From NCBI RefSeq assembly GCF_003171675.1, contig NZ_QFZQ01000008.1, forward strand, positions 1 through 64,000: a stretch of DNA of 64,000 nt, written 5' to 3'. Below the pieces are notes generated by a model. It was not told the origin of the DNA and did not search any database. It was given only the letters and a program-made list of their open reading frames with translations. Both the position numbers and the translations under genes were made by a program. Positions 1 through 64,000 of this stretch are shown here, piece by piece. Source of the stretch: Reichenbachiella versicolor. GTDB taxonomy: Bacteria > Bacteroidota > Bacteroidia > Cytophagales > Cyclobacteriaceae. Position 1 is the first letter of the stretch. Each line of letters opens with the position of its first letter.

Positions 1-117
1 GCTAAGCACCCACAGTTGTTGCCGTAGAGCACGTAGAAAAAATTTTTCTCTAATAGAAAACAGCTTAGATCATCAGTTATTTAGGTAATCTATGCATTGG
101 TATGAAGAGACTTTCAG

Positions 118-147
118 AAAAAAAAGCGCGAGGAAACTCCTCACGCT
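118..147 (-). terminator. Rho-independent terminator of the trans-sulfuration gene
   Basis: Read on the minus strand, a 10-base-pair stem with one G-T wobble (arms 125-134 and 138-147) closes a 3-base loop and is followed by a run of eight T. It lies about 30 bases after the stop of the gene at 175-1314. The remaining left edge (1-117) shows no gene I can support. Confidence 0.85.
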
Positions 148-174
148 TTCGTGTTCATCATCATATACAATATT

Positions 175-1314
175 TTATGCCAAGGCTTGCTCAAGATCAG
201 CTACCAAATCTTCAGCATCTTCTATGCCTACACTCAACCTAATCAGTGAGTCTTTCAAGCCTGACTTCAATCTCTCTTCTCTTGGGATACTTGCGTGAGT
301 CATACTTGCAGGATGACCACATAATGACTCTACACCCCCAAGCGATTCTGCTAAAGAGAATAGCTTAACATTCTCCATAACTTGAATTGCGTCGCCAATT
401 TTATCATTTTTTAGGACAAATGAAATCATTCCGCCAAAGTCTTTCATTTGACGCTTAGCTATATCATGGTTTTTATGCTCTTCAAAGCCCGGCCAATAGA
501 CTTTGGAAACCTTCGGGTGTGATTTTAGAAAATGGGCAATTCTCCTACCGTTTTCACAATGTCTTTGCATACGAATGTGCAGGGTTTTTATACCACGAAG
601 AGCCAAAAAACAGTCCATTGGACCAGCTACTGCACCGCAAGAGTTTTGAATAAAAGCCAATTTTTCGTGTAGCGAATCACTATTTGTCATCAAGGCTCCC
701 ATTACTACATCCGAATGACCTGCTAAATATTTCGTAACAGAGTGAGTAGAAATATCTGCTCCTAAGTCTAATGGGTTTTGTAAATAAGGTGTAGCAAACG
801 TATTATCCACACAAAAAAGCGCATTAAATTTTTTACATACACCTGATAGTCCTTTTATATCTATGACATTCATCATTGGATTCGAAGGCGTTTCGATCCA
901 GACCAGCTTTGTATTTTTTGAGAATTGTTCAGAGATGCGGTTCAAGTCAGTCATGTCGACAAACTTGAATTTAATGCCGATATCTTGATATATCTGAGTG
1001 AATATTCTATAAGTTCCCCCATATAGGTCATTTGAAGCTAATACTTCATCTCCAGGTTTAAGAAGTCTCATAATAGCATCTGTAGTTGCCATTCCAGAAC
1101 CGAAAACTAATCCATGATCAGAATTTTCTAATGCAGCGAGGTTCTTTTGAAGAGCGTCTCTAGTAGGGTTTTGAGTTCGAGAATACTCATACCCTTTGTG
1201 CTTACCAGGAGATGGCTGGACATAAGTGGACGTTTGGTAGATCGGCGTCATGATCGCTCCAGTGCCCTCTTCAGGCTCTATTCCAGCGTGTATGGCTTTT
1301 GTACCGAATTTCAT
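175..1314 (-). CDS. Cystathionine gamma-synthase/lyase-type PLP enzyme
   Basis: A cytoplasmic trans-sulfuration enzyme of the Cys/Met metabolism PLP family (fold type I), acting on cystathionine or an O-acyl-homoserine in methionine/cysteine interconversion. The 379 residues match the usual family length. Visible hallmarks are the early SRTQNPTRDAL segment (about 45-55), the FGSGMAT loop (71-77), which binds the cofactor phosphate, the VDNTFATP motif (169-176) and the SVTKY motif with the PLP-binding lysine at 195. The Ser-Leu-Gly-Gly-Val-Glu-Ser segment near 340 is also typical. Sequence alone does not separate synthase (MetB) from lyase (MetC/CGL). It is a single gene with its own terminator, divergent from the membrane gene at 1434. 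Confidence 0.9.
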   Translation of the reverse strand: MKFGTKAIHAGIEPEEGTGAIMTPIYQTSTYVQPSPGKHKGYEYSRTQNPTRDALQKNLAALENSDHGLVFGSGMATTDAIMRLLKPGDEVLASNDLYGGTYRIFTQIYQDIGIKFKFVDMTDLNRISEQFSKNTKLVWIETPSNPMMNVIDIKGLSGVCKKFNALFCVDNTFATPYLQNPLDLGADISTHSVTKYLAGHSDVVMGALMTNSDSLHEKLAFIQNSCGAVAGPMDCFLALRGIKTLHIRMQRHCENGRRIAHFLKSHPKVSKVYWPGFEEHKNHDIAKRQMKDFGGMISFVLKNDKIGDAIQVMENVKLFSLAESLGGVESLCGHPASMTHASIPREERLKSGLKDSLIRLSVGIEDAEDLVADLEQALA

Positions 1315-1433
1315 AGTGTATGGCTTAGTAGTGTTAAGTTTGCAAAAATACTAACGAAGATTTCTATCTTGACAAACTCTCACAAAGCTAACGATTCTAT
1401 GCATATTCATGCTAGTCATTTACAATTCCTCAG

Positions 1434-2117
1434 TTGAACAGCAGTAAGATCATATTTACCATATTTCGTGATAATAAAACGCTTGCATTTTTGATACTAT
1501 GGATGAGCTTGGTTCCACTAAGTTTTTCTACAGGTGTGAGTTTATGGGTAATAGAACACCTTGATTTAAAAGTTAATTTAGATCTAATGCAATGGTTTTT
1601 ATTGTTTGTTGGAATTACTGTTTTGATGTCTTTAGCGATTACTCCAACCACTTTTTCAGCGATTGTGTTAGGTTTTTATCTAAAGTGGGAAGCTGTAATA
1701 CCTTTTGTAGTATCATATTCTGTAGCTTCTTACATAGGGTATGCTTTATCAAAAGCACTAAAGGGAGAATTAATTGAGGGATTAATTAAGTCCTATCCAA
1801 AGTCTAATGAAATATTAGACAAGGCTGATAAAAATGCTTATGTTCTTGTCATTCTATCTAGACTTTCTCCTGCTCTTCCCTTTGCTATTATGAATCTGGT
1901 ATTAGGTGTAATGAGTGTGCGTCAGTTACCATTCCTTTTAGGAGGAATGATAGGTATGCTACCAAGATCATTATTTGCAATTTGGATTGGGTCTAACGCT
2001 CTTAATATTGCTACAGCAGTAAGTGAAAAGCCAGGTATTTGGATTCTTTTATTAGTAACTTTTGTAGTATTTGGAGCTATTTACTTTTTATTGCGGCCAT
2101 CCTCGAATCGACAGTAG
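1434..2117 (+). CDS. TVP38/TMEM64 (VTT/DedA-like) membrane protein
   Basis: A 227-residue inner-membrane protein of the VTT/DedA-like superfamily, thought in this superfamily to move lipids or support membrane homeostasis; substrate unknown. It shows a first hydrophobic helix near residues 15-35, further helices, the central segment with Phe-Tyr-Leu-Lys-Trp-Glu-Ala, the family-typical LSRLSPALPFAIMNLVLG stretch (about 141-158) and a C-terminal helix (about 200-218). The start is TTG: an in-frame stop lies 7 codons upstream and no ATG occurs before the first helix, so a downstream ATG would cut into it. Convergent with the MscS gene. Confidence 0.8.
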   Translation: MNSSKIIFTIFRDNKTLAFLILWMSLVPLSFSTGVSLWVIEHLDLKVNLDLMQWFLLFVGITVLMSLAITPTTFSAIVLGFYLKWEAVIPFVVSYSVASYIGYALSKALKGELIEGLIKSYPKSNEILDKADKNAYVLVILSRLSPALPFAIMNLVLGVMSVRQLPFLLGGMIGMLPRSLFAIWIGSNALNIATAVSEKPGIWILLLVTFVVFGAIYFLLRPSSNRQ

Positions 2118-2207
2118 TATTTATTTAAATAGACTATTTAGCATTAGATTCATTAATAAATAGAACTCTATAATCTGTTTTGAGGATAAATACCTGTTAT
2201 CAATAGA

Positions 2208-3815
2208 TTACGAAGCGTTTTCCTTCTCAAAAAAATCACCAAGCTTTGAGTTCAGTTCATCTTTAGTCCAAGTATAGTTCGGAGATAGACTCGTTTGGCC
2301 TGGTAAGTTTTCAACATGAACAGTTTGAGTAGGGAAAGCAAAGTTGACATTAAGGTGTCTCCCAAGTCTCAGAATAGAAAGAATAACTTCTTGTCTAAAC
2401 TTCAGTTCATCAGACCAAGTAGGTGCTTCAAAGAAGATGTAAAAAAGAATACTCAAAGAAGAAGTTCCAAGATCGTTTAAGTGAATTTCAAACTTGTCTT
2501 TACTTGTTTTGGGATGTTCAAGTACAATACGTTTTAAACCTTCTACGAACACTTCAATTCTGTCAGGAGGAGTATCATATGTAATTGATAGATTAGTTTT
2601 GAATCTTCTGAATTGTCTAAGGCCATTGTTATCAACTATAGTATCAGCAAGTAGGCCATTTGGTACATAAACAACGGAATTTCTAAAGGTTCTAATTCTT
2701 GTAGATCTAAACCCAACTTCCTCGACGGTACCGTCAAAGTCACCAGTGGTAATCCAATCTCCAATTTGAAATGGTTTATCCACAAAAATCATAACTGAAC
2801 CGAAGAAGTTTTTAAGTGTATCTTGAGCGGCTAATGCAAACGCTAATCCTCCGATAGAAAGCCCAGTTAATAATGGCAAAATAGGAATTCCCAAAGAGTC
2901 CATTATTATTAGACCTCCTAGTACTACAACCAGTACCTTCATTATCTTCTTGAGAAGAGGGATTAATTGGTCGTCTAAAGTACTTTCAGTCTTTCGAACA
3001 ATTTTAACCAAATAGACTTCAATAATATTTACTAGTCTATAAAGAACTATCATTCCGTATAAAGGGATAATACCTTTGATAACTAATAATAGATAGTAAC
3101 TCACCATTGGAGGCAATGTGAGTTGAGGATAAACTAAAGAGACAAACAAAAATACTACTAGCATCGCAGTAGGTTTCGCTACTGGTACTATGTACTTTTC
3201 TCCTATATGCGTCTTTTGCATTTTCTCAAGAAATCTCATTAGGAGTTTTTCGAAGATCAATGCGAAAATTATTCTAATAAAAAGGCCTAAAAAAAGAACT
3301 GTTAAGATTCCTAACCACTGCCAGATTTGAAGTCCTAATAGCTTATTGCCAAGAATAGTTCCTTTTGATTGACTCTCCAGAAATAAGTCGTTTCCAAACT
3401 TGAAGAGACCTTCATGCATTTTTTCTAGTTCTTTCTGAACTTCTGGTTGAATCTGCCACCGGCCGTTTTTACGCTGTAAATAGATATCATCTGTAGTTTT
3501 GCTGAGTGCATATCGAAAGTCTTGGCTAAGACTGTCAAAATACTCTGGATCAGTAGGTACATCATTGATATCTATTAGCATACCAGATCCTTTAAGTATT
3601 TCTTTGTAGATTCTAACAATATAAACCTGTCTTGCTGAATCGGGATTGTTTACTACTATTCTTCCAATACTAGGATCGCCTGTTTTTAGACTTTTGTCTA
3701 ATAGCTTAATCGCTTTGTAGGGCGATTGAAGTTTAAATGTGAGAGAGTCTAAATTGGCTTGAGAATAATAACTTAGTAATAAGGAGGTGAAGAGGAGTAG
3801 GGTTTTTTTTATCAT
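2208..3815 (-). CDS. MscS-family mechanosensitive channel with long N-terminal domain
   Basis: A 535-residue small-conductance mechanosensitive channel homologue that should release solutes on hypo-osmotic shock. A signal peptide (about 1-20) is followed by a soluble, probably periplasmic domain to about 160, several membrane helices (about 165-340), and the conserved MscS core with the glycine/alanine-rich pore helix and the FVDKPFQIGDWI loop near 345-355. A C-terminal cytoplasmic alpha/beta vestibule follows, ending in FPTQTVHVE. It is longer than E. coli MscS (286 residues), as is common for Bacteroidota members. No partner genes are adjacent. Confidence 0.9.
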   Translation of the reverse strand: MIKKTLLLFTSLLLSYYSQANLDSLTFKLQSPYKAIKLLDKSLKTGDPSIGRIVVNNPDSARQVYIVRIYKEILKGSGMLIDINDVPTDPEYFDSLSQDFRYALSKTTDDIYLQRKNGRWQIQPEVQKELEKMHEGLFKFGNDLFLESQSKGTILGNKLLGLQIWQWLGILTVLFLGLFIRIIFALIFEKLLMRFLEKMQKTHIGEKYIVPVAKPTAMLVVFLFVSLVYPQLTLPPMVSYYLLLVIKGIIPLYGMIVLYRLVNIIEVYLVKIVRKTESTLDDQLIPLLKKIMKVLVVVLGGLIIMDSLGIPILPLLTGLSIGGLAFALAAQDTLKNFFGSVMIFVDKPFQIGDWITTGDFDGTVEEVGFRSTRIRTFRNSVVYVPNGLLADTIVDNNGLRQFRRFKTNLSITYDTPPDRIEVFVEGLKRIVLEHPKTSKDKFEIHLNDLGTSSLSILFYIFFEAPTWSDELKFRQEVILSILRLGRHLNVNFAFPTQTVHVENLPGQTSLSPNYTWTKDELNSKLGDFFEKENAS

Positions 3816-3848
3816 TGTCCTTTGGCAAAATACTTGTGCAAAGGAAAT

Positions 3849-3876
3849 AAAAAACCCCGATGAGTTAACATTGGGG
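3849..3876 (-). terminator. Terminator of the 58-residue small gene
   Basis: On the minus strand a CCCC...GGGG stem (arms starting at 3876 and ending at 3855, one A-C mismatch inside) is followed by six T. It begins about 15 bases after the stop codon of the small gene at 3892-4068, which supports that gene being transcribed. Confidence 0.75.
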
Positions 3877-3891
3877 CGTTATTCGTTTAAC

Positions 3892-4068
3892 CTAATTAAA
3901 ATGTTTTTGTAGTATCAATGGATATCGATGCCTAAAAGTCTCGTAACACCATTGCTTAAGTTCACTCAATTGTTCACCAACAGTTTGAATCGCTTTAGCC
4001 AACTCCTTATCGAAGAGGGCTCTGTCGAAGCTTACCTTGGACAGAATGGTTTTTGAGTATTCCAACAT
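3892..4068 (-). CDS. Small conserved-type protein, 58 residues
   Basis: A short open frame of 58 codons from ATG at 4068 to TAG at 3892. The product starts MLEYSKTILSKVSFD and ends in a basic/aromatic tail; it has many charged residues, no signal peptide and no membrane segment, and should be a small soluble helical protein. From memory, small proteins with the same opening (MLEY-K-IL-KVSFD-LF-KEL-KA) recur in many Bacteroidota genomes and have no known function; I could not run a search. It sits alone between the divergent promoter side of batD and the end of the MscS region, and has a hairpin terminator directly after its stop. Upstream is an AT-rich stretch shared with the batD promoter. 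Confidence 0.75.
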   Translation of the reverse strand: MLEYSKTILSKVSFDRALFDKELAKAIQTVGEQLSELKQWCYETFRHRYPLILQKHFN

Positions 4069-4196
4069 AAGGATAATGAGTTTGTGTTTAGTAACATTTT
4101 TTAATATTTGACTCCTCTAGTGTTTCTCAAATTGCCAAATGAATTTAGTAAACTTGCATTCAAATTGCAAATTGATCCGAAGACTATTACGATAAG

Positions 4197-5639
4197 ATGA
4201 ACAAAAGGATATTCTTTTTTTTAATCTCATTACTTTCTTTTAGCCTCGCTTCTGCTCAAGAACTCACTATAGAATTTGGCAGAAACAATATTGCTCTAAA
4301 TCAGGCTTTTACGATTACGCTCACCGCGCATAATACTCGAATGTCTAGGTATAGCGGGTTTCCCGATATTGAAGGCTTTGTGAAAAGAGGTACTTCTTCT
4401 TCTTCTTCCACGAATTTTATCAATGGGCAAAGAAGTAGTTCGGTAAGTATCACTCAGAATTATGCACCTACTAAAGAAGGTCAATTTAAACTACCGCCTT
4501 TCAAAATTCAGGTCGATGATAAAGTTGTTTCTTCAAATGGTACAGTAATTACAGTAGGTCCTGCCGTTAAGAGACAACAACAGCGTCAAAGGTATGACCC
4601 TTTTGCCGATCCGTTTGATGACTTTTTTGGTAGGTCTAACCAACCTCAAGAATTTATTGAGGTAGAAGCAGATGCCTTTTTGGCATTGACATCAGATAAG
4701 CCTTCTGTATATGTAGGAGAAGGGTTTACGATGACTTTGGCATTTTATGTTTCTGAAAAAAACCAAGCAGAATTAAGCTTCTATGAACTCAATGCTCAAC
4801 TAGGAGAAATTATCAAAAAAATTAAACCCGCTAATTGTTGGGAAGAAAACTTTGAAATAGAAAATATTCAAGGAGAGCCAGTGACTATTAATGGTGAAGC
4901 ATTTAAGCAGTATAGAGTGTTCCAATCGGCCTTCTACCCTCTAAATACAGATCCTATCATCTTGCCTAAAGTTGATATGAAAATGATCAAGTATAAAGTG
5001 GCGAAGAACCGAACTTTTTTTGGTAGGAATAGAAAAGAGGAAATCGTTACTTTTTCGTCTAAGGAAAAAAAAGTTACGGTTAAAGACCTTCCGGACCATC
5101 CTTTGAAAGAAAGTGTTTCGGTAGGTAATTATAGACTGGATGAAAAAATCAGTAAAAGTCAGCTTGAGACAGGTAACAGTTTCACTTATAGTTTCGCAGT
5201 AGTAGGAGAAGGGAACATTTCTGCTATTAAAGACCTTGAAGTTGTAAGTGATGATAATTTCGACTTGTACCCTCCCAATATTAGACAAGATATAAGCCGT
5301 AGTAATGGACATGTTAGAGGAGGGAAATCATTTAGTTTTTATGGTGTTCCAAATGAGCCAGGAGAGTTTGATATGAGTGAATATTTTCAATGGGTTTATT
5401 TCAATCCAAAGAAAGAAACTTATGACACATTAAAATCAGAAGTTAAGTTGATTGTTTCTGGAGAAAGTAAGAAGAATGAACACATTTTGTCCAACGATAT
5501 GGGATCGTTCTATGATGTCATTGAAGAGCAAGACAATCGATTATTTTCTATAGGAGAACGGGAAAGGTTAAGGACAATCCTCAATATTGTTATTTTTGCG
5601 CTCATTGCTGGGGTGATTGCCTTGATGATCAAGAAATAA
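4197..5639 (+). CDS. batD: BatD-family protein
   Basis: BatD of the Bacteroides aerotolerance family, a periplasm-facing protein of unknown biochemical role usually encoded with BatA/BatB (VWA domains) and BatC/E. The 480-residue product has a clear signal peptide ending SLASAQ (about 1-21), beta-rich Ig-like repeats, a low-complexity Gln/Arg/Asp/Phe linker (about 123-150), and one C-terminal membrane helix (about 460-478) followed by two lysines. The order signal peptide, beta-rich domains, C-terminal anchor is that of BatD. No batA/B/C gene is adjacent, so the gene is separated from the classical cluster. Shorter than many BatD proteins. Confidence 0.85.
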   Translation: MNKRIFFFLISLLSFSLASAQELTIEFGRNNIALNQAFTITLTAHNTRMSRYSGFPDIEGFVKRGTSSSSSTNFINGQRSSSVSITQNYAPTKEGQFKLPPFKIQVDDKVVSSNGTVITVGPAVKRQQQRQRYDPFADPFDDFFGRSNQPQEFIEVEADAFLALTSDKPSVYVGEGFTMTLAFYVSEKNQAELSFYELNAQLGEIIKKIKPANCWEENFEIENIQGEPVTINGEAFKQYRVFQSAFYPLNTDPIILPKVDMKMIKYKVAKNRTFFGRNRKEEIVTFSSKEKKVTVKDLPDHPLKESVSVGNYRLDEKISKSQLETGNSFTYSFAVVGEGNISAIKDLEVVSDDNFDLYPPNIRQDISRSNGHVRGGKSFSFYGVPNEPGEFDMSEYFQWVYFNPKKETYDTLKSEVKLIVSGESKKNEHILSNDMGSFYDVIEEQDNRLFSIGERERLRTILNIVIFALIAGVIALMIKK

Positions 5640-5694
5640 CACTCTTCCAAATTACAAATTTGATGATGCTAGTGCATCTTTTAATACATAATCA

Positions 5695-6771
5695 ATGAGC
5701 AATTCATTCGGATCTTTGTTCAAGATCACCACTTTCGGAGAATCACATGGTAGAGCTATAGGTGTAACTATAGATGGGTGTCCTGCGGGTATCGATATAG
5801 ATGAAGCTTTCATCCAAGATGAAATGGACAGACGCAAGCCGGGTCAGTCAAAAATCACCACACAGCGCAAAGAGCCAGATTCATGCGAAATCCTTTCTGG
5901 AGTATTTGAGGGTAAATCTACGGGCACCCCGATTGCTCTTGTGATTCACAATAAGGATCAAAAAAGTAAGGATTATTCTCATATTGCTGAGAAGTTTAGA
6001 CCTTCGCATGCTGATTATACTTATGAGGAAAAGTATGGTGTAAGAGACTATCGAGGAGGTGGACGAAGTTCAGCAAGAGAGACAGCAGCGCGAGTAGCGG
6101 CCGGAGCTATAGCTAAGATGGCACTTCGCCAATTAGGAATAAAGGTAAATGCGTATGTATCTCAAGCTGGTGATATTAAAACTAAGAAACCTTATCAGGA
6201 ACTAGACTTTTCGCAGATTGAGTCCAATATCGTTAGGTGTCCAGATCCAGAAGTTGCTGACAGAATGATTGAATTAATTGATCAAATAAGAAAAGATGGA
6301 GACACTATAGGGGGTGTAGTAGACTGTGTGATTGAAGGAACTCCTGCTGGTCTAGGCGAGCCGGTTTTTGATAAACTTCATGCCAGATTGGGGGCAGCTA
6401 TGCTTGGAATCAATGCTGTTAAAGGCTTTGAATATGGTAGCGGATTTGAAGGAGCAAAGATGAGAGGTTCTGAACATAATGATAATTTCATCATGGAAGG
6501 GGATAAAGTAAAAACTACTACAAACCTATCTGGAGGAATTCAAGGAGGTATATCGAATGGTGAAGATATTTACTTTAAGGTAGCATTTAAGCCAGTAGCT
6601 ACAATCATGAGAGATCAAGATTCTGTAGATAAGCATGGTGATTCTGCAATAGTGTCTGGAAGAGGTAGACATGATCCATGTGTAGTACCAAGAGCGGTCC
6701 CAATCGTAGAAGCTATGGCTGCTATGACTATTTTAGATTTTTATTTATTGAATAAAATGACTCGATTGTAA
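5695..6771 (+). CDS. aroC: Chorismate synthase
   Basis: Converts 5-enolpyruvylshikimate-3-phosphate to chorismate, the last step of the common aromatic pathway, using reduced FMN. The 358-residue length is normal. Family signatures are the N-terminal TFGESHG motif with the catalytic histidine, the [19 protein letters not shown] block (about 122-140) and the C-terminal [20 protein letters not shown] block (about 322-341). It follows batD by 55 bases on the same strand, but other shikimate genes are not nearby. Confidence 0.97.
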
Positions 6772-6869
6772 TATTCACCTACGAGAGATTACGTGTTTTT
6801 GCGGATTGATTGAGCCTAGGCGGAGTTATAGTTTTGCGGCTTAAATTTTAATTCAATTAACCCAGTAAC

Positions 6870-7268
6870 ATGGAATCATTTTATCAAAAGGACGGAGTAG
6901 TTGAAACGTCAGTTGATTTATCTAACCAATCTATGACTGTAAAGTGGTCATCGTTATCTGACGATGTGGCGATTAAGGAGTGTTGTGAAGCTCAACTTGA
7001 GCAAGTCAAAGGCGGGATAAATAAGTTATTTCTTGATGTCTCGGAAGCACAAGGAGTACCTACACAAGAAAGACAAGATTGGTTTGCCCAAACATTGTTT
7101 CCGTCATTTGCAGATAATGGAATGAAAGCAATCTTTACTATTTTGCCTAAAAGCGCAATTACAAAGTTGGCTTCAAAGAAATGGACAAAAACGGGTGCTC
7201 CATTCAACTTTGATATGTTCGATGTTGCTTCTCTCTCTGACGCTCAAGAGTTGGCTAAAGAATTCTAA
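6870..7268 (+). CDS. Uncharacterised STAS/SpoIIAA-like small protein
   Basis: A 132-residue soluble protein without signal peptide or membrane helix. I do not recognise it with confidence. The alternating pattern (a leading strand with ...VDLSNQSMTVKW, a helix, then GGINKLFLDVSEAQGVPT, and a final helix) resembles the beta-alpha-beta fold of STAS/SpoIIAA-like proteins that are frequent in Cytophagales. It stands between aroC and the symporter and is closed by a strong terminator, so it is probably monocistronic or the end of the aroC transcript. Confidence 0.7.
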   Translation: MESFYQKDGVVETSVDLSNQSMTVKWSSLSDDVAIKECCEAQLEQVKGGINKLFLDVSEAQGVPTQERQDWFAQTLFPSFADNGMKAIFTILPKSAITKLASKKWTKTGAPFNFDMFDVASLSDAQELAKEF

Positions 7269-7287
7269 GAAAATACAAATAGTAATT

Positions 7288-7323
7288 GAGAGCGGAATTC
7301 TGTATGGATTCCGCTCTTTTTTT
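7288..7323 (+). terminator. Terminator after the STAS-like gene
   Basis: A perfect 9-base-pair stem (7290-7298 with 7308-7316) with a 9-base loop is followed by a T run of seven. It lies 20 bases after the stop at 7268. Confidence 0.9.
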
Positions 7324-7365
7324 ATGTGCATTTGGTAACTTCCGCCTAAAATTTATCAGCTACAC

Positions 7366-8772
7366 ATGAAAAAACTCCCGCTTCATTTTAAGATTCTTAT
7401 TGGACTAATTGCTGGCATTATTTGGGCTTTGATTTCAAGCGCATTGGGTTGGAATAATTTTACTATCAATTGGATTGACCCTTTTGGAGTTATTTTTATT
7501 CGATTGTTAAAGTTCATTGCTGTACCCTTAGTCTTATTTTCAATCATAAGTGGTGTGTCAGGTTTGAGTGATACTTCAAAGCTTGGACGATTAGGCGGAA
7601 AAACATTGTTGGCATACCTTATCACTACAATAGTTGCGGTTTCTATCGGATTAGTACTGGTAAACATCATCAAGCCAGGAAATATGATGGATGATGAACA
7701 GCGATTGAAGAATAGAATAAGCTACGAAATGTGGTTGATGGAAAACGATCTTGGTCCAGCACAGGATGGAAAGTCATATATCGGAATGCCTGAAAACAAA
7801 CATTTGCTTTCAAATGCTTGGTTGGGTACGGTTTCAGAAGACGATATGAAGGATGTTGAGGAGAAAAAGAAATTAGCAAAAGCTCAAAAAGAAGCTGGGC
7901 CATTACAATTCATCGTAGACATGGTGCCAGAGAATATTGTTGTTAGTATCTCAAATAATAAGTTGATGCTTCAGGTAATCTTTTTTGCAATCTTTTTTGG
8001 TATCACAATAGTGTTAGTTCCTGATTCAAAAACTCAACCAGTAGTAGACTTTATAAATAGTATCAATGCCATTTTTCTAAAGATGGTAGATGTAGTAATG
8101 AAGGCTGCTCCTTACTTCGTGTTTGCATTGCTGGCAGGAGTAATTGCAAAAATGGCAGATACGCCAAAGGAGGTAATCGAGATCTTTATTGGATTAGGTT
8201 CTTACTCACTTACCTTGGTAGCTGGACTATTTTTCATGGTTTTTGTTTTCTATCCGATGATGCTGAAGCCATTTGTCAAAAAATTGTCTTATAAAGAGTT
8301 TTTTAAGAATATAAGCCCTGCTCAATTCTTAGGGTTTTCTACCAGCTCAAGTGCAGCCACTCTACCTGTGACTATGGAATGTGTAGAGGACAATATGGGT
8401 GTTTCTAAGAATATTACGAGTTTCGTTCTTCCAGTAGGTGCTACTGTTAATATGGATGGGACTAGCCTTTATCAGGCGGTAGCTGTAGTTTTTTTAGCTC
8501 AACTTCATATGGTGGACTTAACGCTCGTACAGCAGCTAACTATAGTTTTTACAGCGACATTAGCATCTATTGGAGCCGCGGCCACGCCTAGTGCGGGTCT
8601 AGTCATGATGATTATTGTATTACAGTCTGTTGGACTTAATCCAGCTTGGGTCGCCATAATTTTCCCAGTTGATAGAATTTTGGACATGTGTCGAACTGTG
8701 GTAAATATAACGGGAGATGCAACAGTTTGTACTTTGATTGCTAAATCAGAAGGTGAACTTGAGAAATATTAA
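7366..8772 (+). CDS. Dicarboxylate/amino acid:cation symporter (DAACS family)
   Basis: A 468-residue inner-membrane symporter of the sodium:dicarboxylate family (GltP/GltT/DctA type), importing C4-dicarboxylates or acidic amino acids with sodium ions or protons. Typical features are the N-terminal helices, the serine-rich re-entrant loop TSSSAATLPVT (about 325-335), the NMDGTSLY motif (about 365-372) and the second re-entrant loop with ATPSAGLVMM (about 404-414). A charged insertion of roughly 70 residues (about 108-180, ending before the next helix) sits in an external loop, a feature of many Bacteroidota members. Substrate cannot be fixed. Confidence 0.9.
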   Translation: MKKLPLHFKILIGLIAGIIWALISSALGWNNFTINWIDPFGVIFIRLLKFIAVPLVLFSIISGVSGLSDTSKLGRLGGKTLLAYLITTIVAVSIGLVLVNIIKPGNMMDDEQRLKNRISYEMWLMENDLGPAQDGKSYIGMPENKHLLSNAWLGTVSEDDMKDVEEKKKLAKAQKEAGPLQFIVDMVPENIVVSISNNKLMLQVIFFAIFFGITIVLVPDSKTQPVVDFINSINAIFLKMVDVVMKAAPYFVFALLAGVIAKMADTPKEVIEIFIGLGSYSLTLVAGLFFMVFVFYPMMLKPFVKKLSYKEFFKNISPAQFLGFSTSSSAATLPVTMECVEDNMGVSKNITSFVLPVGATVNMDGTSLYQAVAVVFLAQLHMVDLTLVQQLTIVFTATLASIGAAATPSAGLVMMIIVLQSVGLNPAWVAIIFPVDRILDMCRTVVNITGDATVCTLIAKSEGELEKY

Positions 8773-8821
8773 TTTTGTAGCTGCGAGCAAAAAACGTCAA
8801 ACCTGAACGTACAGATATCGT

Positions 8822-8829
8822 TAGATTTG
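8822..8829 (+). promoter_or_regulatory. Candidate -7 box upstream of nfu
   Basis: TAGATTTG matches the Bacteroidota -7 consensus TAnnTTTG, about 52 bases before the nfu start. I see no clear -33 element, so this is tentative. Confidence 0.4.
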
Positions 8830-8844
8830 TTTTAAGAAATTGAA

Positions 8845-8857
8845 GCTAACAGTTAGC
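8845..8857. promoter_or_regulatory. 13-base palindrome in the nfu leader
   Basis: GCTAACAGTTAGC is a perfect 6-base inverted repeat around a central A, about 25 bases before the nfu start. It could bind a dimeric regulator; no known operator is recognised. Confidence 0.35.
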
Positions 8858-8881
8858 AATTAAAATATTTACTATAGAAAA

Positions 8882-9478
8882 ATGGAAGAGGTTAAAAAAG
8901 CACCCGTTAATTTATACATAGAATCAAACCCAAACCCAAATACTTTGAAGTTTGTGGCCAACTTCATGTTGATTCCCGAAGGGTTGAATTTTGATTATCC
9001 GACTCTTGAGTCGGCTACCAATTCTGATTTGGCTCAAGAGCTCTTCACTTTCCCTTTTGTCCAAGGAGTATTCATAATGAGTAATTTTGTTACAGTAACT
9101 AAGGACGATGCGACTGACTGGGAAGAAGTAAAGAATGGAATTAAGGAGCATATTAAGAACTATATTGATGCAGGTAAATCTGTCGTTGATTTAAACAAGG
9201 CTTACGAGCAAGCCAAAGAAGATCAAGCATCTAAGCCAGCATCATCCGATATTGATGAAAATATTAAAGGAATACTTGATGAATATATTCGACCTGCAGT
9301 TGAGCAAGATGGAGGAGCAATTCATTTTCACTCCTTCAAAGATGGTGTAGTCAGTGTCGTTCTTCAAGGGGCTTGCAGCGGATGTCCATCATCTACTTTG
9401 ACCTTGAAAGCCGGAATAGAAAACTTACTAAAGAGAATGGTTCCTGAGGTGAAAGAAGTAGAAGCTATCAACGGTTAG
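8882..9478 (+). CDS. Nfu-type Fe-S cluster carrier
   Basis: A 198-residue Nfu-type protein that carries [4Fe-4S] clusters from the scaffold to target enzymes. Residues about 10-95 form the Nfu N-terminal domain (starting with the ESNPNPNTLKFV motif), and about 122-195 form the NifU C-terminal domain with the GACSGCPSS motif; Cys165 and Cys168 are the cluster ligands. Two-domain length is standard for Bacteroidota. It stands alone, convergent with the cyclophilin operon and sharing a bidirectional terminator with it. A short palindrome and a -7-like box lie upstream. Confidence 0.92.
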   Translation: MEEVKKAPVNLYIESNPNPNTLKFVANFMLIPEGLNFDYPTLESATNSDLAQELFTFPFVQGVFIMSNFVTVTKDDATDWEEVKNGIKEHIKNYIDAGKSVVDLNKAYEQAKEDQASKPASSDIDENIKGILDEYIRPAVEQDGGAIHFHSFKDGVVSVVLQGACSGCPSSTLTLKAGIENLLKRMVPEVKEVEAING

Positions 9479-9522
9479 TTATTATACTGGTTTTGAGACC
9501 TATTGTGAACGATAGATCTCTG

Positions 9523-9563
9523 AAAAAAAACCCTTGCAAATCACGATTTGCAAGGGTTTTTTT
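9523..9563. terminator. Bidirectional terminator between nfu and the cyclophilin operon
   Basis: A perfect 12-base-pair stem (9531-9542 with 9545-9556) is flanked by eight A on the left and seven T on the right, so it can stop transcription from both convergent genes. Confidence 0.92.
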
Positions 9564-9592
9564 AAATACCAAAATTGAAACTTAAGAAGAAA

Positions 9593-10459
9593 TTACTTTT
9601 CGCTCTTTGAGTATTCATATCCATACATCTTGGTAATCTTCTTTTTAGGAAGCTCTTCGACACTCATTTTGATGTAAATGTCTATTTTCGGTTTATCGCC
9701 TCTACCTTTATCTACGGCAGCTATTCTGTCAATGACATCCAGACCTTCAATCACTTTACCAAATACGGTGTACTCATTGTCTAAATGTGGAGAACCTCCA
9801 ACAGTTGAATATGCTTTGAATTGTTCTTCTGAAAAACCTATTGGTCCTAATTCTCTCTCAACAATTCCCATTACTATTTGAGTAAGTGAATCAACTTTTT
9901 GACGGTTACCCTCTCTTTGAAATTCTTGGCCAGCACTCAAAATATCTGCATTTTCTGGTCTTCGAATCACTTCACCAAATAACTGTCCTTTTTTGCGATC
10001 AGTCATTTGGGTTTCCATGCTTTTTAATTGTGCACTGTCATAGACTTCTCCTTGTACGATATAGAATTGACACCAACTGGACTTTTTCTTAGGGTTGACC
10101 TGATCACCCTGTCGAGCTGCAGCTAATGCGCCTTTGTGGTGATAAAAACCCTTGACAATTTCTGCATCAATTTTTTTGTCATCGTTGGTTCCATTTTTCA
10201 TATCAATTCCACCTCCTTGAATCATGAAATTTTCTATTACTCTGTGCCAGATTGTGCTATCATATTGACCAGACCGCGCTAGTTCCAAAAAGTTCTCTTT
10301 ATGAAGGGGAGTTTCGTCATATAAGATAACCTTCATGTCTCCATAAGTGGTCTGGATTGTTACTATGAAATCCTTCTTACTTTCTTTAGCCTTATTCTCC
10401 TTGGAACAAGATGATAATATGACCATTAATATGGTCAAAGCACTGAAATACTTTCTCAT
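9593..10459 (-). CDS. Cyclophilin-type peptidyl-prolyl isomerase lipoprotein
   Basis: A cell-envelope folding helper that isomerises prolyl bonds. The 288-residue product has a lipoprotein signal peptide with Cys at about 18 (VILSSC), so it is membrane-anchored outside the cytoplasm. The cyclophilin fold is shown by TTYGDMKVILYDETPLHKENF (about 37-58), the FHR-type segment WHRVIENFMIQGG (about 76-88) and EYTVFGKVIEGLDVIDRIA (about 229-247). A helical insertion of about 60 residues separates the last two parts. It is the last gene of the minus-strand operon, 7 bases after hemC. Confidence 0.92.
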   Translation of the reverse strand: MRKYFSALTILMVILSSCSKENKAKESKKDFIVTIQTTYGDMKVILYDETPLHKENFLELARSGQYDSTIWHRVIENFMIQGGGIDMKNGTNDDKKIDAEIVKGFYHHKGALAAARQGDQVNPKKKSSWCQFYIVQGEVYDSAQLKSMETQMTDRKKGQLFGEVIRRPENADILSAGQEFQREGNRQKVDSLTQIVMGIVERELGPIGFSEEQFKAYSTVGGSPHLDNEYTVFGKVIEGLDVIDRIAAVDKGRGDKPKIDIYIKMSVEELPKKKITKMYGYEYSKSEK

Positions 10460-10466
10460 TGCTATT

Positions 10467-11390
10467 CTATTCTTCGTTTTGTGATTTTATCTCTTCTAAT
10501 ATTTTATCTCCTCCGGCCTTCAGGACATTTGTACCTATAATTTCTCCTGCCTTTTCTACAGCATTGAGAGTTGAACTGCACGTTTTTATGATCTTTTTAG
10601 AGCCGTCGAGACTTATAATTCCTCCTGTGATTTCAAGAACTTCCTCTTTGATAACAGCTCTTCCAAATACAGGAATACTACATCCACCATCCATTTTTCT
10701 TAAGAATGCTCTCTCAGCTAATAAACACTTTTCAGAAGGCTCATGATTAATAGCTTCTCTTACAACTCTCTTTTTTTCTGGGGCAATAGTTTCGAAGACT
10801 TCTATAGCAATTGACCCTTGCCCTACTGCCGGAATATACTCTGAAGGATCGAATTCATGAACAATCATATCGTCATAACCCATTCGATGAGCACCTGCAT
10901 ATGCTAACCATAAAGCATCGCATTGCCCATCTTTCATTTTTTGGATACGAGTTTGTAGATTTCCTCTAATGGGTACGGTTTTAACAGCAGGATAACTCTC
11001 TTTGAGAAAAGCTAATCTACGAGTCGATGATGTCCCTAATACCAGAGTTTCACTATTGAGGTCAATTTTCTTGTGGCTCAAAAGAATATCATGAACTTTC
11101 TCTCTTTTACCAAAAGCAATGATTTCGAATCCTTTTGGTAATTTCGATTGCATGTCTTTTGCACTGTGTACCGCAATATCAATATCACCTGATTGAAGTT
11201 GATCTTCAATTTCTTCTGTAAAAACGCCTTTACTCCCAATCTTAGAAAGGCTCACATTTAATACCTTATCGCCTTTAGTTTCGATAACGATGATCTCACT
11301 GTCTACTCCTTTTTCTTTTAACAAGTCTTGCACATGGTATGCTTGCCATAGTGCCAATTTACTACCTCTGGTGCCAATTTTGATTTTCAT
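10467..11390 (-). CDS. hemC: Hydroxymethylbilane synthase
   Basis: Porphobilinogen deaminase: joins four porphobilinogen units into hydroxymethylbilane in tetrapyrrole synthesis. The 307-residue length is standard. The N-terminal GTRGSKLALWQA motif, the catalytic aspartate in HSAKDM (Asp79), the arginine-rich GTSSTRR segment (119-125) and the dipyrromethane-carrying cysteine in GGCSIP (Cys237) are all intact. It lies between the polymerase subunit gene (1-base gap) and the cyclophilin gene; other hem genes are not in the window. Confidence 0.97.
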   Translation of the reverse strand: MKIKIGTRGSKLALWQAYHVQDLLKEKGVDSEIIVIETKGDKVLNVSLSKIGSKGVFTEEIEDQLQSGDIDIAVHSAKDMQSKLPKGFEIIAFGKREKVHDILLSHKKIDLNSETLVLGTSSTRRLAFLKESYPAVKTVPIRGNLQTRIQKMKDGQCDALWLAYAGAHRMGYDDMIVHEFDPSEYIPAVGQGSIAIEVFETIAPEKKRVVREAINHEPSEKCLLAERAFLRKMDGGCSIPVFGRAVIKEEVLEITGGIISLDGSKKIIKTCSSTLNAVEKAGEIIGTNVLKAGGDKILEEIKSQNEE

Positions 11391-11391
11391 A

Positions 11392-12516
11392 TCAAGCGGT
11401 CATTGCCTGTCCAATGCGTATAGACAGGTCTAAAAACAAAATTCTAATATTTGCATTTCGTTCGATGTGATATAATGCAGTATTAATTTCACTACTGATC
11501 ACCTCGATTTTTTGTTCATTTAGAGCCTTTCCAAAATTCGCCACAAATCCCTGCTCATCCGAATTCAGTTTTTCGCTTTCTTCTGGCCACACACTATGGA
11601 CTAAAGCATGTCTGAGCATATTAATGGCATATTGTAAAAACAGTTTTTGCGCTGTTTTGCTCATTTTGAAAAAGATGTCATTGGTTTGATTGATTTTTAT
11701 AAAATCTTTAGTCCAGCATTGACGCATCCAGTCTCTAAATATGGCATGATCATCATTCTCACTTTCATCTATATTCTCTATGGCAGTTCGGATACTGCCT
11801 TCAGATAAAGCAGCAATGGTCTTTGCTCTTTCAGGTAACAGGTTGTGAGTTTTGGTTAAGTACGTCTCTATATCTTCAGTAGAAAAATTAGGAATCTTGA
11901 AGAGTTGACATCTAGACAAAATAGTTGTCAATAGTCTCTCGTAGTCGCAAGAGACCATAATGAAAATGGTTTTGGCAGGTGGTTCTTCTAAAATCTTTAG
12001 GATACCATTGGCAGCAGTACTATGCATGTTTTCTGGAAGCCAAATGATAAGAACTTTGTATTCTCCTTCGAAAGAAGTCATTGTCATTGATTTGACGATA
12101 TTTCTACTTTCTTCTTTTGAAATATTAGCTTGCTTATTTTCAGCGCCGTAGTGTCCACTCCAATCTTCAAGTGATCCAAAAGGGTTGGCTATCAGAAACT
12201 CTCTCCATTCATTTAGATAACTTGAGCTCACTACATTTTTCCCAGAAATACCTTTGGTAGCACTAACTGGAAATACAAATTGAAGATCTGGATGAACTAG
12301 CTTATCCATTTTGACACAAGATGGACATTTCCCACAAGAATCATTTTCCTGTTTGTCTGTACAATTAAGATAAGTAGCAAATGCTAAAGCTATAGCCATA
12401 TTACCTGATCCAGGTTTGCCATAAAATAGCTGTGCATGAGCTACATGATTGTTTTTGACTGCTTGTGTAAGCAGGTATTTGCTGTCAGAAAGTCCAGGGA
12501 TATCTGCGAATCTCAT
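11392..12516 (-). CDS. holB: DNA polymerase III delta prime subunit
   Basis: Clamp-loader subunit of the replicative polymerase. Residues about 1-180 form an AAA+ domain with a four-cysteine zinc module (Cys52, Cys61, Cys64, Cys67). The Walker A position reads GKPGSGNMA, with Asn in place of the catalytic Lys, which fits the non-hydrolysing delta prime role. The sensor-like segment ILSRCQLFKIP (about 205-215) follows. At 374 residues it is normal in size. Its start overlaps the stop of the upstream GlmU-like gene by 4 bases, so translation is likely coupled. Confidence 0.9.
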   Translation of the reverse strand: MRFADIPGLSDSKYLLTQAVKNNHVAHAQLFYGKPGSGNMAIALAFATYLNCTDKQENDSCGKCPSCVKMDKLVHPDLQFVFPVSATKGISGKNVVSSSYLNEWREFLIANPFGSLEDWSGHYGAENKQANISKEESRNIVKSMTMTSFEGEYKVLIIWLPENMHSTAANGILKILEEPPAKTIFIMVSCDYERLLTTILSRCQLFKIPNFSTEDIETYLTKTHNLLPERAKTIAALSEGSIRTAIENIDESENDDHAIFRDWMRQCWTKDFIKINQTNDIFFKMSKTAQKLFLQYAINMLRHALVHSVWPEESEKLNSDEQGFVANFGKALNEQKIEVISSEINTALYHIERNANIRILFLDLSIRIGQAMTA

Positions 12517-13694
12517 GATCTCAATTCCGATGAAGCATCAAATATAGATTGGAAAAGTTTCTTGTTGCTATCAGTTAGTTCTACATTTCTTCGAGCCATA
12601 GCTTTTTCAGCCGTTTTCATTGCTCGATCAAATGTGTACGTAACCATATGGTCAGCCCCTCCCCAAGAAAATGAAGGAATAAATGTTCGAGGAAAACCTG
12701 CACCAAAAACATTGCAGTGCGTCTCAACTGTAGTTCCTGTGTTGAAGGTTGTTCCAATTGCAGACTTAGAGTGGTCTCCCATTAGTAATCCACAAAATTG
12801 AAGACCAGAATCTATAAACTGTTCGTCTATGTAGTCGTACATTTTAACGTGGTCGTAATTGTTTTTCAAATTTGATGAATTTGTACCAGCCCCTAAATTG
12901 CAGAACTCTCCCAAGACCGCATTTCCTAGATAACCATCATGTCCTTTGTTAGAGTTTGAGAAAATTACAGTGTTTGATACTTCTCCTCCTACCTTGCATG
13001 AAGGACCGAATGAACAAGCTTCACGAATAACCGCACCAGCATTAACTTTTGATTTTTTGCCTAGATAGAAGGGACCTTTGATTATACAGCCTTCTTCTAT
13101 TACAGCGTTTTCGTCAATGTATACAGGTCCTTTTTCAGCGTTGATTATTGATGCCTTTATGTTGGCCCCTTCTGCTATGAATAAATTTTTTTCACCATAA
13201 ATGATGGTATGAGGGTCGTTTATTTTCTGAGACTTTTGATTCTTGGTCAAAGCATTAAAGTCTTTTTGAATTTCTTCACTAGTCTTTAAAAAGATATCCC
13301 ATGACCTATTCAAGTATGATATTTCACCGTTGAATTCTAACTTATCTGCTTCACTTGTGTCTATTCGTACAGAATTGGAATTGATCTTGGCTGCTAAAAG
13401 CATTCCGTCCTTATAAAGGGATTGATTATCACTCAAGTCCAGAATAGATGAAACAAGTTTTGAATCTGGAAGTAAAGTAGAATTAATGACTAAATCGTAA
13501 GTAAATTCATTCTTTCTGAATATCGTGTTAAGTAATTCCGAATCAGTCACAAGATCTACAGTTTCATCTAAATAGTGATTCCATTTTTCTTGAATAGTCA
13601 TGATTCCAACCAAAAAATTTCCAATGGGTCTAGTTAATGCAAATGGATAGAGTTTTGGTCTTAGATCAGGAAGATCTATAAGCGCTATATTCAT
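12513..13694 (-). CDS. GlmU-like sugar nucleotidyltransferase/acyltransferase
   Basis: A 393-residue two-domain protein. The N-terminal half (about 1-150) resembles a nucleotidyltransferase-like domain but lacks an obvious GxGTRM motif, so catalysis there is doubtful. The C-terminal half carries left-handed beta-helix hexapeptide repeats (about 165-350) with FCNLGAGTNSSNLKNNY, typical of GlmU-like acyl transfer. Such GlmU-family proteins are common in Bacteroidota next to holB and may act in cell-envelope sugar activation; the substrate is unknown. It is the first gene of the hemC operon. A TAATTTTG box on the minus strand (plus-strand 13699-13706) lies only 4 bases before the ATG. Confidence 0.8.
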   Translation of the reverse strand: MNIALIDLPDLRPKLYPFALTRPIGNFLVGIMTIQEKWNHYLDETVDLVTDSELLNTIFRKNEFTYDLVINSTLLPDSKLVSSILDLSDNQSLYKDGMLLAAKINSNSVRIDTSEADKLEFNGEISYLNRSWDIFLKTSEEIQKDFNALTKNQKSQKINDPHTIIYGEKNLFIAEGANIKASIINAEKGPVYIDENAVIEEGCIIKGPFYLGKKSKVNAGAVIREACSFGPSCKVGGEVSNTVIFSNSNKGHDGYLGNAVLGEFCNLGAGTNSSNLKNNYDHVKMYDYIDEQFIDSGLQFCGLLMGDHSKSAIGTTFNTGTTVETHCNVFGAGFPRTFIPSFSWGGADHMVTYTFDRAMKTAEKAMARRNVELTDSNKKLFQSIFDASSELRS

Positions 13695-14195
13695 GCATCA
13701 AAATTAATAGATTGAGTTGGTAATTGGCCGAAATTCTTTAAATGGATTTTATGATTTTAGACTGTAGGTTCTTTAAGAATTCGTCAAAATCCACACTATT
13801 AAAATAACAGTGTGGATTCGTCTTACTATAAACAATTAACCTTCTTAAAAACTATGATATAAGCAAAAGCAATAAGTATGCCTTTTTATGTTGAGGTACT
13901 AGACTCTTTCATTGTCATAAAGTGTAATCTCAACGTTGATTTTAACTTGATAGGTAATGTTAGACCTTTAAAAAAGTATCATCCGGCTTATCAAAACGCT
14001 TAATGCTTATAATCAATAGCTGAAAATGATTGTTTATTGAGTAGTGCGAAGGAGTATTAAGGTAGACACTCAATGAGTGTATGAAGCAATTTTATCTTTG
14101 GATTAACTTAAAATTTTGGAAGCTCTCTTAGAGCTAACGAGGCGATATCGAGGTCATTAAAAATTATTACATCTTTGCGCACTGATTACTAGTGT
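13695..14195. other. 501-base gene-free stretch between divergent genes
   Basis: I found no convincing gene. It holds three inverted repeats: a perfect 10-base repeat with a 10-base loop at 13789-13818, a 7-base palindrome ACACTCAATGAGTGT at 14066-14080, and a 6-base repeat near 14119-14135. A TATCTTTG box (14093-14100) and a similar CATCTTTG (14170-14177) could be promoters for the gene at 14196. Only frames of about 20 codons or fewer occur. Confidence 0.6.
13789..13818. repeat. Perfect 10-base inverted repeat
   Basis: AATCCACACT and AGTGTGGATT face each other across 10 bases. There is no T run after it, so it is not a classical terminator; an operator or leader hairpin is possible. Confidence 0.6.
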
Positions 14196-14849
14196 ATGGA
14201 AAAAATTGTATTCGAATACTTCGGTATAGTTATGATGGAGCCTATGGCCCTTTTGTTTAATTGGTTAATTGCGATTCAATGTTTTATATATGCCAAACGA
14301 ATTAAGCAATTTGATTTGGATACAGAATTTGCAAAAGGGTGGTACCGGTTCTTTCTGTTTTTCGGTTTTTCGACTGCTTTTGGGGGGCTTTCACATTTCT
14401 TTTTTCATTACACAGGTATGATTGGTAAGCTTCCAAGCTGGTCATTTGCTGTATTAATGATTACTTATTTAGAACTGGCAGTAAGCGATAGCACTGATAA
14501 AAAGGACATACTGAAAAAAGTGATATGGGTAAGCAGTCTTTTTTTATTCGTTTTGATGATTATGCAGTTAGATTTTTTGTGGGTGTCCATACATACTGCC
14601 ATTGGCCTACTTTTTTTCTTAGGCCTTATAAGCTTGGTTACTGTTCGAAAGGGAGATGATAGATGGAAAGAATATCTCTATGGTGTATTTTTTATGTTTT
14701 TGACCTTACCATTTGTTGCAGGAAAAATAGATCCACACATATGGTTTAATAGGCACGATGTTAGTCATCTGCTGATGATGGTTGCATTGTTCTTTTTTGA
14801 AAAATCAACGATAAGAATATTGAAGAGCGAATCTAGTAGAGTGTCTTAG
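14196..14849 (+). CDS. Seven-helix membrane protein, function unknown
   Basis: A 217-residue integral membrane protein with about seven hydrophobic segments (roughly 13-33, 51-69, 82-96, 107-125, 127-149, 159-175, 187-202). I do not recognise the family with certainty. Polar residues inside the helices are notable: Ser66, His67 and His71 in helix 2, Asp98 just after helix 3, and His181, His187 and His191 at the start of helix 7. This layout recalls the metal-dependent CREST hydrolases (alkaline ceramidase/PAQR), but that is inference. It is monocistronic, between two long intergenic stretches, with a -7-like box upstream. Confidence 0.75.
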   Translation: MEKIVFEYFGIVMMEPMALLFNWLIAIQCFIYAKRIKQFDLDTEFAKGWYRFFLFFGFSTAFGGLSHFFFHYTGMIGKLPSWSFAVLMITYLELAVSDSTDKKDILKKVIWVSSLFLFVLMIMQLDFLWVSIHTAIGLLFFLGLISLVTVRKGDDRWKEYLYGVFFMFLTLPFVAGKIDPHIWFNRHDVSHLLMMVALFFFEKSTIRILKSESSRVS

Positions 14850-15065
14850 CTCTTTTACTTGATAGAGATCAATGACTATTATCACTAAGTTTATCTTTCT
14901 AATATTAAGATTAATTTTTACTGCATACAATTATGTAATTGAATAGTTCTGCGAAGTGTATTCTTTGTAGAATTTTCTTCTGGGCTTTTTGCTTATAAAA
15001 GGTATCGGATTTTGTGTTTTTTTTTATTTTTAAGAATTAATCCTAACTATCGATAAGTAGAGCAT

Positions 15066-16562
15066 ATGAAGCAATACGTACTGGCGTTAGATCAAGGTAC
15101 CACAAGTTCGAGAGCGATTCTTTTCGACCAGAATGCTAAGATGATTGGCATGGCACAAGCCGAAGTCAAGCAAATTATTCCTGAGCAAGGCTGGTTAGAG
15201 AATGATCCAAAACGTTTGTTTAAGGTACTTATTGATTTGATCTATGAAGTAGTGAAAACTACTAAAATCAACATTTCTCAAATTTCAACAATTGGTATTA
15301 CTAACCAGCGTGAGACTGTTGTAGTATGGGATAAAAACTCAGGTAAGCCTGTATACAATGCTATTTCATGGCAAGATACTCGTACAGCAAATTTTTGTGA
15401 CGAGTTAAAGGGTTCAACAAACGGTTCAAGAATTAGAAAAAAAACAGGACTTGTTATTGATCCTTATTTTTCAGCCTCCAAGATCAAATGGATTTTGGAC
15501 AATGTCTCTGGAGCCAGAAAAAAAGCTGAAAATGGTGAACTATTATGTGGAACTATCGATACTTGGATTATCTGGAACTTAACCAATAGAGATTCTCACA
15601 TCACTGATTTTAGCAATGCGTCGAGAACTATGTTATTTAATATTACAGAACTGACATGGGATCATGATTTGCTGGATCTATTTGATATTCCAAGGGAAAT
15701 GCTCCCAGACGTTACTCATTCTGGATATTATTTTGGAGATGCTCATCTAAATGGAGCTACCATACAAATAACAGGAGTTGCTGGAGATCAGCAAGCATCA
15801 CTTTTTGGGCAAGGCTGTTTCAATCCAGGAGATGTAAAAAATACTTACGGTACTGGCTGTTTCATATTGATGAATACCGGTGAAGAGCCTCAATTTTCAA
15901 ATAATGGTCTTTTAACTACTATTGCATGGGGTCTTAATGGCACTATTGAGTATGCCCTTGAAGGTAGTATTTTCATAGCTGGTGCTTCTGTTCAATGGTT
16001 AAGAGATGGGTTAAAAATGATTAATTCCGTAGAAGAGACGGAATATTATGCTAATCGTTCAAATAGAGACAATGGTGTTTATGTAGTTCCGTCATTCAAT
16101 GGATTAGGTGCTCCGTTTTGGGATATGTACGCCCGAGGTGGGATATTTGGGTTAACAGCAGAAAGTACAAATAATGATATAATAAAAGGTACACTTGACT
16201 CTATGGCATACCAAACCAAAGATGTCCTAGGAGCAATGGTTGCAGACTCCAATTTGAAAATCAATACATTGAATGTGGATGGAGGTGCATCTGTGAACAA
16301 TTATTTGATGCAGTTTCAGTCCGATATTATGAATGTTGACGTTAGAAGACCTAAGAATATCGAGTCTACAGCGATAGGTGCTGCATTGATTGCAGGTATT
16401 ACCGCAGGGATTTGGAAAAAAGATACAGTAATAAGTAAAATCAGTGTAGACAAAGTATTCAAACCAAAAATGGATGAATATACTAGAGATGAATTGTATA
16501 CTGGCTGGCATAATGCAGTAAAACGCTGTATGAACTGGGCGAAGGTTACACATTCTGTCTAG
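15066..16562 (+). CDS. glpK: Glycerol kinase
   Basis: Phosphorylates glycerol with ATP to sn-glycerol-3-phosphate in the cytoplasm (FGGY kinase family). The 498-residue length is standard. The N-terminal phosphate-binding motif ALDQGTTSSRAILFD (7-21), the TNQRETVVVWDK segment (about 80-91), the VAGDQQASLFGQGCF block (about 240-254) and the second ATP-site motif DGGASVNNYLMQFQ (about 404-417) are present. It is followed after 24 bases by glpD, forming a glycerol catabolic operon. No glycerol facilitator gene is next to it. Confidence 0.97.
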   Translation: MKQYVLALDQGTTSSRAILFDQNAKMIGMAQAEVKQIIPEQGWLENDPKRLFKVLIDLIYEVVKTTKINISQISTIGITNQRETVVVWDKNSGKPVYNAISWQDTRTANFCDELKGSTNGSRIRKKTGLVIDPYFSASKIKWILDNVSGARKKAENGELLCGTIDTWIIWNLTNRDSHITDFSNASRTMLFNITELTWDHDLLDLFDIPREMLPDVTHSGYYFGDAHLNGATIQITGVAGDQQASLFGQGCFNPGDVKNTYGTGCFILMNTGEEPQFSNNGLLTTIAWGLNGTIEYALEGSIFIAGASVQWLRDGLKMINSVEETEYYANRSNRDNGVYVVPSFNGLGAPFWDMYARGGIFGLTAESTNNDIIKGTLDSMAYQTKDVLGAMVADSNLKINTLNVDGGASVNNYLMQFQSDIMNVDVRRPKNIESTAIGAALIAGITAGIWKKDTVISKISVDKVFKPKMDEYTRDELYTGWHNAVKRCMNWAKVTHSV

Positions 16563-16586
16563 CTCTTCTTAAATTAGGACTCAATT

Positions 16587-18209
16587 ATGCTTGAGTCAAA
16601 CCCTACACTATCAAGAAAAGCTAAACTGGAGCAGCTTAGCAAAGAATATTTTGATCTGATCATTATCGGAGGAGGCATTACAGGTGCAGGTATTGCATTG
16701 GATGCGGTTTCAAGAGGACTAAAAGTTGCTCTTTTCGAAAAAAATGATTTTGCATCTGGTACTAGTAGTAAATCCACTAAGCTGATTCACGGCGGACTTC
16801 GTTATCTCAAGCAGTATGAATTTTCTTTGGTAAGAGAAGTAGGTAAAGAGAGGGCTACGGTTCATAAAATTGCTACTCACCTTGTTCGTCCAGAAAAGAT
16901 GCTGCTTCCACTAATTAAAGGAGGTAATTATGGAAAGATTATTACTTCTGTTGGATTAATGGTATACGACGTACTTGCAGATGTAAGCAATGAAGACCAA
17001 CGAAAGATGTTAACTGTGGATGAAACCATAGAGATCGAACCATTGCTAGATGAGGATAGACTTGAGGGGGGTGGACTTTATTCTGAATATCAAACGGATG
17101 ATTTTAGGTTAGTCATTGAGCTAATCAAAAAGGCCGAACAAATGGGTGTTGTGGTAATGAACTATGCTCCGTTTGTAAACTTTCTAGAAAAAGCGGGTTC
17201 TATTTGCGGAGTAGAGATTGAAGATCTTAATGGTAATGAGACTATTAAAGTTTATAGTGACTTTGTGATCAATTCTACTGGCCCATGGGCAGATGAAGTT
17301 CGAAGTACGCAAGAGCATATAGAAGGAAAACATTTACATCTTACGAAAGGTGTCCATATTGTAGTACCTCATCAAAAATTACCTGTAAAACAATCTGTGT
17401 ATTTTGATGTACCTGATGGACGAATGATGTTCGCTATACCTAGACATAAAGTAACTTATATAGGTACAACCGATACAGATTTCACAGGCAATCCAGATGA
17501 AGTAAGAACAACTGAGGATGATGTTTATTATATTTTGGATTCTGTCAATAACAATTTTCCTACTGCTGAATTAAAATTAGAAGATGTTCTTTCTTCTTGG
17601 GCAGGTGTTCGTCCATTGATAGAGGAAGAAGGTAAATCAGCATCTGAAATTTCTAGAAAAGATGAAATCTTTGTTTCCGATAAAGGACTTATCACTATTG
17701 CTGGAGGTAAGTTGACAGGTTATCGAAAAATGGCAAAACGTGCTGTGGATCAACTAATGGATATTCGCAGTGATTCACATTCGATTACCAAAGAGATTAA
17801 AAGCAAAACAAAAAAAATAAGAATTCCTGGTAATGATTTTAAATCTTACAAGTCTGTAAAAAAGTATAAAATTAAATTATTGAAGCAGTTTTCAGATATA
17901 AATCCAGATATCATTGATTATTTAGTTGACTTATATGGGAGTCAAGCTGAGAGTATTTTGCAGGGGTCAAAACCTTCATTGATTTTATCAGAAGTGGATT
18001 TTTGTATCAGGAATGAAATGGTTTTACATTTAGTAGACTTCTATATATACAGGACAGGTAGATTATTTTTTGATGTAAAAAGTATAGAAGAAACTTTAAC
18101 CGAAGTAGCTGACTATATGGCACTAGTATTTGAATGGACAAATACTGAAAAACAGCATGAAATTTCAACTCTTGAAAAAGAGATTAGATTAGCTACTGTG
18201 TTTTCTTAA
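16587..18209 (+). CDS. glpD: Aerobic glycerol-3-phosphate dehydrogenase
   Basis: FAD-dependent oxidation of glycerol-3-phosphate to dihydroxyacetone phosphate at the membrane, passing electrons to quinone. The FAD-binding GGGITGAGIALDAVSRG motif (about 29-45), the STKLIHGGLRYLKQYEF motif (about 62-78) and the C-terminal alpha-helical domain (about 400-540) are as in GlpD. Length 540 is normal. It forms an operon with glpK and, further on, lies near a glycerophosphodiesterase gene that would supply the same substrate from phospholipid head groups. Confidence 0.96.
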   Translation: MLESNPTLSRKAKLEQLSKEYFDLIIIGGGITGAGIALDAVSRGLKVALFEKNDFASGTSSKSTKLIHGGLRYLKQYEFSLVREVGKERATVHKIATHLVRPEKMLLPLIKGGNYGKIITSVGLMVYDVLADVSNEDQRKMLTVDETIEIEPLLDEDRLEGGGLYSEYQTDDFRLVIELIKKAEQMGVVVMNYAPFVNFLEKAGSICGVEIEDLNGNETIKVYSDFVINSTGPWADEVRSTQEHIEGKHLHLTKGVHIVVPHQKLPVKQSVYFDVPDGRMMFAIPRHKVTYIGTTDTDFTGNPDEVRTTEDDVYYILDSVNNNFPTAELKLEDVLSSWAGVRPLIEEEGKSASEISRKDEIFVSDKGLITIAGGKLTGYRKMAKRAVDQLMDIRSDSHSITKEIKSKTKKIRIPGNDFKSYKSVKKYKIKLLKQFSDINPDIIDYLVDLYGSQAESILQGSKPSLILSEVDFCIRNEMVLHLVDFYIYRTGRLFFDVKSIEETLTEVADYMALVFEWTNTEKQHEISTLEKEIRLATVFS

Positions 18210-18305
18210 CAATATAATAGCATTTACTTTTTTTAGATCTTTCCTAGTGTTTTTGTGATTGTGAATACCAGCTTTAAATTTGAAGCTTGCTAACGGTATA
18301 ACATT

Positions 18306-19070
18306 ATGTCCCAAAAACTAATCTCATGGAATGTCAATGGCATTCGTGCAGCTATTAAGAAAGGTTTTCACGATTCCCTTTCTGAATTAGACCCAGATAT
18401 TATCTGCCTTCAAGAGACCAAAGCTCAAGATGATCAAGTCATCGAGGCACTAGGAGAGATTCCCTATCATGTGTATGTTAATAGTGCAATAAAAAAAGGG
18501 TACAGTGGTACTGCTATTTTGACCAAGGAAAAAGCAATCAGTGTATCTAAAGGAATAGGAATTGAAGAACATGATCAAGAAGGTAGAGTGCTTACCGTTG
18601 AATTTGAGAAGTATTATTTTGTAGGAGTATATGTCCCCAATTCTAGTCAAGGCTTAAAGAGACTTCCCTATAGAGAGACTTGGGACGTAGCATTTAAAAA
18701 CTACCTTAAGAACTTGGAAGAAAAGAAGCCTGTTATAGTATGTGGTGATTTTAATGTTGCTCATCAGGAAATAGATATAGCTAGGCCTAAGTCCAACTAT
18801 AACAAGACTGCTGGATATACTCAAAAAGAGATTGATGGAATGACTAATTTCTTGGAAGCGGGATTTATAGACACTTTTAGAAAGTTGTACCCGGAAGAAG
18901 TGGCGTATAGTTGGTGGAGTTATCGAGCAGGTGCTCGTGAAAAAAACATAGGTTGGAGACTTGACTATTTTTTAGTTTCTGAAGTATTCATGGATCAAGT
19001 CCAAGATTCTACCATACTTCCAGACTATATGGAGTCTGATCATTGTCCTATTTGCTTACAAATTAGCTAA
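18306..19070 (+). CDS. xth: Exodeoxyribonuclease III family
   Basis: A DNA-repair nuclease of the ExoIII/AP-endonuclease family (EEP fold), cutting at abasic sites and removing 3' blocks. The 254-residue product shows SWNVNGIRAA (7-16), LQETKAQD (37-44), the GVYVPNS strand, the CGDFNVAH motif (about 139-146), WWSYRAGAREKNIGWRLDYFLVS (about 201-223) and the final SDHCPI motif with the catalytic histidine. It is followed after one base by the glycerophosphodiesterase gene, so the two are cotranscribed. Confidence 0.95.
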   Translation: MSQKLISWNVNGIRAAIKKGFHDSLSELDPDIICLQETKAQDDQVIEALGEIPYHVYVNSAIKKGYSGTAILTKEKAISVSKGIGIEEHDQEGRVLTVEFEKYYFVGVYVPNSSQGLKRLPYRETWDVAFKNYLKNLEEKKPVIVCGDFNVAHQEIDIARPKSNYNKTAGYTQKEIDGMTNFLEAGFIDTFRKLYPEEVAYSWWSYRAGAREKNIGWRLDYFLVSEVFMDQVQDSTILPDYMESDHCPICLQIS

Positions 19071-19071
19071 G

Positions 19072-19980
19072 ATGAAATTATTACGCACTTATATATTTCT
19101 CGCATTAGTACTACTGACCATTCAATGTTGTAATACAAAAAGTAAGGAAGTGATAAATAATATAGATATACAAGGTCACCGTGGAGCAAGAGGGTTGATG
19201 CCTGAAAATACCATTCCAGCTTTTGTTAAAGCTCTAGAGCTTGGAGTCACCACTTTGGAGTTGGATCTCGCGGTAACTAAAGATAGTCAGTTGGTAGTTT
19301 CTCATGAACCATATATGGGATATAAAATATCAACAGATAGCCTTGGAAATGAGATTACCGAAGAAGATGAACTAGAACATAATATCTATCAAATGACTTA
19401 TGATCAAGTTCAGAAATATGATGTTGGTTTGAAGTTTCATTCATCATTTCCTGATCAGGAAAAAATGAAGGTAAACAAGCCTCTATTATTAGACTTGGTA
19501 CGTACTGTGAATGAATATTCGGCAAAGAACGGAATTGAAAATATTCGATATAACATTGAAATAAAGAGCAAGTCAAGTGGTGATGATTTATATCACCCAA
19601 CCCCAGAAGTGTTTAGCAAATTAGTCTATGATTTCATAGAAGAACATATGGATAAAAAGCTTCTGAATATACAATCGTTTGATTTTCGAGTTCTTAAATA
19701 TTTTCGTGAAAATTATCCTGAGATTGAGCTTGCAGTACTAATAGACAATAATGTTTCAATAGATCAAAATATTGATAGCTTAGGATTCATTCCAGAGATT
19801 TATAGTTGCTATTACAAATTATTAGATGGTGATAAAGTAAAATACCTTCAGATGAAAGGATTGAAGGTAATACCTTGGACTGTTAATAATCAGGAGGACA
19901 TCGAAGAAGTTTTACAGTGGGGAGTTGACGGTATTATTTCTGATTACCCCAATAGAGTAATTGACTTCATTTCAAATTAA
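19072..19980 (+). CDS. Glycerophosphodiester phosphodiesterase lipoprotein
   Basis: Hydrolyses glycerophosphodiesters to glycerol-3-phosphate and an alcohol. The 302-residue product begins with a lipoprotein signal peptide whose lipid-acceptor Cys is about residue 19 or 20, so it acts in the envelope. Catalytic features of the GDPD family are present: HRGARGLMPENT (about 37-48), LELDLAVTKDSQLVVSHE with the metal-binding acidic residues and histidine (about 63-80), and IEIKS (about 163-167). Its product feeds GlpD, encoded just upstream, which explains its place here. Confidence 0.93.
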   Translation: MKLLRTYIFLALVLLTIQCCNTKSKEVINNIDIQGHRGARGLMPENTIPAFVKALELGVTTLELDLAVTKDSQLVVSHEPYMGYKISTDSLGNEITEEDELEHNIYQMTYDQVQKYDVGLKFHSSFPDQEKMKVNKPLLLDLVRTVNEYSAKNGIENIRYNIEIKSKSSGDDLYHPTPEVFSKLVYDFIEEHMDKKLLNIQSFDFRVLKYFRENYPEIELAVLIDNNVSIDQNIDSLGFIPEIYSCYYKLLDGDKVKYLQMKGLKVIPWTVNNQEDIEEVLQWGVDGIISDYPNRVIDFISN

Positions 19981-20021
19981 GTTTGTTAAGAATCTTAACT
20001 GATACGTCAAAAACAAAAGAC

Positions 20022-20972
20022 ATGAGTATACCGAGTCTCAGCGACATTAAAAGAGCACATACCCGAATTTATCCATATGTAGTAAATACACCTGTGATTA
20101 CTTCACGCACGATAAATGAGCTTGTGGATGGGGAAGTCTTCTTCAAGTGTGAAAATTTGCAGAAGGTGGGAGCTGTAGAAATGAGAGGTGTTGCTAATTA
20201 TGTGTTTTCCACTCGTTCAGACTTGCGAAAAAATGGTTTTGCTACGCATTCTTCTGGTAATCATGCGCAAGCTGTGGCAAAGGCAGCTGCTCTGGCTGGC
20301 GTCAAGGCGTATATTGTGATGCCTCAAGATGCCCCTCCTGTGAAAATTGCTGCAGTAAGAGGCTATGGTGCAGAGCTAACACTCTGTGAACCAAATGAGG
20401 CAGCAAGGAAAGAAGCATGTGATAAAATCGTGAAGGAGACAGGTGCTATTCAGATTCATGGATATGATGATCCTATAATTATTGCTGGAAATGCTACAGC
20501 GGGTAAAGAGTTGATCGAAGAAGAACCAGATTTAGATTTCGTGCTCTGTCCAGTAGGTGGAGGTGGTATGGCAGCAGGGACTACTTTGATTACACATTAT
20601 GTAAGTCCATCAACTAAAGTCATTTTAGCAGAACCAGAAAATGTAAATGATGCTTACTTGTCTTTTCAATCTGGAGAAAGGCAAACATTGCCTGTTGACC
20701 ATAAACCAACTGTCGCTGACGGTTTGCAAATTTCAATAGGTGAACTGAATTTTGAAATAATCAAAAAATACGCCGATTCCATCGAGACTGTATCTGAAGA
20801 GGAAATTATTTCAGCTATGAGATTTGTATGGGAGCGGATGAAAATGGTGATAGAGCCATCAGCCGCAGTACCAGTAGCATTGTTGTTGAAAAACAAAGAG
20901 CAATTTACAGGTAAGAAAACAGGAGTAATTCTAGTAGGTGGTAATGTTCAAGTGGACAACCTTCCATTCTAA
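20022..20972 (+). CDS. Fold-type II PLP-enzyme homologue lacking the catalytic lysine
   Basis: Clearly related to serine racemase/threonine dehydratase: SSGNHAQA (77-84), the glycine-rich phosphate loop GGGGMAAG (179-186), VADGLQ (231-236), EPSAAVP (278-284), and the metal-site residues Glu204 and Asp210. However, the position of the PLP-binding lysine (usual context G-[SA]-F-K-x-R-G) reads GAVEMRG, with Glu53 in place of Lys. The residue that normally hydrogen-bonds the pyridine nitrogen (SGGN) reads VGGN, with Val306. It is therefore unlikely to be a normal dehydratase. I chose ATG at 20022 (316 residues), because an upstream TTG at 19983 adds a non-family tail. It follows the glycerophosphodiesterase gene by 41 bases and is probably cotranscribed. 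Confidence 0.88.
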   Translation: MSIPSLSDIKRAHTRIYPYVVNTPVITSRTINELVDGEVFFKCENLQKVGAVEMRGVANYVFSTRSDLRKNGFATHSSGNHAQAVAKAAALAGVKAYIVMPQDAPPVKIAAVRGYGAELTLCEPNEAARKEACDKIVKETGAIQIHGYDDPIIIAGNATAGKELIEEEPDLDFVLCPVGGGGMAAGTTLITHYVSPSTKVILAEPENVNDAYLSFQSGERQTLPVDHKPTVADGLQISIGELNFEIIKKYADSIETVSEEEIISAMRFVWERMKMVIEPSAAVPVALLLKNKEQFTGKKTGVILVGGNVQVDNLPF

Positions 20973-20974
20973 TC

Positions 20975-21736
20975 TCACCCGTATATCTCATTGAGAACAC
21001 CTGCAAGACGAACGCCTGCTCTTAGTAAGCGTTCGTTTAATGTGGAAATATTGTCATAGATGTACCGGTAGGATAATTTTTTGTTTTCAGGGATGTTGTA
21101 CACTTGTGATCTCAGATCTTTTCCTTCTAGTGCCCATTTTAAAACATCTTCGGATTGCCATTTTTGGATTTGCTCCTTGGTAGGGTGATTGATCCATTCA
21201 CTGTATTCAGTATACGATAGTTTTTGGTGATCTATCATATCAGTATCCCAAACTCTGTGCAAATTAGTTTCTTTCCACATGAACTCGACCTCAACTGTGT
21301 TACCACCTTTGTCTTGACCATTTCCTACATGTAGAGGCTGGTGAATATCTGCAATCAGATGAACTAGATATTTAAGGTTTTCTAATTCACTTTCATATGT
21401 AAATTCTTTCGATTTGAGTTCAGAAGTGATTCGGATAATTTGTTGGATAACATCACTTTTTTCTGGAATACCAGCTTCTTCATATGACTGTTCATCTGGA
21501 ATAGTACAATAGTGCCAAGGCGCCATATAGTTCATATTTGGATCGGATCGAACAAAGTCCATGTAATTGCCTATAAGTCCGAGCGGCTCATTATGAAGTA
21601 CTTTTTTTATGTTCTTTTTGGCCTTAGGAGTAAGGTGCTCAAAAGCAATCTGTCCAACAACTCTATGACCAGTTTGCCCCCACCCAAAAGCTGTAGTAGA
21701 TAACAGAAGAAGAATTAGTGTTTGGAAAGGCTTCAT
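20975..21736 (-). CDS. S1/P1-type zinc nuclease
   Basis: A secreted single-strand nuclease/3'-nucleotidase of the S1/P1 family. The signal peptide ends at about residue 18 so that the mature protein starts with Trp (WGQTGHRVVGQIAFEHL); the N-terminal Trp is itself a zinc ligand in this family. The other ligand motifs are visible: HYC near 76, HLIADIHQPLHVGNGQDKGGN (about 129-149) and LHRVWDTDMI (about 158-167). At 253 residues it is of normal size. It converges with the PLP-fold gene with only 2 bases between stops. Confidence 0.92.
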   Translation of the reverse strand: MKPFQTLILLLLSTTAFGWGQTGHRVVGQIAFEHLTPKAKKNIKKVLHNEPLGLIGNYMDFVRSDPNMNYMAPWHYCTIPDEQSYEEAGIPEKSDVIQQIIRITSELKSKEFTYESELENLKYLVHLIADIHQPLHVGNGQDKGGNTVEVEFMWKETNLHRVWDTDMIDHQKLSYTEYSEWINHPTKEQIQKWQSEDVLKWALEGKDLRSQVYNIPENKKLSYRYIYDNISTLNERLLRAGVRLAGVLNEIYG

Positions 21737-21758
21737 CTATAAAATTTTAATAGTATGC

Positions 21759-22895
21759 TTATTCTAGAACCCCAAATTTATAAATACTCTCAGAGTAGTA
21801 CTTTTCTCCTGGATCTAGTCTAGCACTAGGAAAACTAGGTTCGTTAGGACTGTTCGGGAATTTCTGTGTTTCGAGACAAATAGCTTCTCTAAACTCATAA
21901 GTTTGCCCGTTTTTTCCGATGGTATTGGATAAAAAGTTTCCTGTATAAACATGCAAACCGGGTTCATTAGTATAAACTTCCATGACACGACCGCTAGTAG
22001 GTTCAATCAACTTTCCAGCATAGTGTGTCTGTCCATCGAATTCATTTAGAACAAAGGTATGATCATAGCCCTTACCTCTTGCAAGCTGTTCGTTTTCACT
22101 ATTAATTTTCTCACCGATAAGCTTTGGAGTAATAAAATCGAAAGGTGTTCCAGTTACATTTTCAGGCTCTCCTAGAGGAATAGAATTGGGGTCTATAGGT
22201 AGATACGACTTTGCATTTACCTCGAGGAGATGATTGGTGATTTGTCCTCTGCCAGCACCCTTAAGATTAAAGAAAGAATGCTGGGTGAGGTTGACGATAG
22301 TACTTGCATCAGTAGTGGCTGAGAATTCGGTTTTAAACTGGTTATCGTTGGTAAGAGTGTATTTACAAGTTACCCTAAGATTTCCAGGATACCCTTCTTC
22401 ACCATCTCGTGACAAATAGCTTAAAATGACAGAGTTGAAAGTAGTTTTTTCAATATCCCACATAACAGCACAAAAGCCTTTTTTGCCACCATGTGAATGA
22501 TTTGGACCACTATTGACAGCAAGTTGGTAAGTTGTACTATCAAGTGTAAATTTTCCTCCTTTGACTCTATTTGCATATCTACCTATACTAGCTCCAAAGT
22601 AAGCCATACGAGTAGAAGCGTCTTCAATATTTTCAAAACCAGTAACAATATCCGAGAAATTACCTTCTCTGTCTGGCACAAAAAGAGACATGACTTTGGC
22701 TCCATAGTTTGTGACTTGCATTACTAAGCCGTTTTTATTTGTAAGAGTGATAAGTTGGGTTTCCTTTCCGTCAATAGTGGCTTGGAACTCTTCAGGAGCA
22801 AGTAGGTCAAGATTAGATGAAGTATTTTTTTGTTGACAACTCAAGAATAAGGTTGCAAATATCGAAATAGAAAACAGCGACATGGTCGAGTTCAT
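21759..22895 (-). CDS. Aldose 1-epimerase lipoprotein
   Basis: Galactose mutarotase family: interconverts alpha and beta anomers of aldoses. Starting at ATG 22895 gives 378 residues with a lipoprotein signal peptide (FLSC near residue 19); a longer frame to 22976 would put the signal peptide inside the protein, so I reject it. Catalytic context is complete: NHSHGGKKGF (histidine 1), LTQHSFFNLKG (histidine 2), GKGYDHTFVL, and CLETQKFPNSPN with the catalytic glutamate. Export suggests a role in handling sugars released in the periplasm. Upstream of the S1/P1 nuclease gene on the same strand with a 22-base gap. Confidence 0.92.
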   Translation of the reverse strand: MNSTMSLFSISIFATLFLSCQQKNTSSNLDLLAPEEFQATIDGKETQLITLTNKNGLVMQVTNYGAKVMSLFVPDREGNFSDIVTGFENIEDASTRMAYFGASIGRYANRVKGGKFTLDSTTYQLAVNSGPNHSHGGKKGFCAVMWDIEKTTFNSVILSYLSRDGEEGYPGNLRVTCKYTLTNDNQFKTEFSATTDASTIVNLTQHSFFNLKGAGRGQITNHLLEVNAKSYLPIDPNSIPLGEPENVTGTPFDFITPKLIGEKINSENEQLARGKGYDHTFVLNEFDGQTHYAGKLIEPTSGRVMEVYTNEPGLHVYTGNFLSNTIGKNGQTYEFREAICLETQKFPNSPNEPSFPSARLDPGEKYYSESIYKFGVLE

Positions 22896-23095
22896 TAAGA
22901 AATGGTTTTTAGTTCTAATGGCAAAATAGCAGGAATTTGACAATCCTTCCAATAAACCAACAATTACACTGTACAACTTGTATAGTTTCCGATTGATTCG
23001 TTGAATTGGTGTTATATAATCTCATTTAGTATTTCCGAAGTTCATATATAGAATTGAAATTCTAAAAGACGGAACTGTGACTAATGACTTCTGAT

Positions 23096-23103
23096 TAGCT
23101 TTG
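23096..23103 (+). promoter_or_regulatory. Candidate -7 box of purM
   Basis: TAGCTTTG followed by C matches the Bacteroidota TAnnTTTG box, 23 bases before the purM start. No clear TTTG lies about 20 bases upstream. Confidence 0.5.
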
Positions 23104-23126
23104 CAGGAAATTTTACAGATTCGATC

Positions 23127-24296
23127 ATGAACGAAAGATACATGCAGAGAGGCGTATCTGCCTCTAAAGAAGATGTCCATAATGCTATCAAAAATATTGA
23201 TAAGGGTGTATTCCCAAGTGCTTTTTGCAAAATCGTACCTGATATGCTCGGAGGTAACGATGATTATTGCAATATTATGCATGCAGATGGTGCAGGTACT
23301 AAATCTTCTCTTGCATACATGTACTGGAAAGAAACTGGAGACCTTAGCGTATGGAAAGGTATCGCTCAAGATGCTGTCATCATGAATACGGATGACCTTC
23401 TATGTGTAGGAGCAACAGACAATATACTTCTTTCTTCTACCATCGGTCGAAATAAAAACCTTATTCCAGGTGAAGTATTAACAGCTCTAATCGAGGGAAC
23501 AGAAGAAGTTCTACAGATGCTTAGTGACAATGGTGTCGATATAAAATCCACTGGTGGAGAAACTGCCGATTTAGGTGATTTAGTAAGAACCGTAGTAGTT
23601 GATAGTACGGTCATTGGGAGAATGACGAGAGCTGATGTGATTTCCAATGATAAAATTCAAGGTGGAAATGTAATTGTTGGTTTAGCATCTTATGGTCAAG
23701 CTAACTATGAATCTGAGTACAACGGAGGTATGGGTAGCAATGGATTGACATCGGCAAGACATGATGTATTTGCCAAAAAGTACATGGAAAAATATCCAGA
23801 GTGTTTTGACCCAGGAGTACCTACTGAATTGATTTATTCTGGTACTAAGGATCTTTTAGACTCTGTTGAAGGATCTCCTTTAGATGCTGGAAAATTAGTT
23901 CTATCCCCTACTAGAACATATGCACCGATCATTAAGAAGATATTGGAAAATTATAGATCTCAGATTAATGGAATGGTTCATTGTAGCGGGGGCGCACAAA
24001 CTAAAGTCCTTCACTTTGTAGAAGACGTTCATGTAATCAAGGACAATCTTTTTGAAATCCCTCCTCTGTTCAAATTGATTCATCAGGAAAGCGGTACAGA
24101 TTGGAAAGAAATGTACAAAGTATTTAACATGGGGCACAGAATGGAGCTATACGTCCCTGAAAATATCGCTAAAGACTTGATAGAAATATCAGAGTCGTTT
24201 GGAGTGAGTGCTCAGATAATAGGTAGAGTAGAATCATCAGAGACAACTAAAGCTACCATTACTTCTGAAAAAGGGACATTTGAGTACTTGAAATAA
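23127..24296 (+). CDS. purM: Phosphoribosylformylglycinamidine cyclo-ligase
   Basis: AIR synthetase, closing the imidazole ring in purine synthesis with ATP. The 389-residue form is the longer Bacteroidota type. The features seen are the N-terminal glycine/aspartate segment HADGAGTKSSLAYMYWK, the DAVIMNTDDLLCVGAT motif (about 83-98), STGGETADLGDLVRTV (about 145-160) and the C-terminal CSGGAQTKVLHF (about 288-299). Monocistronic, with its own -7 box and a strong terminator. Confidence 0.95.
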   Translation: MNERYMQRGVSASKEDVHNAIKNIDKGVFPSAFCKIVPDMLGGNDDYCNIMHADGAGTKSSLAYMYWKETGDLSVWKGIAQDAVIMNTDDLLCVGATDNILLSSTIGRNKNLIPGEVLTALIEGTEEVLQMLSDNGVDIKSTGGETADLGDLVRTVVVDSTVIGRMTRADVISNDKIQGGNVIVGLASYGQANYESEYNGGMGSNGLTSARHDVFAKKYMEKYPECFDPGVPTELIYSGTKDLLDSVEGSPLDAGKLVLSPTRTYAPIIKKILENYRSQINGMVHCSGGAQTKVLHFVEDVHVIKDNLFEIPPLFKLIHQESGTDWKEMYKVFNMGHRMELYVPENIAKDLIEISESFGVSAQIIGRVESSETTKATITSEKGTFEYLK

Positions 24297-24317
24297 CCTT
24301 ATACTTTCTATAAAGTA

Positions 24318-24358
24318 GAAACCTCTAATCTTGATGTTCAGATTGGAGGTTTCTTTTT
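24318..24358 (+). terminator. Terminator of purM
   Basis: Two stem blocks of 8 and 5 base pairs separated by one mismatch (arms 24318-24331 and 24340-24353), with an 8-base loop and a following T run, lie about 20 bases after the purM stop. Confidence 0.9.
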
Positions 24359-24626
24359 GTATGAAATTCCTCTTTGAAATCTAAAAGCATACTTTCAAAT
24401 CTAGATTATATAGAATCCATAAGATAACTACATTAAATAGTACATCTGAACAGTTCAACAATAGATTTTAATAGATCTCTCAAACGAACTTTATAAAGTC
24501 CTACACTTTGCTAGGCCAGCATGATTGATTGAAACATGAATGCAGTCCAGTGGATGGGTAGAATACAAACAAATTTTTTGGTAGTAGTTGCTGACTTTAA
24601 ACCCATGGAAAATCTCTTATTTTCTC

Positions 24627-24987
24627 GTCGACTGTATTATTCCAAAAAAGATATTTTTTAGACTAAGTCAGCTGGATTATTACGCGAAAATTCTTTTTTA
24701 CTTCAAGTCAGCCGGATTATTCAATTTGAAAATTTTGAGGGCTTCTCGTCAACTGAATTATTGAAGAAAAGATTTTTTTAGACCAAATCAGCTGGATTAC
24801 TCTGCGAAAATTCTTTTTTACTTCAAGTCAGTCGGATTATTCAATTTGAAAATTTTGAGAGCTTCTCGTAGACTGGATTATTGAAAAAAAGATATTTTTT
24901 GGAATAATCCAGCTGAAGCTCTCTACGAAAATTCTTTTTTGCTTCAATTCAGCTGGATTACTCAATCTGAATATTTTACGATTTTTA
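24627..24987. repeat. Higher-order tandem repeat: nine 40-base units in three 120-base copies
   Basis: Units start at 24627, 24667, 24707, 24748, 24787, 24827, 24868, 24908 and 24948. Each opens with a variant of GTCAGCTGGATTATT. The rest of the unit differs in three types that recur in the order A (poly-A, GATA, poly-T), B (GCGAAAATTCTTTTTTACTTCAA) shortened or complete, and C (CAATTTGAAAATTTTGAG-GCTTCTC), giving a 120-base superperiod; for example 24661-24719 and 24781-24839 align base for base with few changes. The last unit decays. No coding frame follows the period and no unique spacers are present, so it is neither a coding repeat nor a CRISPR array. Confidence 0.93.
24857..24923. repeat. 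67-base imperfect palindrome within the third repeat copy
   Basis: Arms GAGAGCTTC (24857-24865) with GAAGCTCTC (24915-24923), then CTGGATTATT (24873-24882) with AATAATCCAG (24903-24912), then A7 with T6, form a long hairpin. The right arm replaces the direct-repeat sequence expected at this place, as if a piece had been inverted. Confidence 0.8.
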
Positions 24988-25143
24988 ATTCATTGTCTTT
25001 GGAGAAAAAAATGATTTCAGGCCCTCAGACTACCAGATCAGGAAAAAAATCTTTTAGATAAAGACTTAAGACGTGGCTTCTGAGAAAGAATCTCCTCGAC
25101 CTAAGGGTTGGGGAATTAAACCTAATGGGCTATCTCCTTGAGA

Positions 25144-25776
25144 TTAAAATTTCAATCCAATTTTCAAACTCCAAGCTCTCATTTTTGCTGTCAAATCGTC
25201 CTCAGGAGCATTTTCTTCCTTGATTACATTTACTAATCCTAGGTCATAAAATACTCCTCCATAAATAATAGTATTTACTCCTGCCCCGTATTCCAAACCA
25301 GCTCCGCCAGTAAAGGAAAAGTCAAAGAACTGAAACTTATCGACTAGTTCATTATCATCTTCAAGCTTTTCATTGTAAAGCATTATTTCTCCCATGAAAC
25401 CGATTTGGAAATAAGCCTTCAAATCTGGCTGAATCTCACTTGTAAACAGTTTAAGAGTCGCTGGAAGTTGTAAATATTGGATCTTATACTCTTCTGCGAT
25501 TACAGTTCCATCAGCGTTTTCAGCTTTTAGAGAAAGTCTTTTAGGAGAGTAAATTAAACCTGTGCTAAATGCATAAGTATCGGACATCATAAAGTCGAAT
25601 TCAAGTCCAAATTTTGATAAGAAAGTAGCTCCATCACTATCGACAGATGTAGTCTCTCCATTATACTTTACTTGTCCATACGAAAATTCTGGGGCAGCCA
25701 TCAAACCAATTCTTAATTGGGCTTGGCTATAAATTGCACAAATGATTAAAGTGGCGGTGAGGATAAATTTCTTCAT
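25144..25776 (-). CDS. Outer-membrane beta-barrel protein
   Basis: A 210-residue protein with a signal peptide (about 1-19, ending SQA) and an 8-stranded type of beta-barrel pattern: alternating hydrophobic/aromatic strands such as LRIGLMAAPEFSYGQVKY at the start and a C-terminal strand ending WSLKIGLKF with a terminal Phe, the usual sign for outer-membrane insertion. It fits the PorT/OmpW-like outer-membrane barrel families; function is unknown. Divergent from gldB with 63 bases between starts, and its 3' end faces the repeat stretch. Confidence 0.85.
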   Translation of the reverse strand: MKKFILTATLIICAIYSQAQLRIGLMAAPEFSYGQVKYNGETTSVDSDGATFLSKFGLEFDFMMSDTYAFSTGLIYSPKRLSLKAENADGTVIAEEYKIQYLQLPATLKLFTSEIQPDLKAYFQIGFMGEIMLYNEKLEDDNELVDKFQFFDFSFTGGAGLEYGAGVNTIIYGGVFYDLGLVNVIKEENAPEDDLTAKMRAWSLKIGLKF

Positions 25777-25790
25777 GAGTCTAAAATAAA

Positions 25791-25798
25791 TACTTTTG
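25791..25798 (+). promoter_or_regulatory. Candidate -7 box of gldB
   Basis: TACTTTTG matches TAnnTTTG, 42 bases before the TTG start of gldB, in the 63-base divergent region. Confidence 0.45.
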
Positions 25799-25819
25799 TC
25801 TCGCAGTTTTTCAATTGCG

Positions 25820-25827
25820 CAAATCTA
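25820..25827 (-). promoter_or_regulatory. Candidate -7 box of the beta-barrel gene
   Basis: TAGATTTG on the minus strand matches TAnnTTTG and lies 44 bases before the ATG at 25776. Together with the plus-strand box it makes overlapping divergent promoters. Confidence 0.45.
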
Positions 25828-25839
25828 AAACCCCAAACT

Positions 25840-26847
25840 TTGAAGTTGTCATATATCACTCAGTTTTTAGCAGTTATTACAGGAATAGTAGTATGGTCCT
25901 GTGGATCGGATTCCTGTGAAGTCAATGATAAATATCAGTCTATTCCAATCGATATACCAGTAGAAAGGCTTGAAGAACAAACAAGAAATTTTAAGACAGT
26001 GGATGATGTCCTTTTGTTCTTGAATAGGAACAGGACAATGGCTGACTTTTTCTTGGATGCCAAGCAATACCCTAATGATCAGATATTAGCCAAGCGAATG
26101 CTGCCTCTTTTTCAAGAGCCATCCATAGATACTCTGACTAATGAAGCCTTGGAGTACTTCAAAGACTTAGATGTTTATGTCAAACAACTTGAGCATGCTT
26201 ATCAATTCGTGAAGTATCATTATCCTGAGACAAAAGTCCCACGACTACAGACTATGGTATCAGGATTGTACAATGATTTATACATATCAGATTCGTTGAT
26301 CGTTGTTGGTTTGGATTACCTTATTGGAATGAACGGATCTTTTCATCCTAACAACATTCCGAAATATATGGTAAGAAGATATATGCGAGAAAGCATGGCT
26401 CCGATAATTATGAGTTTCGTATCGAATGAATTTAACCAGATTGATCAGAAACATGGAACCCTGCTCGCAGATATGGTAAATATTGGTAAATCATATTATT
26501 TCGTGAAGCAATCCATGCCCTGTATTCCTGATTCATTGATCATAGGTTATACATCTGAAGAAATGAGACTAGCTAAAAGTAATCAGGAAGTCATCTGGGC
26601 CAATTTTATTGAGAACGAACTTTTGTATGAGACTGATCACTTTATGAAAAACAAATTCGTAGGTGAAGCACCTAATGTATTTGAGATCAGTGAGAAATGC
26701 CCAGGAAGAATAGGAGCTTGGATTGGATGGCAAATCGTAAATAAATATATGGAAGAAAATGATGTGACTATTCAAGAACTGATGGCTGAAACGGATGCGC
26801 ATAAAATCTTCCAAATGTCAAAATACAAGCCTAAAAACACTCGATAG
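25840..26847 (+). CDS. gldB: Gliding motility lipoprotein GldB
   Basis: A lipoprotein required for gliding in Flavobacterium and found across gliding Bacteroidota. The 335-residue product has a lipoprotein signal peptide with Cys at about 21 (GIVVWSC), the early segment IPIDIPVERLEEQ, and the conserved C-terminal block PGRIGAWIGWQIVNKYMEENDVTIQELM (about 284-311 in pieces), as I recall it from GldB. The start is TTG: it places the signal peptide exactly at the N-terminus and no ATG is available before it. No other gld gene is adjacent. Confidence 0.82.
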   Translation: MKLSYITQFLAVITGIVVWSCGSDSCEVNDKYQSIPIDIPVERLEEQTRNFKTVDDVLLFLNRNRTMADFFLDAKQYPNDQILAKRMLPLFQEPSIDTLTNEALEYFKDLDVYVKQLEHAYQFVKYHYPETKVPRLQTMVSGLYNDLYISDSLIVVGLDYLIGMNGSFHPNNIPKYMVRRYMRESMAPIIMSFVSNEFNQIDQKHGTLLADMVNIGKSYYFVKQSMPCIPDSLIIGYTSEEMRLAKSNQEVIWANFIENELLYETDHFMKNKFVGEAPNVFEISEKCPGRIGAWIGWQIVNKYMEENDVTIQELMAETDAHKIFQMSKYKPKNTR

Positions 26848-26953
26848 TGACTAGACAAAGGATATAAAACCTTGAGAAAAAAGGGGGTGATATATCTTCA
26901 TCGAGAATACCCTAATATAGATATCTCTAGCTTTCTACTTTAGTATTTGTTAG

Positions 26954-26971
26954 AGTGACAGATGAGTCACT
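26954..26971. promoter_or_regulatory. Inverted repeat upstream of the fucosidase gene
   Basis: AGTGAC and GTCACT are separated by 6 bases, about 32 bases before the fucosidase ATG. Position suggests an operator for a sugar-responsive regulator; this is inference. Confidence 0.35.
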
Positions 26972-27002
26972 AGACGGTCAATATTAGCATCAATAAATTT
27001 TT

Positions 27003-28556
27003 ATGTTCATCACAATTCAAAAACTTAAGAAATACTCAGCTTATGCTATGTGCAGTTTAGCTTTATTAACTGCTTGTAGTCCTAAAAAAGCTGAAGTCGC
27101 TTTGGACGAAGAGACTAAACCTGTCTACGAACCAAACTGGGAATCTATAAAAGCTAACTACAAAGACCCTGAATGGTTCAATAAACAGAAATTTGGGATA
27201 TTTATTCATTGGGGAGCGTATACTGTACCCGCTTTTGGGTCAGAATGGTATCCAAGATTAATGTATATGGATACGGCTACCTTTACTGCTCAGCTTGATC
27301 ACCAACAGGATGGCCCTCATAAAGTTCATAGTCACCACAAAGAGAACTGGGGAGACCCAAAAGAGTTTGGATACAAGGATTTTATACCAATGTTCAAAGC
27401 TGAAAAGTGGGATCCTGAAGCTTGGATAGACCTTTTCCAAAAAGCTGGAGCTAAATACGTTATTCCTGTAGCAGACCACCATGATGGTTTTGCGATGTAT
27501 AAGTCGAATACGACAAGATGGAACTCATTTGATATGGGTCCCAAACGTGACGTCCTTGGAGAACTGTTTAAAGCTGGACGTGAGAAAGGTATGATCATGG
27601 GTACGTCATCACACTTTGCCTTCAACTGGTCATTTTATAATAAAAAGGATCACTTCGATACCGTTGATCCAGAATATGCAGATTTGTACAGTTCCAAAGG
27701 AAAGGATCTTTTGGAGCCAGTTTCTCAGAAATTTTTGGACAGATGGTGGGAAAGAACGATTGACGTTATTGACAACTATCAGCCAGATATTTTTTGGTTA
27801 GATTTTTACGTAGATATTCCTGATTTCGAGTCGGTAAGACCAAGATTGGCTGCTTACTATTACAATAAAGGAATTGAATGGAACAAAGAAGTTGTACTAC
27901 AGGACAAGAACTTTAGCCATGAAGCTTTTCCAGAGGGAACAGTAATCTATGATCTTGAAAGAGGGAAATTACCTGGTATTCGTAAGCTTCCTTGGCAAAC
28001 AGATACTTCTATTGGTAAGAATTCTTGGAGTTACGTAACTAATTGGAAGTCTAAAACAGCAAACTCTCTTATCGATGACTTAATAGATATCGTGAGTAAA
28101 AATGGCAACCTTCTTCTAAATGTAGGTCCAAAAGCTGATGGTACTATTCCTGAGGATCAAGAGGAGATTTTATTACAAATCGGATCATGGTTGGATACGA
28201 ACGGTGAAGCTATCTATGATACGAAGTATTGGAATATTTTTGGTGAAGGGCCTACTGAAGTGAAGAAAGGTCACCACTCTGAAGGTGGTAATAAAGGTAT
28301 GACTGCAGAAGATATAAGATTCACTACCAAAGAAAACACACTTTACGCTATAGCTATGGATTGGCCAGAAAATAGCAAAATGGTTATTAAGTCATTGGCT
28401 AAGGGATCAGAATACGAACTTAAGGAAATCAAAGACATAAAACTATTAGGTAGTGATGCTAAACTGAGCTGGGAAATAACAGAAGCCGGTCTTGAAATTC
28501 AATTACCAGCAGAGAAAATTGGAGACTTTGCTCACTCAGTAGCTATCTCCATGTAA
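27003..28556 (+). CDS. Alpha-L-fucosidase, GH29, lipoprotein
   Basis: Removes terminal alpha-L-fucose from glycans such as fucoidan or host-type oligosaccharides. The 517-residue product has a lipoprotein signal peptide with Cys25 (LLTAC), so it is envelope-anchored. GH29 marks are FGIFIHWGAYTVPAFGSEWY (about 64-83), YVIPVADHHDGFAMY (about 152-166), and the nucleophile in PDIFWLDFYVD (Asp267). NGNLLLNVGPKADGTIP (about 365-381) is another GH29 block. A C-terminal beta-sandwich (about 440-517) completes the fold. It is monocistronic with a strong terminator; no SusC/SusD pair is nearby. Confidence 0.95.
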   Translation: MFITIQKLKKYSAYAMCSLALLTACSPKKAEVALDEETKPVYEPNWESIKANYKDPEWFNKQKFGIFIHWGAYTVPAFGSEWYPRLMYMDTATFTAQLDHQQDGPHKVHSHHKENWGDPKEFGYKDFIPMFKAEKWDPEAWIDLFQKAGAKYVIPVADHHDGFAMYKSNTTRWNSFDMGPKRDVLGELFKAGREKGMIMGTSSHFAFNWSFYNKKDHFDTVDPEYADLYSSKGKDLLEPVSQKFLDRWWERTIDVIDNYQPDIFWLDFYVDIPDFESVRPRLAAYYYNKGIEWNKEVVLQDKNFSHEAFPEGTVIYDLERGKLPGIRKLPWQTDTSIGKNSWSYVTNWKSKTANSLIDDLIDIVSKNGNLLLNVGPKADGTIPEDQEEILLQIGSWLDTNGEAIYDTKYWNIFGEGPTEVKKGHHSEGGNKGMTAEDIRFTTKENTLYAIAMDWPENSKMVIKSLAKGSEYELKEIKDIKLLGSDAKLSWEITEAGLEIQLPAEKIGDFAHSVAISM

Positions 28557-28581
28557 AAACAATATTGTAATTCATTTAACA

Positions 28582-28615
28582 AAGACCAGATGCATATAGT
28601 GTCTGGTCTTTTTTT
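28582..28615 (+). terminator. Terminator of the fucosidase gene
   Basis: A perfect 9-base-pair stem (28582-28590 with 28602-28610), an 11-base loop and a run of seven T, 26 bases after the stop. Confidence 0.92.
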
Positions 28616-28703
28616 GATGTTAACCTTTTCCCTTCTCGGATTTGAACAAAATATCAATAGAAGATCTTAAGCTAAATATCTATCGTCACGTAATATTTTA
28701 AAA

Positions 28704-28733
28704 TAAAAAACCCAGCACTTTTCAGTACTGGGC
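28704..28733 (-). terminator. Terminator of the desaturase gene
   Basis: On the minus strand a 9-base-pair stem with one wobble (28724-28732 with 28711-28719), a GAAA loop and at least six T, about 26 bases after the desaturase stop. Confidence 0.9.
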
Positions 28734-28758
28734 TAAACAAATTTTAACTAGAAAACTG

Positions 28759-29532
28759 CTATGCAGCTTTTTTAAGACCTTCTCTTTTAACAGAGACTTC
28801 TAGTCTCTTAATATGAATCATTCCTAATTTGTCAAGGACCCACATGATTACATAAGTAGGATCTATTTCGTGCCATCTTACACCTCCGAAATTAGCTCTG
28901 TTACCATGCTTATGGTGATTATTATGGTAGCTTTCTCCCATCATGAGGAAATCTACTGGCAGCATATTTTTACTAGTATCTCCAACTTTATAGTTCACAT
29001 ATCCATATATATGTGCAAACCAATTAATGATTGCGCCATGAATAGGGGCCATTAAGAAAGCTATTGGAAGAGCCAACCATTGCCACCAAGCTGTAGCATA
29101 TGTATAGAAAAACCATGTGTAGAATACTCCCCAACCTATTCTTGAAACCCAAGACCTAGCGAACTTATCAAACCAATGCCACTCAGGAACATCTTTTGTA
29201 AACCTTTCTTCAATCCCTTCAACTTCTTTGTTGGTGATAGAAGAGTATATAGTCTTAGTTCTCCACATCATAGAAAATAAAGATTTATCATATTTAGGAG
29301 AATGGACATCTTTTTCAGTGTCAGCATATGCGTGGTGCATTCTGTGCATGATACCATAACCGTATGCGCTTAGGTAATTTGAACCTTGAAATATCCAAGT
29401 TCCTATAAAACAGATTTTTTCACCAAATTTCGACATAGTGAAAGACTGATGAGCAGCATAGCGATGAAGGAAAAAAGTCTGGAAGAACAGACCCACGTAC
29501 CACAAAACCAGCATTAATATTAATATTTCCAT
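28759..29532 (-). CDS. Delta-9-type fatty acyl desaturase
   Basis: Membrane di-iron desaturase that introduces a double bond into acyl chains for membrane fluidity. All three histidine boxes are present: HRYAAH, HRMHHAYAD, and the C-terminal YHNNHHKHGNRANFG with a glycine-containing tail. I start at ATG 29532 (257 residues), where the first helix (EILILMLVLWYVGLFFQ) begins; the longer frame to 29643 adds 37 residues unlike the family and would overlap the uvrA promoter. The donor of electrons is not encoded here. Divergent from uvrA. Confidence 0.93.
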   Translation of the reverse strand: MEILILMLVLWYVGLFFQTFFLHRYAAHQSFTMSKFGEKICFIGTWIFQGSNYLSAYGYGIMHRMHHAYADTEKDVHSPKYDKSLFSMMWRTKTIYSSITNKEVEGIEERFTKDVPEWHWFDKFARSWVSRIGWGVFYTWFFYTYATAWWQWLALPIAFLMAPIHGAIINWFAHIYGYVNYKVGDTSKNMLPVDFLMMGESYHNNHHKHGNRANFGGVRWHEIDPTYVIMWVLDKLGMIHIKRLEVSVKREGLKKAA

Positions 29533-29643
29533 GTTTTTTAATTGTTGCCTAACCCTAAGACAAGTAGTGTAGAATATTGTGACAATTGTGGGCAAAAAAA
29601 TTTCAATTAGTTCTGAACTGACCTCTTTTGGATCACGTATCAA

Positions 29644-29651
29644 TATCTTTG
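29644..29651 (+). promoter_or_regulatory. Candidate -7 box of uvrA
   Basis: TATCTTTG followed by C is a full match to the Bacteroidota TAnnTTTG box, 22 bases before the uvrA ATG. A -33 element at usual spacing is not clear. Confidence 0.55.
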
Positions 29652-29673
29652 CGCTTTAAAAAAACATTGCAGA

Positions 29674-32490
29674 ATGGCGAAAGCTCCAGATTCAACTGAT
29701 GTTACCAACATCGACCAATTAGATCCCAAAGAGTATATTATTGTCAAAGGCGCAAGAGTCAATAATCTTAAGGACTTGAGTGTCGCTATTCCAAGAAACA
29801 AATTAGTAGTGATTACAGGTCTGTCAGGCTCTGGCAAATCTTCATTGGCGTTTGATACATTATTTGCAGAAGGACAGAGAAAGTATGTAGAAAGCCTTTC
29901 ATCCTATGCTCGGCAGTTCTTAGGTAGGATGGAAAAACCAGAGGTCGATTATATCAAAGGAATTTCTCCTGCTGTAGCCATTGAGCAAAAAGTCAATACC
30001 AGAAACCCACGTTCTACCGTAGGTACGACTACTGAGATATACGACTATATGAAGTTGCTTTTCGCAAGAGTAGGAAAGACAATTTCTCCAATCTCTGGAA
30101 AGGAGGTTAAAAAAGACTCCGTGACGTCAGTCGTTAATGCAATCAATACTCAAGAAAACGGCACAAAATTGATGATAGCAGCCCCTCTGGTACTTCATGA
30201 CGGTAGAGGAGTAGAAGAAGAAATTAATATTCTCCTGAGTAAAGGTTTTACCAGAGTTTTAATTGAGGAAGAAGTGCAGTATTTGGAGGATTTAGATGCT
30301 CAAAAACTAACTTTTGACCAGATCGAAATCCTTATCGATAGAGTCGCAGTAAATGATGAGGATGAAGATACAATCTTTAGGATAGGAGATTCAGTACAAA
30401 CTGCTTTTTTTGAAGGTGATGGAAATTGTCATGTTCACTATCGAGGAGGAGACGTTGTAAAATATTCAGATAAATTCGAACTAGATGGGGTAGAGTTTGA
30501 AGAACCATCTGTCAATTTATTTAGCTTCAATAATCCATATGGTGCTTGTCGTAGGTGTGAAGGTTTTGGAAAAGTATTAGGGATTGATCCAGATCTAGTA
30601 ATCGCAGATCGCAACCTATCTGTTTTTGAAAATGCTATTGTGCCGTGGAGAAGTGAGAACATGAGGAAATGGATCCAGCCGCTAATTGATATGGCATTGG
30701 ATATAGATTTTCCAATTCATCGTCCGATAAAAGATCTTACCGAAGAACAGTATGATTTACTATGGAATGGCCATAAGCACTTTGAAGGAATTAACGCTTA
30801 TTTCAAGTTTATAGAAAGCCAACTTCATAAGATACAATACAGAGTTATGCTCTCTAGATATCGGGGAAAAACAACATGCCCAGATTGTAAAGGAACTCGG
30901 TTAAGAAAAGACGCAAACTATGTCAAAATCAATGACAAGTCCATAACTGACATTGTTTTAATGCCCATTAATAAAGCTATTGCGTTTTTTGATGAGCTTC
31001 AGTTATCAGATTTTGATAAAAAAGTAGCCGATCGACTTCTTAAGGAAATAAAAAACCGACTTCGGTATATGCAAGAAGTAGGTCTTGGTTATTTAACATT
31101 AAATCGATTGACCTCAACACTCTCTGGAGGAGAGTATCAGCGTATAAAACTTGCAACATCGTTGGGAAGTGCTCTCGTAGGGTCTATGTATATATTAGAT
31201 GAACCAAGTATTGGTTTACACCCAAGAGATACCGCTAGATTGGGAAATGTTCTCAACACTCTAAGAAATGTTGGCAATACTGTCATAGTAGTAGAACACG
31301 AGGAAGAGGTTATGAGGCGTGCAGACCAGATAATTGATATTGGGCCAGCAGCTGGAATGCATGGAGGAAACTTAGTTTTTCAGGGTGACTGGGACAAAAT
31401 ACTAAAAGAAAAGGATTCCATTACTGCTAGATTTCTGAACGGAAAAGAATTCATACCTATTCCCGAAAATAGACGCCAATGGTCAAAGTCGATTAAAATT
31501 TTAGGTGCACGAGAAAATAATCTTAAAAGAATTGATGTAGAAATCCCTCTGGGAGTTTTAACCAGTGTCACTGGTGTTAGTGGATCTGGTAAGTCAACAC
31601 TGATAAGAAAAATATTCTATCCAGCACTAGGAAAGATGCATGGAGTCACTGGTGAAGAAACTGGAAAATTTAGTGAGTTAGACGGTGATTATAAAATAAT
31701 AGATAGGTTGGAGATGATTGATCAAAACCCTCTGGGTAGAAGTTCAAGATCTAATCCCGTTACCTATGTCAAAGCTTATGATCCTATTAGATCCTTATTT
31801 GCGGATCAAGTTATGGCTAAGCAACGAGGTTTAAAGCCAGCTCATTTCTCGTTTAATGTTGAAGGTGGCCGCTGTGAAACTTGTCAAGGAGAAGGAGAAG
31901 TTAAAATTGAAATGCAATTTATGGCTGATCTCCACTTGACTTGTGATGAATGTAAAGGAAAGCGGTTTAAAGAAGAAATACTTGAGGTTACCTATAAAGA
32001 CAAGAGTATTAGCGATGTTTTGGAAATGACAATTGAAGAGAGTTTAGAGTTCTTTTCAGACCAAAAATCAATCGTCAATAAGCTCAAACCACTGGATGAT
32101 GTAGGCCTTGGTTACGTTCAATTAGGTCAAAGTTCCAATTCCTTGTCAGGTGGGGAAGCTCAGCGAGTTAAACTTGCTTCTTTTCTGGGAAGAGGAGCAG
32201 TAGCTCAGAGAGAGCATATTCTTTTCATCTTCGATGAACCTACTACGGGTCTCCATTTTAAGGATATTGAAAAGTTACTAGCTTCAATAAATGCCTTAGT
32301 ATATCAAGGAAACACTGTAGTTATTATTGAACATAACATGGAAATCATTAAATCGTCCGACTGGATTATTGACCTTGGGCCTGATGGTGGTGATCAAGGC
32401 GGTAAACTGTGTTTTGCAGGATTACCAGAAGATATGGTTAAGCTAAATGATAATCACACTGCTAGATTTTTGAAAGAGAAGCTGTCTTGA
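29674..32490 (+). CDS. uvrA: Excinuclease ABC subunit A
   Basis: DNA-damage recognition ATPase of nucleotide excision repair. The 938-residue product has two ABC ATPase modules: Walker A GLSGSGKSS (about 49-57) with signature LSGGEYQR (about 484-491), and Walker A GVSGSGKST (about 637-645) with signature LSGGEAQR. Both zinc modules are visible: CxxC pairs near 291-294 (CRRCEG) and CPDCKG near 408, and the GGRCETCQGEGEVKIEMQF block with CDECKG further on. No LexA-type operator is recognised. Monocistronic; uvrB is not in the window. Confidence 0.97.
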   Translation: MAKAPDSTDVTNIDQLDPKEYIIVKGARVNNLKDLSVAIPRNKLVVITGLSGSGKSSLAFDTLFAEGQRKYVESLSSYARQFLGRMEKPEVDYIKGISPAVAIEQKVNTRNPRSTVGTTTEIYDYMKLLFARVGKTISPISGKEVKKDSVTSVVNAINTQENGTKLMIAAPLVLHDGRGVEEEINILLSKGFTRVLIEEEVQYLEDLDAQKLTFDQIEILIDRVAVNDEDEDTIFRIGDSVQTAFFEGDGNCHVHYRGGDVVKYSDKFELDGVEFEEPSVNLFSFNNPYGACRRCEGFGKVLGIDPDLVIADRNLSVFENAIVPWRSENMRKWIQPLIDMALDIDFPIHRPIKDLTEEQYDLLWNGHKHFEGINAYFKFIESQLHKIQYRVMLSRYRGKTTCPDCKGTRLRKDANYVKINDKSITDIVLMPINKAIAFFDELQLSDFDKKVADRLLKEIKNRLRYMQEVGLGYLTLNRLTSTLSGGEYQRIKLATSLGSALVGSMYILDEPSIGLHPRDTARLGNVLNTLRNVGNTVIVVEHEEEVMRRADQIIDIGPAAGMHGGNLVFQGDWDKILKEKDSITARFLNGKEFIPIPENRRQWSKSIKILGARENNLKRIDVEIPLGVLTSVTGVSGSGKSTLIRKIFYPALGKMHGVTGEETGKFSELDGDYKIIDRLEMIDQNPLGRSSRSNPVTYVKAYDPIRSLFADQVMAKQRGLKPAHFSFNVEGGRCETCQGEGEVKIEMQFMADLHLTCDECKGKRFKEEILEVTYKDKSISDVLEMTIEESLEFFSDQKSIVNKLKPLDDVGLGYVQLGQSSNSLSGGEAQRVKLASFLGRGAVAQREHILFIFDEPTTGLHFKDIEKLLASINALVYQGNTVVIIEHNMEIIKSSDWIIDLGPDGGDQGGKLCFAGLPEDMVKLNDNHTARFLKEKLS

Positions 32491-32515
32491 TAAAACTGTA
32501 ATTGAGAGGAGCTTT

Positions 32516-33022
32516 TTAGATTTCTATCGAGTTTACAACGAGTTTACGAGCCAAGATAATTTCTAGCATACCGAAGGGTCTTTTTTCTTCACAGTTCTCA
32601 TCGAATGATCCTTCATTTGATTCTATGGGAAAAGTGTATAGAATATTACCGTCAGGAAGTGTTTGCACAGAAGGACTCATAAGTATATTATTTTCCTCTG
32701 AATATTGATATGCTTCAAATAGAGCTTTGGATTCCTTGTTGGCGAATGAAGAGGCTAAAGTGTCATAATATATTTTTAGGTCAGAAAACGAGATAGAATC
32801 AATGGCCTGATCATAGTTGCAAAATAATACAGCAAGTTCTTTTACCTGATTACCATATTTCAAACCAAGCTTTTCTCCAAAGATTAATATTTCTGTGGTA
32901 CTTACTTTTTTAATTTCTTGAGTCTTGATGATTTGATTGACATTTGTTTTTTCCTTGTCATAAAATGCTGAACAACTAGCTATAAATGTTGAAAGAAGCA
33001 CCCAACCGAAAAATCTAACCAT
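32516..33022 (-). CDS. Hypothetical lipoprotein, 168 residues
   Basis: No function recognised. A lipoprotein signal peptide with Cys17 (TFIASC) is followed by an acidic/basic, mostly helical region and a final segment FGMLEIILARKLVVNSIEI that looks like a packed helix or strand. Two further cysteines (about 68 and 148) could pair. It converges with uvrA with 25 bases between stops and has no visible terminator of its own. Confidence 0.75.
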   Translation of the reverse strand: MVRFFGWVLLSTFIASCSAFYDKEKTNVNQIIKTQEIKKVSTTEILIFGEKLGLKYGNQVKELAVLFCNYDQAIDSISFSDLKIYYDTLASSFANKESKALFEAYQYSEENNILMSPSVQTLPDGNILYTFPIESNEGSFDENCEEKRPFGMLEIILARKLVVNSIEI

Positions 33023-33186
33023 AGTCTGATTTTTTTTAAAAGTGTAAAGTTAGCACGTTACTAGGCATAATGCATATATTCCATGGACCTGATAAAATTA
33101 TGAATCCACCAATACTTTAAGGGCAGTTAGGAAATAATTTTCCAAATGCTTAACTTGTAGCGTTAAAAACTTAAATTATTTGAATA

Positions 33187-33516
33187 ATGAATATGATTAA
33201 CAGACTATTCGCAACAACACTTATTTTATCAGCATTCTTTTTTGCATCATGTGATTCGTCAGGTGATGATGGAGGGTCAGGAGAATGTAATTTCTCTGAA
33301 GTCGATCCTTTAGGCAAAGCATTGACTGAAGCTATTACTAATTACACAACAGAAGATACACCTACAAACTGTAACGCGTTGAAAGAGGCATTGTCTAAAT
33401 TCAATGCTGTAACAATACAGTCTGAAGGTTGTTCCGATGCAGAAAAGGCAACTATTGAAGGTTACAAAACGGCAGCTGCAGGAGTAACGCTTCCAGACGA
33501 ATGTCCGACAAAGTAA
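33187..33516 (+). CDS. Small cysteine-containing lipoprotein, 109 residues
   Basis: No family recognised. The signal peptide ends at the lipobox FFFASC (Cys22); a short Asp/Gly/Ser-rich linker (23-32) follows, then a compact domain with four cysteines (in GECNF, TNCNAL, EGCSD and DECPT), spaced as two likely disulfides, ending near the C-terminus. The small acidic helical domain with balanced cysteines suggests a stable envelope protein. It has its own strong terminator. An alternative start is the second Met two codons later. Confidence 0.8.
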   Translation: MNMINRLFATTLILSAFFFASCDSSGDDGGSGECNFSEVDPLGKALTEAITNYTTEDTPTNCNALKEALSKFNAVTIQSEGCSDAEKATIEGYKTAAAGVTLPDECPTK

Positions 33517-33534
33517 TTACTTTTTAAATATTTT

Positions 33535-33569
33535 AAAAACCCATCTCGATATATCGAGATGGGTTTTTT
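33535..33569. terminator. Bidirectional-looking terminator after the small lipoprotein
   Basis: A perfect palindrome centred on 33551/33552 gives a stem of at least 13 base pairs flanked by A5 and T6, 20 bases after the stop at 33516. Confidence 0.92.
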
Positions 33570-33620
33570 ATGTCAATCCTTCTGGGAAATTTCTTTCTGA
33601 ATATCTAATTTAATATAGCT

Positions 33621-34706
33621 ATGTTCAGTTGTGAGCCGGAAGAGATAAACCCAAATATTTTAGGAAGAGATTTTCCTGTTTTAGTGACTGGAGGTGCTGG
33701 TTTTATGGCGTCTTGGCTAGTTAAGTATCTACTAGAAGATGGTTATAAAGTTAGAATTACAGTTCGTCATATCAATAATGAAGATAGCTATAAACACCTT
33801 CAAAAAATAGCTGAAAGAAGTAAAGGTAGTTTAGAGGTATTCCAAGCAGATTTACTTGATCCTGAAGCTTTCAATGCTTGTATTACTGGGTGTAACATTG
33901 TTTTTCATACTGCTTCTCCGTATAAAGTTCATAACATTCGAAGTCCGCAAAAAGAACTAATAGATCCATCACTAGACGGCACAAGGAATGTAATAAGTGC
34001 AGTAAATAAGGCACACTCGGTGAAGAAGGTAGTTTTGACGAGTGCCATTTCTGCAATATATGGAGATGCAACTGACTGCATTGGAGTAAAAGATGAAACT
34101 TTTACCGAAAACTATTGGAACAAATCAAGCAACTTAAATTATCAACCACTTGGCTTTGCCAAAACAGTCGCAGAACGTGAAGCATGGAAGTTGCATGATG
34201 AACAGAATCGATGGAAATTAGTCGTATTAAACCCTTCACTATTCTTAGGACCCTCGCTTACCTTTAAAAGTAAGTCAGGTAGTTTTGATTTTATTCGAAA
34301 AATAGCCGACGGCACATATAAAAATGGAGTTCCAAATATAAAGGTTGGTCTAGTAGATGTAAGAGATGTCGCACAAGCCCATATTTTCGCAGCTCAAGAT
34401 GAATATGCTATAGGACGGTTTATGATTGTGAATGAGGTGAAGTCTATATTGGAAATTGCTAAAGTGTTAGATCAATATTTTGGAGAAAGTTTTAATTTTC
34501 CCAGAAAGCTTTTATCCACTAGAATGCTGTATTTCTTAGGTTTTGCACAAGGCTATTCTAGAAGGTTCGTTGTAAACAATGTCGACAAAGACCTAAAATT
34601 TGACAATACCAAGAGTCGTCATGAGTTGGGTGTCTATTATAAACCCGTCAATGAAGCTATTATCGAAATGCTCAAATACATCTTGGAAAATAATATGCTC
34701 AAGTAG
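33621..34706 (+). CDS. Extended SDR (dihydroflavonol reductase-like) lacking the catalytic Tyr
   Basis: A 361-residue NAD(P)-binding protein of the extended short-chain dehydrogenase family, closest in pattern to dihydroflavonol/cinnamoyl-CoA reductase-like enzymes. The cofactor motif TGGAGFMASWL (23-33), the VFHTASP segment (94-100), VVLTSAISAIYG (137-148) and KTVAEREAW (181-189) are clear. In the usual Y-x-x-x-K motif, Lys181 is present but the Tyr position is Leu177 (LGFAK). That is unusual and may mean a shifted or lost oxidoreductase activity; a nearby Tyr174 could substitute. It is a single gene between the small lipoprotein and the convergent DinB gene. Confidence 0.85.
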   Translation: MFSCEPEEINPNILGRDFPVLVTGGAGFMASWLVKYLLEDGYKVRITVRHINNEDSYKHLQKIAERSKGSLEVFQADLLDPEAFNACITGCNIVFHTASPYKVHNIRSPQKELIDPSLDGTRNVISAVNKAHSVKKVVLTSAISAIYGDATDCIGVKDETFTENYWNKSSNLNYQPLGFAKTVAEREAWKLHDEQNRWKLVVLNPSLFLGPSLTFKSKSGSFDFIRKIADGTYKNGVPNIKVGLVDVRDVAQAHIFAAQDEYAIGRFMIVNEVKSILEIAKVLDQYFGESFNFPRKLLSTRMLYFLGFAQGYSRRFVVNNVDKDLKFDNTKSRHELGVYYKPVNEAIIEMLKYILENNMLK

Positions 34707-34707
34707 C

Positions 34708-35154
34708 TTATTTTTCAATTAATCTTCTATGGTAACTAATTTGCCCTAAGTGATAGTTGAGGTGGGCAATTAGATGAAATAAAAAGTATTCATTAGTCAT
34801 AGGTTTCCCGAATACTTCTATTGGATAAATATCTTCCCCTAATTTCTCATCGTATTGATCGAAGCCAAGTTTAATCGCATCTTTAGTAAACTCAACCTCT
34901 TGAATTAACAATTCCCTATGAATATCTCTAGAACCAAACTCTTGCTCTCTATCCCTAATGTAACCACTTTGACCTATTATAGCTCCAACGAAATGTTGTA
35001 AATTACCACAAAGGTGTAGACACAAATTTCCAGCAGAGTTGTTTACTTGGTTCTCAACGATCCATAAGTTTTTTTCGTCTTTATAAGATTTTATTTCCTC
35101 GATAAGACGATCTAGATCTCTGAGATAGAGAGCTTTTAAGTTGGCTTTGTTCAT
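34708..35154 (-). CDS. DinB-family protein
   Basis: A 148-residue four-helix-bundle protein of the DinB/YfiT-like superfamily (metal-binding, often thiol-dependent transferases or of unknown role). Histidines sit at the positions expected for the metal site: LCLHLCGNLQHF (about 45-56) and FHLIAHLNYHLGQISYHRR near the C-terminus. No catalytic prediction is safe. It follows folE by one base on the same strand and is probably cotranscribed. Confidence 0.82.
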   Translation of the reverse strand: MNKANLKALYLRDLDRLIEEIKSYKDEKNLWIVENQVNNSAGNLCLHLCGNLQHFVGAIIGQSGYIRDREQEFGSRDIHRELLIQEVEFTKDAIKLGFDQYDEKLGEDIYPIEVFGKPMTNEYFLFHLIAHLNYHLGQISYHRRLIEK

Positions 35155-35155
35155 A

Positions 35156-35836
35156 TTAAGTGGGAGCGTTAATATAATTTAAGAATTCCTTCCTAGAGGT
35201 TTCTTCCTTAAATTTCCCACTAAAATGTGAAGTTCCCGTTCTGCTATTGGTATCATTTACTCCGCGTGAAGCTACACACATATGTACGGCATCTATTACT
35301 ACCGCCACATCGTCAGTATCTAAAATTTGTTTTAGCTCATTAGCAATTTGAACAGTTAATCTTTCCTGAACTTGAGGCCTTTTAGCGTAATACTGAACAA
35401 TACGGTTTATTTTAGAAAGACCTATCACCTTACCGCTAGAAATATAAGCTACATGTGCTTTTCCATAGATTGGAACAAAATGATGCTCACAATTGGAATA
35501 AAAAGTAATGTTCTTTTCTACCAACATTTGATCGTAGTCGTATTTATTATCAAATAACTTGACCACGGGTTTATTTGCAGGGTTTAACCCACTAAAAACT
35601 TCTTTAACATACATCTTGGCGACTCTATGAGGCGTACCGCTAAGACTATCATCTGATAAGTCAAGACCCAATATCTGCATGATTTCTCTAAAATGCTTTG
35701 AGATCAATTCCATTTTAAGGTCGTCATCCATTTCAAAAGCATCAGCCCTTAAAGGTGTGTCAAAAGAGGATCCTATATGATCCATATCCTCCATTATTTC
35801 ATACGGGATACTCGACGTAGTTTCTTTCTGTTTCAT
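35156..35836 (-). CDS. folE: GTP cyclohydrolase I
   Basis: Converts GTP to 7,8-dihydroneopterin triphosphate, the entry step for folate and other pterins. Zinc and active-site motifs are complete: NCEHHFVPIYGKAHVAY (about 115-131), the KINRIVQYYAKRPQVQERLT block (about 142-161) and CVASRGVND (about 187-195). The 226-residue length includes an N-terminal extension. The first ATG at 35836 makes a 38-base overlap with the upstream gene; starting at the internal ATG 35794 would remove it, and I cannot decide between them. The cluster with the 6-pyruvoyl-tetrahydropterin synthase-type gene fits a shared pterin product. Confidence 0.94.
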   Translation of the reverse strand: MKQKETTSSIPYEIMEDMDHIGSSFDTPLRADAFEMDDDLKMELISKHFREIMQILGLDLSDDSLSGTPHRVAKMYVKEVFSGLNPANKPVVKLFDNKYDYDQMLVEKNITFYSNCEHHFVPIYGKAHVAYISSGKVIGLSKINRIVQYYAKRPQVQERLTVQIANELKQILDTDDVAVVIDAVHMCVASRGVNDTNSRTGTSHFSGKFKEETSRKEFLNYINAPT

Positions 35837-36206
35837 ACAACTTGATTTTCAGTTCAATTTCACTTTGTATCTCAGCTCTTAATAAGTTGTAGATGACTAC
35901 GGCTATATTTTCAGCTGTTGGGTTGAGTTCTTTGAATTCTTCAGTATCTAAATTTAGGTTTTTGTGGTCAAATCGATCAAGAATTTTTTCTTTAATCAAA
36001 TCACTAAGAACCTTTAGGTCAAATACATATCCAGTATCAGGATCTATATCTCCTATTAAACATACCTCCAGATTATAGTTGTGGCCATGATAGTATGCAT
36101 TGTTACATTTACCAAAAACTTCTTCATTCTTTTGATCTGACCAGTCTGGATTGTGCAGACGGTGAGCAGCATTGAAGTGCTCTAGCCGATAAACTGCTGT
36201 TTTCAA
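35799..36206 (-). CDS. 6-carboxytetrahydropterin/6-pyruvoyltetrahydropterin synthase family
   Basis: A QueD/PTPS-family protein acting on 7,8-dihydroneopterin triphosphate, the FolE product. At 135 residues it is typical. The zinc ligands and catalytic cysteine are in FNAAHRLHNP (about 10-19) and FGKCNNAYYHGHNYNLEV (about 31-48), and the NPTAENIAVVIY motif near 100 supports the family. It may make 6-carboxytetrahydropterin for queuosine or another pterin; no queC/queE is nearby to settle this. It is the first gene of the pterin operon and divergent from cysH. Confidence 0.9.
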   Translation of the reverse strand: MKTAVYRLEHFNAAHRLHNPDWSDQKNEEVFGKCNNAYYHGHNYNLEVCLIGDIDPDTGYVFDLKVLSDLIKEKILDRFDHKNLNLDTEEFKELNPTAENIAVVIYNLLRAEIQSEIELKIKLYETERNYVEYPV

Positions 36207-36408
36207 ATCTTTACTGTTTAACTATTTATATAAGTAATAAAACGAGACGCTTTATACGGTGCAAGTTTACGGTATAATTCATTATTTGTTTTAACAAGGT
36301 AATTTTTCGAACCTTATTTATGCGGATTCTCGTAACTTATTTGACATTTCGTGATGGATAATGGATATTTCTTAATTTACGAAAGTTTTACCATAGCCCC
36401 TTTTTAGT

Positions 36409-37065
36409 GTGGATTTTGAAGAAATTAAAAATGCGATTATACAATATCAGAATGACGGAAAGAGACTATTCACAACTTCCTCTTTTCAAACTCATAGTAT
36501 TGTTATGCTGCACATATTGAGTAGAATTGATAAATCCATTCCCATATATTGTTTGAATACAGGTTTTTTATTTCCCGAAACTATTCAATTCAAAGATTCT
36601 CTAGCAGAAAATTGGGGGTTAACAATTATGGACGTCAAGCCAGACGTGCCTAAGAGTTTGCAAAAAGATAGCGAAGGAAAATTGCTATTTGCTTCTGATC
36701 CTGATAGATGTTGTTTTTACAATAAAGTTCAACCAATGGACAAATTATTATCGGATTACGATGTATGGGTCAACGGTATTCGAAAAGATCAAAATGCTAA
36801 TCGAGCAAAAATGAAAGTAGAGGTCCCTTCTAAATTTGGCACTATTCGATTCCATCCTATGTTAGAATGGACCAACAAAATGATATATGACTATATCAAA
36901 GAATACAATTTGCTGAAGCACCCTCTCGAACCTCAAGGATATACGAGTATAGGCTGTGAGCCTTGCACGCGCAAACCCTCATTAGAAATGATGGAACGTG
37001 AGGCAAGGTGGTATGGAATGAACAAAACAGAGTGTGGGCTACACACTGAATTAGTCGCGAAATAA
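36409..37065 (+). CDS. cysH: Fe-S sulfonucleotide (APS/PAPS) reductase
   Basis: Reduces adenylyl sulfate (or PAPS) to sulfite in assimilatory sulfate reduction. The 218-residue product carries the two cysteine pairs that bind a [4Fe-4S] cluster (Cys101-Cys102 in DRCCFYNK and Cys183/Cys186 in IGCEPCTR) and the catalytic cysteine in TECGLH (Cys209). The presence of the cluster pairs fits the APS reductase type. The start codon is GTG; no better in-frame ATG lies near. It is followed after 10 bases by a sugar epimerase gene. The sulfate-activating cysD/cysN genes are not in the window. Confidence 0.93.
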   Translation: MDFEEIKNAIIQYQNDGKRLFTTSSFQTHSIVMLHILSRIDKSIPIYCLNTGFLFPETIQFKDSLAENWGLTIMDVKPDVPKSLQKDSEGKLLFASDPDRCCFYNKVQPMDKLLSDYDVWVNGIRKDQNANRAKMKVEVPSKFGTIRFHPMLEWTNKMIYDYIKEYNLLKHPLEPQGYTSIGCEPCTRKPSLEMMEREARWYGMNKTECGLHTELVAK

Positions 37066-37075
37066 AGAATAATCT

Positions 37076-38002
37076 ATGAATGTATTAGTAACTGGTGGTG
37101 CAGGATATATTGGCACTCGGTTGATAAAAAGTCTGTGTGCCAATAAAAGTGTCAAAAGCATTCTAGTATATGATAACCTTCTTCGTGGAAACTATAATAT
37201 GTTTTTGGGAGATAAATATATCCACCCCGAAGGATTAAAATTTGTAAAAGGTGATTTGCTTGATTCCAGAAGTCTAAAAAAAGCGCTACAGGGAATCGAT
37301 GTAGTTTATCATTTAGCTGCAAAGGCAACGTCACCATTTGCTAATGTAAATTTGCATTTCTATGAGCAAATCAATAACTGGGGTACAGCTGAGTTAAGTT
37401 ACGCCATTGAGGAATCTGACTCGGTTAAGAAGGTAATCTATCTCAGCAGTATGGGAGTTTATGGTTTTTCGAACGATGAACTGACTGAAGATTCACCAGT
37501 CAATCCTTCTTCATTTTATGCGATTTCTAAACAACGAGGAGAGGAACACATCCAAAGGCTGGATAAAAAGTTTAATCCTATTATTCTTCGATGTGGCAAT
37601 GTCTATGGCTATGGTAGAAGTATGCGATTTGATGCCGTCATTAATAAATTTGTTTTCGAGGCTAATTTTAGTGGAAGAATACAGATTAATGGAAGTGGTA
37701 ATCAGAAAAGAGCTTTTATTCATATTAACGCTATTGGAGAAATATTAAATAAAATAACGACTACGGAGGTTCCTATCGGCGACTACAATATTGCCGAAAG
37801 AAATATGTCTGTTCTGGATATTGTGGATGTGCTAAAAGAGCTAAAACCGGACCTTGAATTTTTATTTATAAACCAACAAACAGAGCTTCAACAGCAAATG
37901 GTTAGTATGGATCAAAAATTAAAAAAGTACATTTCTTACGGTGATACAGAGTCACATTTCAAATCCGAACTAATCGAGTTCTTAAATAGTTTTTCATATT
38001 AA
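37076..38002 (+). CDS. NAD-dependent epimerase/dehydratase
   Basis: An extended SDR of the nucleotide-sugar epimerase/dehydratase type, 308 residues, cytoplasmic. The nucleotide-binding motif TGGAGYIGTRL (6-16), the VYHLAA motif (about 75-80), the LSSMGVYG serine segment (about 122-129) and the catalytic YAISK (Tyr-x-x-x-Lys, about 144-148) are intact. Substrate cannot be assigned. Cotranscribed with cysH (10-base gap), although no functional link is obvious. Confidence 0.88.
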   Translation: MNVLVTGGAGYIGTRLIKSLCANKSVKSILVYDNLLRGNYNMFLGDKYIHPEGLKFVKGDLLDSRSLKKALQGIDVVYHLAAKATSPFANVNLHFYEQINNWGTAELSYAIEESDSVKKVIYLSSMGVYGFSNDELTEDSPVNPSSFYAISKQRGEEHIQRLDKKFNPIILRCGNVYGYGRSMRFDAVINKFVFEANFSGRIQINGSGNQKRAFIHINAIGEILNKITTTEVPIGDYNIAERNMSVLDIVDVLKELKPDLEFLFINQQTELQQQMVSMDQKLKKYISYGDTESHFKSELIEFLNSFSY

Positions 38003-38156
38003 AAGAACTCAAACTTTATTAAGAACTAATGTTTTTAAAACAGTAGAGGAAGGTAAGAGGTCAAATTTTCGCGACATAATTGTTAAAACCTGACTTTTGT
38101 CATTGTTATGCCTAGGACCATTTGGTATTTTTGATTACACTCAATAGTATAAAGTC

Positions 38157-38894
38157 ATGCAAAATAAGTCTATAGAATCTCTTATCGATGAAGATGTAGT
38201 TTACGCTAAAGTACTAGAACAACTTGGTGTTGAATTTTATGAATCGAGAGATAAAACTTTGGCAGAAATTACTAAAGAAAACAATATTAATCTCGACAAT
38301 CTATTAACGATTTTAGAAGAGTCTAATAGTCGAAAGTCAAGAGAGTACTTAGACCTTAGAAAATATCCTATTCGATTGATTGTAGCTTATCTCAAACATT
38401 CACATCAGATTTTCATAAAAGATACTCTGTCCTACATTTTGAAGAAAGTAGCAGAAGTTGAAAACTCAGAGGATCAGAATCTTGTACAGGATTTAAAGAT
38501 GATTCTTCCTATGTTCATAGAGGATTTTATTCATCATATTTATGAGGAAGAGGATAGATTATTTACCTATTTGAGTGATTTAGAAAAATTTGTAAATGGT
38601 AAATTGAATACCACCATGATGCAAACACGAATGGACAAGTTTTCTGTACAGGAATTTGCTTTATATCATAACGATTCAGATACTGAAATGAAAGGTATTC
38701 GTGATATTACTAATAACTATAGTACCGAAGGAATATCTGATCCAACGCTTCGCCTTTTAATTATTGCATTGAGACAGTTTGATGAAGATTTAGTTAGACA
38801 TGCTAACATTGAAAATGACATCTTATTTGCTAAAGGACTGATAATCGAAAAAGAAGCTATTAAATTGCTTGATTCAAAAGTCGGACTTAATTAA
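38157..38894 (+). CDS. RIC/YtfE-like hemerythrin-domain protein lacking the Cys-Cys motif
   Basis: A 245-residue protein resembling the di-iron RIC (YtfE/ScdA) proteins that repair Fe-S centres after nitrosative or oxidative damage. Residues about 1-55 align with the ScdA N-terminal domain, but the conserved Cys-Cys (in DYCCGGK) is Tyr28-Glu29 here. The hemerythrin-like domain keeps its ligand pattern: His81/His83, His126-His127 with Glu130/131, His171 and His215 with Glu219 (HANIENDILF). This argues for a working di-iron site with altered chemistry or partner. The stop overlaps the start of ruvX (TAATG), so it heads a four-gene operon. Confidence 0.85.
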   Translation: MQNKSIESLIDEDVVYAKVLEQLGVEFYESRDKTLAEITKENNINLDNLLTILEESNSRKSREYLDLRKYPIRLIVAYLKHSHQIFIKDTLSYILKKVAEVENSEDQNLVQDLKMILPMFIEDFIHHIYEEEDRLFTYLSDLEKFVNGKLNTTMMQTRMDKFSVQEFALYHNDSDTEMKGIRDITNNYSTEGISDPTLRLLIIALRQFDEDLVRHANIENDILFAKGLIIEKEAIKLLDSKVGLN

Positions 38895-39307
38895 TGGGAA
38901 GAATTCTCGCCATAGACTATGGCAAAAAAAGGACAGGGCTTGCAGTGACTGACCCTTTGCAAATTATATGTTCACCTTTAGACACTGTACCAACTAAAGA
39001 AGCCATATCATTTTTAAAATCATATAAGGATTCAGAAGGTATAGATGCTATAGTAATTGGTATGCCCAAAGACCTTATGAATAATGACACAGATAGCACT
39101 GCATCTGTGAGGTCTTTTATAAATTTGCTTGACAAGGAATTTCCTGGTCTTCCAATTCATCAAGTAGACGAACGCTTTACTAGCAAAATGGCAAAAAGCG
39201 CAATGCTTACAGGTGGGATGAAAAAAAGTGAACGCAGGAAAAAAGAAAATGTGGACAAGATAAGTGCTGCGATCATATTGCAGTCCTATTTAGATTCTAT
39301 AGTATGA
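38894..39307 (+). CDS. ruvX: RuvX/YqgF-type Holliday-junction resolvase homologue
   Basis: A 137-residue RNase H-fold protein implicated in 16S rRNA processing and/or junction resolution. The N-terminal ILAIDYGKKRTGLAVTD motif (4-20) holds the first catalytic aspartate, followed by IVIGMPKDL (about 53-61) and the VDERFTSKMA motif (about 90-99). The last domain Asp/Ile stretch KISAAIILQSYLD is typical. Overlaps its neighbours by one to four bases on both sides, indicating translational coupling. Confidence 0.93.
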   Translation: MGRILAIDYGKKRTGLAVTDPLQIICSPLDTVPTKEAISFLKSYKDSEGIDAIVIGMPKDLMNNDTDSTASVRSFINLLDKEFPGLPIHQVDERFTSKMAKSAMLTGGMKKSERRKKENVDKISAAIILQSYLDSIV

Positions 39308-39855
39308 TTTATCCAATAGTAATGTATGGCGACCCTGTATTAAAGAAGGTAGCCGTTGAGATAGAAGAGGGAGAAATGGATGTCAAACAACTAGCAGAGG
39401 ATATGTTTGAAACAATGTATCAAGCTAGTGGAATAGGACTAGCAGCTCCTCAGATCGGCAAGTCAATTCGTATGTTCATAGTAGATGGTAGCCCCATTGA
39501 GGAAGAAGGTATGGAAGATTTTAAGAAAGTATTTATCAATCCTGAAATTGTATGGGAAGAAGGAGAAAAGTGGGCATTTGAAGAAGGGTGCTTGAGTATC
39601 CCAGGAGTCCGTGAAGATGTAATGCGACAACCAAAGCTTTGTATCAATTATTTAGATACAGATTTTGTAGAACACGAAGAGGAGTTTGATGGTATGAAAG
39701 CTAGAATCATCCAACATGAATTTGATCATATAGATGGGGTTCTATTTACTGATTATTTATCCCCCTTTAAGAAAAGAATTCTCAAAGGGAAACTTTCCAA
39801 TATTAGCAAAGGAAAGTGCGATGCCGATTATAAAATCAAGGCACCTAAAAAATAA
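39304..39855 (+). CDS. def: Peptide deformylase
   Basis: Removes the formyl group from new proteins. The 183-residue product has all three motifs: GIGLAAPQIG (43-52), EEGCLSIPG with metal ligand Cys96 (93-101), and QHEFDHIDG with His138, Glu139 and His142 (137-145). It is part of the operon with ruvX upstream (4-base overlap) and the amidase downstream (one-base overlap). Confidence 0.97.
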   Translation: MIYPIVMYGDPVLKKVAVEIEEGEMDVKQLAEDMFETMYQASGIGLAAPQIGKSIRMFIVDGSPIEEEGMEDFKKVFINPEIVWEEGEKWAFEEGCLSIPGVREDVMRQPKLCINYLDTDFVEHEEEFDGMKARIIQHEFDHIDGVLFTDYLSPFKKRILKGKLSNISKGKCDADYKIKAPKK

Positions 39856-40634
39856 TGATCGCTGATAACCTCAAGGTTGCCCTTGTCCAAACAGACATTT
39901 ATTGGGAAAATGTAGAGGCTAATCTTAATGAACTGGAAGAGAAGTTATGGGCTTTGGAGGGAAATGTAGATTTAATAATCCTTCCGGAAACTTTCAATAC
40001 AGGTTTTTCTATTAACAAATCGCTTGCTGAAGTTCCAGGACTTAAAACCCAAAGGTGGCTTCTACAGATAGCGTCTCAATACAAAGCGGTAATAGGAGGT
40101 AGTTATCTAGTAAATGACAAAGGGTTGATATACAACCGTTTCGTCTTTGCTTTTCCTGATGGAAGGATAGAATCTTATGATAAGAAGCACCTTTTTTCAA
40201 TGATGGGTGAGGAAAAGATTTTTAAAGCTGGAACCCAAAAACTCATAGTAGAACATAAAGGTTGGAGGATTTGCCCAATGATTTGCTATGATCTTAGATT
40301 CCCGGAGTGGTCAAGAAATAAAATAATAGAAGGTGAATATGAATATGACCTTTTAGTATTTATTGCTAATTGGCCCTCTACAAGACAAAACGCCTGGGAT
40401 AGTCTATTGACTGCTCGCGCAATTGAAAATCAAAGTTATGTTTTAGGAGTCAATAGAGTTGGTAGAGACTTAAATGGTCTAGATTATATGGGCCGAAGTC
40501 AAGTTGTTGATTATCAGGGAGAATATATACAATCTCCTTATCAAGAAACTAAGATTGCAATAGTAGAAATACAGAAACAAACACTGAATGACTTTCGTGG
40601 AAAATATCCTTTTTTAAAAGATGCTAGACTTTGA
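39855..40634 (+). CDS. Carbon-nitrogen hydrolase, omega-amidase type
   Basis: A nitrilase-superfamily amidase, 259 residues, resembling YafV/NIT2 enzymes that hydrolyse alpha-ketoglutaramate or similar amides. The catalytic triad is present: Glu45 (LPETFNTGF), Lys110 (SYDKKHLF) and Cys144 (MICYDLRFPEWSRN). The family-typical NWPSTRQNAWDSLLTARAIENQ block (about 176-197) is clear. It ends the four-gene operon and converges with the sigma-factor gene. Confidence 0.92.
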   Translation: MIADNLKVALVQTDIYWENVEANLNELEEKLWALEGNVDLIILPETFNTGFSINKSLAEVPGLKTQRWLLQIASQYKAVIGGSYLVNDKGLIYNRFVFAFPDGRIESYDKKHLFSMMGEEKIFKAGTQKLIVEHKGWRICPMICYDLRFPEWSRNKIIEGEYEYDLLVFIANWPSTRQNAWDSLLTARAIENQSYVLGVNRVGRDLNGLDYMGRSQVVDYQGEYIQSPYQETKIAIVEIQKQTLNDFRGKYPFLKDARL

Positions 40635-40642
40635 CGAAAGAT

Positions 40643-41233
40643 TTATTTGTTTTCTATATCCCTTTTCAAATTATCTATTAGATCTGTTAATTCACCAAGC
40701 GTCGCTTTCTTAAAGTTTGTTACTAGATTTAATAAATGATCTGTGTCTAGATTAAATCGATCCTTGTCATCAACTAACTTGGTTTGAGCACGACTAAATA
40801 ACTGACGACAATTGTCACTAGTTTTATTAAGTATAGAAGTGATCTCGCTATAATCAATGTTAAAAAGGCCTTTAAGCATAAATACGGCTCTTTCAGAAGG
40901 TGCTAATTTCTTACTCATTGTAGCTAGCGCTTGAGTAACCTCACATCTAAGATCTAGCGAAGAGAAATCTGGACTAAAGTTGATTTGAGGTAGACTTACA
41001 TTCTCCATCAATTGCTCTTTCTTTTTCTTAATAGAATTAAGATAGTTAAAGCAGGAGTTTGTTATACTTTTAATTAAGTATGCTTTAACATCCTTTACTT
41101 TGAATTTATCTGTTTTCAACCAGTTTACGAACGTATCTTGTACTAGATCTTCAGCAGTGGCAGTGCATCCTACTAGCTTGTAAGCAATAGAATAGAGCAA
41201 AGGGCGGTATGAAGTTAGTTCAGCTTGTGACAT
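40643..41233 (-). CDS. ECF-type sigma factor with short C-terminal extension
   Basis: An alternative RNA polymerase sigma factor of about 196 residues if started at ATG 41233 (MSQAELTSYR); a longer frame to 41254 adds seven residues. Region 2 covers about 6-75 (ATAEDLVQDTFVNWL holds the conserved acidic motif), and region 4 about 110-155 (SERAVFMLKGLFNIDYSEI, NCRQLFSRA). A tail of about 35 residues ends FKKATLGELTDLIDNLKRDI, which looks like the first helix of the SnoaL-type extension of ECF41-like factors without the rest. No anti-sigma factor is adjacent. Divergent from the GldJ/GldK-like gene. Confidence 0.85.
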   Translation of the reverse strand: MSQAELTSYRPLLYSIAYKLVGCTATAEDLVQDTFVNWLKTDKFKVKDVKAYLIKSITNSCFNYLNSIKKKKEQLMENVSLPQINFSPDFSSLDLRCEVTQALATMSKKLAPSERAVFMLKGLFNIDYSEITSILNKTSDNCRQLFSRAQTKLVDDKDRFNLDTDHLLNLVTNFKKATLGELTDLIDNLKRDIENK

Positions 41234-41311
41234 AATTAATGCAAAGGTATACAATATTATACGAGTATCTGATTAATAGCTTTTGATGAAAATTATCACT
41301 TAGAATATTTC

Positions 41312-41331
41312 AATTCGATTAAATTCGATTA
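41312..41331. repeat. Tandem 10-base direct repeat in the sigma-factor/gldJ-like divergent region
   Basis: AATTCGATTA occurs twice without spacing, 80 bases upstream of the sigma-factor start and about 190 bases before the lipoprotein start. It could be a regulator site; no known consensus. Confidence 0.45.
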
Positions 41332-41519
41332 ATTAAATGCCTAAAGACAATAAATTGCATATTTTTGAATTGTATTATATACAGGTGATAAAATAGTTAA
41401 TACTAAGACAAGCGAGTAGCGCTTTTGACATTGATCAGAATCCGCGTAGTGTTTATGTGTCGTTTGTTTTATTAAAATTTGTATTTATTTTAGGAGTTCG
41501 AATAAAATTTGAATTTGTT

Positions 41520-42734
41520 ATGAAAAAATTTATTCCTTTCTTGAAGGCTTCACTTTATGCCTTCGGAGCGGGTGTTGTTCTTACGTCATGCCTAGGAGGT
41601 GGGACAGGACATCCAAATAGCTCAAACCCAGGGGAGGCAAGTACCTTAACTGGAATGGCTTACAATGAAGAAGAAAACTTTCAAGTAAACGATTTTAGTG
41701 GGCAGCCAGATGGCCCTAACTTGAGGTTCATCGAAGGAGGTAGAACTATTCTAGGTTCTTTCGAGGAAGATATAATGAATAGCAACGATAACATTGAAAG
41801 AACTGTAACAGTTGCTTCTTTCTATATGGATGAAACTGAAGTAGCTAATATTCACTGGTTGGAATATCTCCACTATGTGAAGCTAGATTCTTCAGATGAA
41901 TTTTATCAGTCTGCATTACCAGATACTACTGTTTGGTCAAAAGATCTTGCTTATAATGACCCTTACGTCGATCATTATTTAAGATATCCAGGTTTTAGAT
42001 ACTTTCCAGTAGTTGGTGTTAATTGGTTACAAGCACAAGATTTCTGTAGATGGAGATCAGATGTTGTAAATGATAGGTTGTATAAAGAATCTGATTTTTA
42101 CCAAGAAGCTGGTGCAGAAGGATTAGATGGTGATAAACCGCAATTAGAGTCTGGCGTTGTTCTTCCTGACTATAGACTTCCTTCTGAGGCTGAGTGGGAA
42201 TATGCCGCACAAGCACTAATTGGTACTCAATGGTTGGATGAAAATCAAACGCATAGAAGACTATATCCTTGGGATGGTCATGCTTTGAGAAATCCATATG
42301 GTAAAAAGTTAGGGACTTTCCTTGCTAACTTCAAAAGAGGTAGAGGGGATTACGCAGGTATTGCTGGTAAGCTTAATGATGGAGCTATGATTACTACCTA
42401 CATTTATGAATATCCTCCAAACGACTTCGGTCTTTATAACATGGCAGGAAATGTAAATGAGTGGGTTCAAGATGTATATAGACCGCTTTCATTCCAAGAT
42501 ATGGACGATATGAACCCAGTAAGAAGAGATGGATTCCTAGATGAAGAAGACGGTTATGACGCACAAAACTTCAACTCGTTGATTTCTGATAGAGTACGAG
42601 TAATCAAAGGAGGTTCTTGGGCTGATGTAGCTTATTGGATGTCTCCTGGAACAAGAAGGTTTCTAGAAGAAGATTCTTCTACTTCTACAGTAGGATTTAG
42701 ATGTGCCATGATTAGAGCTGGTACTAACTACTAA
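41520..42734 (+). CDS. GldJ/GldK-like lipoprotein (formylglycine-generating-enzyme fold)
   Basis: A 404-residue lipoprotein with a signal peptide ending VVLTSC (Cys at about 24) and an SUMF1/FGE-like fold. Conserved parts are LRFIEGGRTILGSFEED, SFYMDETEVANIHWLEYL, FPVVGVNWLQAQDFCRWRSD, YRLPSEAEWEYAAQ, YNMAGNVNEWVQDVYRP and RVIKGGSWADVAYWMSPGTRRF..GFRCA. Gliding lipoproteins GldJ and GldK of the type IX secretion/gliding machinery share this fold, and the YNDPYVDHYLRYPGFRYFPVVGVNWLQA stretch fits GldJ best, though this protein is shorter than the GldJ I remember. Start chosen at ATG 41520, because the frame to 41457 would bury the signal peptide. Monocistronic. Confidence 0.8.
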   Translation: MKKFIPFLKASLYAFGAGVVLTSCLGGGTGHPNSSNPGEASTLTGMAYNEEENFQVNDFSGQPDGPNLRFIEGGRTILGSFEEDIMNSNDNIERTVTVASFYMDETEVANIHWLEYLHYVKLDSSDEFYQSALPDTTVWSKDLAYNDPYVDHYLRYPGFRYFPVVGVNWLQAQDFCRWRSDVVNDRLYKESDFYQEAGAEGLDGDKPQLESGVVLPDYRLPSEAEWEYAAQALIGTQWLDENQTHRRLYPWDGHALRNPYGKKLGTFLANFKRGRGDYAGIAGKLNDGAMITTYIYEYPPNDFGLYNMAGNVNEWVQDVYRPLSFQDMDDMNPVRRDGFLDEEDGYDAQNFNSLISDRVRVIKGGSWADVAYWMSPGTRRFLEEDSSTSTVGFRCAMIRAGTNY

Positions 42735-42756
42735 TAGATAAATACAAAGACATATA

Positions 42757-42795
42757 AAAACGGCATTCTGATTTCAGGATGCCGTTTTCTTTTTA
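42757..42795 (+). terminator. Terminator of the GldJ/GldK-like gene
   Basis: An AAAACGGCAT/ATGCCGTTTT stem, extended by three more pairs after a T-G mismatch, closes an ATTT loop and is followed by a T-rich tail; about 23 bases after the stop. Confidence 0.88.
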
Positions 42796-42859
42796 TACAA
42801 GTTTCACTCGTCTGGATAAAGCTTCTTTTTAGAAGTTTGTACATCATTTAATCATAAAT

Positions 42860-43225
42860 CTAGTTTTCCATAACGTCAAGAACAATCTTTTCGAGTTGTT
42901 TTGAATCCGTAATTGGTTTTTGAATAAACTTATCTGCACCTTCTTGGATCAATTTATCTTCGTATTGCCAGTGAGATGAGACAATGATTATTTTTGGTTT
43001 CGGGTCAAGAGCTTCTATAGTAGTAAAAGCATCGATCTGTGGCATATGTACATCTAAAAATAGTAAATCGGGCGTTCCGTTTTTTTCAATATCTAAAATG
43101 GCTTCAATTGGATTGTTGAACGAATTGCGAAGTGTCAGGCAATCAATTTGTGAAATGAATCGTTCCATAATGTCCGTGTAGGTAGGATCATCATCTACTA
43201 CCATACAGGTGTATACTTTCTTCAT
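42860..43225 (-). CDS. Receiver-only response regulator
   Basis: A single-domain CheY-like receiver of 121 residues (ATG 43225; the frame to 43252 overlaps the upstream gene and is less likely). The acidic pocket Asp11-Asp12, phosphoacceptor Asp58 (LFLDVHMP), Ser83/84 (IIVSSH) and Lys103 (IQKP) are all present, so it should be phosphorylated. There is no output domain, so it must act by protein contact. Its start lies only 2 bases after the stop of the TRAP-binding protein gene, implying coexpression. No histidine kinase is nearby. Confidence 0.88.
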   Translation of the reverse strand: MKKVYTCMVVDDDPTYTDIMERFISQIDCLTLRNSFNNPIEAILDIEKNGTPDLLFLDVHMPQIDAFTTIEALDPKPKIIIVSSHWQYEDKLIQEGADKFIQKPITDSKQLEKIVLDVMEN

Positions 43226-43227
43226 TA

Positions 43228-44325
43228 CTATATCTGACTTAGTTCTTTCCAAGCTCGTGCTTTTTTCTCGAAATTGGAAAAATGATGATAAATTTTCGAA
43301 AGCGGTTCATTTGTCTCTACTAGCTCGTGAAGAACTTCCTTAGAAAGTTCTTTCATCTTGTATATTACCTCATTAGGGAACCTTTTGATATTGACTCCTT
43401 CCGTTTTTATTTTTTCAAGATAAATAGCATTTTGAGTTTCAAATTCTAATAACATCCAATGATTTAGTTTGTCATTTGCTACTACGATTATCTTTTGAAG
43501 GTCCGCAGGTAATGATTCGAATTTTGATCTATTGATAGTAGTTTCCAGCACAGTACCCGGTTCATGCCACCCAGGGAAATAATAATTCTTAGCTACTCTG
43601 TGAAATCCCATTTTGTAATCGTGGTATGGGCCTATCCACTCAGTAGCATCGATGACTCCTCTTTCAAGATTAGTATACAATTCGCTTCCTGCGACAAGAA
43701 CCGAAGTTCCTCCGATTTTATTAATCACCTTACCCCCTATTCCAGGCATACGAATTTTTAGGCCTTTGTAATCCTCGATACTATTGATTTCTTTATTGTA
43801 CCAACCTCCTGCTTGAGATCCAGTATTTCCTCCAGGAAGAGGTATAAGGTTAAAGGGTGCATAAAGTTCTTTCCAAAGATCTAATCCGCCACCATTTAAT
43901 ATCCAGGCATTCATAGATTGGGAGTTCATTCCAAATGGTATAGAAGAAAATAATTGTGCTGCGGGGATTTTGCCAGCCCAGTAATAGCCCGATCCACTTG
44001 CCATTTCTACAGCACCATGACTTACTGCATCAAAACTTTCAAGTGAGGGAATTAGTTCTCCACCACCATATACCTCAATTTCCATTCGGCCTCCACTCAT
44101 AGTACTAATCCACTTGGCCATAAGTTTACAACCCTCTCCTAAGACCGGAAAGTTTGGAGGCCATGTAGTCACCATCTTCCATTTAAAAGTCTTGTTAAAA
44201 TTGATGTAAGGAGCTTCTACTGACTGCGCTTTTTTCTCCTTGCAAGATGTTAAGGTTGCTGTAGCAGCAGCGGCCAAAGCCAAACTAGAGTTACGAATAA
44301 ATTTACGTCTGTTCTTATCAGTCAT
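43228..44325 (-). CDS. TRAP-type solute-binding protein (DctP family), Tat signal
   Basis: Periplasmic or lipid-anchored substrate-binding component of a tripartite (TRAP) transporter, 365 residues from ATG 44325. The N-terminus has a twin-arginine signal (NRRKFIRNSSLALAAA) and then a possible lipobox (LTSC at about 28-31). The DctP domain follows, with the substrate-carboxylate arginine segment GLKIRMPG (about 209-216) and the RGVIDATEWIGPYHDYKMGF block (about 241-260). The membrane components DctQ and DctM are not adjacent, making it an orphan. Upstream of, and nearly touching, the receiver gene. Confidence 0.88.
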   Translation of the reverse strand: MTDKNRRKFIRNSSLALAAAATATLTSCKEKKAQSVEAPYINFNKTFKWKMVTTWPPNFPVLGEGCKLMAKWISTMSGGRMEIEVYGGGELIPSLESFDAVSHGAVEMASGSGYYWAGKIPAAQLFSSIPFGMNSQSMNAWILNGGGLDLWKELYAPFNLIPLPGGNTGSQAGGWYNKEINSIEDYKGLKIRMPGIGGKVINKIGGTSVLVAGSELYTNLERGVIDATEWIGPYHDYKMGFHRVAKNYYFPGWHEPGTVLETTINRSKFESLPADLQKIIVVANDKLNHWMLLEFETQNAIYLEKIKTEGVNIKRFPNEVIYKMKELSKEVLHELVETNEPLSKIYHHFSNFEKKARAWKELSQI

Positions 44326-44581
44326 AGGTATAAATGATTGTGATTGTGTAGAGCAAGATAAATCTAGATGATCAATACATTGCTTCATGCGAGGTATTTA
44401 TAGCTTGATAGCTTTCGAAAAATGATTGGACTTACTATTCTAAACAACCAATAGTGCTGACAATAAGTCGAATAAATTGTGTTTCGCCAGTTAAATCAAG
44501 TCATATTGGCAGTTTTTTATCTGATATGTTGATTGGAATAAGAATTGATACTTGGCTGTTATAACCTAAAAATTGAGAGTT

Positions 44582-47194
44582 ATGAATTTCAATCAATATA
44601 CAGTTAAGTCACAGGAAGTATTGAATAAGTCTGGTGAGCTTGTAAAAGAAAATGGTCAACAGGCTATTGAACCAGCTCATATTTTAAAGGCTATTATCCG
44701 AGTAGATGAAAATGTACTATCATTTTTGTTGAAAAAGTTAGGTACCAACACTGAACGACTGGAAACGCAACTAGATGAAGCAATAAAATCATATCCAAAA
44801 GTAAGTGGTCAGCAGCCTTATCTGTCAAATGAATCGGCTGCAGCTCTTAAGAAAGCCGAAACTTTTGCTAAGAAACAAGGAGATGAATTTGTAGCAATAG
44901 AGCATATAATAGCTGGTATTCTCGTAGGGTTCGACAAGGCGGCAAAGGCCTTAAAGGAGGTAGGCTTCAACCAAAGAGACTTAGAGACTGCTATCAAAGA
45001 ATTAAGAGGAGGAAATAAAGTGAATAGTCAAAATGCAGAATCAAACTATCAGTCGCTAGATAGATATTCTAAGAACTTGAACCAACTAGCAAAGGATGGT
45101 AAAATTGATCCAGTTATTGGTCGAGATGAGGAGATTCGAAGAGTACTTCAAATATTATCTCGTAGAACTAAGAACAACCCGATGTTGATTGGAGAACCAG
45201 GTGTGGGTAAAACTGCAATCATCGAGGGAATGGCTCAACGAATCGTTGATGGAGATGTACCCGAGAATTTGAAAACGAAGACACTCATTTCTTTAGACAT
45301 GGGACTCTTAGTTGCTGGCGCAAAATACAAAGGGGAGTTCGAAGAAAGGCTTAAATCAGTGATCAAAGAAGTGACTGATTCGGATGGTGAAATTATTCTA
45401 TTTATAGATGAGATACACACATTGATAGGATCCGGAGGAGGTGGAGAAGGAGCTATGGATGCTGCGAATTTATTGAAACCAGCTCTGGCAAGAGGTGAGC
45501 TACATGCAATCGGTGCGACTACTTTGAAGGAATATCAGAAGTATATTGAGAAGGATAAAGCACTAGAAAGGAGGTTTCAGACGGTCTTAGTTGATGAACC
45601 GGACGAACAAGCTTCAATTTCTATTCTTCGTGGAATCAAAGACAAGTACGAGGTTCATCACGGAGTTCGGATTAAAGATGATGCTGTTATCGCCTCTGTA
45701 GAACTATCAAGCAGATACATTTCGGATCGCCATCTACCAGATAAAGCCATTGATTTGATGGATGAAGCGGCTTCTAAACTTAGGATTGAAATTGACTCTG
45801 TGCCGGAAGCGCTTGATGAATTGAATCGGAAGATTATGCAGCTCGAAATCGAACGTGAAGCAATTCGAAGAGAGAAAAACAAGGATAGAGAAAAAGTGCT
45901 ATCTAGAAAGATCTCTGATTTGAGTGTTCGTAGGGATGATATCAAGGCAAAGTGGGAGAATGAAAAGTCTGTGATTACAGGTATCCAAGTTGAAAAAGAA
46001 AACTTAGAAAGATATAAGGTTGAAGCAGAACAGGCCGAACGAAGCGGAGATTTTGGTAAAGTAGCTGAAATTAGATACGGAAAGATAACGGAGAGTGAAG
46101 GTAAGCTTGAACAGCTCAAAGTTCAGCTCTCTGAGATGCAAGGACAAAGTTCTCTTTTGAAGGAAGAAGTAGACAGCGAAGACATAGCAGAGGTGGTAGC
46201 TCGTTGGACAGGTATTCCTGTGAAAAAGATGCTACAAAGTGACAGAGAGAAACTTCTTCATTTAGAAGATGAGCTTGGTAAACGTGTTGCGGGTCAAGAG
46301 GAAGCAATTGAAAGTATTTCGGATGCGGTTCGAAGAAGTAGAGCAGGGTTGCATGATCCAAATCGTCCTATTGGGTCATTTATATTTCTAGGTACGACAG
46401 GAGTGGGAAAGACGGAGTTGGCTAAAGCATTAGCTGATTATTTGTTCAATGATGAGAATGCCATGGTACGCATTGATATGTCAGAATATCAAGAGAGACA
46501 TGCCGTGAGTAGACTCATAGGAGCTCCTCCTGGATATGTAGGATATGACGAGGGTGGACAGTTGACGGAAGCGGTAAGACGAAAACCATATTCTGTTGTT
46601 TTACTTGACGAAATAGAAAAGGCGCACCCTGATGCATTTAATGTTCTTTTGCAAGTTTTAGATGATGGAAGACTGACTGATAATAAAGGCCGTGTGGCTA
46701 ACTTCAAGAATACCATTATTATCATGACTACAAACATTGGAGCTCATTTGATTCAGGAAAATTTCTCGAATCTTGATTCTGTCAATGTTGATGAAGTGAT
46801 AGCGAAGACAAAAGGAGAAGTGTTTGAATTGATGAAACAGTCTGTAAGGCCGGAATTCTTAAATCGAGTGGATGAAACCATTATGTTCCGTCCATTGACT
46901 AAGGATAATATCAGAGAGATAGTCGGATTCCAGTTTAAATTGATTCAAAAACGATTAGCTCAAAATGGTGTAAAAATAGAAGCTACTCCTCAAGTTCTTG
47001 ACAAGTTAGGTGAACTTGGATATGACCCGCAATTTGGCGCTAGACCGTTGAAAAGAGTGATGCAAAAAACCGTTTTGAATGCTTTGTCAAAAGAGATTTT
47101 AGCTGGAAAGATCAATAACGAATCGGTAATAGGTGTCTCACTTAATGATAATAGCGAAATTGAGTTTATCAATCTAGATGAGGTAGAAATATAA
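44582..47194 (+). CDS. clpB: ATP-dependent disaggregase ClpB
   Basis: Hsp100 chaperone that extracts proteins from aggregates with DnaK. From ATG 44582 (870 residues; a TTG nine bases upstream is less likely) it shows the N-terminal Clp repeat domain (1-145), AAA1 with Walker A GEPGVGKTA near 202, a middle coiled-coil domain (about 405-525) rich in Glu/Arg/Lys, and AAA2 with Walker A GTTGVGKTE near 602 and the pore loop GYVGYDEGG. Walker B motifs ILFIDEIH and VVLLDEIEKAH are intact. Heat-shock regulation is likely, but no CIRCE-type element is visible upstream. Confidence 0.96.
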   Translation: MNFNQYTVKSQEVLNKSGELVKENGQQAIEPAHILKAIIRVDENVLSFLLKKLGTNTERLETQLDEAIKSYPKVSGQQPYLSNESAAALKKAETFAKKQGDEFVAIEHIIAGILVGFDKAAKALKEVGFNQRDLETAIKELRGGNKVNSQNAESNYQSLDRYSKNLNQLAKDGKIDPVIGRDEEIRRVLQILSRRTKNNPMLIGEPGVGKTAIIEGMAQRIVDGDVPENLKTKTLISLDMGLLVAGAKYKGEFEERLKSVIKEVTDSDGEIILFIDEIHTLIGSGGGGEGAMDAANLLKPALARGELHAIGATTLKEYQKYIEKDKALERRFQTVLVDEPDEQASISILRGIKDKYEVHHGVRIKDDAVIASVELSSRYISDRHLPDKAIDLMDEAASKLRIEIDSVPEALDELNRKIMQLEIEREAIRREKNKDREKVLSRKISDLSVRRDDIKAKWENEKSVITGIQVEKENLERYKVEAEQAERSGDFGKVAEIRYGKITESEGKLEQLKVQLSEMQGQSSLLKEEVDSEDIAEVVARWTGIPVKKMLQSDREKLLHLEDELGKRVAGQEEAIESISDAVRRSRAGLHDPNRPIGSFIFLGTTGVGKTELAKALADYLFNDENAMVRIDMSEYQERHAVSRLIGAPPGYVGYDEGGQLTEAVRRKPYSVVLLDEIEKAHPDAFNVLLQVLDDGRLTDNKGRVANFKNTIIIMTTNIGAHLIQENFSNLDSVNVDEVIAKTKGEVFELMKQSVRPEFLNRVDETIMFRPLTKDNIREIVGFQFKLIQKRLAQNGVKIEATPQVLDKLGELGYDPQFGARPLKRVMQKTVLNALSKEILAGKINNESVIGVSLNDNSEIEFINLDEVEI

Positions 47195-47218
47195 AGATTA
47201 GCAATAGTGTATAGAGTA

Positions 47219-47250
47219 GAAGGAAAGGGTCAATGCTCTTTCCTTTTTTG
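47219..47250. terminator. Terminator between clpB and the convergent lipoprotein gene
   Basis: AAGGAAAG pairs with CTTTCCTT across about 11 bases and is followed by six T, 25 bases after the clpB stop; weaker in the other direction. Confidence 0.7.
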
Positions 47251-47264
47251 TACTTTATAAATTT

Positions 47265-48068
47265 TTACTCTTTCGAAGATACAAGGTCTTCTTCCTTAAC
47301 ATAAAAACCGATGTGGTTTCCTGATTCTTTTTGCATTCTTATTAAATACACATCACCTTTTTGCTCCATTAATTCACCTTCTAAGACTATTCCTTTGTGT
47401 TGAAACTTTACAAGTTCATTTTTAGGATCTTTTGGAGTGAAGTAATCAATAGGATTGCCCTGATCTAAGGAAAGTACTGGAATCTTTTTTTGATAAGATA
47501 CTAGAGTAACAGTAGGGATTTTTTTTATTCTAAGATTATTTCTGTGATCATAGAACTTTACCAAACATACCTCAGGTTTTACGTCTACTATTTGACCTAT
47601 AATAGTATCTTTCCTCTGAACTAGAGGGACTTTTTGACCAAAATTGAAATAATCTGTTGAAGGTTTATTAGTGAAATCAGCTATGTTATCAGCCCAAGAG
47701 ATGCTATCTATTTCTTTACTGGTAAAATCAATAATTTCCGCTGACACTAAAACCTTGGTCGTAAACAAAGGGAAAAATATTGTTCTTTTGAAGTCAGTTG
47801 TTGTTTGCCCTAGAACTTGCCCTAGTTGGATATCACTATTGAGGAATAAATTTCGTTTGGCTTCCAATACGAGTGCATCTTTGCTGTTGCCACCGATACC
47901 GAGAAAATTAGTCGTACGTGATGTCCCAAATGCATAGTCTATGCTTTTGAATTTATCATTAGTAATAACTGCACTGCCTCCACTAACAGAACCTAAATGG
48001 TAAGAACATGAACTAAGGAGATTGATTGAAACACAAACCACTATGGTTAGGTGTATTAGACTTTTCAT
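47265..48068 (-). CDS. Hypothetical lipoprotein, 267 residues
   Basis: A lipoprotein (signal peptide ending LLSSC, Cys at about 21) in two parts. The first (about 25-125) contains FLGIGGNSKDALVLEAKRNLFLN and QVLGQTTTDFKRTIFFPLFTTKVLVSAEIIDF, a pattern I have seen in Bacteroidota lipoproteins of unknown function. The second part (about 125-267) is beta-rich with repeated short strands around valine and lysine (VPLVQRKDTIIGQIVDVKPEVCLVKFYD, IVLEGELMEQKGDVYLIRMQ), suggesting an SH3- or Tudor-like barrel. Role unknown. Convergent with clpB. Confidence 0.78.
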   Translation of the reverse strand: MKSLIHLTIVVCVSINLLSSCSYHLGSVSGGSAVITNDKFKSIDYAFGTSRTTNFLGIGGNSKDALVLEAKRNLFLNSDIQLGQVLGQTTTDFKRTIFFPLFTTKVLVSAEIIDFTSKEIDSISWADNIADFTNKPSTDYFNFGQKVPLVQRKDTIIGQIVDVKPEVCLVKFYDHRNNLRIKKIPTVTLVSYQKKIPVLSLDQGNPIDYFTPKDPKNELVKFQHKGIVLEGELMEQKGDVYLIRMQKESGNHIGFYVKEEDLVSSKE

Positions 48069-48208
48069 TTGACAGATCTTAATTTAAAAACTCGCGCAAT
48101 TTATTAAACAGGATACTGATTTAAAAGAACCAATTGCACCCGTTTAGAAAGAGAGATCAATATTAGTGATGCAGAAAGTGAAGATCTATTGACCCATGAA
48201 TAAAGGAA

Positions 48209-50002
48209 CTAGACCAAGGGGTCAGCTTCTTCCTTTTGAATTTGCTTGTCATAGAGTGTTTTATAGACCCCTTCGTGACTGATAAGCTCAGCATGAGTCC
48301 CTTGCTCTACGATTTTGCCTTCGTCTAATACGATAATCTTATCTGCTAACTGAGCGGAAGAAACTCTGTGTGAAATAATTACAGTAGTACGATCCACCAT
48401 GATCTTCTTCATACTGTTAAGAATACTGTTTTCCGTTTTGGTGTCTACCGCTGAAAGACAATCATCAAGTATTAAGATCTTTGGTTCTCTAACTATTGCT
48501 CTAGCTATCGAAACTCTCTGCTTTTGACCTCCTGAGAGTGTAATTCCCCTCTCTCCTAACATGGTTTGAAGTCCATCAGGGAAGCGATCAATATTTTCTG
48601 TCAAATCGGAATAAGCTACTGCTTTGTCAATTCGTTCGTCGCTGACTTTGCCATTGCCAAAAGAGATATTATCGCGAATAGATTCAGAGAAAAGAAAGAC
48701 GTCTTGAGGTACATAACCGATGTTTTGACGAACATTGGAAATTTGGTGATCTGTTAGCTTTAAGTCATCAATTTGGACTTCTCCATTAGTAGGATCATAC
48801 AGTCGACAAATCAAATTAGCTATAGTACTTTTTCCAGAACCTGTAGTACCAATGATTGCTATCGATTCTCCAGCCTTGACGGAGAATGAAATATCTTCAA
48901 GAGCTTTGATTCCTGAATCAGGATAAACAAAAGAGACCTTGTCAAATCTGATATTTCCTACAATGTCCTGCTTAATGTTTTTGTCAGAGATTATATCATT
49001 CTTAGCTGATAGGAATTCATTGATTCGTCGTTGAGAAGCCGCTGCACTTTGTATAATACTTGTGATCCAGCCCAGTGATGTCACAGGCCAAGTCAACATA
49101 TTCACATATATTATGAACTCGGCGATGTTTCCTGTACTCAACTCTCCTGCTAATACTCCTTCAGATCCAATATATACGGTTAGTATCACACTGAGACCGA
49201 TTAGGCCCATAATCAATGGAAAAAATAAAGACTGTACAAAAGCGAGCTTGAGAGACTTATGACGATATTCTTCACTAGTACCTTCAAACTTATGATCATA
49301 ATCCTTTTCTCTAACAAACGCTTTAATCACTCTGATGCCTGAGAATGCTTCTTGAACGAAAGTGGAGAGTTTGGATTGACTTTCTTGAATTTCCTCAGAA
49401 CGCTTGTTGATGATATTATTGACAAAGTATATGCTAAATGACAAGAATGGTAGCGGAATCAACGAGTACAAGGTTAGTTTGACATTGATCGAAAACATAA
49501 ATGGAATGACAATGATGAACATAGTAGCCAAATTGATTCCATACATGATGGCAGGGCCTATGTACATTCTGACTTTGCTTACATCTTCGGAGATTCTATT
49601 CATTAGGTCCCCAGTGTTATTCTTTCTATAAAAGCTTAGGGGAAGAGTCTGATAGTGTGCGTATATTTCGTTTTTGAGATCAAACTCAATAAGCCTTGAC
49701 ATGACGATGATGGTCTGACGCATCAAAAACATGAAACCTCCTCTAAGAACTGCTGATACGAGTATGATAACTCCGAAAACCAGTATACTCTTTACGAATA
49801 GATCGTAGCCATTTTTTTGAAGCTCAAACCCATCGAACCAATGAAATATCGAAAAACTTCCTTGAATCAAATCGAAAGATTGACGTACGACCACTGCGGG
49901 CACTACACCAAATAGATTGGCTATTATTATAAATACTGTACCAAGAACTAAATACCACTTGTATTTGAAGAGGTACTTATTGATATGCGCTAAATCTCTC
50001 AT
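48209..50002 (-). CDS. ABC exporter, fused permease and ATPase
   Basis: A 597-residue half-transporter of the MsbA/multidrug type, working as a homo- or heterodimer to export lipids or drugs. Six membrane helices occupy about 15-320 and the nucleotide-binding domain about 345-580, with Walker A GTTGSGKST, Q-loop region QDVFLFSESIRDNI, signature LSGGQKQR, Walker B ILILDDCLSAVD and the H-loop IISHR. The DDCLSAVD sequence has Asp after the Walker B aspartate where most transporters have Glu, a variant that occurs in degenerate sites, so the ATPase may be slow or need a partner. No partner gene adjacent. Confidence 0.9.
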   Translation of the reverse strand: MRDLAHINKYLFKYKWYLVLGTVFIIIANLFGVVPAVVVRQSFDLIQGSFSIFHWFDGFELQKNGYDLFVKSILVFGVIILVSAVLRGGFMFLMRQTIIVMSRLIEFDLKNEIYAHYQTLPLSFYRKNNTGDLMNRISEDVSKVRMYIGPAIMYGINLATMFIIVIPFMFSINVKLTLYSLIPLPFLSFSIYFVNNIINKRSEEIQESQSKLSTFVQEAFSGIRVIKAFVREKDYDHKFEGTSEEYRHKSLKLAFVQSLFFPLIMGLIGLSVILTVYIGSEGVLAGELSTGNIAEFIIYVNMLTWPVTSLGWITSIIQSAAASQRRINEFLSAKNDIISDKNIKQDIVGNIRFDKVSFVYPDSGIKALEDISFSVKAGESIAIIGTTGSGKSTIANLICRLYDPTNGEVQIDDLKLTDHQISNVRQNIGYVPQDVFLFSESIRDNISFGNGKVSDERIDKAVAYSDLTENIDRFPDGLQTMLGERGITLSGGQKQRVSIARAIVREPKILILDDCLSAVDTKTENSILNSMKKIMVDRTTVIISHRVSSAQLADKIIVLDEGKIVEQGTHAELISHEGVYKTLYDKQIQKEEADPLV

Positions 50003-50086
50003 GAAATATCAGATAGGGAAAGGCTCACTATGTCTGCAATATTACACACTTCATACGGGATATGGTTTTGATGGTTCGGGAAAACG

Positions 50087-50118
50087 AAAAAGCACGCTCA
50101 AATTCAGAGCGTGCTTTT
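50087..50118 (-). terminator. Terminator of the sulfatase gene
   Basis: A perfect 12-base-pair stem (AAAAGCACGCTC with GAGCGTGCTTTT) around a 7-base loop; on the minus strand it is followed by T-rich sequence, about 30 bases after the sulfatase stop. Confidence 0.85.
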
Positions 50119-50144
50119 GGTGTGTACTTAAATAAATAAGGAGA

Positions 50145-51833
50145 TTAATTATTTGATAAAGCCTTAGCCTTTTTTTTCTTCATTGCTTTTCTCCTAGCTA
50201 GTTCCTTTAGTTCTGTTTTGTTAGCTGGGGATAATGGACCATGTTGTTCCTCGTCAAATTTGTCAAACTGAGGAAGTATATTCAGTAGTTTTTCCTTTTC
50301 CTGTTTTAGATCTGAGGAAGCCATATTCCAGTCAGTAATTTGAGGAAAGCTGATTAAATCCTTAGGGTTTTCTCTGACATCATACCATTTGTCACGACCA
50401 TCTTTGAGTAAGATATCATTGCGGATGATTTGCATTGATCCTTTATAACCATAAATCCACTCTCGGTGTGTGGGTTTATTTGTAGTCAAGAATGGAATTA
50501 AGCTCACACCATTCATTTCATAGTCGGCAGGTATATCAACACCCGCCAATTCAGCTACAGTAGGCAATACATCGGCTATATTCACCAAGACATCTTGAAA
50601 CCCCTTCTTAGTCATACCCAATCCTGGTGCATAAACCATAAATGGCACATGTACACCTTTCTGAATATCAGGACTATTTTTGCCATACTTTCCCGTTCCA
50701 TTGTCGGCACAGAAGATTATTATAGTATTGTCCATTATTCCTAGATCATCAAGCTTATTGAGATATTGCCACATTTGATAATCTAGGTAATTGATGTGAG
50801 TATGAATACCTGGTTCTGTTATCGTACCATGAGTATCATAATTTCCATTATCACCAGTGATTTTTGGTTGTGTTCGTACATATTCTTTACCAGTCCATTT
50901 AATTTTGGGAGTTCCAGGCCATTTGCTAGTCTCCTTTGGATTGACAAAATTCATCGCATCATGTCCAAGATGAGTTGTATGGTATACAAAGAAGGGCATC
51001 TTATCATTAGTCTTTCTTTCCATAAAGTCTAGAATAAAATCTAACTCTACATCTGGACCATAGGTATGAGTACCATATGCTTCTTTACTCTCAGGAGTAT
51101 TTGGCCACCATTCGTACTTTTTTCCTTTTGAGCTTGGGTGGTTCATCAGCATTACATGAGGTTTCCAATACCAACTATTTTGAGCATAAGTGTCCATTTC
51201 TTCACCAGTATCCATATTGAGTATTCTCTTATGACCATTTTCCTTTACAATTTCCACTCTAAAGTCTGTAAATGAGTTTGGCTCTAGTCGTGTTTGTTTT
51301 AATGGCCCTGGTGTAAATACTCCTTCGTCAAATCCAAATTTTGATAAGTCAGCTCCTCTCATTTGTGTTTTGCCTGCCCATATGGTTGCGTATCCGCCCT
51401 CTTTCGCAATGGCTCCGATGGTTTTGGGAGAGCTTTCGTAAAATGGATAGGCAACTGCCTTTCCTTTTTCATTGGTGTATTGACCAATAGATTTATTTTC
51501 CCACCATTTATGAAGATGTGCATACCTACCTGTCATCATCATTGCTCTACTCGGAGAGCAAACGACTGATGCCCAAGCTGTCTTAACATAGCAACCTTCT
51601 TTAGCTATTTTGTCCAAAACGGGAGTTTTAGCTCTGTATTTTACATCTGACGTATTCTTAGCTTCTGGAGAACTCCATGTGTCCGATCCATATATTGGAA
51701 ATTCTCTTGCGCTGATGTCATCGGCAAATACAACGATGATATTAGGTTTTGATTTCTTTGTAGTTTTGGCGAAAGTGTTGGACACTACAGTTATTATACC
51801 CACTACGCTCATCAAAATAGTTCTTACCTTCAT
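50145..51833 (-). CDS. Secreted sulfatase (S1 family, Cys type)
   Basis: Removes sulfate esters from sulfated glycans or related substrates. The 562-residue product has a Sec signal peptide (about 1-22) and the metal-binding N-terminal segment NIIVVFADDISAREF (31-45). The formylglycine motif is CSPSR at 92-96 in SVVCSPSRAMMMTGR, so Cys92 is matured to formylglycine by an anaerobic or FGE-type enzyme encoded elsewhere. VYHTTHLGHD, and IIFCADNGTGKYGK (about 366-379), are the other metal-site blocks. A lysine-rich C-terminus (KKKKAKA) follows. A marine-polysaccharide role is inferred, together with the fucosidase elsewhere in the window. Confidence 0.93.
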   Translation of the reverse strand: MKVRTILMSVVGIITVVSNTFAKTTKKSKPNIIVVFADDISAREFPIYGSDTWSSPEAKNTSDVKYRAKTPVLDKIAKEGCYVKTAWASVVCSPSRAMMMTGRYAHLHKWWENKSIGQYTNEKGKAVAYPFYESSPKTIGAIAKEGGYATIWAGKTQMRGADLSKFGFDEGVFTPGPLKQTRLEPNSFTDFRVEIVKENGHKRILNMDTGEEMDTYAQNSWYWKPHVMLMNHPSSKGKKYEWWPNTPESKEAYGTHTYGPDVELDFILDFMERKTNDKMPFFVYHTTHLGHDAMNFVNPKETSKWPGTPKIKWTGKEYVRTQPKITGDNGNYDTHGTITEPGIHTHINYLDYQMWQYLNKLDDLGIMDNTIIIFCADNGTGKYGKNSPDIQKGVHVPFMVYAPGLGMTKKGFQDVLVNIADVLPTVAELAGVDIPADYEMNGVSLIPFLTTNKPTHREWIYGYKGSMQIIRNDILLKDGRDKWYDVRENPKDLISFPQITDWNMASSDLKQEKEKLLNILPQFDKFDEEQHGPLSPANKTELKELARRKAMKKKKAKALSNN

Positions 51834-52065
51834 TTCAGTTCGAGTTTACTTGTTCACAATGGTATCATTCCTAATAAATTGGGAAGGAGAGAAACTATTG
51901 ATGAAACTGTTCACCCCTGATTTTCATGGTGTATTAGACCGAAAAGTGAGTTATGTTTCGAATTAAGTTTTTATGTTTTGAGATCAGTGGTGATTTGTAT
52001 ATTGACCTCCTATCATTTCTTTGAGAAACTAATCTGGAAATTTTTGAATAAAGAGTCTTCTACTT

Positions 52066-53178
52066 TTAAGCAACATCAACTCGCTTTATTCCACTTTCAT
52101 CAATTCTAAATACTCTTACGGGATTAAACTTTTCAGTTACAAGACTCATAGTACGTTCCTCGCGGGCATCAGTAATGAAAATCTGTTTAAATCTAGATGA
52201 GGTAATTATTTCTAACATTCGGCCAATGCGTCCGTCATCGAGCTTGTCAAATATGTCATCCAGTAAAAGGACAGGAGTTAGTCCAACTTGCTCTTTCACG
52301 AATTCAAACTGTGCTAGTTTCAGACTTATTAAAAATGATTTCTGTTGCCCTTGCGAACCAAATTTTTTGATCGCCATATCATTGATAGTAAATAAATATT
52401 CATCCTTATGGACTCCGACATTAGTTCGTTGGAGAATGAGATCACGTTCATAGGAGTTAGCAAAATCTTCTTCAAAAGAATTGAGTAACGCTTTTGATTT
52501 GTATTCTATGTTGACATTTTCCCTCTTTTCAGAAATGAGTTCATAGTTGTTTTCGACTATAGGCTCAAACCGCTGAATGAATTCTAGTCGTTTTTGAGCG
52601 ATAATCTTTGAGCTTTCGATCATTGGTCGATCATATCCTTCAAGAAGGATTTTATCTATTTTTTTACCAGTTGGTTGTGATTTCAGTAGTGCATTTCGTT
52701 GCTTGAGATGATGATTATATCTGATCAGTTCGGCAAGATAAATTTTGTCAGTTTGAGCGATGATACTATCAAAGTATTTTCTTCGGACATCGTTACTTTC
52801 ACGAATTAGTTCATCATCAGCCGGCGCAATCATCACGGCAGGAAACTTTCCTAGATGCTCACTCATTTTTTCATATTCAGCACCATCTACTTTGAACGTC
52901 TTTTTTTCACCTTTTTTAAGGCTACAGTGATATTTTCTTATTTTGTCTTCTAGTTGTACCTCTGCATTTATTACAAAGAAATCTTCATTTTTTTTGATAT
53001 TCTGACCGTCAAGTGAATTGAAATAACTTTTCGTCATTGACAAATAATAGATAGCATCTAGAAGGTTGGTTTTACCAGACCCGTTGAGCCCAACGAGGCA
53101 GTTGATATGGTCACAGAATTCAACTTGTCCCTCATTATAGTTTTTAAAATTGATAATATCGAGAGACTGTAGATACAT
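52066..53178 (-). CDS. recF: DNA replication and repair protein RecF
   Basis: SMC-like ATPase that loads RecA at gaps via RecOR. The 370-residue length is standard. Walker A GLNGSGKTNLLDAIYYL starts at about 30, the signature-like SQGQQKS segment lies near 275-281, and Walker B LLLDDIFDKLD (about 305-315) follows. Monocistronic and divergent from pdhA; the usual dnaA/dnaN neighbours are absent, as is normal in Bacteroidota. Confidence 0.95.
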   Translation of the reverse strand: MYLQSLDIINFKNYNEGQVEFCDHINCLVGLNGSGKTNLLDAIYYLSMTKSYFNSLDGQNIKKNEDFFVINAEVQLEDKIRKYHCSLKKGEKKTFKVDGAEYEKMSEHLGKFPAVMIAPADDELIRESNDVRRKYFDSIIAQTDKIYLAELIRYNHHLKQRNALLKSQPTGKKIDKILLEGYDRPMIESSKIIAQKRLEFIQRFEPIVENNYELISEKRENVNIEYKSKALLNSFEEDFANSYERDLILQRTNVGVHKDEYLFTINDMAIKKFGSQGQQKSFLISLKLAQFEFVKEQVGLTPVLLLDDIFDKLDDGRIGRMLEIITSSRFKQIFITDAREERTMSLVTEKFNPVRVFRIDESGIKRVDVA

Positions 53179-53303
53179 ATAGTTTTGCCGAAAGTTGATA
53201 AATGACTAATTTCGCTCCCGATTTGAAGTAGAATCGCCGAGGCATTAGTCTAAGTTGAGGCCTCAAAATTATAACATTTAACCGCTTTTAATTCTTATTT
53301 AGG

Positions 53304-54335
53304 ATGGCAACTACAGCGAAAAAAAAGACAACAAAGGCTTCTAAGAAAATAGAATTTTCTAAGGAGACCTATATGACGTGGTTTGAGCAAATGATGCTCA
53401 TGAGAAGGTTTGAGGAGAAAGCGGGTCAGCTATATGGTCAGCAAAAAATTAAAGGTTTCTGTCACCTTTATATAGGACAGGAAGCTTGTGTAGCTGGAGC
53501 GGTTTCTGCTTTAGAAAAAGGGGATAAGTATCTTACTTCATATAGAGATCACGCACATCCACTGGCATTGGGAACGGACCCTAAGAAAATTATGGCTGAG
53601 CTTTATGGTAAAGTGACTGGTGTTTCTAAAGGTAAAGGAGGTTCGATGCACATGTTCGACAAAGAAGTTGGATTCATGGGTGGACATGGTATCGTAGGTG
53701 GTCAGGTGCCATTAGGTGCTGGTATTGCTTTCGCTGAGCAGTACAATGAGACTGGCAAACTTTGTATCGTATATATGGGTGATGGTGCTGTTAGACAAGG
53801 TGCTTTTCATGAAGCTTTGAATATGGCAATGACCTTGAAGCTTCCATGTCTATTTGTTATTGAAAACAATGGATATGCGATGGGTACTTCTGTGAAAAGA
53901 ACTTCTAATGTAACAGAGCTAGACCAACTAGGATCTGCATACCAAATGCCATCAGTATCTGTAGATGGTATGTCTGCTGCTGATGTACATATTGCTGTAT
54001 CTGAAGCTGCTGATAGAGCTAGAAAAGGCGATGGTCCTACATTGTTAGAGTTTAGAACTTACAGATACAAGGGTCACTCAATGTCAGATCCTGCTAAGTA
54101 TAGAACTAAGGAGGAAGTAGAAGAGTACAAGCAAAGAGATCCAATTCAGCAAGTGAAAGCGGCTATTCTAGAGCAAGGGTTCGCTACTGAAGAGGAATTA
54201 AATAAAATAGATGCTGATATCAAGGAACGAGTAAAAGAATGTGTAACCTTCGCTGAGGAATCTCCATTCCCGCCAGCGGCAGATGCTTACACTGACATTT
54301 ATATGGATCCTTCATATCCATACGTAGAAAACTAA
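53304..54335 (+). CDS. pdhA: Pyruvate dehydrogenase E1 component, alpha subunit
   Basis: Thiamine-diphosphate-dependent decarboxylase subunit of the pyruvate dehydrogenase complex. The 343-residue product has a lysine/threonine-rich leader (1-18), the active-site region TSYRDHAHPLALG (78-90), the MHMFD loop (115-119), and the TPP motif from GDGAVRQGAFHEALN (159-173) to ENN (187-189). YRYKGHSMSDPAKYR (about 252-266) is the phosphorylation-loop homologue. The beta subunit and E2/E3 genes are not next to it. A gene for a TPR protein follows after 41 bases. Confidence 0.93.
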   Translation: MATTAKKKTTKASKKIEFSKETYMTWFEQMMLMRRFEEKAGQLYGQQKIKGFCHLYIGQEACVAGAVSALEKGDKYLTSYRDHAHPLALGTDPKKIMAELYGKVTGVSKGKGGSMHMFDKEVGFMGGHGIVGGQVPLGAGIAFAEQYNETGKLCIVYMGDGAVRQGAFHEALNMAMTLKLPCLFVIENNGYAMGTSVKRTSNVTELDQLGSAYQMPSVSVDGMSAADVHIAVSEAADRARKGDGPTLLEFRTYRYKGHSMSDPAKYRTKEEVEEYKQRDPIQQVKAAILEQGFATEEELNKIDADIKERVKECVTFAEESPFPPAADAYTDIYMDPSYPYVEN

Positions 54336-54376
54336 GAATATATCCGTCCCTGTTTCGGGGCTTAATTATTTAGATA

Positions 54377-55072
54377 ATGTCTGATAAGAAGAAAAACGAA
54401 GAGCAAGAGCACATTTACGATAGCTCTGAAGCATTGGCTCAAGAGCTTTCTAAAGCTGAGCACTTTGTAGAACAAAATAAAAAGCTAGTACTTACTATTG
54501 GTAGTGTCATAGCTGCAATTATTTTGATCTTCCTTGGAGGTAAGTACTATATTAGTAGTCAAAACACTATAGCTCAGCAAGAGCTTTTTCAAGCAGTCTA
54601 TTATTTCGAGGCTGATAGCTTAGATTTAGCTTTGAATGGTGATGGTAATAACTATGGTCTATTAGATATAGTAAGTGAGTATGGTATGACTGATGCTGCT
54701 AATGTAGCAAGTTTTTACGCTGGTACAGCTTACTTAAAGCAAGGTGATTTTGAGAGTGCACTAGAGTACTTGAATAAATTCAGTTCATCTGACTATTTAG
54801 TTCAAGCTAGAGCCTATTCTTTGATAGGTGACGCTCACATGGAGTTGGGTGATTTTGGTAAAGCAGCATCTATGTATGAGAAGGCTGCAGGCTATAACGC
54901 CAATAAAGAATTTAGCCCTATCTACCTTCAGAAAGCTGCTATAGCCAATGAAAGAAATGGAGATGCAAAAGCGGCTCTTGCTAATTATGAGTCTATTGTT
55001 TCAGATTTCTTTGGTGCTACTGAGTATCAGGATGCAAAGAAGCACGCTGCTAGATTAAGAGGTCTTCTATAA
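54377..55072 (+). CDS. Single-pass membrane protein with tetratricopeptide repeats
   Basis: A 231-residue protein with one membrane helix (about 36-58) after a charged cytoplasmic N-terminus, then tetratricopeptide-like helices from about 65 to 231 (for example ASFYAGTAYLKQGDFESALEYLNKF and AYSLIGDAHMELGDFGKAASMYEKAAGYN). The layout matches YfgM-like proteins, which serve as chaperone or complex-assembly factors at the Sec translocon. Likely cotranscribed with pdhA; closed by a strong terminator. Confidence 0.88.
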   Translation: MSDKKKNEEQEHIYDSSEALAQELSKAEHFVEQNKKLVLTIGSVIAAIILIFLGGKYYISSQNTIAQQELFQAVYYFEADSLDLALNGDGNNYGLLDIVSEYGMTDAANVASFYAGTAYLKQGDFESALEYLNKFSSSDYLVQARAYSLIGDAHMELGDFGKAASMYEKAAGYNANKEFSPIYLQKAAIANERNGDAKAALANYESIVSDFFGATEYQDAKKHAARLRGLL

Positions 55073-55094
55073 GAGATTCTTAAAAGTATTTAGG

Positions 55095-55127
55095 AAGCCA
55101 TTTCGAATTTTCGGAATGGCTTTTTTT
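55095..55127 (+). terminator. Terminator of the pdhA/TPR operon
   Basis: An 11-base-pair stem with one wobble (55095-55105 with 55111-55121), a loop of about 5 bases and a following run of T, 22 bases after the stop. Confidence 0.9.
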
Positions 55128-55186
55128 ATATCCATAATCTGCCCTCTTTCAAAGTCTAGTTAGATTTGTTAGTGTTTCAGTGACAA

Positions 55187-55867
55187 ATGGAAAACTATTT
55201 TTTTAATAACATGAAAGGAACCAATCGGCGAATAATTTTAGGTCTGCTTCTTATTGCAGTAGGAGTGTTGTTTTTATTAAATAACCTCGGTGTATTAACG
55301 GTCACTATTTCTCAATATTTATTGACTTGGCAAACCGTAATAGTTGGGTTAGGTCTGCTTCAACTGTCAATGGGAAATAAGAAAGGTGGACTAATATTAA
55401 TTCTAGTGGGTATTGTCCTTTGGTTACCTGTGTACTTTTCTATAGGGATAGAACAGTATTGGCCTATCCTATTAATTCTCGTTGGAGCCGCTTTTTTCAT
55501 TAAAAGCCAAGTAACTGACCAAAGTAAAATAGCTAAAGATATAGATGATGTCGCTATACTGGCTAGTAGTTCGAAAAAGATAAATTCTAAATCTTTTTCT
55601 GGAGGTAAGCTTTCAGCCGTTATAGGAAGTATTGAATTAGACCTTAGACAATCTTCTCTCGAACATGGTCAAGCTCTATTGGATTCTTTTAGTGTAATGG
55701 GAGGTGTTAAATTATATGTTCCTGACGATTGGGTAGTGAACTTCGAAGCGACTAACATATTAGGCGGCTTTGCAGATAAACGTGCACACAGGCCTACAGA
55801 GTATTTTGGAGATGTATTAACTATCAAAGGGTTTATTCTTCTTGGTACTACAGAACTACATAGCTAA
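55187..55867 (+). CDS. LiaF-like transmembrane protein
   Basis: A 226-residue membrane protein. Four hydrophobic segments in the first half (about 14-33, 41-58, 63-80, 87-103) form the LiaI/LiaF-like transmembrane domain. The soluble second half (about 115-226) has the beta-rich pattern of the LiaF C-terminal/cell-wall-active antibiotic response domain, for example FSGGKLSAVIGSIELDLRQS and SVMGGVKLYVPDDWVVNFEATNILGGF. In Firmicutes, LiaF-type proteins modulate an envelope-stress two-component system; here no kinase or regulator is adjacent, so the role is open. Confidence 0.85.
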   Translation: MENYFFNNMKGTNRRIILGLLLIAVGVLFLLNNLGVLTVTISQYLLTWQTVIVGLGLLQLSMGNKKGGLILILVGIVLWLPVYFSIGIEQYWPILLILVGAAFFIKSQVTDQSKIAKDIDDVAILASSSKKINSKSFSGGKLSAVIGSIELDLRQSSLEHGQALLDSFSVMGGVKLYVPDDWVVNFEATNILGGFADKRAHRPTEYFGDVLTIKGFILLGTTELHS

Positions 55868-55872
55868 AAATA

Positions 55873-55908
55873 AAAAGAGCTTGACGACCTATATCATCAA
55901 GCTCTTTT
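55873..55908. terminator. Bidirectional terminator between the LiaF-like and T9SS genes
   Basis: A perfect 12-base-pair stem (55873-55884 with 55897-55908) with flanking A and T runs lies between two convergent stops. Confidence 0.92.
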
Positions 55909-55931
55909 CAATTGAAATATTCTAAACCTAT

Positions 55932-57200
55932 TTATTTCAGACTTACCCTCTTTGTGATTTTTTGATTTCCTATGATCATTTCTACAACATATATTCCTCT
56001 ATGTAAATCCATTTTAGAAGTGTTGACAAGGATATTGTTATTTATGACTTCTGGTTCAAGATGCCCGATGAAGTTTCCTAGCATGTCGAAAACATTGATT
56101 TCGAAAGAGGTACCCTCTACTCCTGATACATAAAACCCGTCATTTTTATCAAATGGAATAGGGTATATAGTTGCTTCCAATTCATGAAATCCAGTATGAT
56201 TCACACTTACTAATGGAAATACTTCACTAGTACCATCAAAATCAACTTGTTTTAATCGGTAATAAACAGTTCCATCAAAAGGTGGTCTATCAATTACTTT
56301 GTAGTTAGTGGTATTATTAGTTGTTCCTTGTCCATCTATTCGCTCGATAAACGTAAAATCGACTCCATTTGAAGATCTATACAATTCAAAATAATCGTTA
56401 TTGACCTCAAGTGCAGTTTGCCATGTGATGACAACCAAGCCCGATTCGGTGTTTGCCTTGAAAAAAGTTAAGCTTACAGGTAGTGTCACTGTATTAATGT
56501 TAGGACCACATCTTCCATTACAATTAAACGAGCCAGCAGATACGGTTCCTGTTCCAAATATTCGATCAGTAGATTGTACATGTAAATTTCCGGTAATGTT
56601 TAGTGCTCCTTCAACTGTTGCTGAAGCTCCACCAGTGATTGAAACATTTCCGAGAACATTCATATTCCCATCGATGTTGAAAGAGTGGTTGCCAGCACTT
56701 ATTAAAAAATCATTGGTAAAAGTAGCTGTACCTAAAGAGGCAACATTAAATTCTCCACCACCACCATTGAAAGCATTAAAAGAGCCAGCTTCAAATTCTC
56801 CATTAACATTAATAGTAGCTTTTTGTTGCCATGATACGATTCCCGTAGATATAAACTTTGCTCCTGAAGCAATTGTTAAGACTCCATTAGATTGGCCATT
56901 GAGACCAAAAGGAACATCTCCATTAATAATTACTGTACCAGAGGTAATATTTAGCGTGCCAGATGTAGCACCTGAAGAATAGCTAGTACCAAAACCTAAG
57001 GATAATACTTCTTGGTTTATTGCAGACGTAACATCATGGTATAGAATTACATCATCTGAAGTGTTTGGAATACACCCACAGCTCCATGTGCTAGGGTCAT
57101 TCCACGCACCATCTTGATTTGAAGTTATATTTGCCGCTACTAATCTGGGCATACTAATAACACTAGCTATTAGTATAGCCCATAATTTTTTTGTCTGCAT
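55932..57200 (-). CDS. Secreted protein with C-terminal T9SS sorting domain
   Basis: A type IX secretion cargo of 422 residues from ATG 57200 (a longer frame to 57245 puts 15 residues before the signal peptide). Signal peptide about 1-23, then a beta-helical/G8-like region with the W-x-x-P-S-T-W motif (near 33-39) and short imperfect glycine/asparagine/threonine-rich repeats (about 60-240). A fibronectin-like stretch with PVSLTFFKANTESGLVVITWQTALEVNNDYFELYRS-type sequence (about 245-330 in parts) follows, and the C-terminal type A sorting domain (about 345-422) ends in KRVSLK. The sorting domain directs export through the outer membrane and attachment to the surface. Substrate or ligand unknown. 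Confidence 0.9.
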   Translation of the reverse strand: MQTKKLWAILIASVISMPRLVAANITSNQDGAWNDPSTWSCGCIPNTSDDVILYHDVTSAINQEVLSLGFGTSYSSGATSGTLNITSGTVIINGDVPFGLNGQSNGVLTIASGAKFISTGIVSWQQKATINVNGEFEAGSFNAFNGGGGEFNVASLGTATFTNDFLISAGNHSFNIDGNMNVLGNVSITGGASATVEGALNITGNLHVQSTDRIFGTGTVSAGSFNCNGRCGPNINTVTLPVSLTFFKANTESGLVVITWQTALEVNNDYFELYRSSNGVDFTFIERIDGQGTTNNTTNYKVIDRPPFDGTVYYRLKQVDFDGTSEVFPLVSVNHTGFHELEATIYPIPFDKNDGFYVSGVEGTSFEINVFDMLGNFIGHLEPEVINNNILVNTSKMDLHRGIYVVEMIIGNQKITKRVSLK

Positions 57201-57414
57201 TCGAACATTTAGTTGTTTGGTTAGGCAAAGCAAGAGGAATTTCATTAAATAAACGTGTTATGTACTGTTAAATCGGCATAACATACTCTTTTTAAGAATT
57301 TGCCCTACAGAAAACTAGGAGATTACCTTATAATTGTTGCAGATAATCAATGAGTTAAGGTCATATCAAATTAGTTTCTATTTAAAGAAATTAATTTGTC
57401 ATAAGAAAATGGAT

Positions 57415-57969
57415 CTACTCACTACCTAGTAGTTCGGAAATGACCTTGTCTAGGATAGGTTCAGACGTAACTCTTTCAAGTACCAGTGAAGAAATAAAAG
57501 ATCCGAGCATTTGATCTGCCATACTTCTGATATCCCCCTCAAAACCAAACTGACCTAGTTCTTTTCCTTCCAATAGAGCATTGGTAAGCCATTGTCGCAA
57601 ATCATTGGTATAGCTGGTGAGTTCTTCTTTCATTTCGTCTGGAAGAGATTCAAATGAAGGGCTGAGTGCTGCGGTAATGCACAGATAACCTTTTTCGTGA
57701 TTCGATCTGTACAGATTGACTAGCGCGTCGATTTTTTCAGCTGGACTGTTGTCTTGTACTGTTTCTTTTAATTCTTGGAATCTTTCTTGATTCAGTCTGA
57801 TGACTTCTATACCAAGATCAGCTTTAGATGGAAAATGATAATGAATGGCGGCATTTTTGATGCCTAAAGGGACAGAAATGTCTTTGTAGCTAAAACCGGT
57901 ATAACCCTTTGTGCAGATGAGACTTTCGCCTAGTTTGAGAATTTCTTCTTGAGTAGAGGACATTCTCAA
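57415..57969 (-). CDS. TetR/AcrR-family transcriptional regulator
   Basis: A 184-residue regulator. The N-terminal helix-turn-helix is in SLICTKGYTGFSYKDISVPLGIKNAAIHYHFPSKADL (about 16-52), with the typical YHF-PSK junction. The C-terminal ligand domain is helical and unassigned. No transporter or enzyme gene is adjacent and cotranscribed, so its target is unknown. The adjacent 210-base region carries two inverted repeats that could be its operator or other regulatory sites. Confidence 0.9.
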   Translation of the reverse strand: MRMSSTQEEILKLGESLICTKGYTGFSYKDISVPLGIKNAAIHYHFPSKADLGIEVIRLNQERFQELKETVQDNSPAEKIDALVNLYRSNHEKGYLCITAALSPSFESLPDEMKEELTSYTNDLRQWLTNALLEGKELGQFGFEGDIRSMADQMLGSFISSLVLERVTSEPILDKVISELLGSE

Positions 57970-57974
57970 ATGTA

Positions 57975-58009
57975 ATGACTTCTCAATAAGGCGGCAAAAA
58001 TTGAGTCAT
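57975..58009. promoter_or_regulatory. Inverted repeat just upstream of the TetR gene
   Basis: ATGACT (57975-57980) and AGTCAT (58004-58009), with inner CAAT and ATTG after a 3-base offset on the left, face each other starting 6 bases before the TetR start. The position is right for autoregulation, but the spacing is wide, so this is tentative. Confidence 0.4.
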
Positions 58010-58032
58010 GCACCTATTTTTAAAAGCAATCA

Positions 58033-58059
58033 CAAGACTCTGTGTGATTCAGAGTCTTG
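58033..58059. repeat. Perfect 10-base inverted repeat between tetR and adenosine kinase genes
   Basis: CAAGACTCTG and CAGAGTCTTG face each other across 7 bases. On the minus strand only weak T-rich sequence follows, so it may be the kinase-gene terminator, 120 bases after the stop, or a regulator site. Confidence 0.55.
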
Positions 58060-58178
58060 CGAAAGAGTGTGTTAATGAAGTTATTTTGATCTTGAGAACT
58101 TTAATACTTGTAAGTCCACGGAGTATTCATTCTAAACTCATCTTAAGATTCAACTTCAGGTGGGCAGTTGTTCAAATC

Positions 58179-59171
58179 TTAAACGAGATGGTTTAAGATA
58201 TCCTTAGCCTGAGTCCATTCTAGTCTAGCGCCAAATTGAGAAACTACCTTAGAAGATGCTAGTGAAGCGATCTTTCCAGCTTCAGCGTAACTGTGTCCAT
58301 GATTAATTGCGAATAAGAATGCTCCGGCGAACATATCTCCAGCCCCATTTGTATCTATTGCTTCTACTTCGTAAGGTTCGATATCTACAAAAGTTTCACC
58401 ATCAAATATCATAGCTCCGTTCTTACCAAGTGTAATGGCAAACTTCTTGGCAATTTTCTTTAATTCTTCTCTTGCTTCCCAAACTGTCTCTGTATCCGTG
58501 TAGAGCATAGCTTCTTCCTCATTGCAGAATAAAAGATCAACACCACTGCCTACTACTTCGATCATTTCATTTTTGAAGAACTTTACCATACTTGGATCGG
58601 AGAATGACATTGCTACTTTAACTCCGTTAGCTTCTGCTATTTCTTTTCCTTTGATCATTGCTTCTCGACCACTTGGAGAGGGCACCAAGTATCCTTCAGA
58701 GTAGATATACTTCGAGTCTTTGATGGCATCTTCGTCTATTTCATTTACAGAAAAGTCAGAAGTAATACCTAAGAAAGTATTCATCGTACGCTCGGCATCA
58801 GGAGTTGTCATTACAAGACATCTTCCTGTATGACCTGTTGGAGTGGTTTCTTCAGTGAGTTTCGTATCAACTCCATTTTCCTTTAAGTCTTTCAAATAAA
58901 AATGGCCAAACTGATCGTTAGCTACTTTACATGAATAATAACATGCTGCACCAAATTGGCTGGCAGCTACTATTGAGTTGGCAGCAGATCCTCCACCTTT
59001 CATCATCTCTTCCTTCACATCGATCTTGCTGATTAACTCCTTTTGGCGATCTTCTTCTACCAAAGTCATCAATCCTTTTTCAATGTTGTTGTCTGCTAGA
59101 AATTGCTCGTCTACTTCGAAAAGTAAGTCCACTAGCGCATTTCCAATACCATATATGTCGTATTTAGCCAT
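58179..59171 (-). CDS. PfkB-family carbohydrate/adenosine kinase
   Basis: A 330-residue ribokinase-fold kinase, closest in pattern to adenosine kinase (MAKYDIYGIGNALVDLLFEVDE at the start, GLMTLVEE, GGSAANSIVAASQFG at about 61-75). The catalytic aspartate is in DTNGAGDMFAGAF (about 273-285). It would phosphorylate adenosine or a sugar with ATP in the cytoplasm. Monocistronic, divergent from asnS. Confidence 0.92.
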   Translation of the reverse strand: MAKYDIYGIGNALVDLLFEVDEQFLADNNIEKGLMTLVEEDRQKELISKIDVKEEMMKGGGSAANSIVAASQFGAACYYSCKVANDQFGHFYLKDLKENGVDTKLTEETTPTGHTGRCLVMTTPDAERTMNTFLGITSDFSVNEIDEDAIKDSKYIYSEGYLVPSPSGREAMIKGKEIAEANGVKVAMSFSDPSMVKFFKNEMIEVVGSGVDLLFCNEEEAMLYTDTETVWEAREELKKIAKKFAITLGKNGAMIFDGETFVDIEPYEVEAIDTNGAGDMFAGAFLFAINHGHSYAEAGKIASLASSKVVSQFGARLEWTQAKDILNHLV

Positions 59172-59301
59172 GGGTTTGTATCATTAATTGTGAGGAGGCA
59201 AAGAGAATGAAAAATCAATTAATTGCACAGCATTAGGAAAAACACTTTTTTTGCGCTCTGATATAGCATTCAGGTATTTATAATCATTAAATCATAGGAC
59301 G

Positions 59302-60753
59302 TTGAGCACAATAAGACGCACCAAAATCGCAGACATCCTCAGTGCAGGACAGGCATCTGCGGACACATTAGTTAAAGGTTGGGTAAGAACGAAAAGAGGT
59401 AATAAAAATGTGACTTTTATCGCGCTCAATGATGGCTCTACAATTAAGAACCTTCAATTAGTAGCTGATCCCAATGATATTAGTGAAGATCTATTGAAAA
59501 AAGTAGCGACTGGAGCCTGTCTATCGGCTCAAGGTGAATTAGTAGAGTCTCAAGGTTCTGGACAAAGTGTCGAGCTTTTAGTCAAGTCACTTGAGATTTT
59601 GGGTGAGGCTGATCCTGAAAAATACCCTCTTCAACCGAAGAAGCATTCTTTAGAGTACTTGAGAGAGATAGCTCACTTAAGACCTAGAACGAATACTTTT
59701 AGTGCGGTATTTAGAATTCGTCATGCGATGACGTATGCGATTCACAAATTTTTCAATGATAAAGGTTTCTATAACATCCACACACCTATCATTACAGGTA
59801 GCGATGCAGAAGGCGCAGGAGAGATGTTCAGAGTCACCACGCTGGATATGGATAATCTTCCTAAAAATGAGGAAGGTGCTATCGACTACAAACAAGATTT
59901 CTTTGACAAAGAAACTAACCTGACTGTTTCAGGTCAGTTAGAAGCTGAGTTGTTCGCGCTTTCGCTTTCACAAGTTTACACCTTTGGGCCTACTTTCCGA
60001 GCGGAGAATTCAAACACTACTCGTCATTTGGCTGAGTTTTGGATGATCGAGCCTGAAGTTGCATTTGCTGACTTGAATGATAATATGGATCTGGCTGAAG
60101 AAATGCTTCAGTACGTAGTGAAGTATGCTTTGGATAACTGTGCTGATGATCTTGATTTTCTTCATGCCAGAGAGGTAGAAGAAAACAAGAACAAGAAAGA
60201 GATAGACAGGCCTTCCATGTATCTTTTGGATAGACTGAAGTTCGTTGTTGAGAATCAGTTTGAGAGATTGACTTATACTGAAGCAATCGATATTCTTAGA
60301 AATTCTAAACCGAACAAGAAGAAGAAATTCCAATACTTGATAGAAGGCTGGGGAGCTGATTTGCAGTCAGAACATGAGAGATATTTGGTAGAGAAGCACT
60401 TCAATAAGCCGGTTATTTTGACTGACTATCCAAAGGATATCAAAGCATTCTACATGCGTCAAAATGATGATGGGAATACTGTAGCGGCAATGGATATCTT
60501 GTTTCCAGGAATAGGTGAAATAGTTGGAGGATCGCAAAGAGAGGAAAGGCTAGATAAGTTGACTCAGAGAATGGAGGAAATGGATGTTCCAGCTGAGGAA
60601 ATGGGTTGGTTTTTGGATACCCGTAAATTTGGTACGACACCACATAGTGGATATGGTCTTGGTTTCGAAAGGTTGATTCTATTTATCACAGGTATGACTA
60701 ATATCCGTGACGTAATTCCTTTCCCAAGAACTCCAGGTAATGCTGAATTCTAA
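59302..60753 (+). CDS. asnS: Asparaginyl-tRNA synthetase
   Basis: Charges tRNA-Asn. At 483 residues it has the N-terminal OB-fold anticodon domain (about 8-125) and the class II catalytic core: motif 2 region [26 protein letters not shown] (about 229-254 in parts) and motif 3 [16 protein letters not shown] (about 451-466). The start is TTG at 59302: no ATG occurs near, and the usual R-T-K-I-A-D opening follows directly. The terminator is shared with the convergent GH3 gene. Confidence 0.96.
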
Positions 60754-60781
60754 GAACGAATTGTAGAATAAAGAAAGTTGA

Positions 60782-60818
60782 TGATAACCCTTTCAGATTT
60801 GGAAGGGTTATTTTTTTT
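60782..60818. terminator. Terminator of asnS, overlapping the end of the GH3-family gene
   Basis: ATAACCCTT and AAGGGTTAT pair around a 10-base loop and a run of eight T follows on the plus strand. The stop codon of the minus-strand GH3 gene (60808-60810) lies inside the right arm. Confidence 0.9.
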
Positions 60819-62334
60819 CAAGCATCTCTAATATATCCTCGATATACTCTCGATTATTGGCCAGCCTAGGAACCTTGTTTTGCCCTCCTAGTTTGCCTCT
60901 TCGTTTCATCCAAGCGTAGAATGTTCCTATCTCAACTGGGTGGACTATTGGAAGCTTTAAGGCCATATCTTTATGCCGCTTCGCATCATAATCTGAGTTT
61001 ACTTCTCGTATCTTTTCGTCTAATTTTCTAACGAACCTTTCTAAGCTGTCAGGTTTCGACTTAAACTCAATAATCCATTCATGACCACCACCTTCTCTCT
61101 TATCCGAAAAATATAACGGAGCTGCTGTGAAATTGTCGATAGTTGCTCCCGTGGCCTCACAAGCAGCACTAACTCCTTGTTCCGCGTTTTCAACAACTAG
61201 CTCTTCCCCAAAGGCATTGATAAAATGCTTGGTACGACCGGCAATTTTAAATCTGTAAGGATCAAGATTGGTAAACTTGATGGTGTCGCCAATATTGTAT
61301 CGCCACAATCCAGCATTTGTCGTAATGATCATTGCATAGATTTTTCCTAGTTCTACTTCTTCAAGCTGGATAGTTTTTGGGTGTTCGTCTTGGATATTTT
61401 CGTATGGAATGAATTCATAGTAAACGCCATAATCCAACATCAGTAGAAACTCGTCGCTATCTATTTGATCTTGAATACCGAAAAAACCTTCGGAGGCGTT
61501 ATAGATTTCCATATAACGCATGCTGTCTTTCGGAATCAGCTCTTTGAAGAGGTTTCTATACGGGGTAAAAGATACAGCACCATGAAAGAAAACCTCAAGA
61601 TTGGGCCAGACTTCAGTAATGTTGTCAGTGCCCATTATTTCATTGATACGTTGGATAAGAAGGATAGTCCAAGTAGGTACCCCAGAGATATTGGTGACAT
61701 CAACATCTTTGGTTTCCATAGCCATACGCTCGATTTTTTCTTCCCACTTGTCCATAAGCGCCACTTCCAGAGAAGGGGTTCTTACATACTGCGCCCAAAG
61801 TGGTAAGTTTTGCATGATGACTGCTGATACATCTCCGTAATGTGTTTCTTGCTTTGGATCTAACTCATTGACTTGATGACTACCTCCTATGGCAAGACCT
61901 TTACCGCTGAACATCTGCGAGTCTGGATAGTTGTTTACATAAAGCGATATTAAATCTTTTCCACCCTTGTAGTGACAGTCTTCCAGAGCCTCCTTCGATA
62001 CAGGAATGAACTTGCTTTTGGCATTAGTGGTTCCGGATGATTTTGCGAACCATTTAATGTCTTTAGGCCAAAGCACTTTTTTCTCACCTTTTAGACGGCG
62101 TTCTATGTAAGGATATAATTGCTCATATGTGTGAACCGGTACATCCTGTGCAAACTGATCAGGGTTCTCAATATTTCTGAAATCATACTGCTTGCCGAAG
62201 TCAGTTTTCTTCGCAGTATCGAGTAGGTAATGAAAGGTGTCTCGCTGCACGTCATGTGGGTATTTCATAAAAAGCTCGATATCATGTATCCGCTTCTTCA
62301 TGACAAATGTCAAGATGGAATTCAATAAGGGCAT
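60808..62334 (-). CDS. GH3-family acyl-adenylase-like protein
   Basis: A 508-residue protein of the GH3 auxin-responsive-promoter family, which in plants conjugates acyl acids to amino acids. The ATP-binding segment FAKSSGTTNAKSKFIPVS (about 101-118), the YNASEGFFGIQ block (about 289-299) and LWRYNIGDTIKFTNL (about 346-360) are the family motifs. Bacteroidota carry one or more copies of unknown substrate. It lies 4 bases downstream of lptB and is likely cotranscribed with it. Confidence 0.88.
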   Translation of the reverse strand: MPLLNSILTFVMKKRIHDIELFMKYPHDVQRDTFHYLLDTAKKTDFGKQYDFRNIENPDQFAQDVPVHTYEQLYPYIERRLKGEKKVLWPKDIKWFAKSSGTTNAKSKFIPVSKEALEDCHYKGGKDLISLYVNNYPDSQMFSGKGLAIGGSHQVNELDPKQETHYGDVSAVIMQNLPLWAQYVRTPSLEVALMDKWEEKIERMAMETKDVDVTNISGVPTWTILLIQRINEIMGTDNITEVWPNLEVFFHGAVSFTPYRNLFKELIPKDSMRYMEIYNASEGFFGIQDQIDSDEFLLMLDYGVYYEFIPYENIQDEHPKTIQLEEVELGKIYAMIITTNAGLWRYNIGDTIKFTNLDPYRFKIAGRTKHFINAFGEELVVENAEQGVSAACEATGATIDNFTAAPLYFSDKREGGGHEWIIEFKSKPDSLERFVRKLDEKIREVNSDYDAKRHKDMALKLPIVHPVEIGTFYAWMKRRGKLGGQNKVPRLANNREYIEDILEMLEKK

Positions 62335-62338
62335 GAGA

Positions 62339-63094
62339 TTATACTTTTCTCTTCAACTCAAAGTGCTGTCCTAGGTATACTTTACGTACCTGTTCGTCAG
62401 CTGCTAGTTCTTCGGCTGTTCCTTGTTTCAGAAGTTTTCCCTCAAACATGAGGTAGGCTCTATCCGTGATGGATAGGGTTTCCTGTACATTGTGATCAGT
62501 GATCAGGATACCAATATTTTTATTTTTAAGTTTTGCTACTATAGTTTGAATCTCCTCTACAGCGATGGGGTCTACTCCAGCAAAAGGCTCATCTAGTAGT
62601 ACAAAGTGTGGGTCAATAGCCAGTGCACGTGCAATCTCAGTTCGGCGTCTTTCACCTCCAGATAGGACCTTTCCGAGGTTCTTTCTTACGTGGCCTAAAC
62701 TAAATTCTTCCAGTAGTTCTTCGACTTTGTCTTTTCTCTGCTGCTTCGTGTACTTCTTCATTTCCATTACAGAAACGATATTTTCCTCTACAGATAGATT
62801 TCTGAATACTGAAGCTTCCTGAGCTAGATACCCTACACCTAATCTTGATCTTTGGTACATTGGAAGACCAGTGATATCACGATCATCGAGGAAAATTTGA
62901 CCATCATTGGGTTTGACAAGTCCAACGATCATATAGAAGGAAGTAGTTTTACCAGCGCCATTAGGGCCAAGAAGCCCAACGATCTCTCCCTGCTTTACAG
63001 TTACCGAGATATCGTTTACTACAGTTCTCTTTTTATACTTTTTGACTAAGTGTCTCGCACTTAGCTCCATTCTATGTTCGCTTTGCTCGCTCAT
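62339..63094 (-). CDS. lptB: LPS export ABC transporter ATPase LptB
   Basis: The ATPase that powers lipopolysaccharide extraction from the inner membrane (LptB2FG). The 251-residue product contains Walker [10 protein letters not shown] (about 39-47), the Q-loop region [18 protein letters not shown], signature LSGGERRR, Walker [17 protein letters not shown] and the H-loop [10 protein letters not shown]. The LptB-specific context ...[19 protein letters not shown] is clear. The membrane partners LptF/G and LptC/A are elsewhere. First gene of the pair with the GH3-family gene. Confidence 0.95.
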
Positions 63095-63165
63095 ATACGT
63101 ACTTTATTGCACTGAGCAATTTTAGTGTTTTTGAATTGAATTAAGAAACTAATAACTGTATCTGC

Positions 63166-63741
63166 TTAAACGTATTTGGATAGTTCATCTGCTGTTTGAT
63201 GTAATCCATTTTTTCTTAGTATCTCCAAATACTGTATTTCGTCATACGGTGGTTTTCGTTTTTTTAATACCATCTCACGAAATGCATCTGTACATTTATC
63301 AGGGGATAAGTCTATCATATCGGCTATAAAGGTATCTGGATCAATAATGTTAAGGCCTAATGACTCGATATATGATGTTGGAAAATCTTTGAGATTATTG
63401 GTGACTATTACATTGGCATTGCATTTCAATGCAGCAGCTACTACATGTCTGTCATCTTGATCTGGAAGCTTCACTGTTTCAATAAGAGTTTCATACTTTT
63501 CAACAAGTGCGTCTGGACATGCTTTGTTCATCCAGTCAATCTGTTTTCGAATTTGCTCCATTGTCAAGTCCATTTTCTTTTTTGAAAAGATAGAACTGAA
63601 TTCATCAAGTAGAGTTTTGCTCCATTTTGGAGAATATAGTTCGTAAGTGGCGAGCCAAAGTAAATAGTCTCTTATTACAATCGGGAATAGAACATTAGCA
63701 TCTAGTACAGCAGTAAACCTTGCACTATTAATCAATCTCAT
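63166..63741 (-). CDS. PIN-domain toxin-like protein
   Basis: A 191-residue PIN-domain protein, probably an RNA-cleaving toxin of a toxin-antitoxin pair. Metal-binding acidic residues fit the family: Asp14 in AVLDANVLFP, Asp96/Asp97 in PDQDDRHVVAAAL, and Asp118 in VTNNLKDFP. A C-terminal extension of about 60 residues follows the PIN core. It overlaps the antitoxin-like gene by 14 bases, so translation is coupled. Confidence 0.88.
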   Translation of the reverse strand: MRLINSARFTAVLDANVLFPIVIRDYLLWLATYELYSPKWSKTLLDEFSSIFSKKKMDLTMEQIRKQIDWMNKACPDALVEKYETLIETVKLPDQDDRHVVAAALKCNANVIVTNNLKDFPTSYIESLGLNIIDPDTFIADMIDLSPDKCTDAFREMVLKKRKPPYDEIQYLEILRKNGLHQTADELSKYV

Positions 63742-64000
63742 ATAGTCCCAAGTCTTCTGAGTCGTGCATCAATTTCGCAAGTGCATCTTTTTGCTCATTG
63801 AGCTTATTCTTTTTGAATTCAACCAAATCATTAAATTGAATTCTACGATGACGCCCAACTTTTGTAGCTTTCAACTTTCCCTCATCAATAAGCTTTGTGA
63901 TGTAGGGGCGAGAACAATTCAAGAATTCTGCAGCTTTTTGAGTTGTAAAGACTGTTCCTTTCGAAATAATAGAAATGGAATTTCCATCTTTTATATTCTT
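63728..64000 (-). CDS. Excisionase-type helix-turn-helix protein (antitoxin), partial
   Basis: The 3' part of a gene whose start lies beyond the right edge. The frame stays open to base 64000; a start at 63922 would cut into the helix-turn-helix. The visible 90 residues contain the MerR/excisionase-like DNA-binding module (TTQKAAEFLNCSRPYITKLIDEG, then KATKVGRHRRIQFNDLVEFKK) and a short acidic C-terminal tail (LMHDSEDLGLYEID) that would hold the PIN toxin. The gene pair is of the common excisionase-HTH/PIN type. Confidence 0.85.
   Translation of the reverse strand, partial: KNIKDGNSISIISKGTVFTTQKAAEFLNCSRPYITKLIDEGKLKATKVGRHRRIQFNDLVEFKKNKLNEQKDALAKLMHDSEDLGLYEID

Follow-up and report, generated by a model that had tools for sequence, protein, structure and literature searches.

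The 64,000-nucleotide stretch of Reichenbachiella versicolor DNA analysed here (below called the window) carries a gene for a serine racemase-like protein, here named P0001, in which the active-site lysine and further residues of the PLP pocket are replaced. Judged from these replacements, PLP catalysis has very likely been lost. On balance, and by a modest measure, we hold it probable that P0001 is a lineage-specific pseudoenzyme of fold type II, i.e. a protein whose reaction became dispensable, which lost PLP catalysis while its fold stayed under constraint and which was kept for a role independent of PLP. It has the hallmarks of a pseudoenzyme: it is homologous to an enzyme, an essential catalytic residue is gone and the frame is open.

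Family and fold of P0001

The frame translates into an intact protein of 316 amino acids and is interrupted by neither a stop codon nor a frameshift.

20022..20972, + strand: P0001, PALP-family protein (fold type II) of the serine racemase / hydroxyaspartate-dehydratase type, without the PLP lysine (translation, Pfam, model and fold search)

P0001 belongs to the PALP or fold-type-II family by descent and by fold. The Pfam profile PF00291 (PALP) matched with an E-value of 5.6e-72 and a score of 243 bits (cut-off 35), and the Pfam scan detected no domain besides PALP. The top NCBIfam matches were the beta-hydroxyaspartate dehydratase BhcB (NF045641, 381 bits) and threo-3-hydroxyaspartate ammonia-lyase (NF005454, 327.2 bits), but P0001 stayed below the equivalog cut-offs of both (550 and 452 bits, respectively) and lacks the lysine. 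The closest PDB sequences were the serine racemases of Dictyostelium, human and S. pombe.

The AlphaFold2 model had a mean pLDDT of 94.8. In the best 21 fold matches listed, serine racemases, threonine deaminases and an aspartate racemase aligned with it along the whole chain (Z 44.0-47.6, rmsd 1.4-2.1, 303-314 residues); the top match reached a Z of 47.6, and an rmsd of 1.4 over 311 residues was also among the matches listed. For human serine racemase (3l6b) the values were Z 46.0 and rmsd 1.9 over 313 residues. P0001 shares with the serine racemases of Dictyostelium (6lut), S. pombe (1v71) and human the full-length fold (Z 45.4-47.0, 40-46% identity) as well as the tetraglycine loop, the serine loop and the metal ligands. 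Unlike these enzymes, it has no equivalents of Lys56, Phe55, Ser313 and Pro153.

Residues of the PLP site

For comparison 210 other loci were read, which came from separate homologue searches (29 + 80 + 21 + 80, the 21 from the search of family genomes) and, with three identical sequences removed, gave 207 distinct proteins. This count excludes three paralogues from the own genome as well as seven loci that duplicate, at greater length, loci of the congeners. The 207 are close homologues, mostly orthologues by best match, with 46-68% identity to P0001; as a sample they cover part of the 224 family genomes with a match. The following positions of the site are altered in P0001:

20175..20180, + strand: Val-Glu (codons 52-53) replacing (Phe/Tyr)-Lys, the ring-stacking residue and the Schiff-base lysine (F/Y52 and K53 in 207/207)
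20190..20192, + strand: Val57 replacing Ala/Gly, located in the helix that follows the lysine (A in 184 and G in 23 of 207; helix 53-63 in the model)
20460..20462, + strand: Gly147 replacing Pro in the substrate loop (P153 of human serine racemase; P in 207/207)
20934..20945, + strand: VGGN (codons 305-308) with Val305 replacing Ser/Thr/Cys, the pyridine-nitrogen ligand (S313 of human serine racemase; S in 139, T in 65 and C in 3 of 207)

According to the review PMC6424897, K56 is the active-site lysine of human serine racemase, F55 the edge-to-face partner of the ring and S313 the donor to the ring nitrogen, and the loop 152-155 is decisive for aspartate- versus serine-racemase function. The equivalents K56, F55, P153 and S313 of residues 53, 52, 147 and 305 were counted along the sequence alignment of P0001 with the PDB entries.

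A preliminary description of this DNA had claimed that Glu53 replaces the catalytic lysine. This was confirmed, since all 207 other proteins carry Lys at this position, and Glu53 lies opposite K56 in an alignment that is free of gaps from residue 5 to residue 53. The pi-stacking aromatic residue before the lysine (Phe in 198 and Tyr in 9 homologues) is missing as well. The same description had placed a valine in the SGGN motif at residue 306. The valine is present and no ligand of the ring nitrogen is left, but the residue is 305, and the letter that it replaced was probably Thr rather than Ser because all seven congeners have Thr here. Likewise, both of the PLP anchors described as lost are indeed gone; the losses, however, amount to four pocket residues, as Val52 and Gly147 have to be included.

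Three lysines of P0001 (130, 228 and 249) are missing from all seven congeners. None of them aligned with the Schiff-base position, so that the alternative alignment which the preliminary description had allowed for was not found.

Other parts of the site are intact, as had been described:

20250..20264, + strand: serine loop SSGNH, codons 77-81 (S77, S78 and N80 in 207/207; H81 in 169, F in 38)
20556..20567, + strand: phosphate (tetraglycine) loop GGGG, codons 179-182 (homologue alignment)
20631..20651, + strand: metal site with Glu204 and Asp210, codons 204-210 (E204 and D210 in 207/207)

Thus S77, S78 and N80, the glycines G179-G182 and the pair E204/D210, which we take to be the metal-binding residues, are all present. 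S78 corresponds to the re-face serine of human serine racemase (Ser84), and R129 is also retained. Among the 207 other homologues the sole departure at a class-conserved pocket column was found in a Planctomyces MAG (locus L106, 2904-3845), where the tetraglycine loop begins with Ser instead of Gly.

The altered pocket was seen in one genome only. Orthologues with the same Glu and Val, for which a search had been proposed, did not occur among the 207 homologues. The presence of Lys and Ser in every orthologue had been named as a finding that would speak against the earlier interpretation, and in essence this was the pattern observed, with Lys throughout and Ser, Thr or Cys at the second position. 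This limits the phenomenon to a single lineage but leaves P0001 without its lysine all the same.

Gene order, orthology and copy number

The gene is flanked by a conserved upstream block (16587..19980, + strand) and by a downstream gene on the opposite strand:

16587-18209, + strand: FAD-dependent oxidoreductase of the glycerol-3-phosphate oxidase/dehydrogenase type (Pfam; upstream, kept in 7/7 congeners)
18306-19070, + strand: exonuclease III type protein (Pfam; upstream, kept in 7/7 congeners)
19072-19980, + strand: GDPD phosphodiesterase (Pfam; upstream, kept in 7/7 congeners)
20975..21736, - strand: S1/P1 nuclease (Pfam; downstream, kept in 7/7 congeners)

The order of these five genes, including that for P0001, was the same in all seven congeners, each of which carries the orthologue with its lysine. 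The tree of the P0001 gene and that of the concatenated neighbours agreed in placing the window protein beside the congeners G002, G004 and G006. The tree of gdpd alone differed and placed it beside G001, with a support of 0.418. Because gene order and place in the tree match, the P0001 gene is a vertical orthologue and not a paralogue.

A check for a second canonical copy, also proposed earlier, found none in the own genome, where the relatives share only 22-32% identity with P0001. The candidate L002, a threonine-dehydratase-type protein of 423 amino acids with the lysine, was rejected at 32% identity, and two other relatives at just 22 and 26%. No copy of P0001 was found in one scan of viral contigs.

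With a threshold of E 1e-85 or better the gene was present in 224 of 245 family genomes, the own genus included, and 21 of the 245 had no match. Four of the latter (G017, G036, G078 and G103) are assemblies that are 99% complete, so that an outright loss of the gene is possible in some members of the family.

Further genes of the window were assigned by Pfam. An alpha-L-fucosidase (27003-28556), a protein with a sulfatase-modifying-factor domain (41457-42734) and a sulfatase (50145-51833) may serve the degradation of sulfated fucose polysaccharides. At 60808-62334 on the - strand lies a gene for a GH3-family protein, in which each of the three GH3 domains was recognised.

Other amino-acid lyases of the genome

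L-serine dehydratase (SDH_alpha, PF03313) and histidine/aromatic ammonia-lyase (PF00221) were found in 7/7 congeners and are absent from the own genome (G000). The D-serine-dehydratase-type domain (D-ser_dehydrat, PF14031) is present in 6/7 congeners and absent from the own genome and one congener. These absences come from five families tested and are not corrected for how often genes are absent from this genome in general. A loss specific to serine was rejected, since HutH, which had been chosen as an outside control, is itself absent. Amino-acid breakdown has not been lost wholesale, since the genome retains glycine decarboxylase and an enzyme of the threonine-aldolase type.

Judged by these gene contents, the species appears to have dispensed with several amino-acid deaminations. 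It is plausible that these losses are the reason why the reaction of P0001 became dispensable, a causal link that we infer. A wider loss of amino-acid deamination in this genome is possible.

Evolutionary rate and constraint

Among themselves, the congeners' orthologues of P0001 share 75-96% identity, whereas the window protein shares 65-68% with them. For the four neighbouring genes the corresponding ranges were 55-94% among the congeners and 56-74% for the window. On a fixed tree, the ratio of the window branch to the rest of the tree was 0.70 for the P0001 gene against 0.25 for the four neighbours together, an acceleration of 2.77-fold (95% interval 1.83-3.95; 60 bootstraps each). Within the branch the acceleration may be older than the loss of the lysine.

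The ratio of synonymous to non-synonymous change, which the preliminary description had proposed to determine, gave an answer in part. A codon model rejected omega = 1 over the whole window branch (p = 3e-5), while the rise of the branch omega (0.084 versus 0.033) was not significant (p = 0.12) and dS was saturated. Of the neighbouring genes, GDPD pointed the same way (p = 0.058) and the nuclease the opposite way (p = 0.02), the branch of the latter being at the bound. The dN/dS ratios of P0001 and its neighbours therefore carry little weight, and with dS saturated we place more trust in the amino-acid rate.

P0001 retains 48 of 51 strictly conserved columns; the three changes are K53E, P147G and L183M, the last of them conservative. 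When 100 class-conserved columns were considered, P0001 departed at five (52, 53, 57, 147 and 305), four of which fall within 15 pocket columns (hypergeometric P 0.0016, for a pocket list drawn up with the departures already seen). The other 207 sequences showed 89 departures from such columns, 1 of them in the pocket; as these sequences are related, the Fisher value of this comparison is no true probability. We presumed S83, N86, H87 and R135 and the exact metal ligands to be members of the pocket list. Its members K56, F55, S313, S84, the tetraglycine loop and the loop 152-155 were taken from PMC6424897. Since the departures concentrate in the pocket, constraint on the sequence appears to have been relaxed at the PLP site and maintained over most of the rest.

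These figures bear on the possibility that the gene was recently released from selection and is heading for loss, its reaction having become useless and Lys53 and the pocket having drifted while the frame stayed intact through the short time elapsed. We consider this somewhat unlikely, and a serious competitor because three other lyase families are already missing from the genome. The accelerated branch would fit it too, as would the 21 family genomes without a match, some of them nearly complete, which point to tolerated loss elsewhere. The number of neutral replacements matters here. The rate comparison gave a rough estimate of 50-60 replacements in excess on the P0001 branch. Were these neutral, a frame free of stop codons would be expected with a probability of 0.06-0.03, and 3 or fewer hits in the 51 conserved columns with one of 0.02-0.005, which speaks against decay in a gene that has neither stop nor frameshift and keeps 48 of these columns. 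With 20-30 neutral replacements, however, the two values would be 0.34-0.20 and 0.60-0.25, and decay is not rejected. The clustering of the departures in the pocket, instead of a spread over the protein, argues against it.

Nature of the change

As we would reconstruct it, the ancestor was a single-copy gene whose product was a PLP-dependent enzyme like serine racemase or threo-3-hydroxyaspartate dehydratase. The PLP site would then have been dismantled in place by the changes of Lys to Glu, of the stacking Phe/Tyr to Val, of the ring-nitrogen Thr/Ser to Val and of the substrate-loop Pro to Gly. As the residues strongly suggest, no internal aldimine could form at position 53 and the deaminase or racemase reaction would be lost. 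This loss of the pocket goes together with the absence of other amino-acid lyases, which was found by search and whose causal connection is presumed. The fold, the serine loop, the phosphate loop and the metal site appear still constrained, and for this reason P0001 is probably still produced and has a PLP-independent role, for example in binding a ligand with a carboxylate or phosphate group.

For a pseudoenzyme speak the 207 homologues that without exception keep Lys53, F/Y52, P147 and S/T/C305, the vertical descent with no other copy, the accelerated branch with omega = 1 rejected, the concentration of departures in the pocket, the confident fold and the missing lyase families. Against it stand the restriction of the change to one genome, with none of the 207 homologues sharing it, the branch omega that is not significantly raised with dS saturated, an acceleration that may predate the lysine loss, the decay left unrejected by 20-30 neutral replacements and the glycine decarboxylase and threonine-aldolase-type enzyme still encoded in the genome.

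A more far-reaching proposal is a conversion in place, without duplication, to a PLP-free ligand-binding protein. Its pocket would have been rebuilt around Glu53, Val52, Gly147 and Val305, and its subsites for carboxylate, phosphate and metal would now serve to bind an amino acid or a phosphorylated metabolite directly. This we regard as rather doubtful.

The non-PLP interpretation of the preliminary description, which had suggested a deliberate role, for instance as an amino-acid sensor, agrees with our data as far as the loss of PLP catalysis is concerned. The data do not show that the role is deliberate: none of the 207 homologues shares the change, PALP is the only domain that Pfam detects and the neighbours are those of the ordinary enzyme. 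In a sensor, which we count within the pseudoenzyme reading, Glu53 would bind the alpha-amine and the serine loop the carboxylate, and closure of the small domain would signal to a partner. The retained serine loop and R129 are compatible with this, nothing else pointing to a sensor in particular, and the title of PDB entry 3l6r claims an inhibitor-induced conformational change for mammalian serine racemase. Yet the change is conserved across no species, Pfam shows PALP alone and the neighbours are those found around the ordinary enzyme in the congeners. We regard a sensor as decidedly unlikely.

Still less probable is an active enzyme of altered chemistry, in which Glu53 would act as acid/base and no covalent bond would anchor the pyridoxamine phosphate or external aldimine. 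The phosphate loop, serine loop, metal ligands and R129 are kept, and lysine-less precedents exist in another fold type, namely the ColD-type dehydratases with His. The loss of both the stacking aromatic residue and the ring-nitrogen ligand, however, argues against the holding of any pyridine ring. A sequencing or assembly artefact, suggested by the single genome, is barely credible, as had been argued before from the loss of both PLP anchors in a protein that keeps its phosphate and substrate parts: four pocket codons are altered in an otherwise intact frame, Val52 (GTA from Phe/Tyr), Gly147 (from Pro) and Val305 (from Thr) each require at least 2 base changes by the genetic code, and the genome of 22 contigs has a completeness of 100 and a conserved gene order.

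Comparison with known pseudoenzymes and implications

Most described pseudoenzymes originate from spare copies. The tryptophan synthase beta family is likewise of fold type II. Within it, according to PMC12727527, the TSB-like protein of core eudicots is a pseudoenzyme of tryptophan synthase beta with two key residues changed and its allosteric role kept. As a PLP-family protein turned non-catalytic it is the closest precedent that we found. TSB-like differs in being a paralogue beside a live TSB, widespread in plants, with TSA as partner and with other residues changed, whereas P0001 is the sole orthologue in one genome. A literature search returned no paper joining 'pseudoenzyme' with 'serine racemase', and a second one on PLP proteins without the catalytic lysine returned, judged by titles, none on such a protein except TSB-like; neither is proof of absence in print.

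Annotation by homology would label P0001 a dehydratase or racemase, which should be taken as a warning. As the sole copy of a widespread gene that has lost the anchor of its cofactor and kept its fold, P0001 represents a clean natural experiment on what becomes of this scaffold without PLP.
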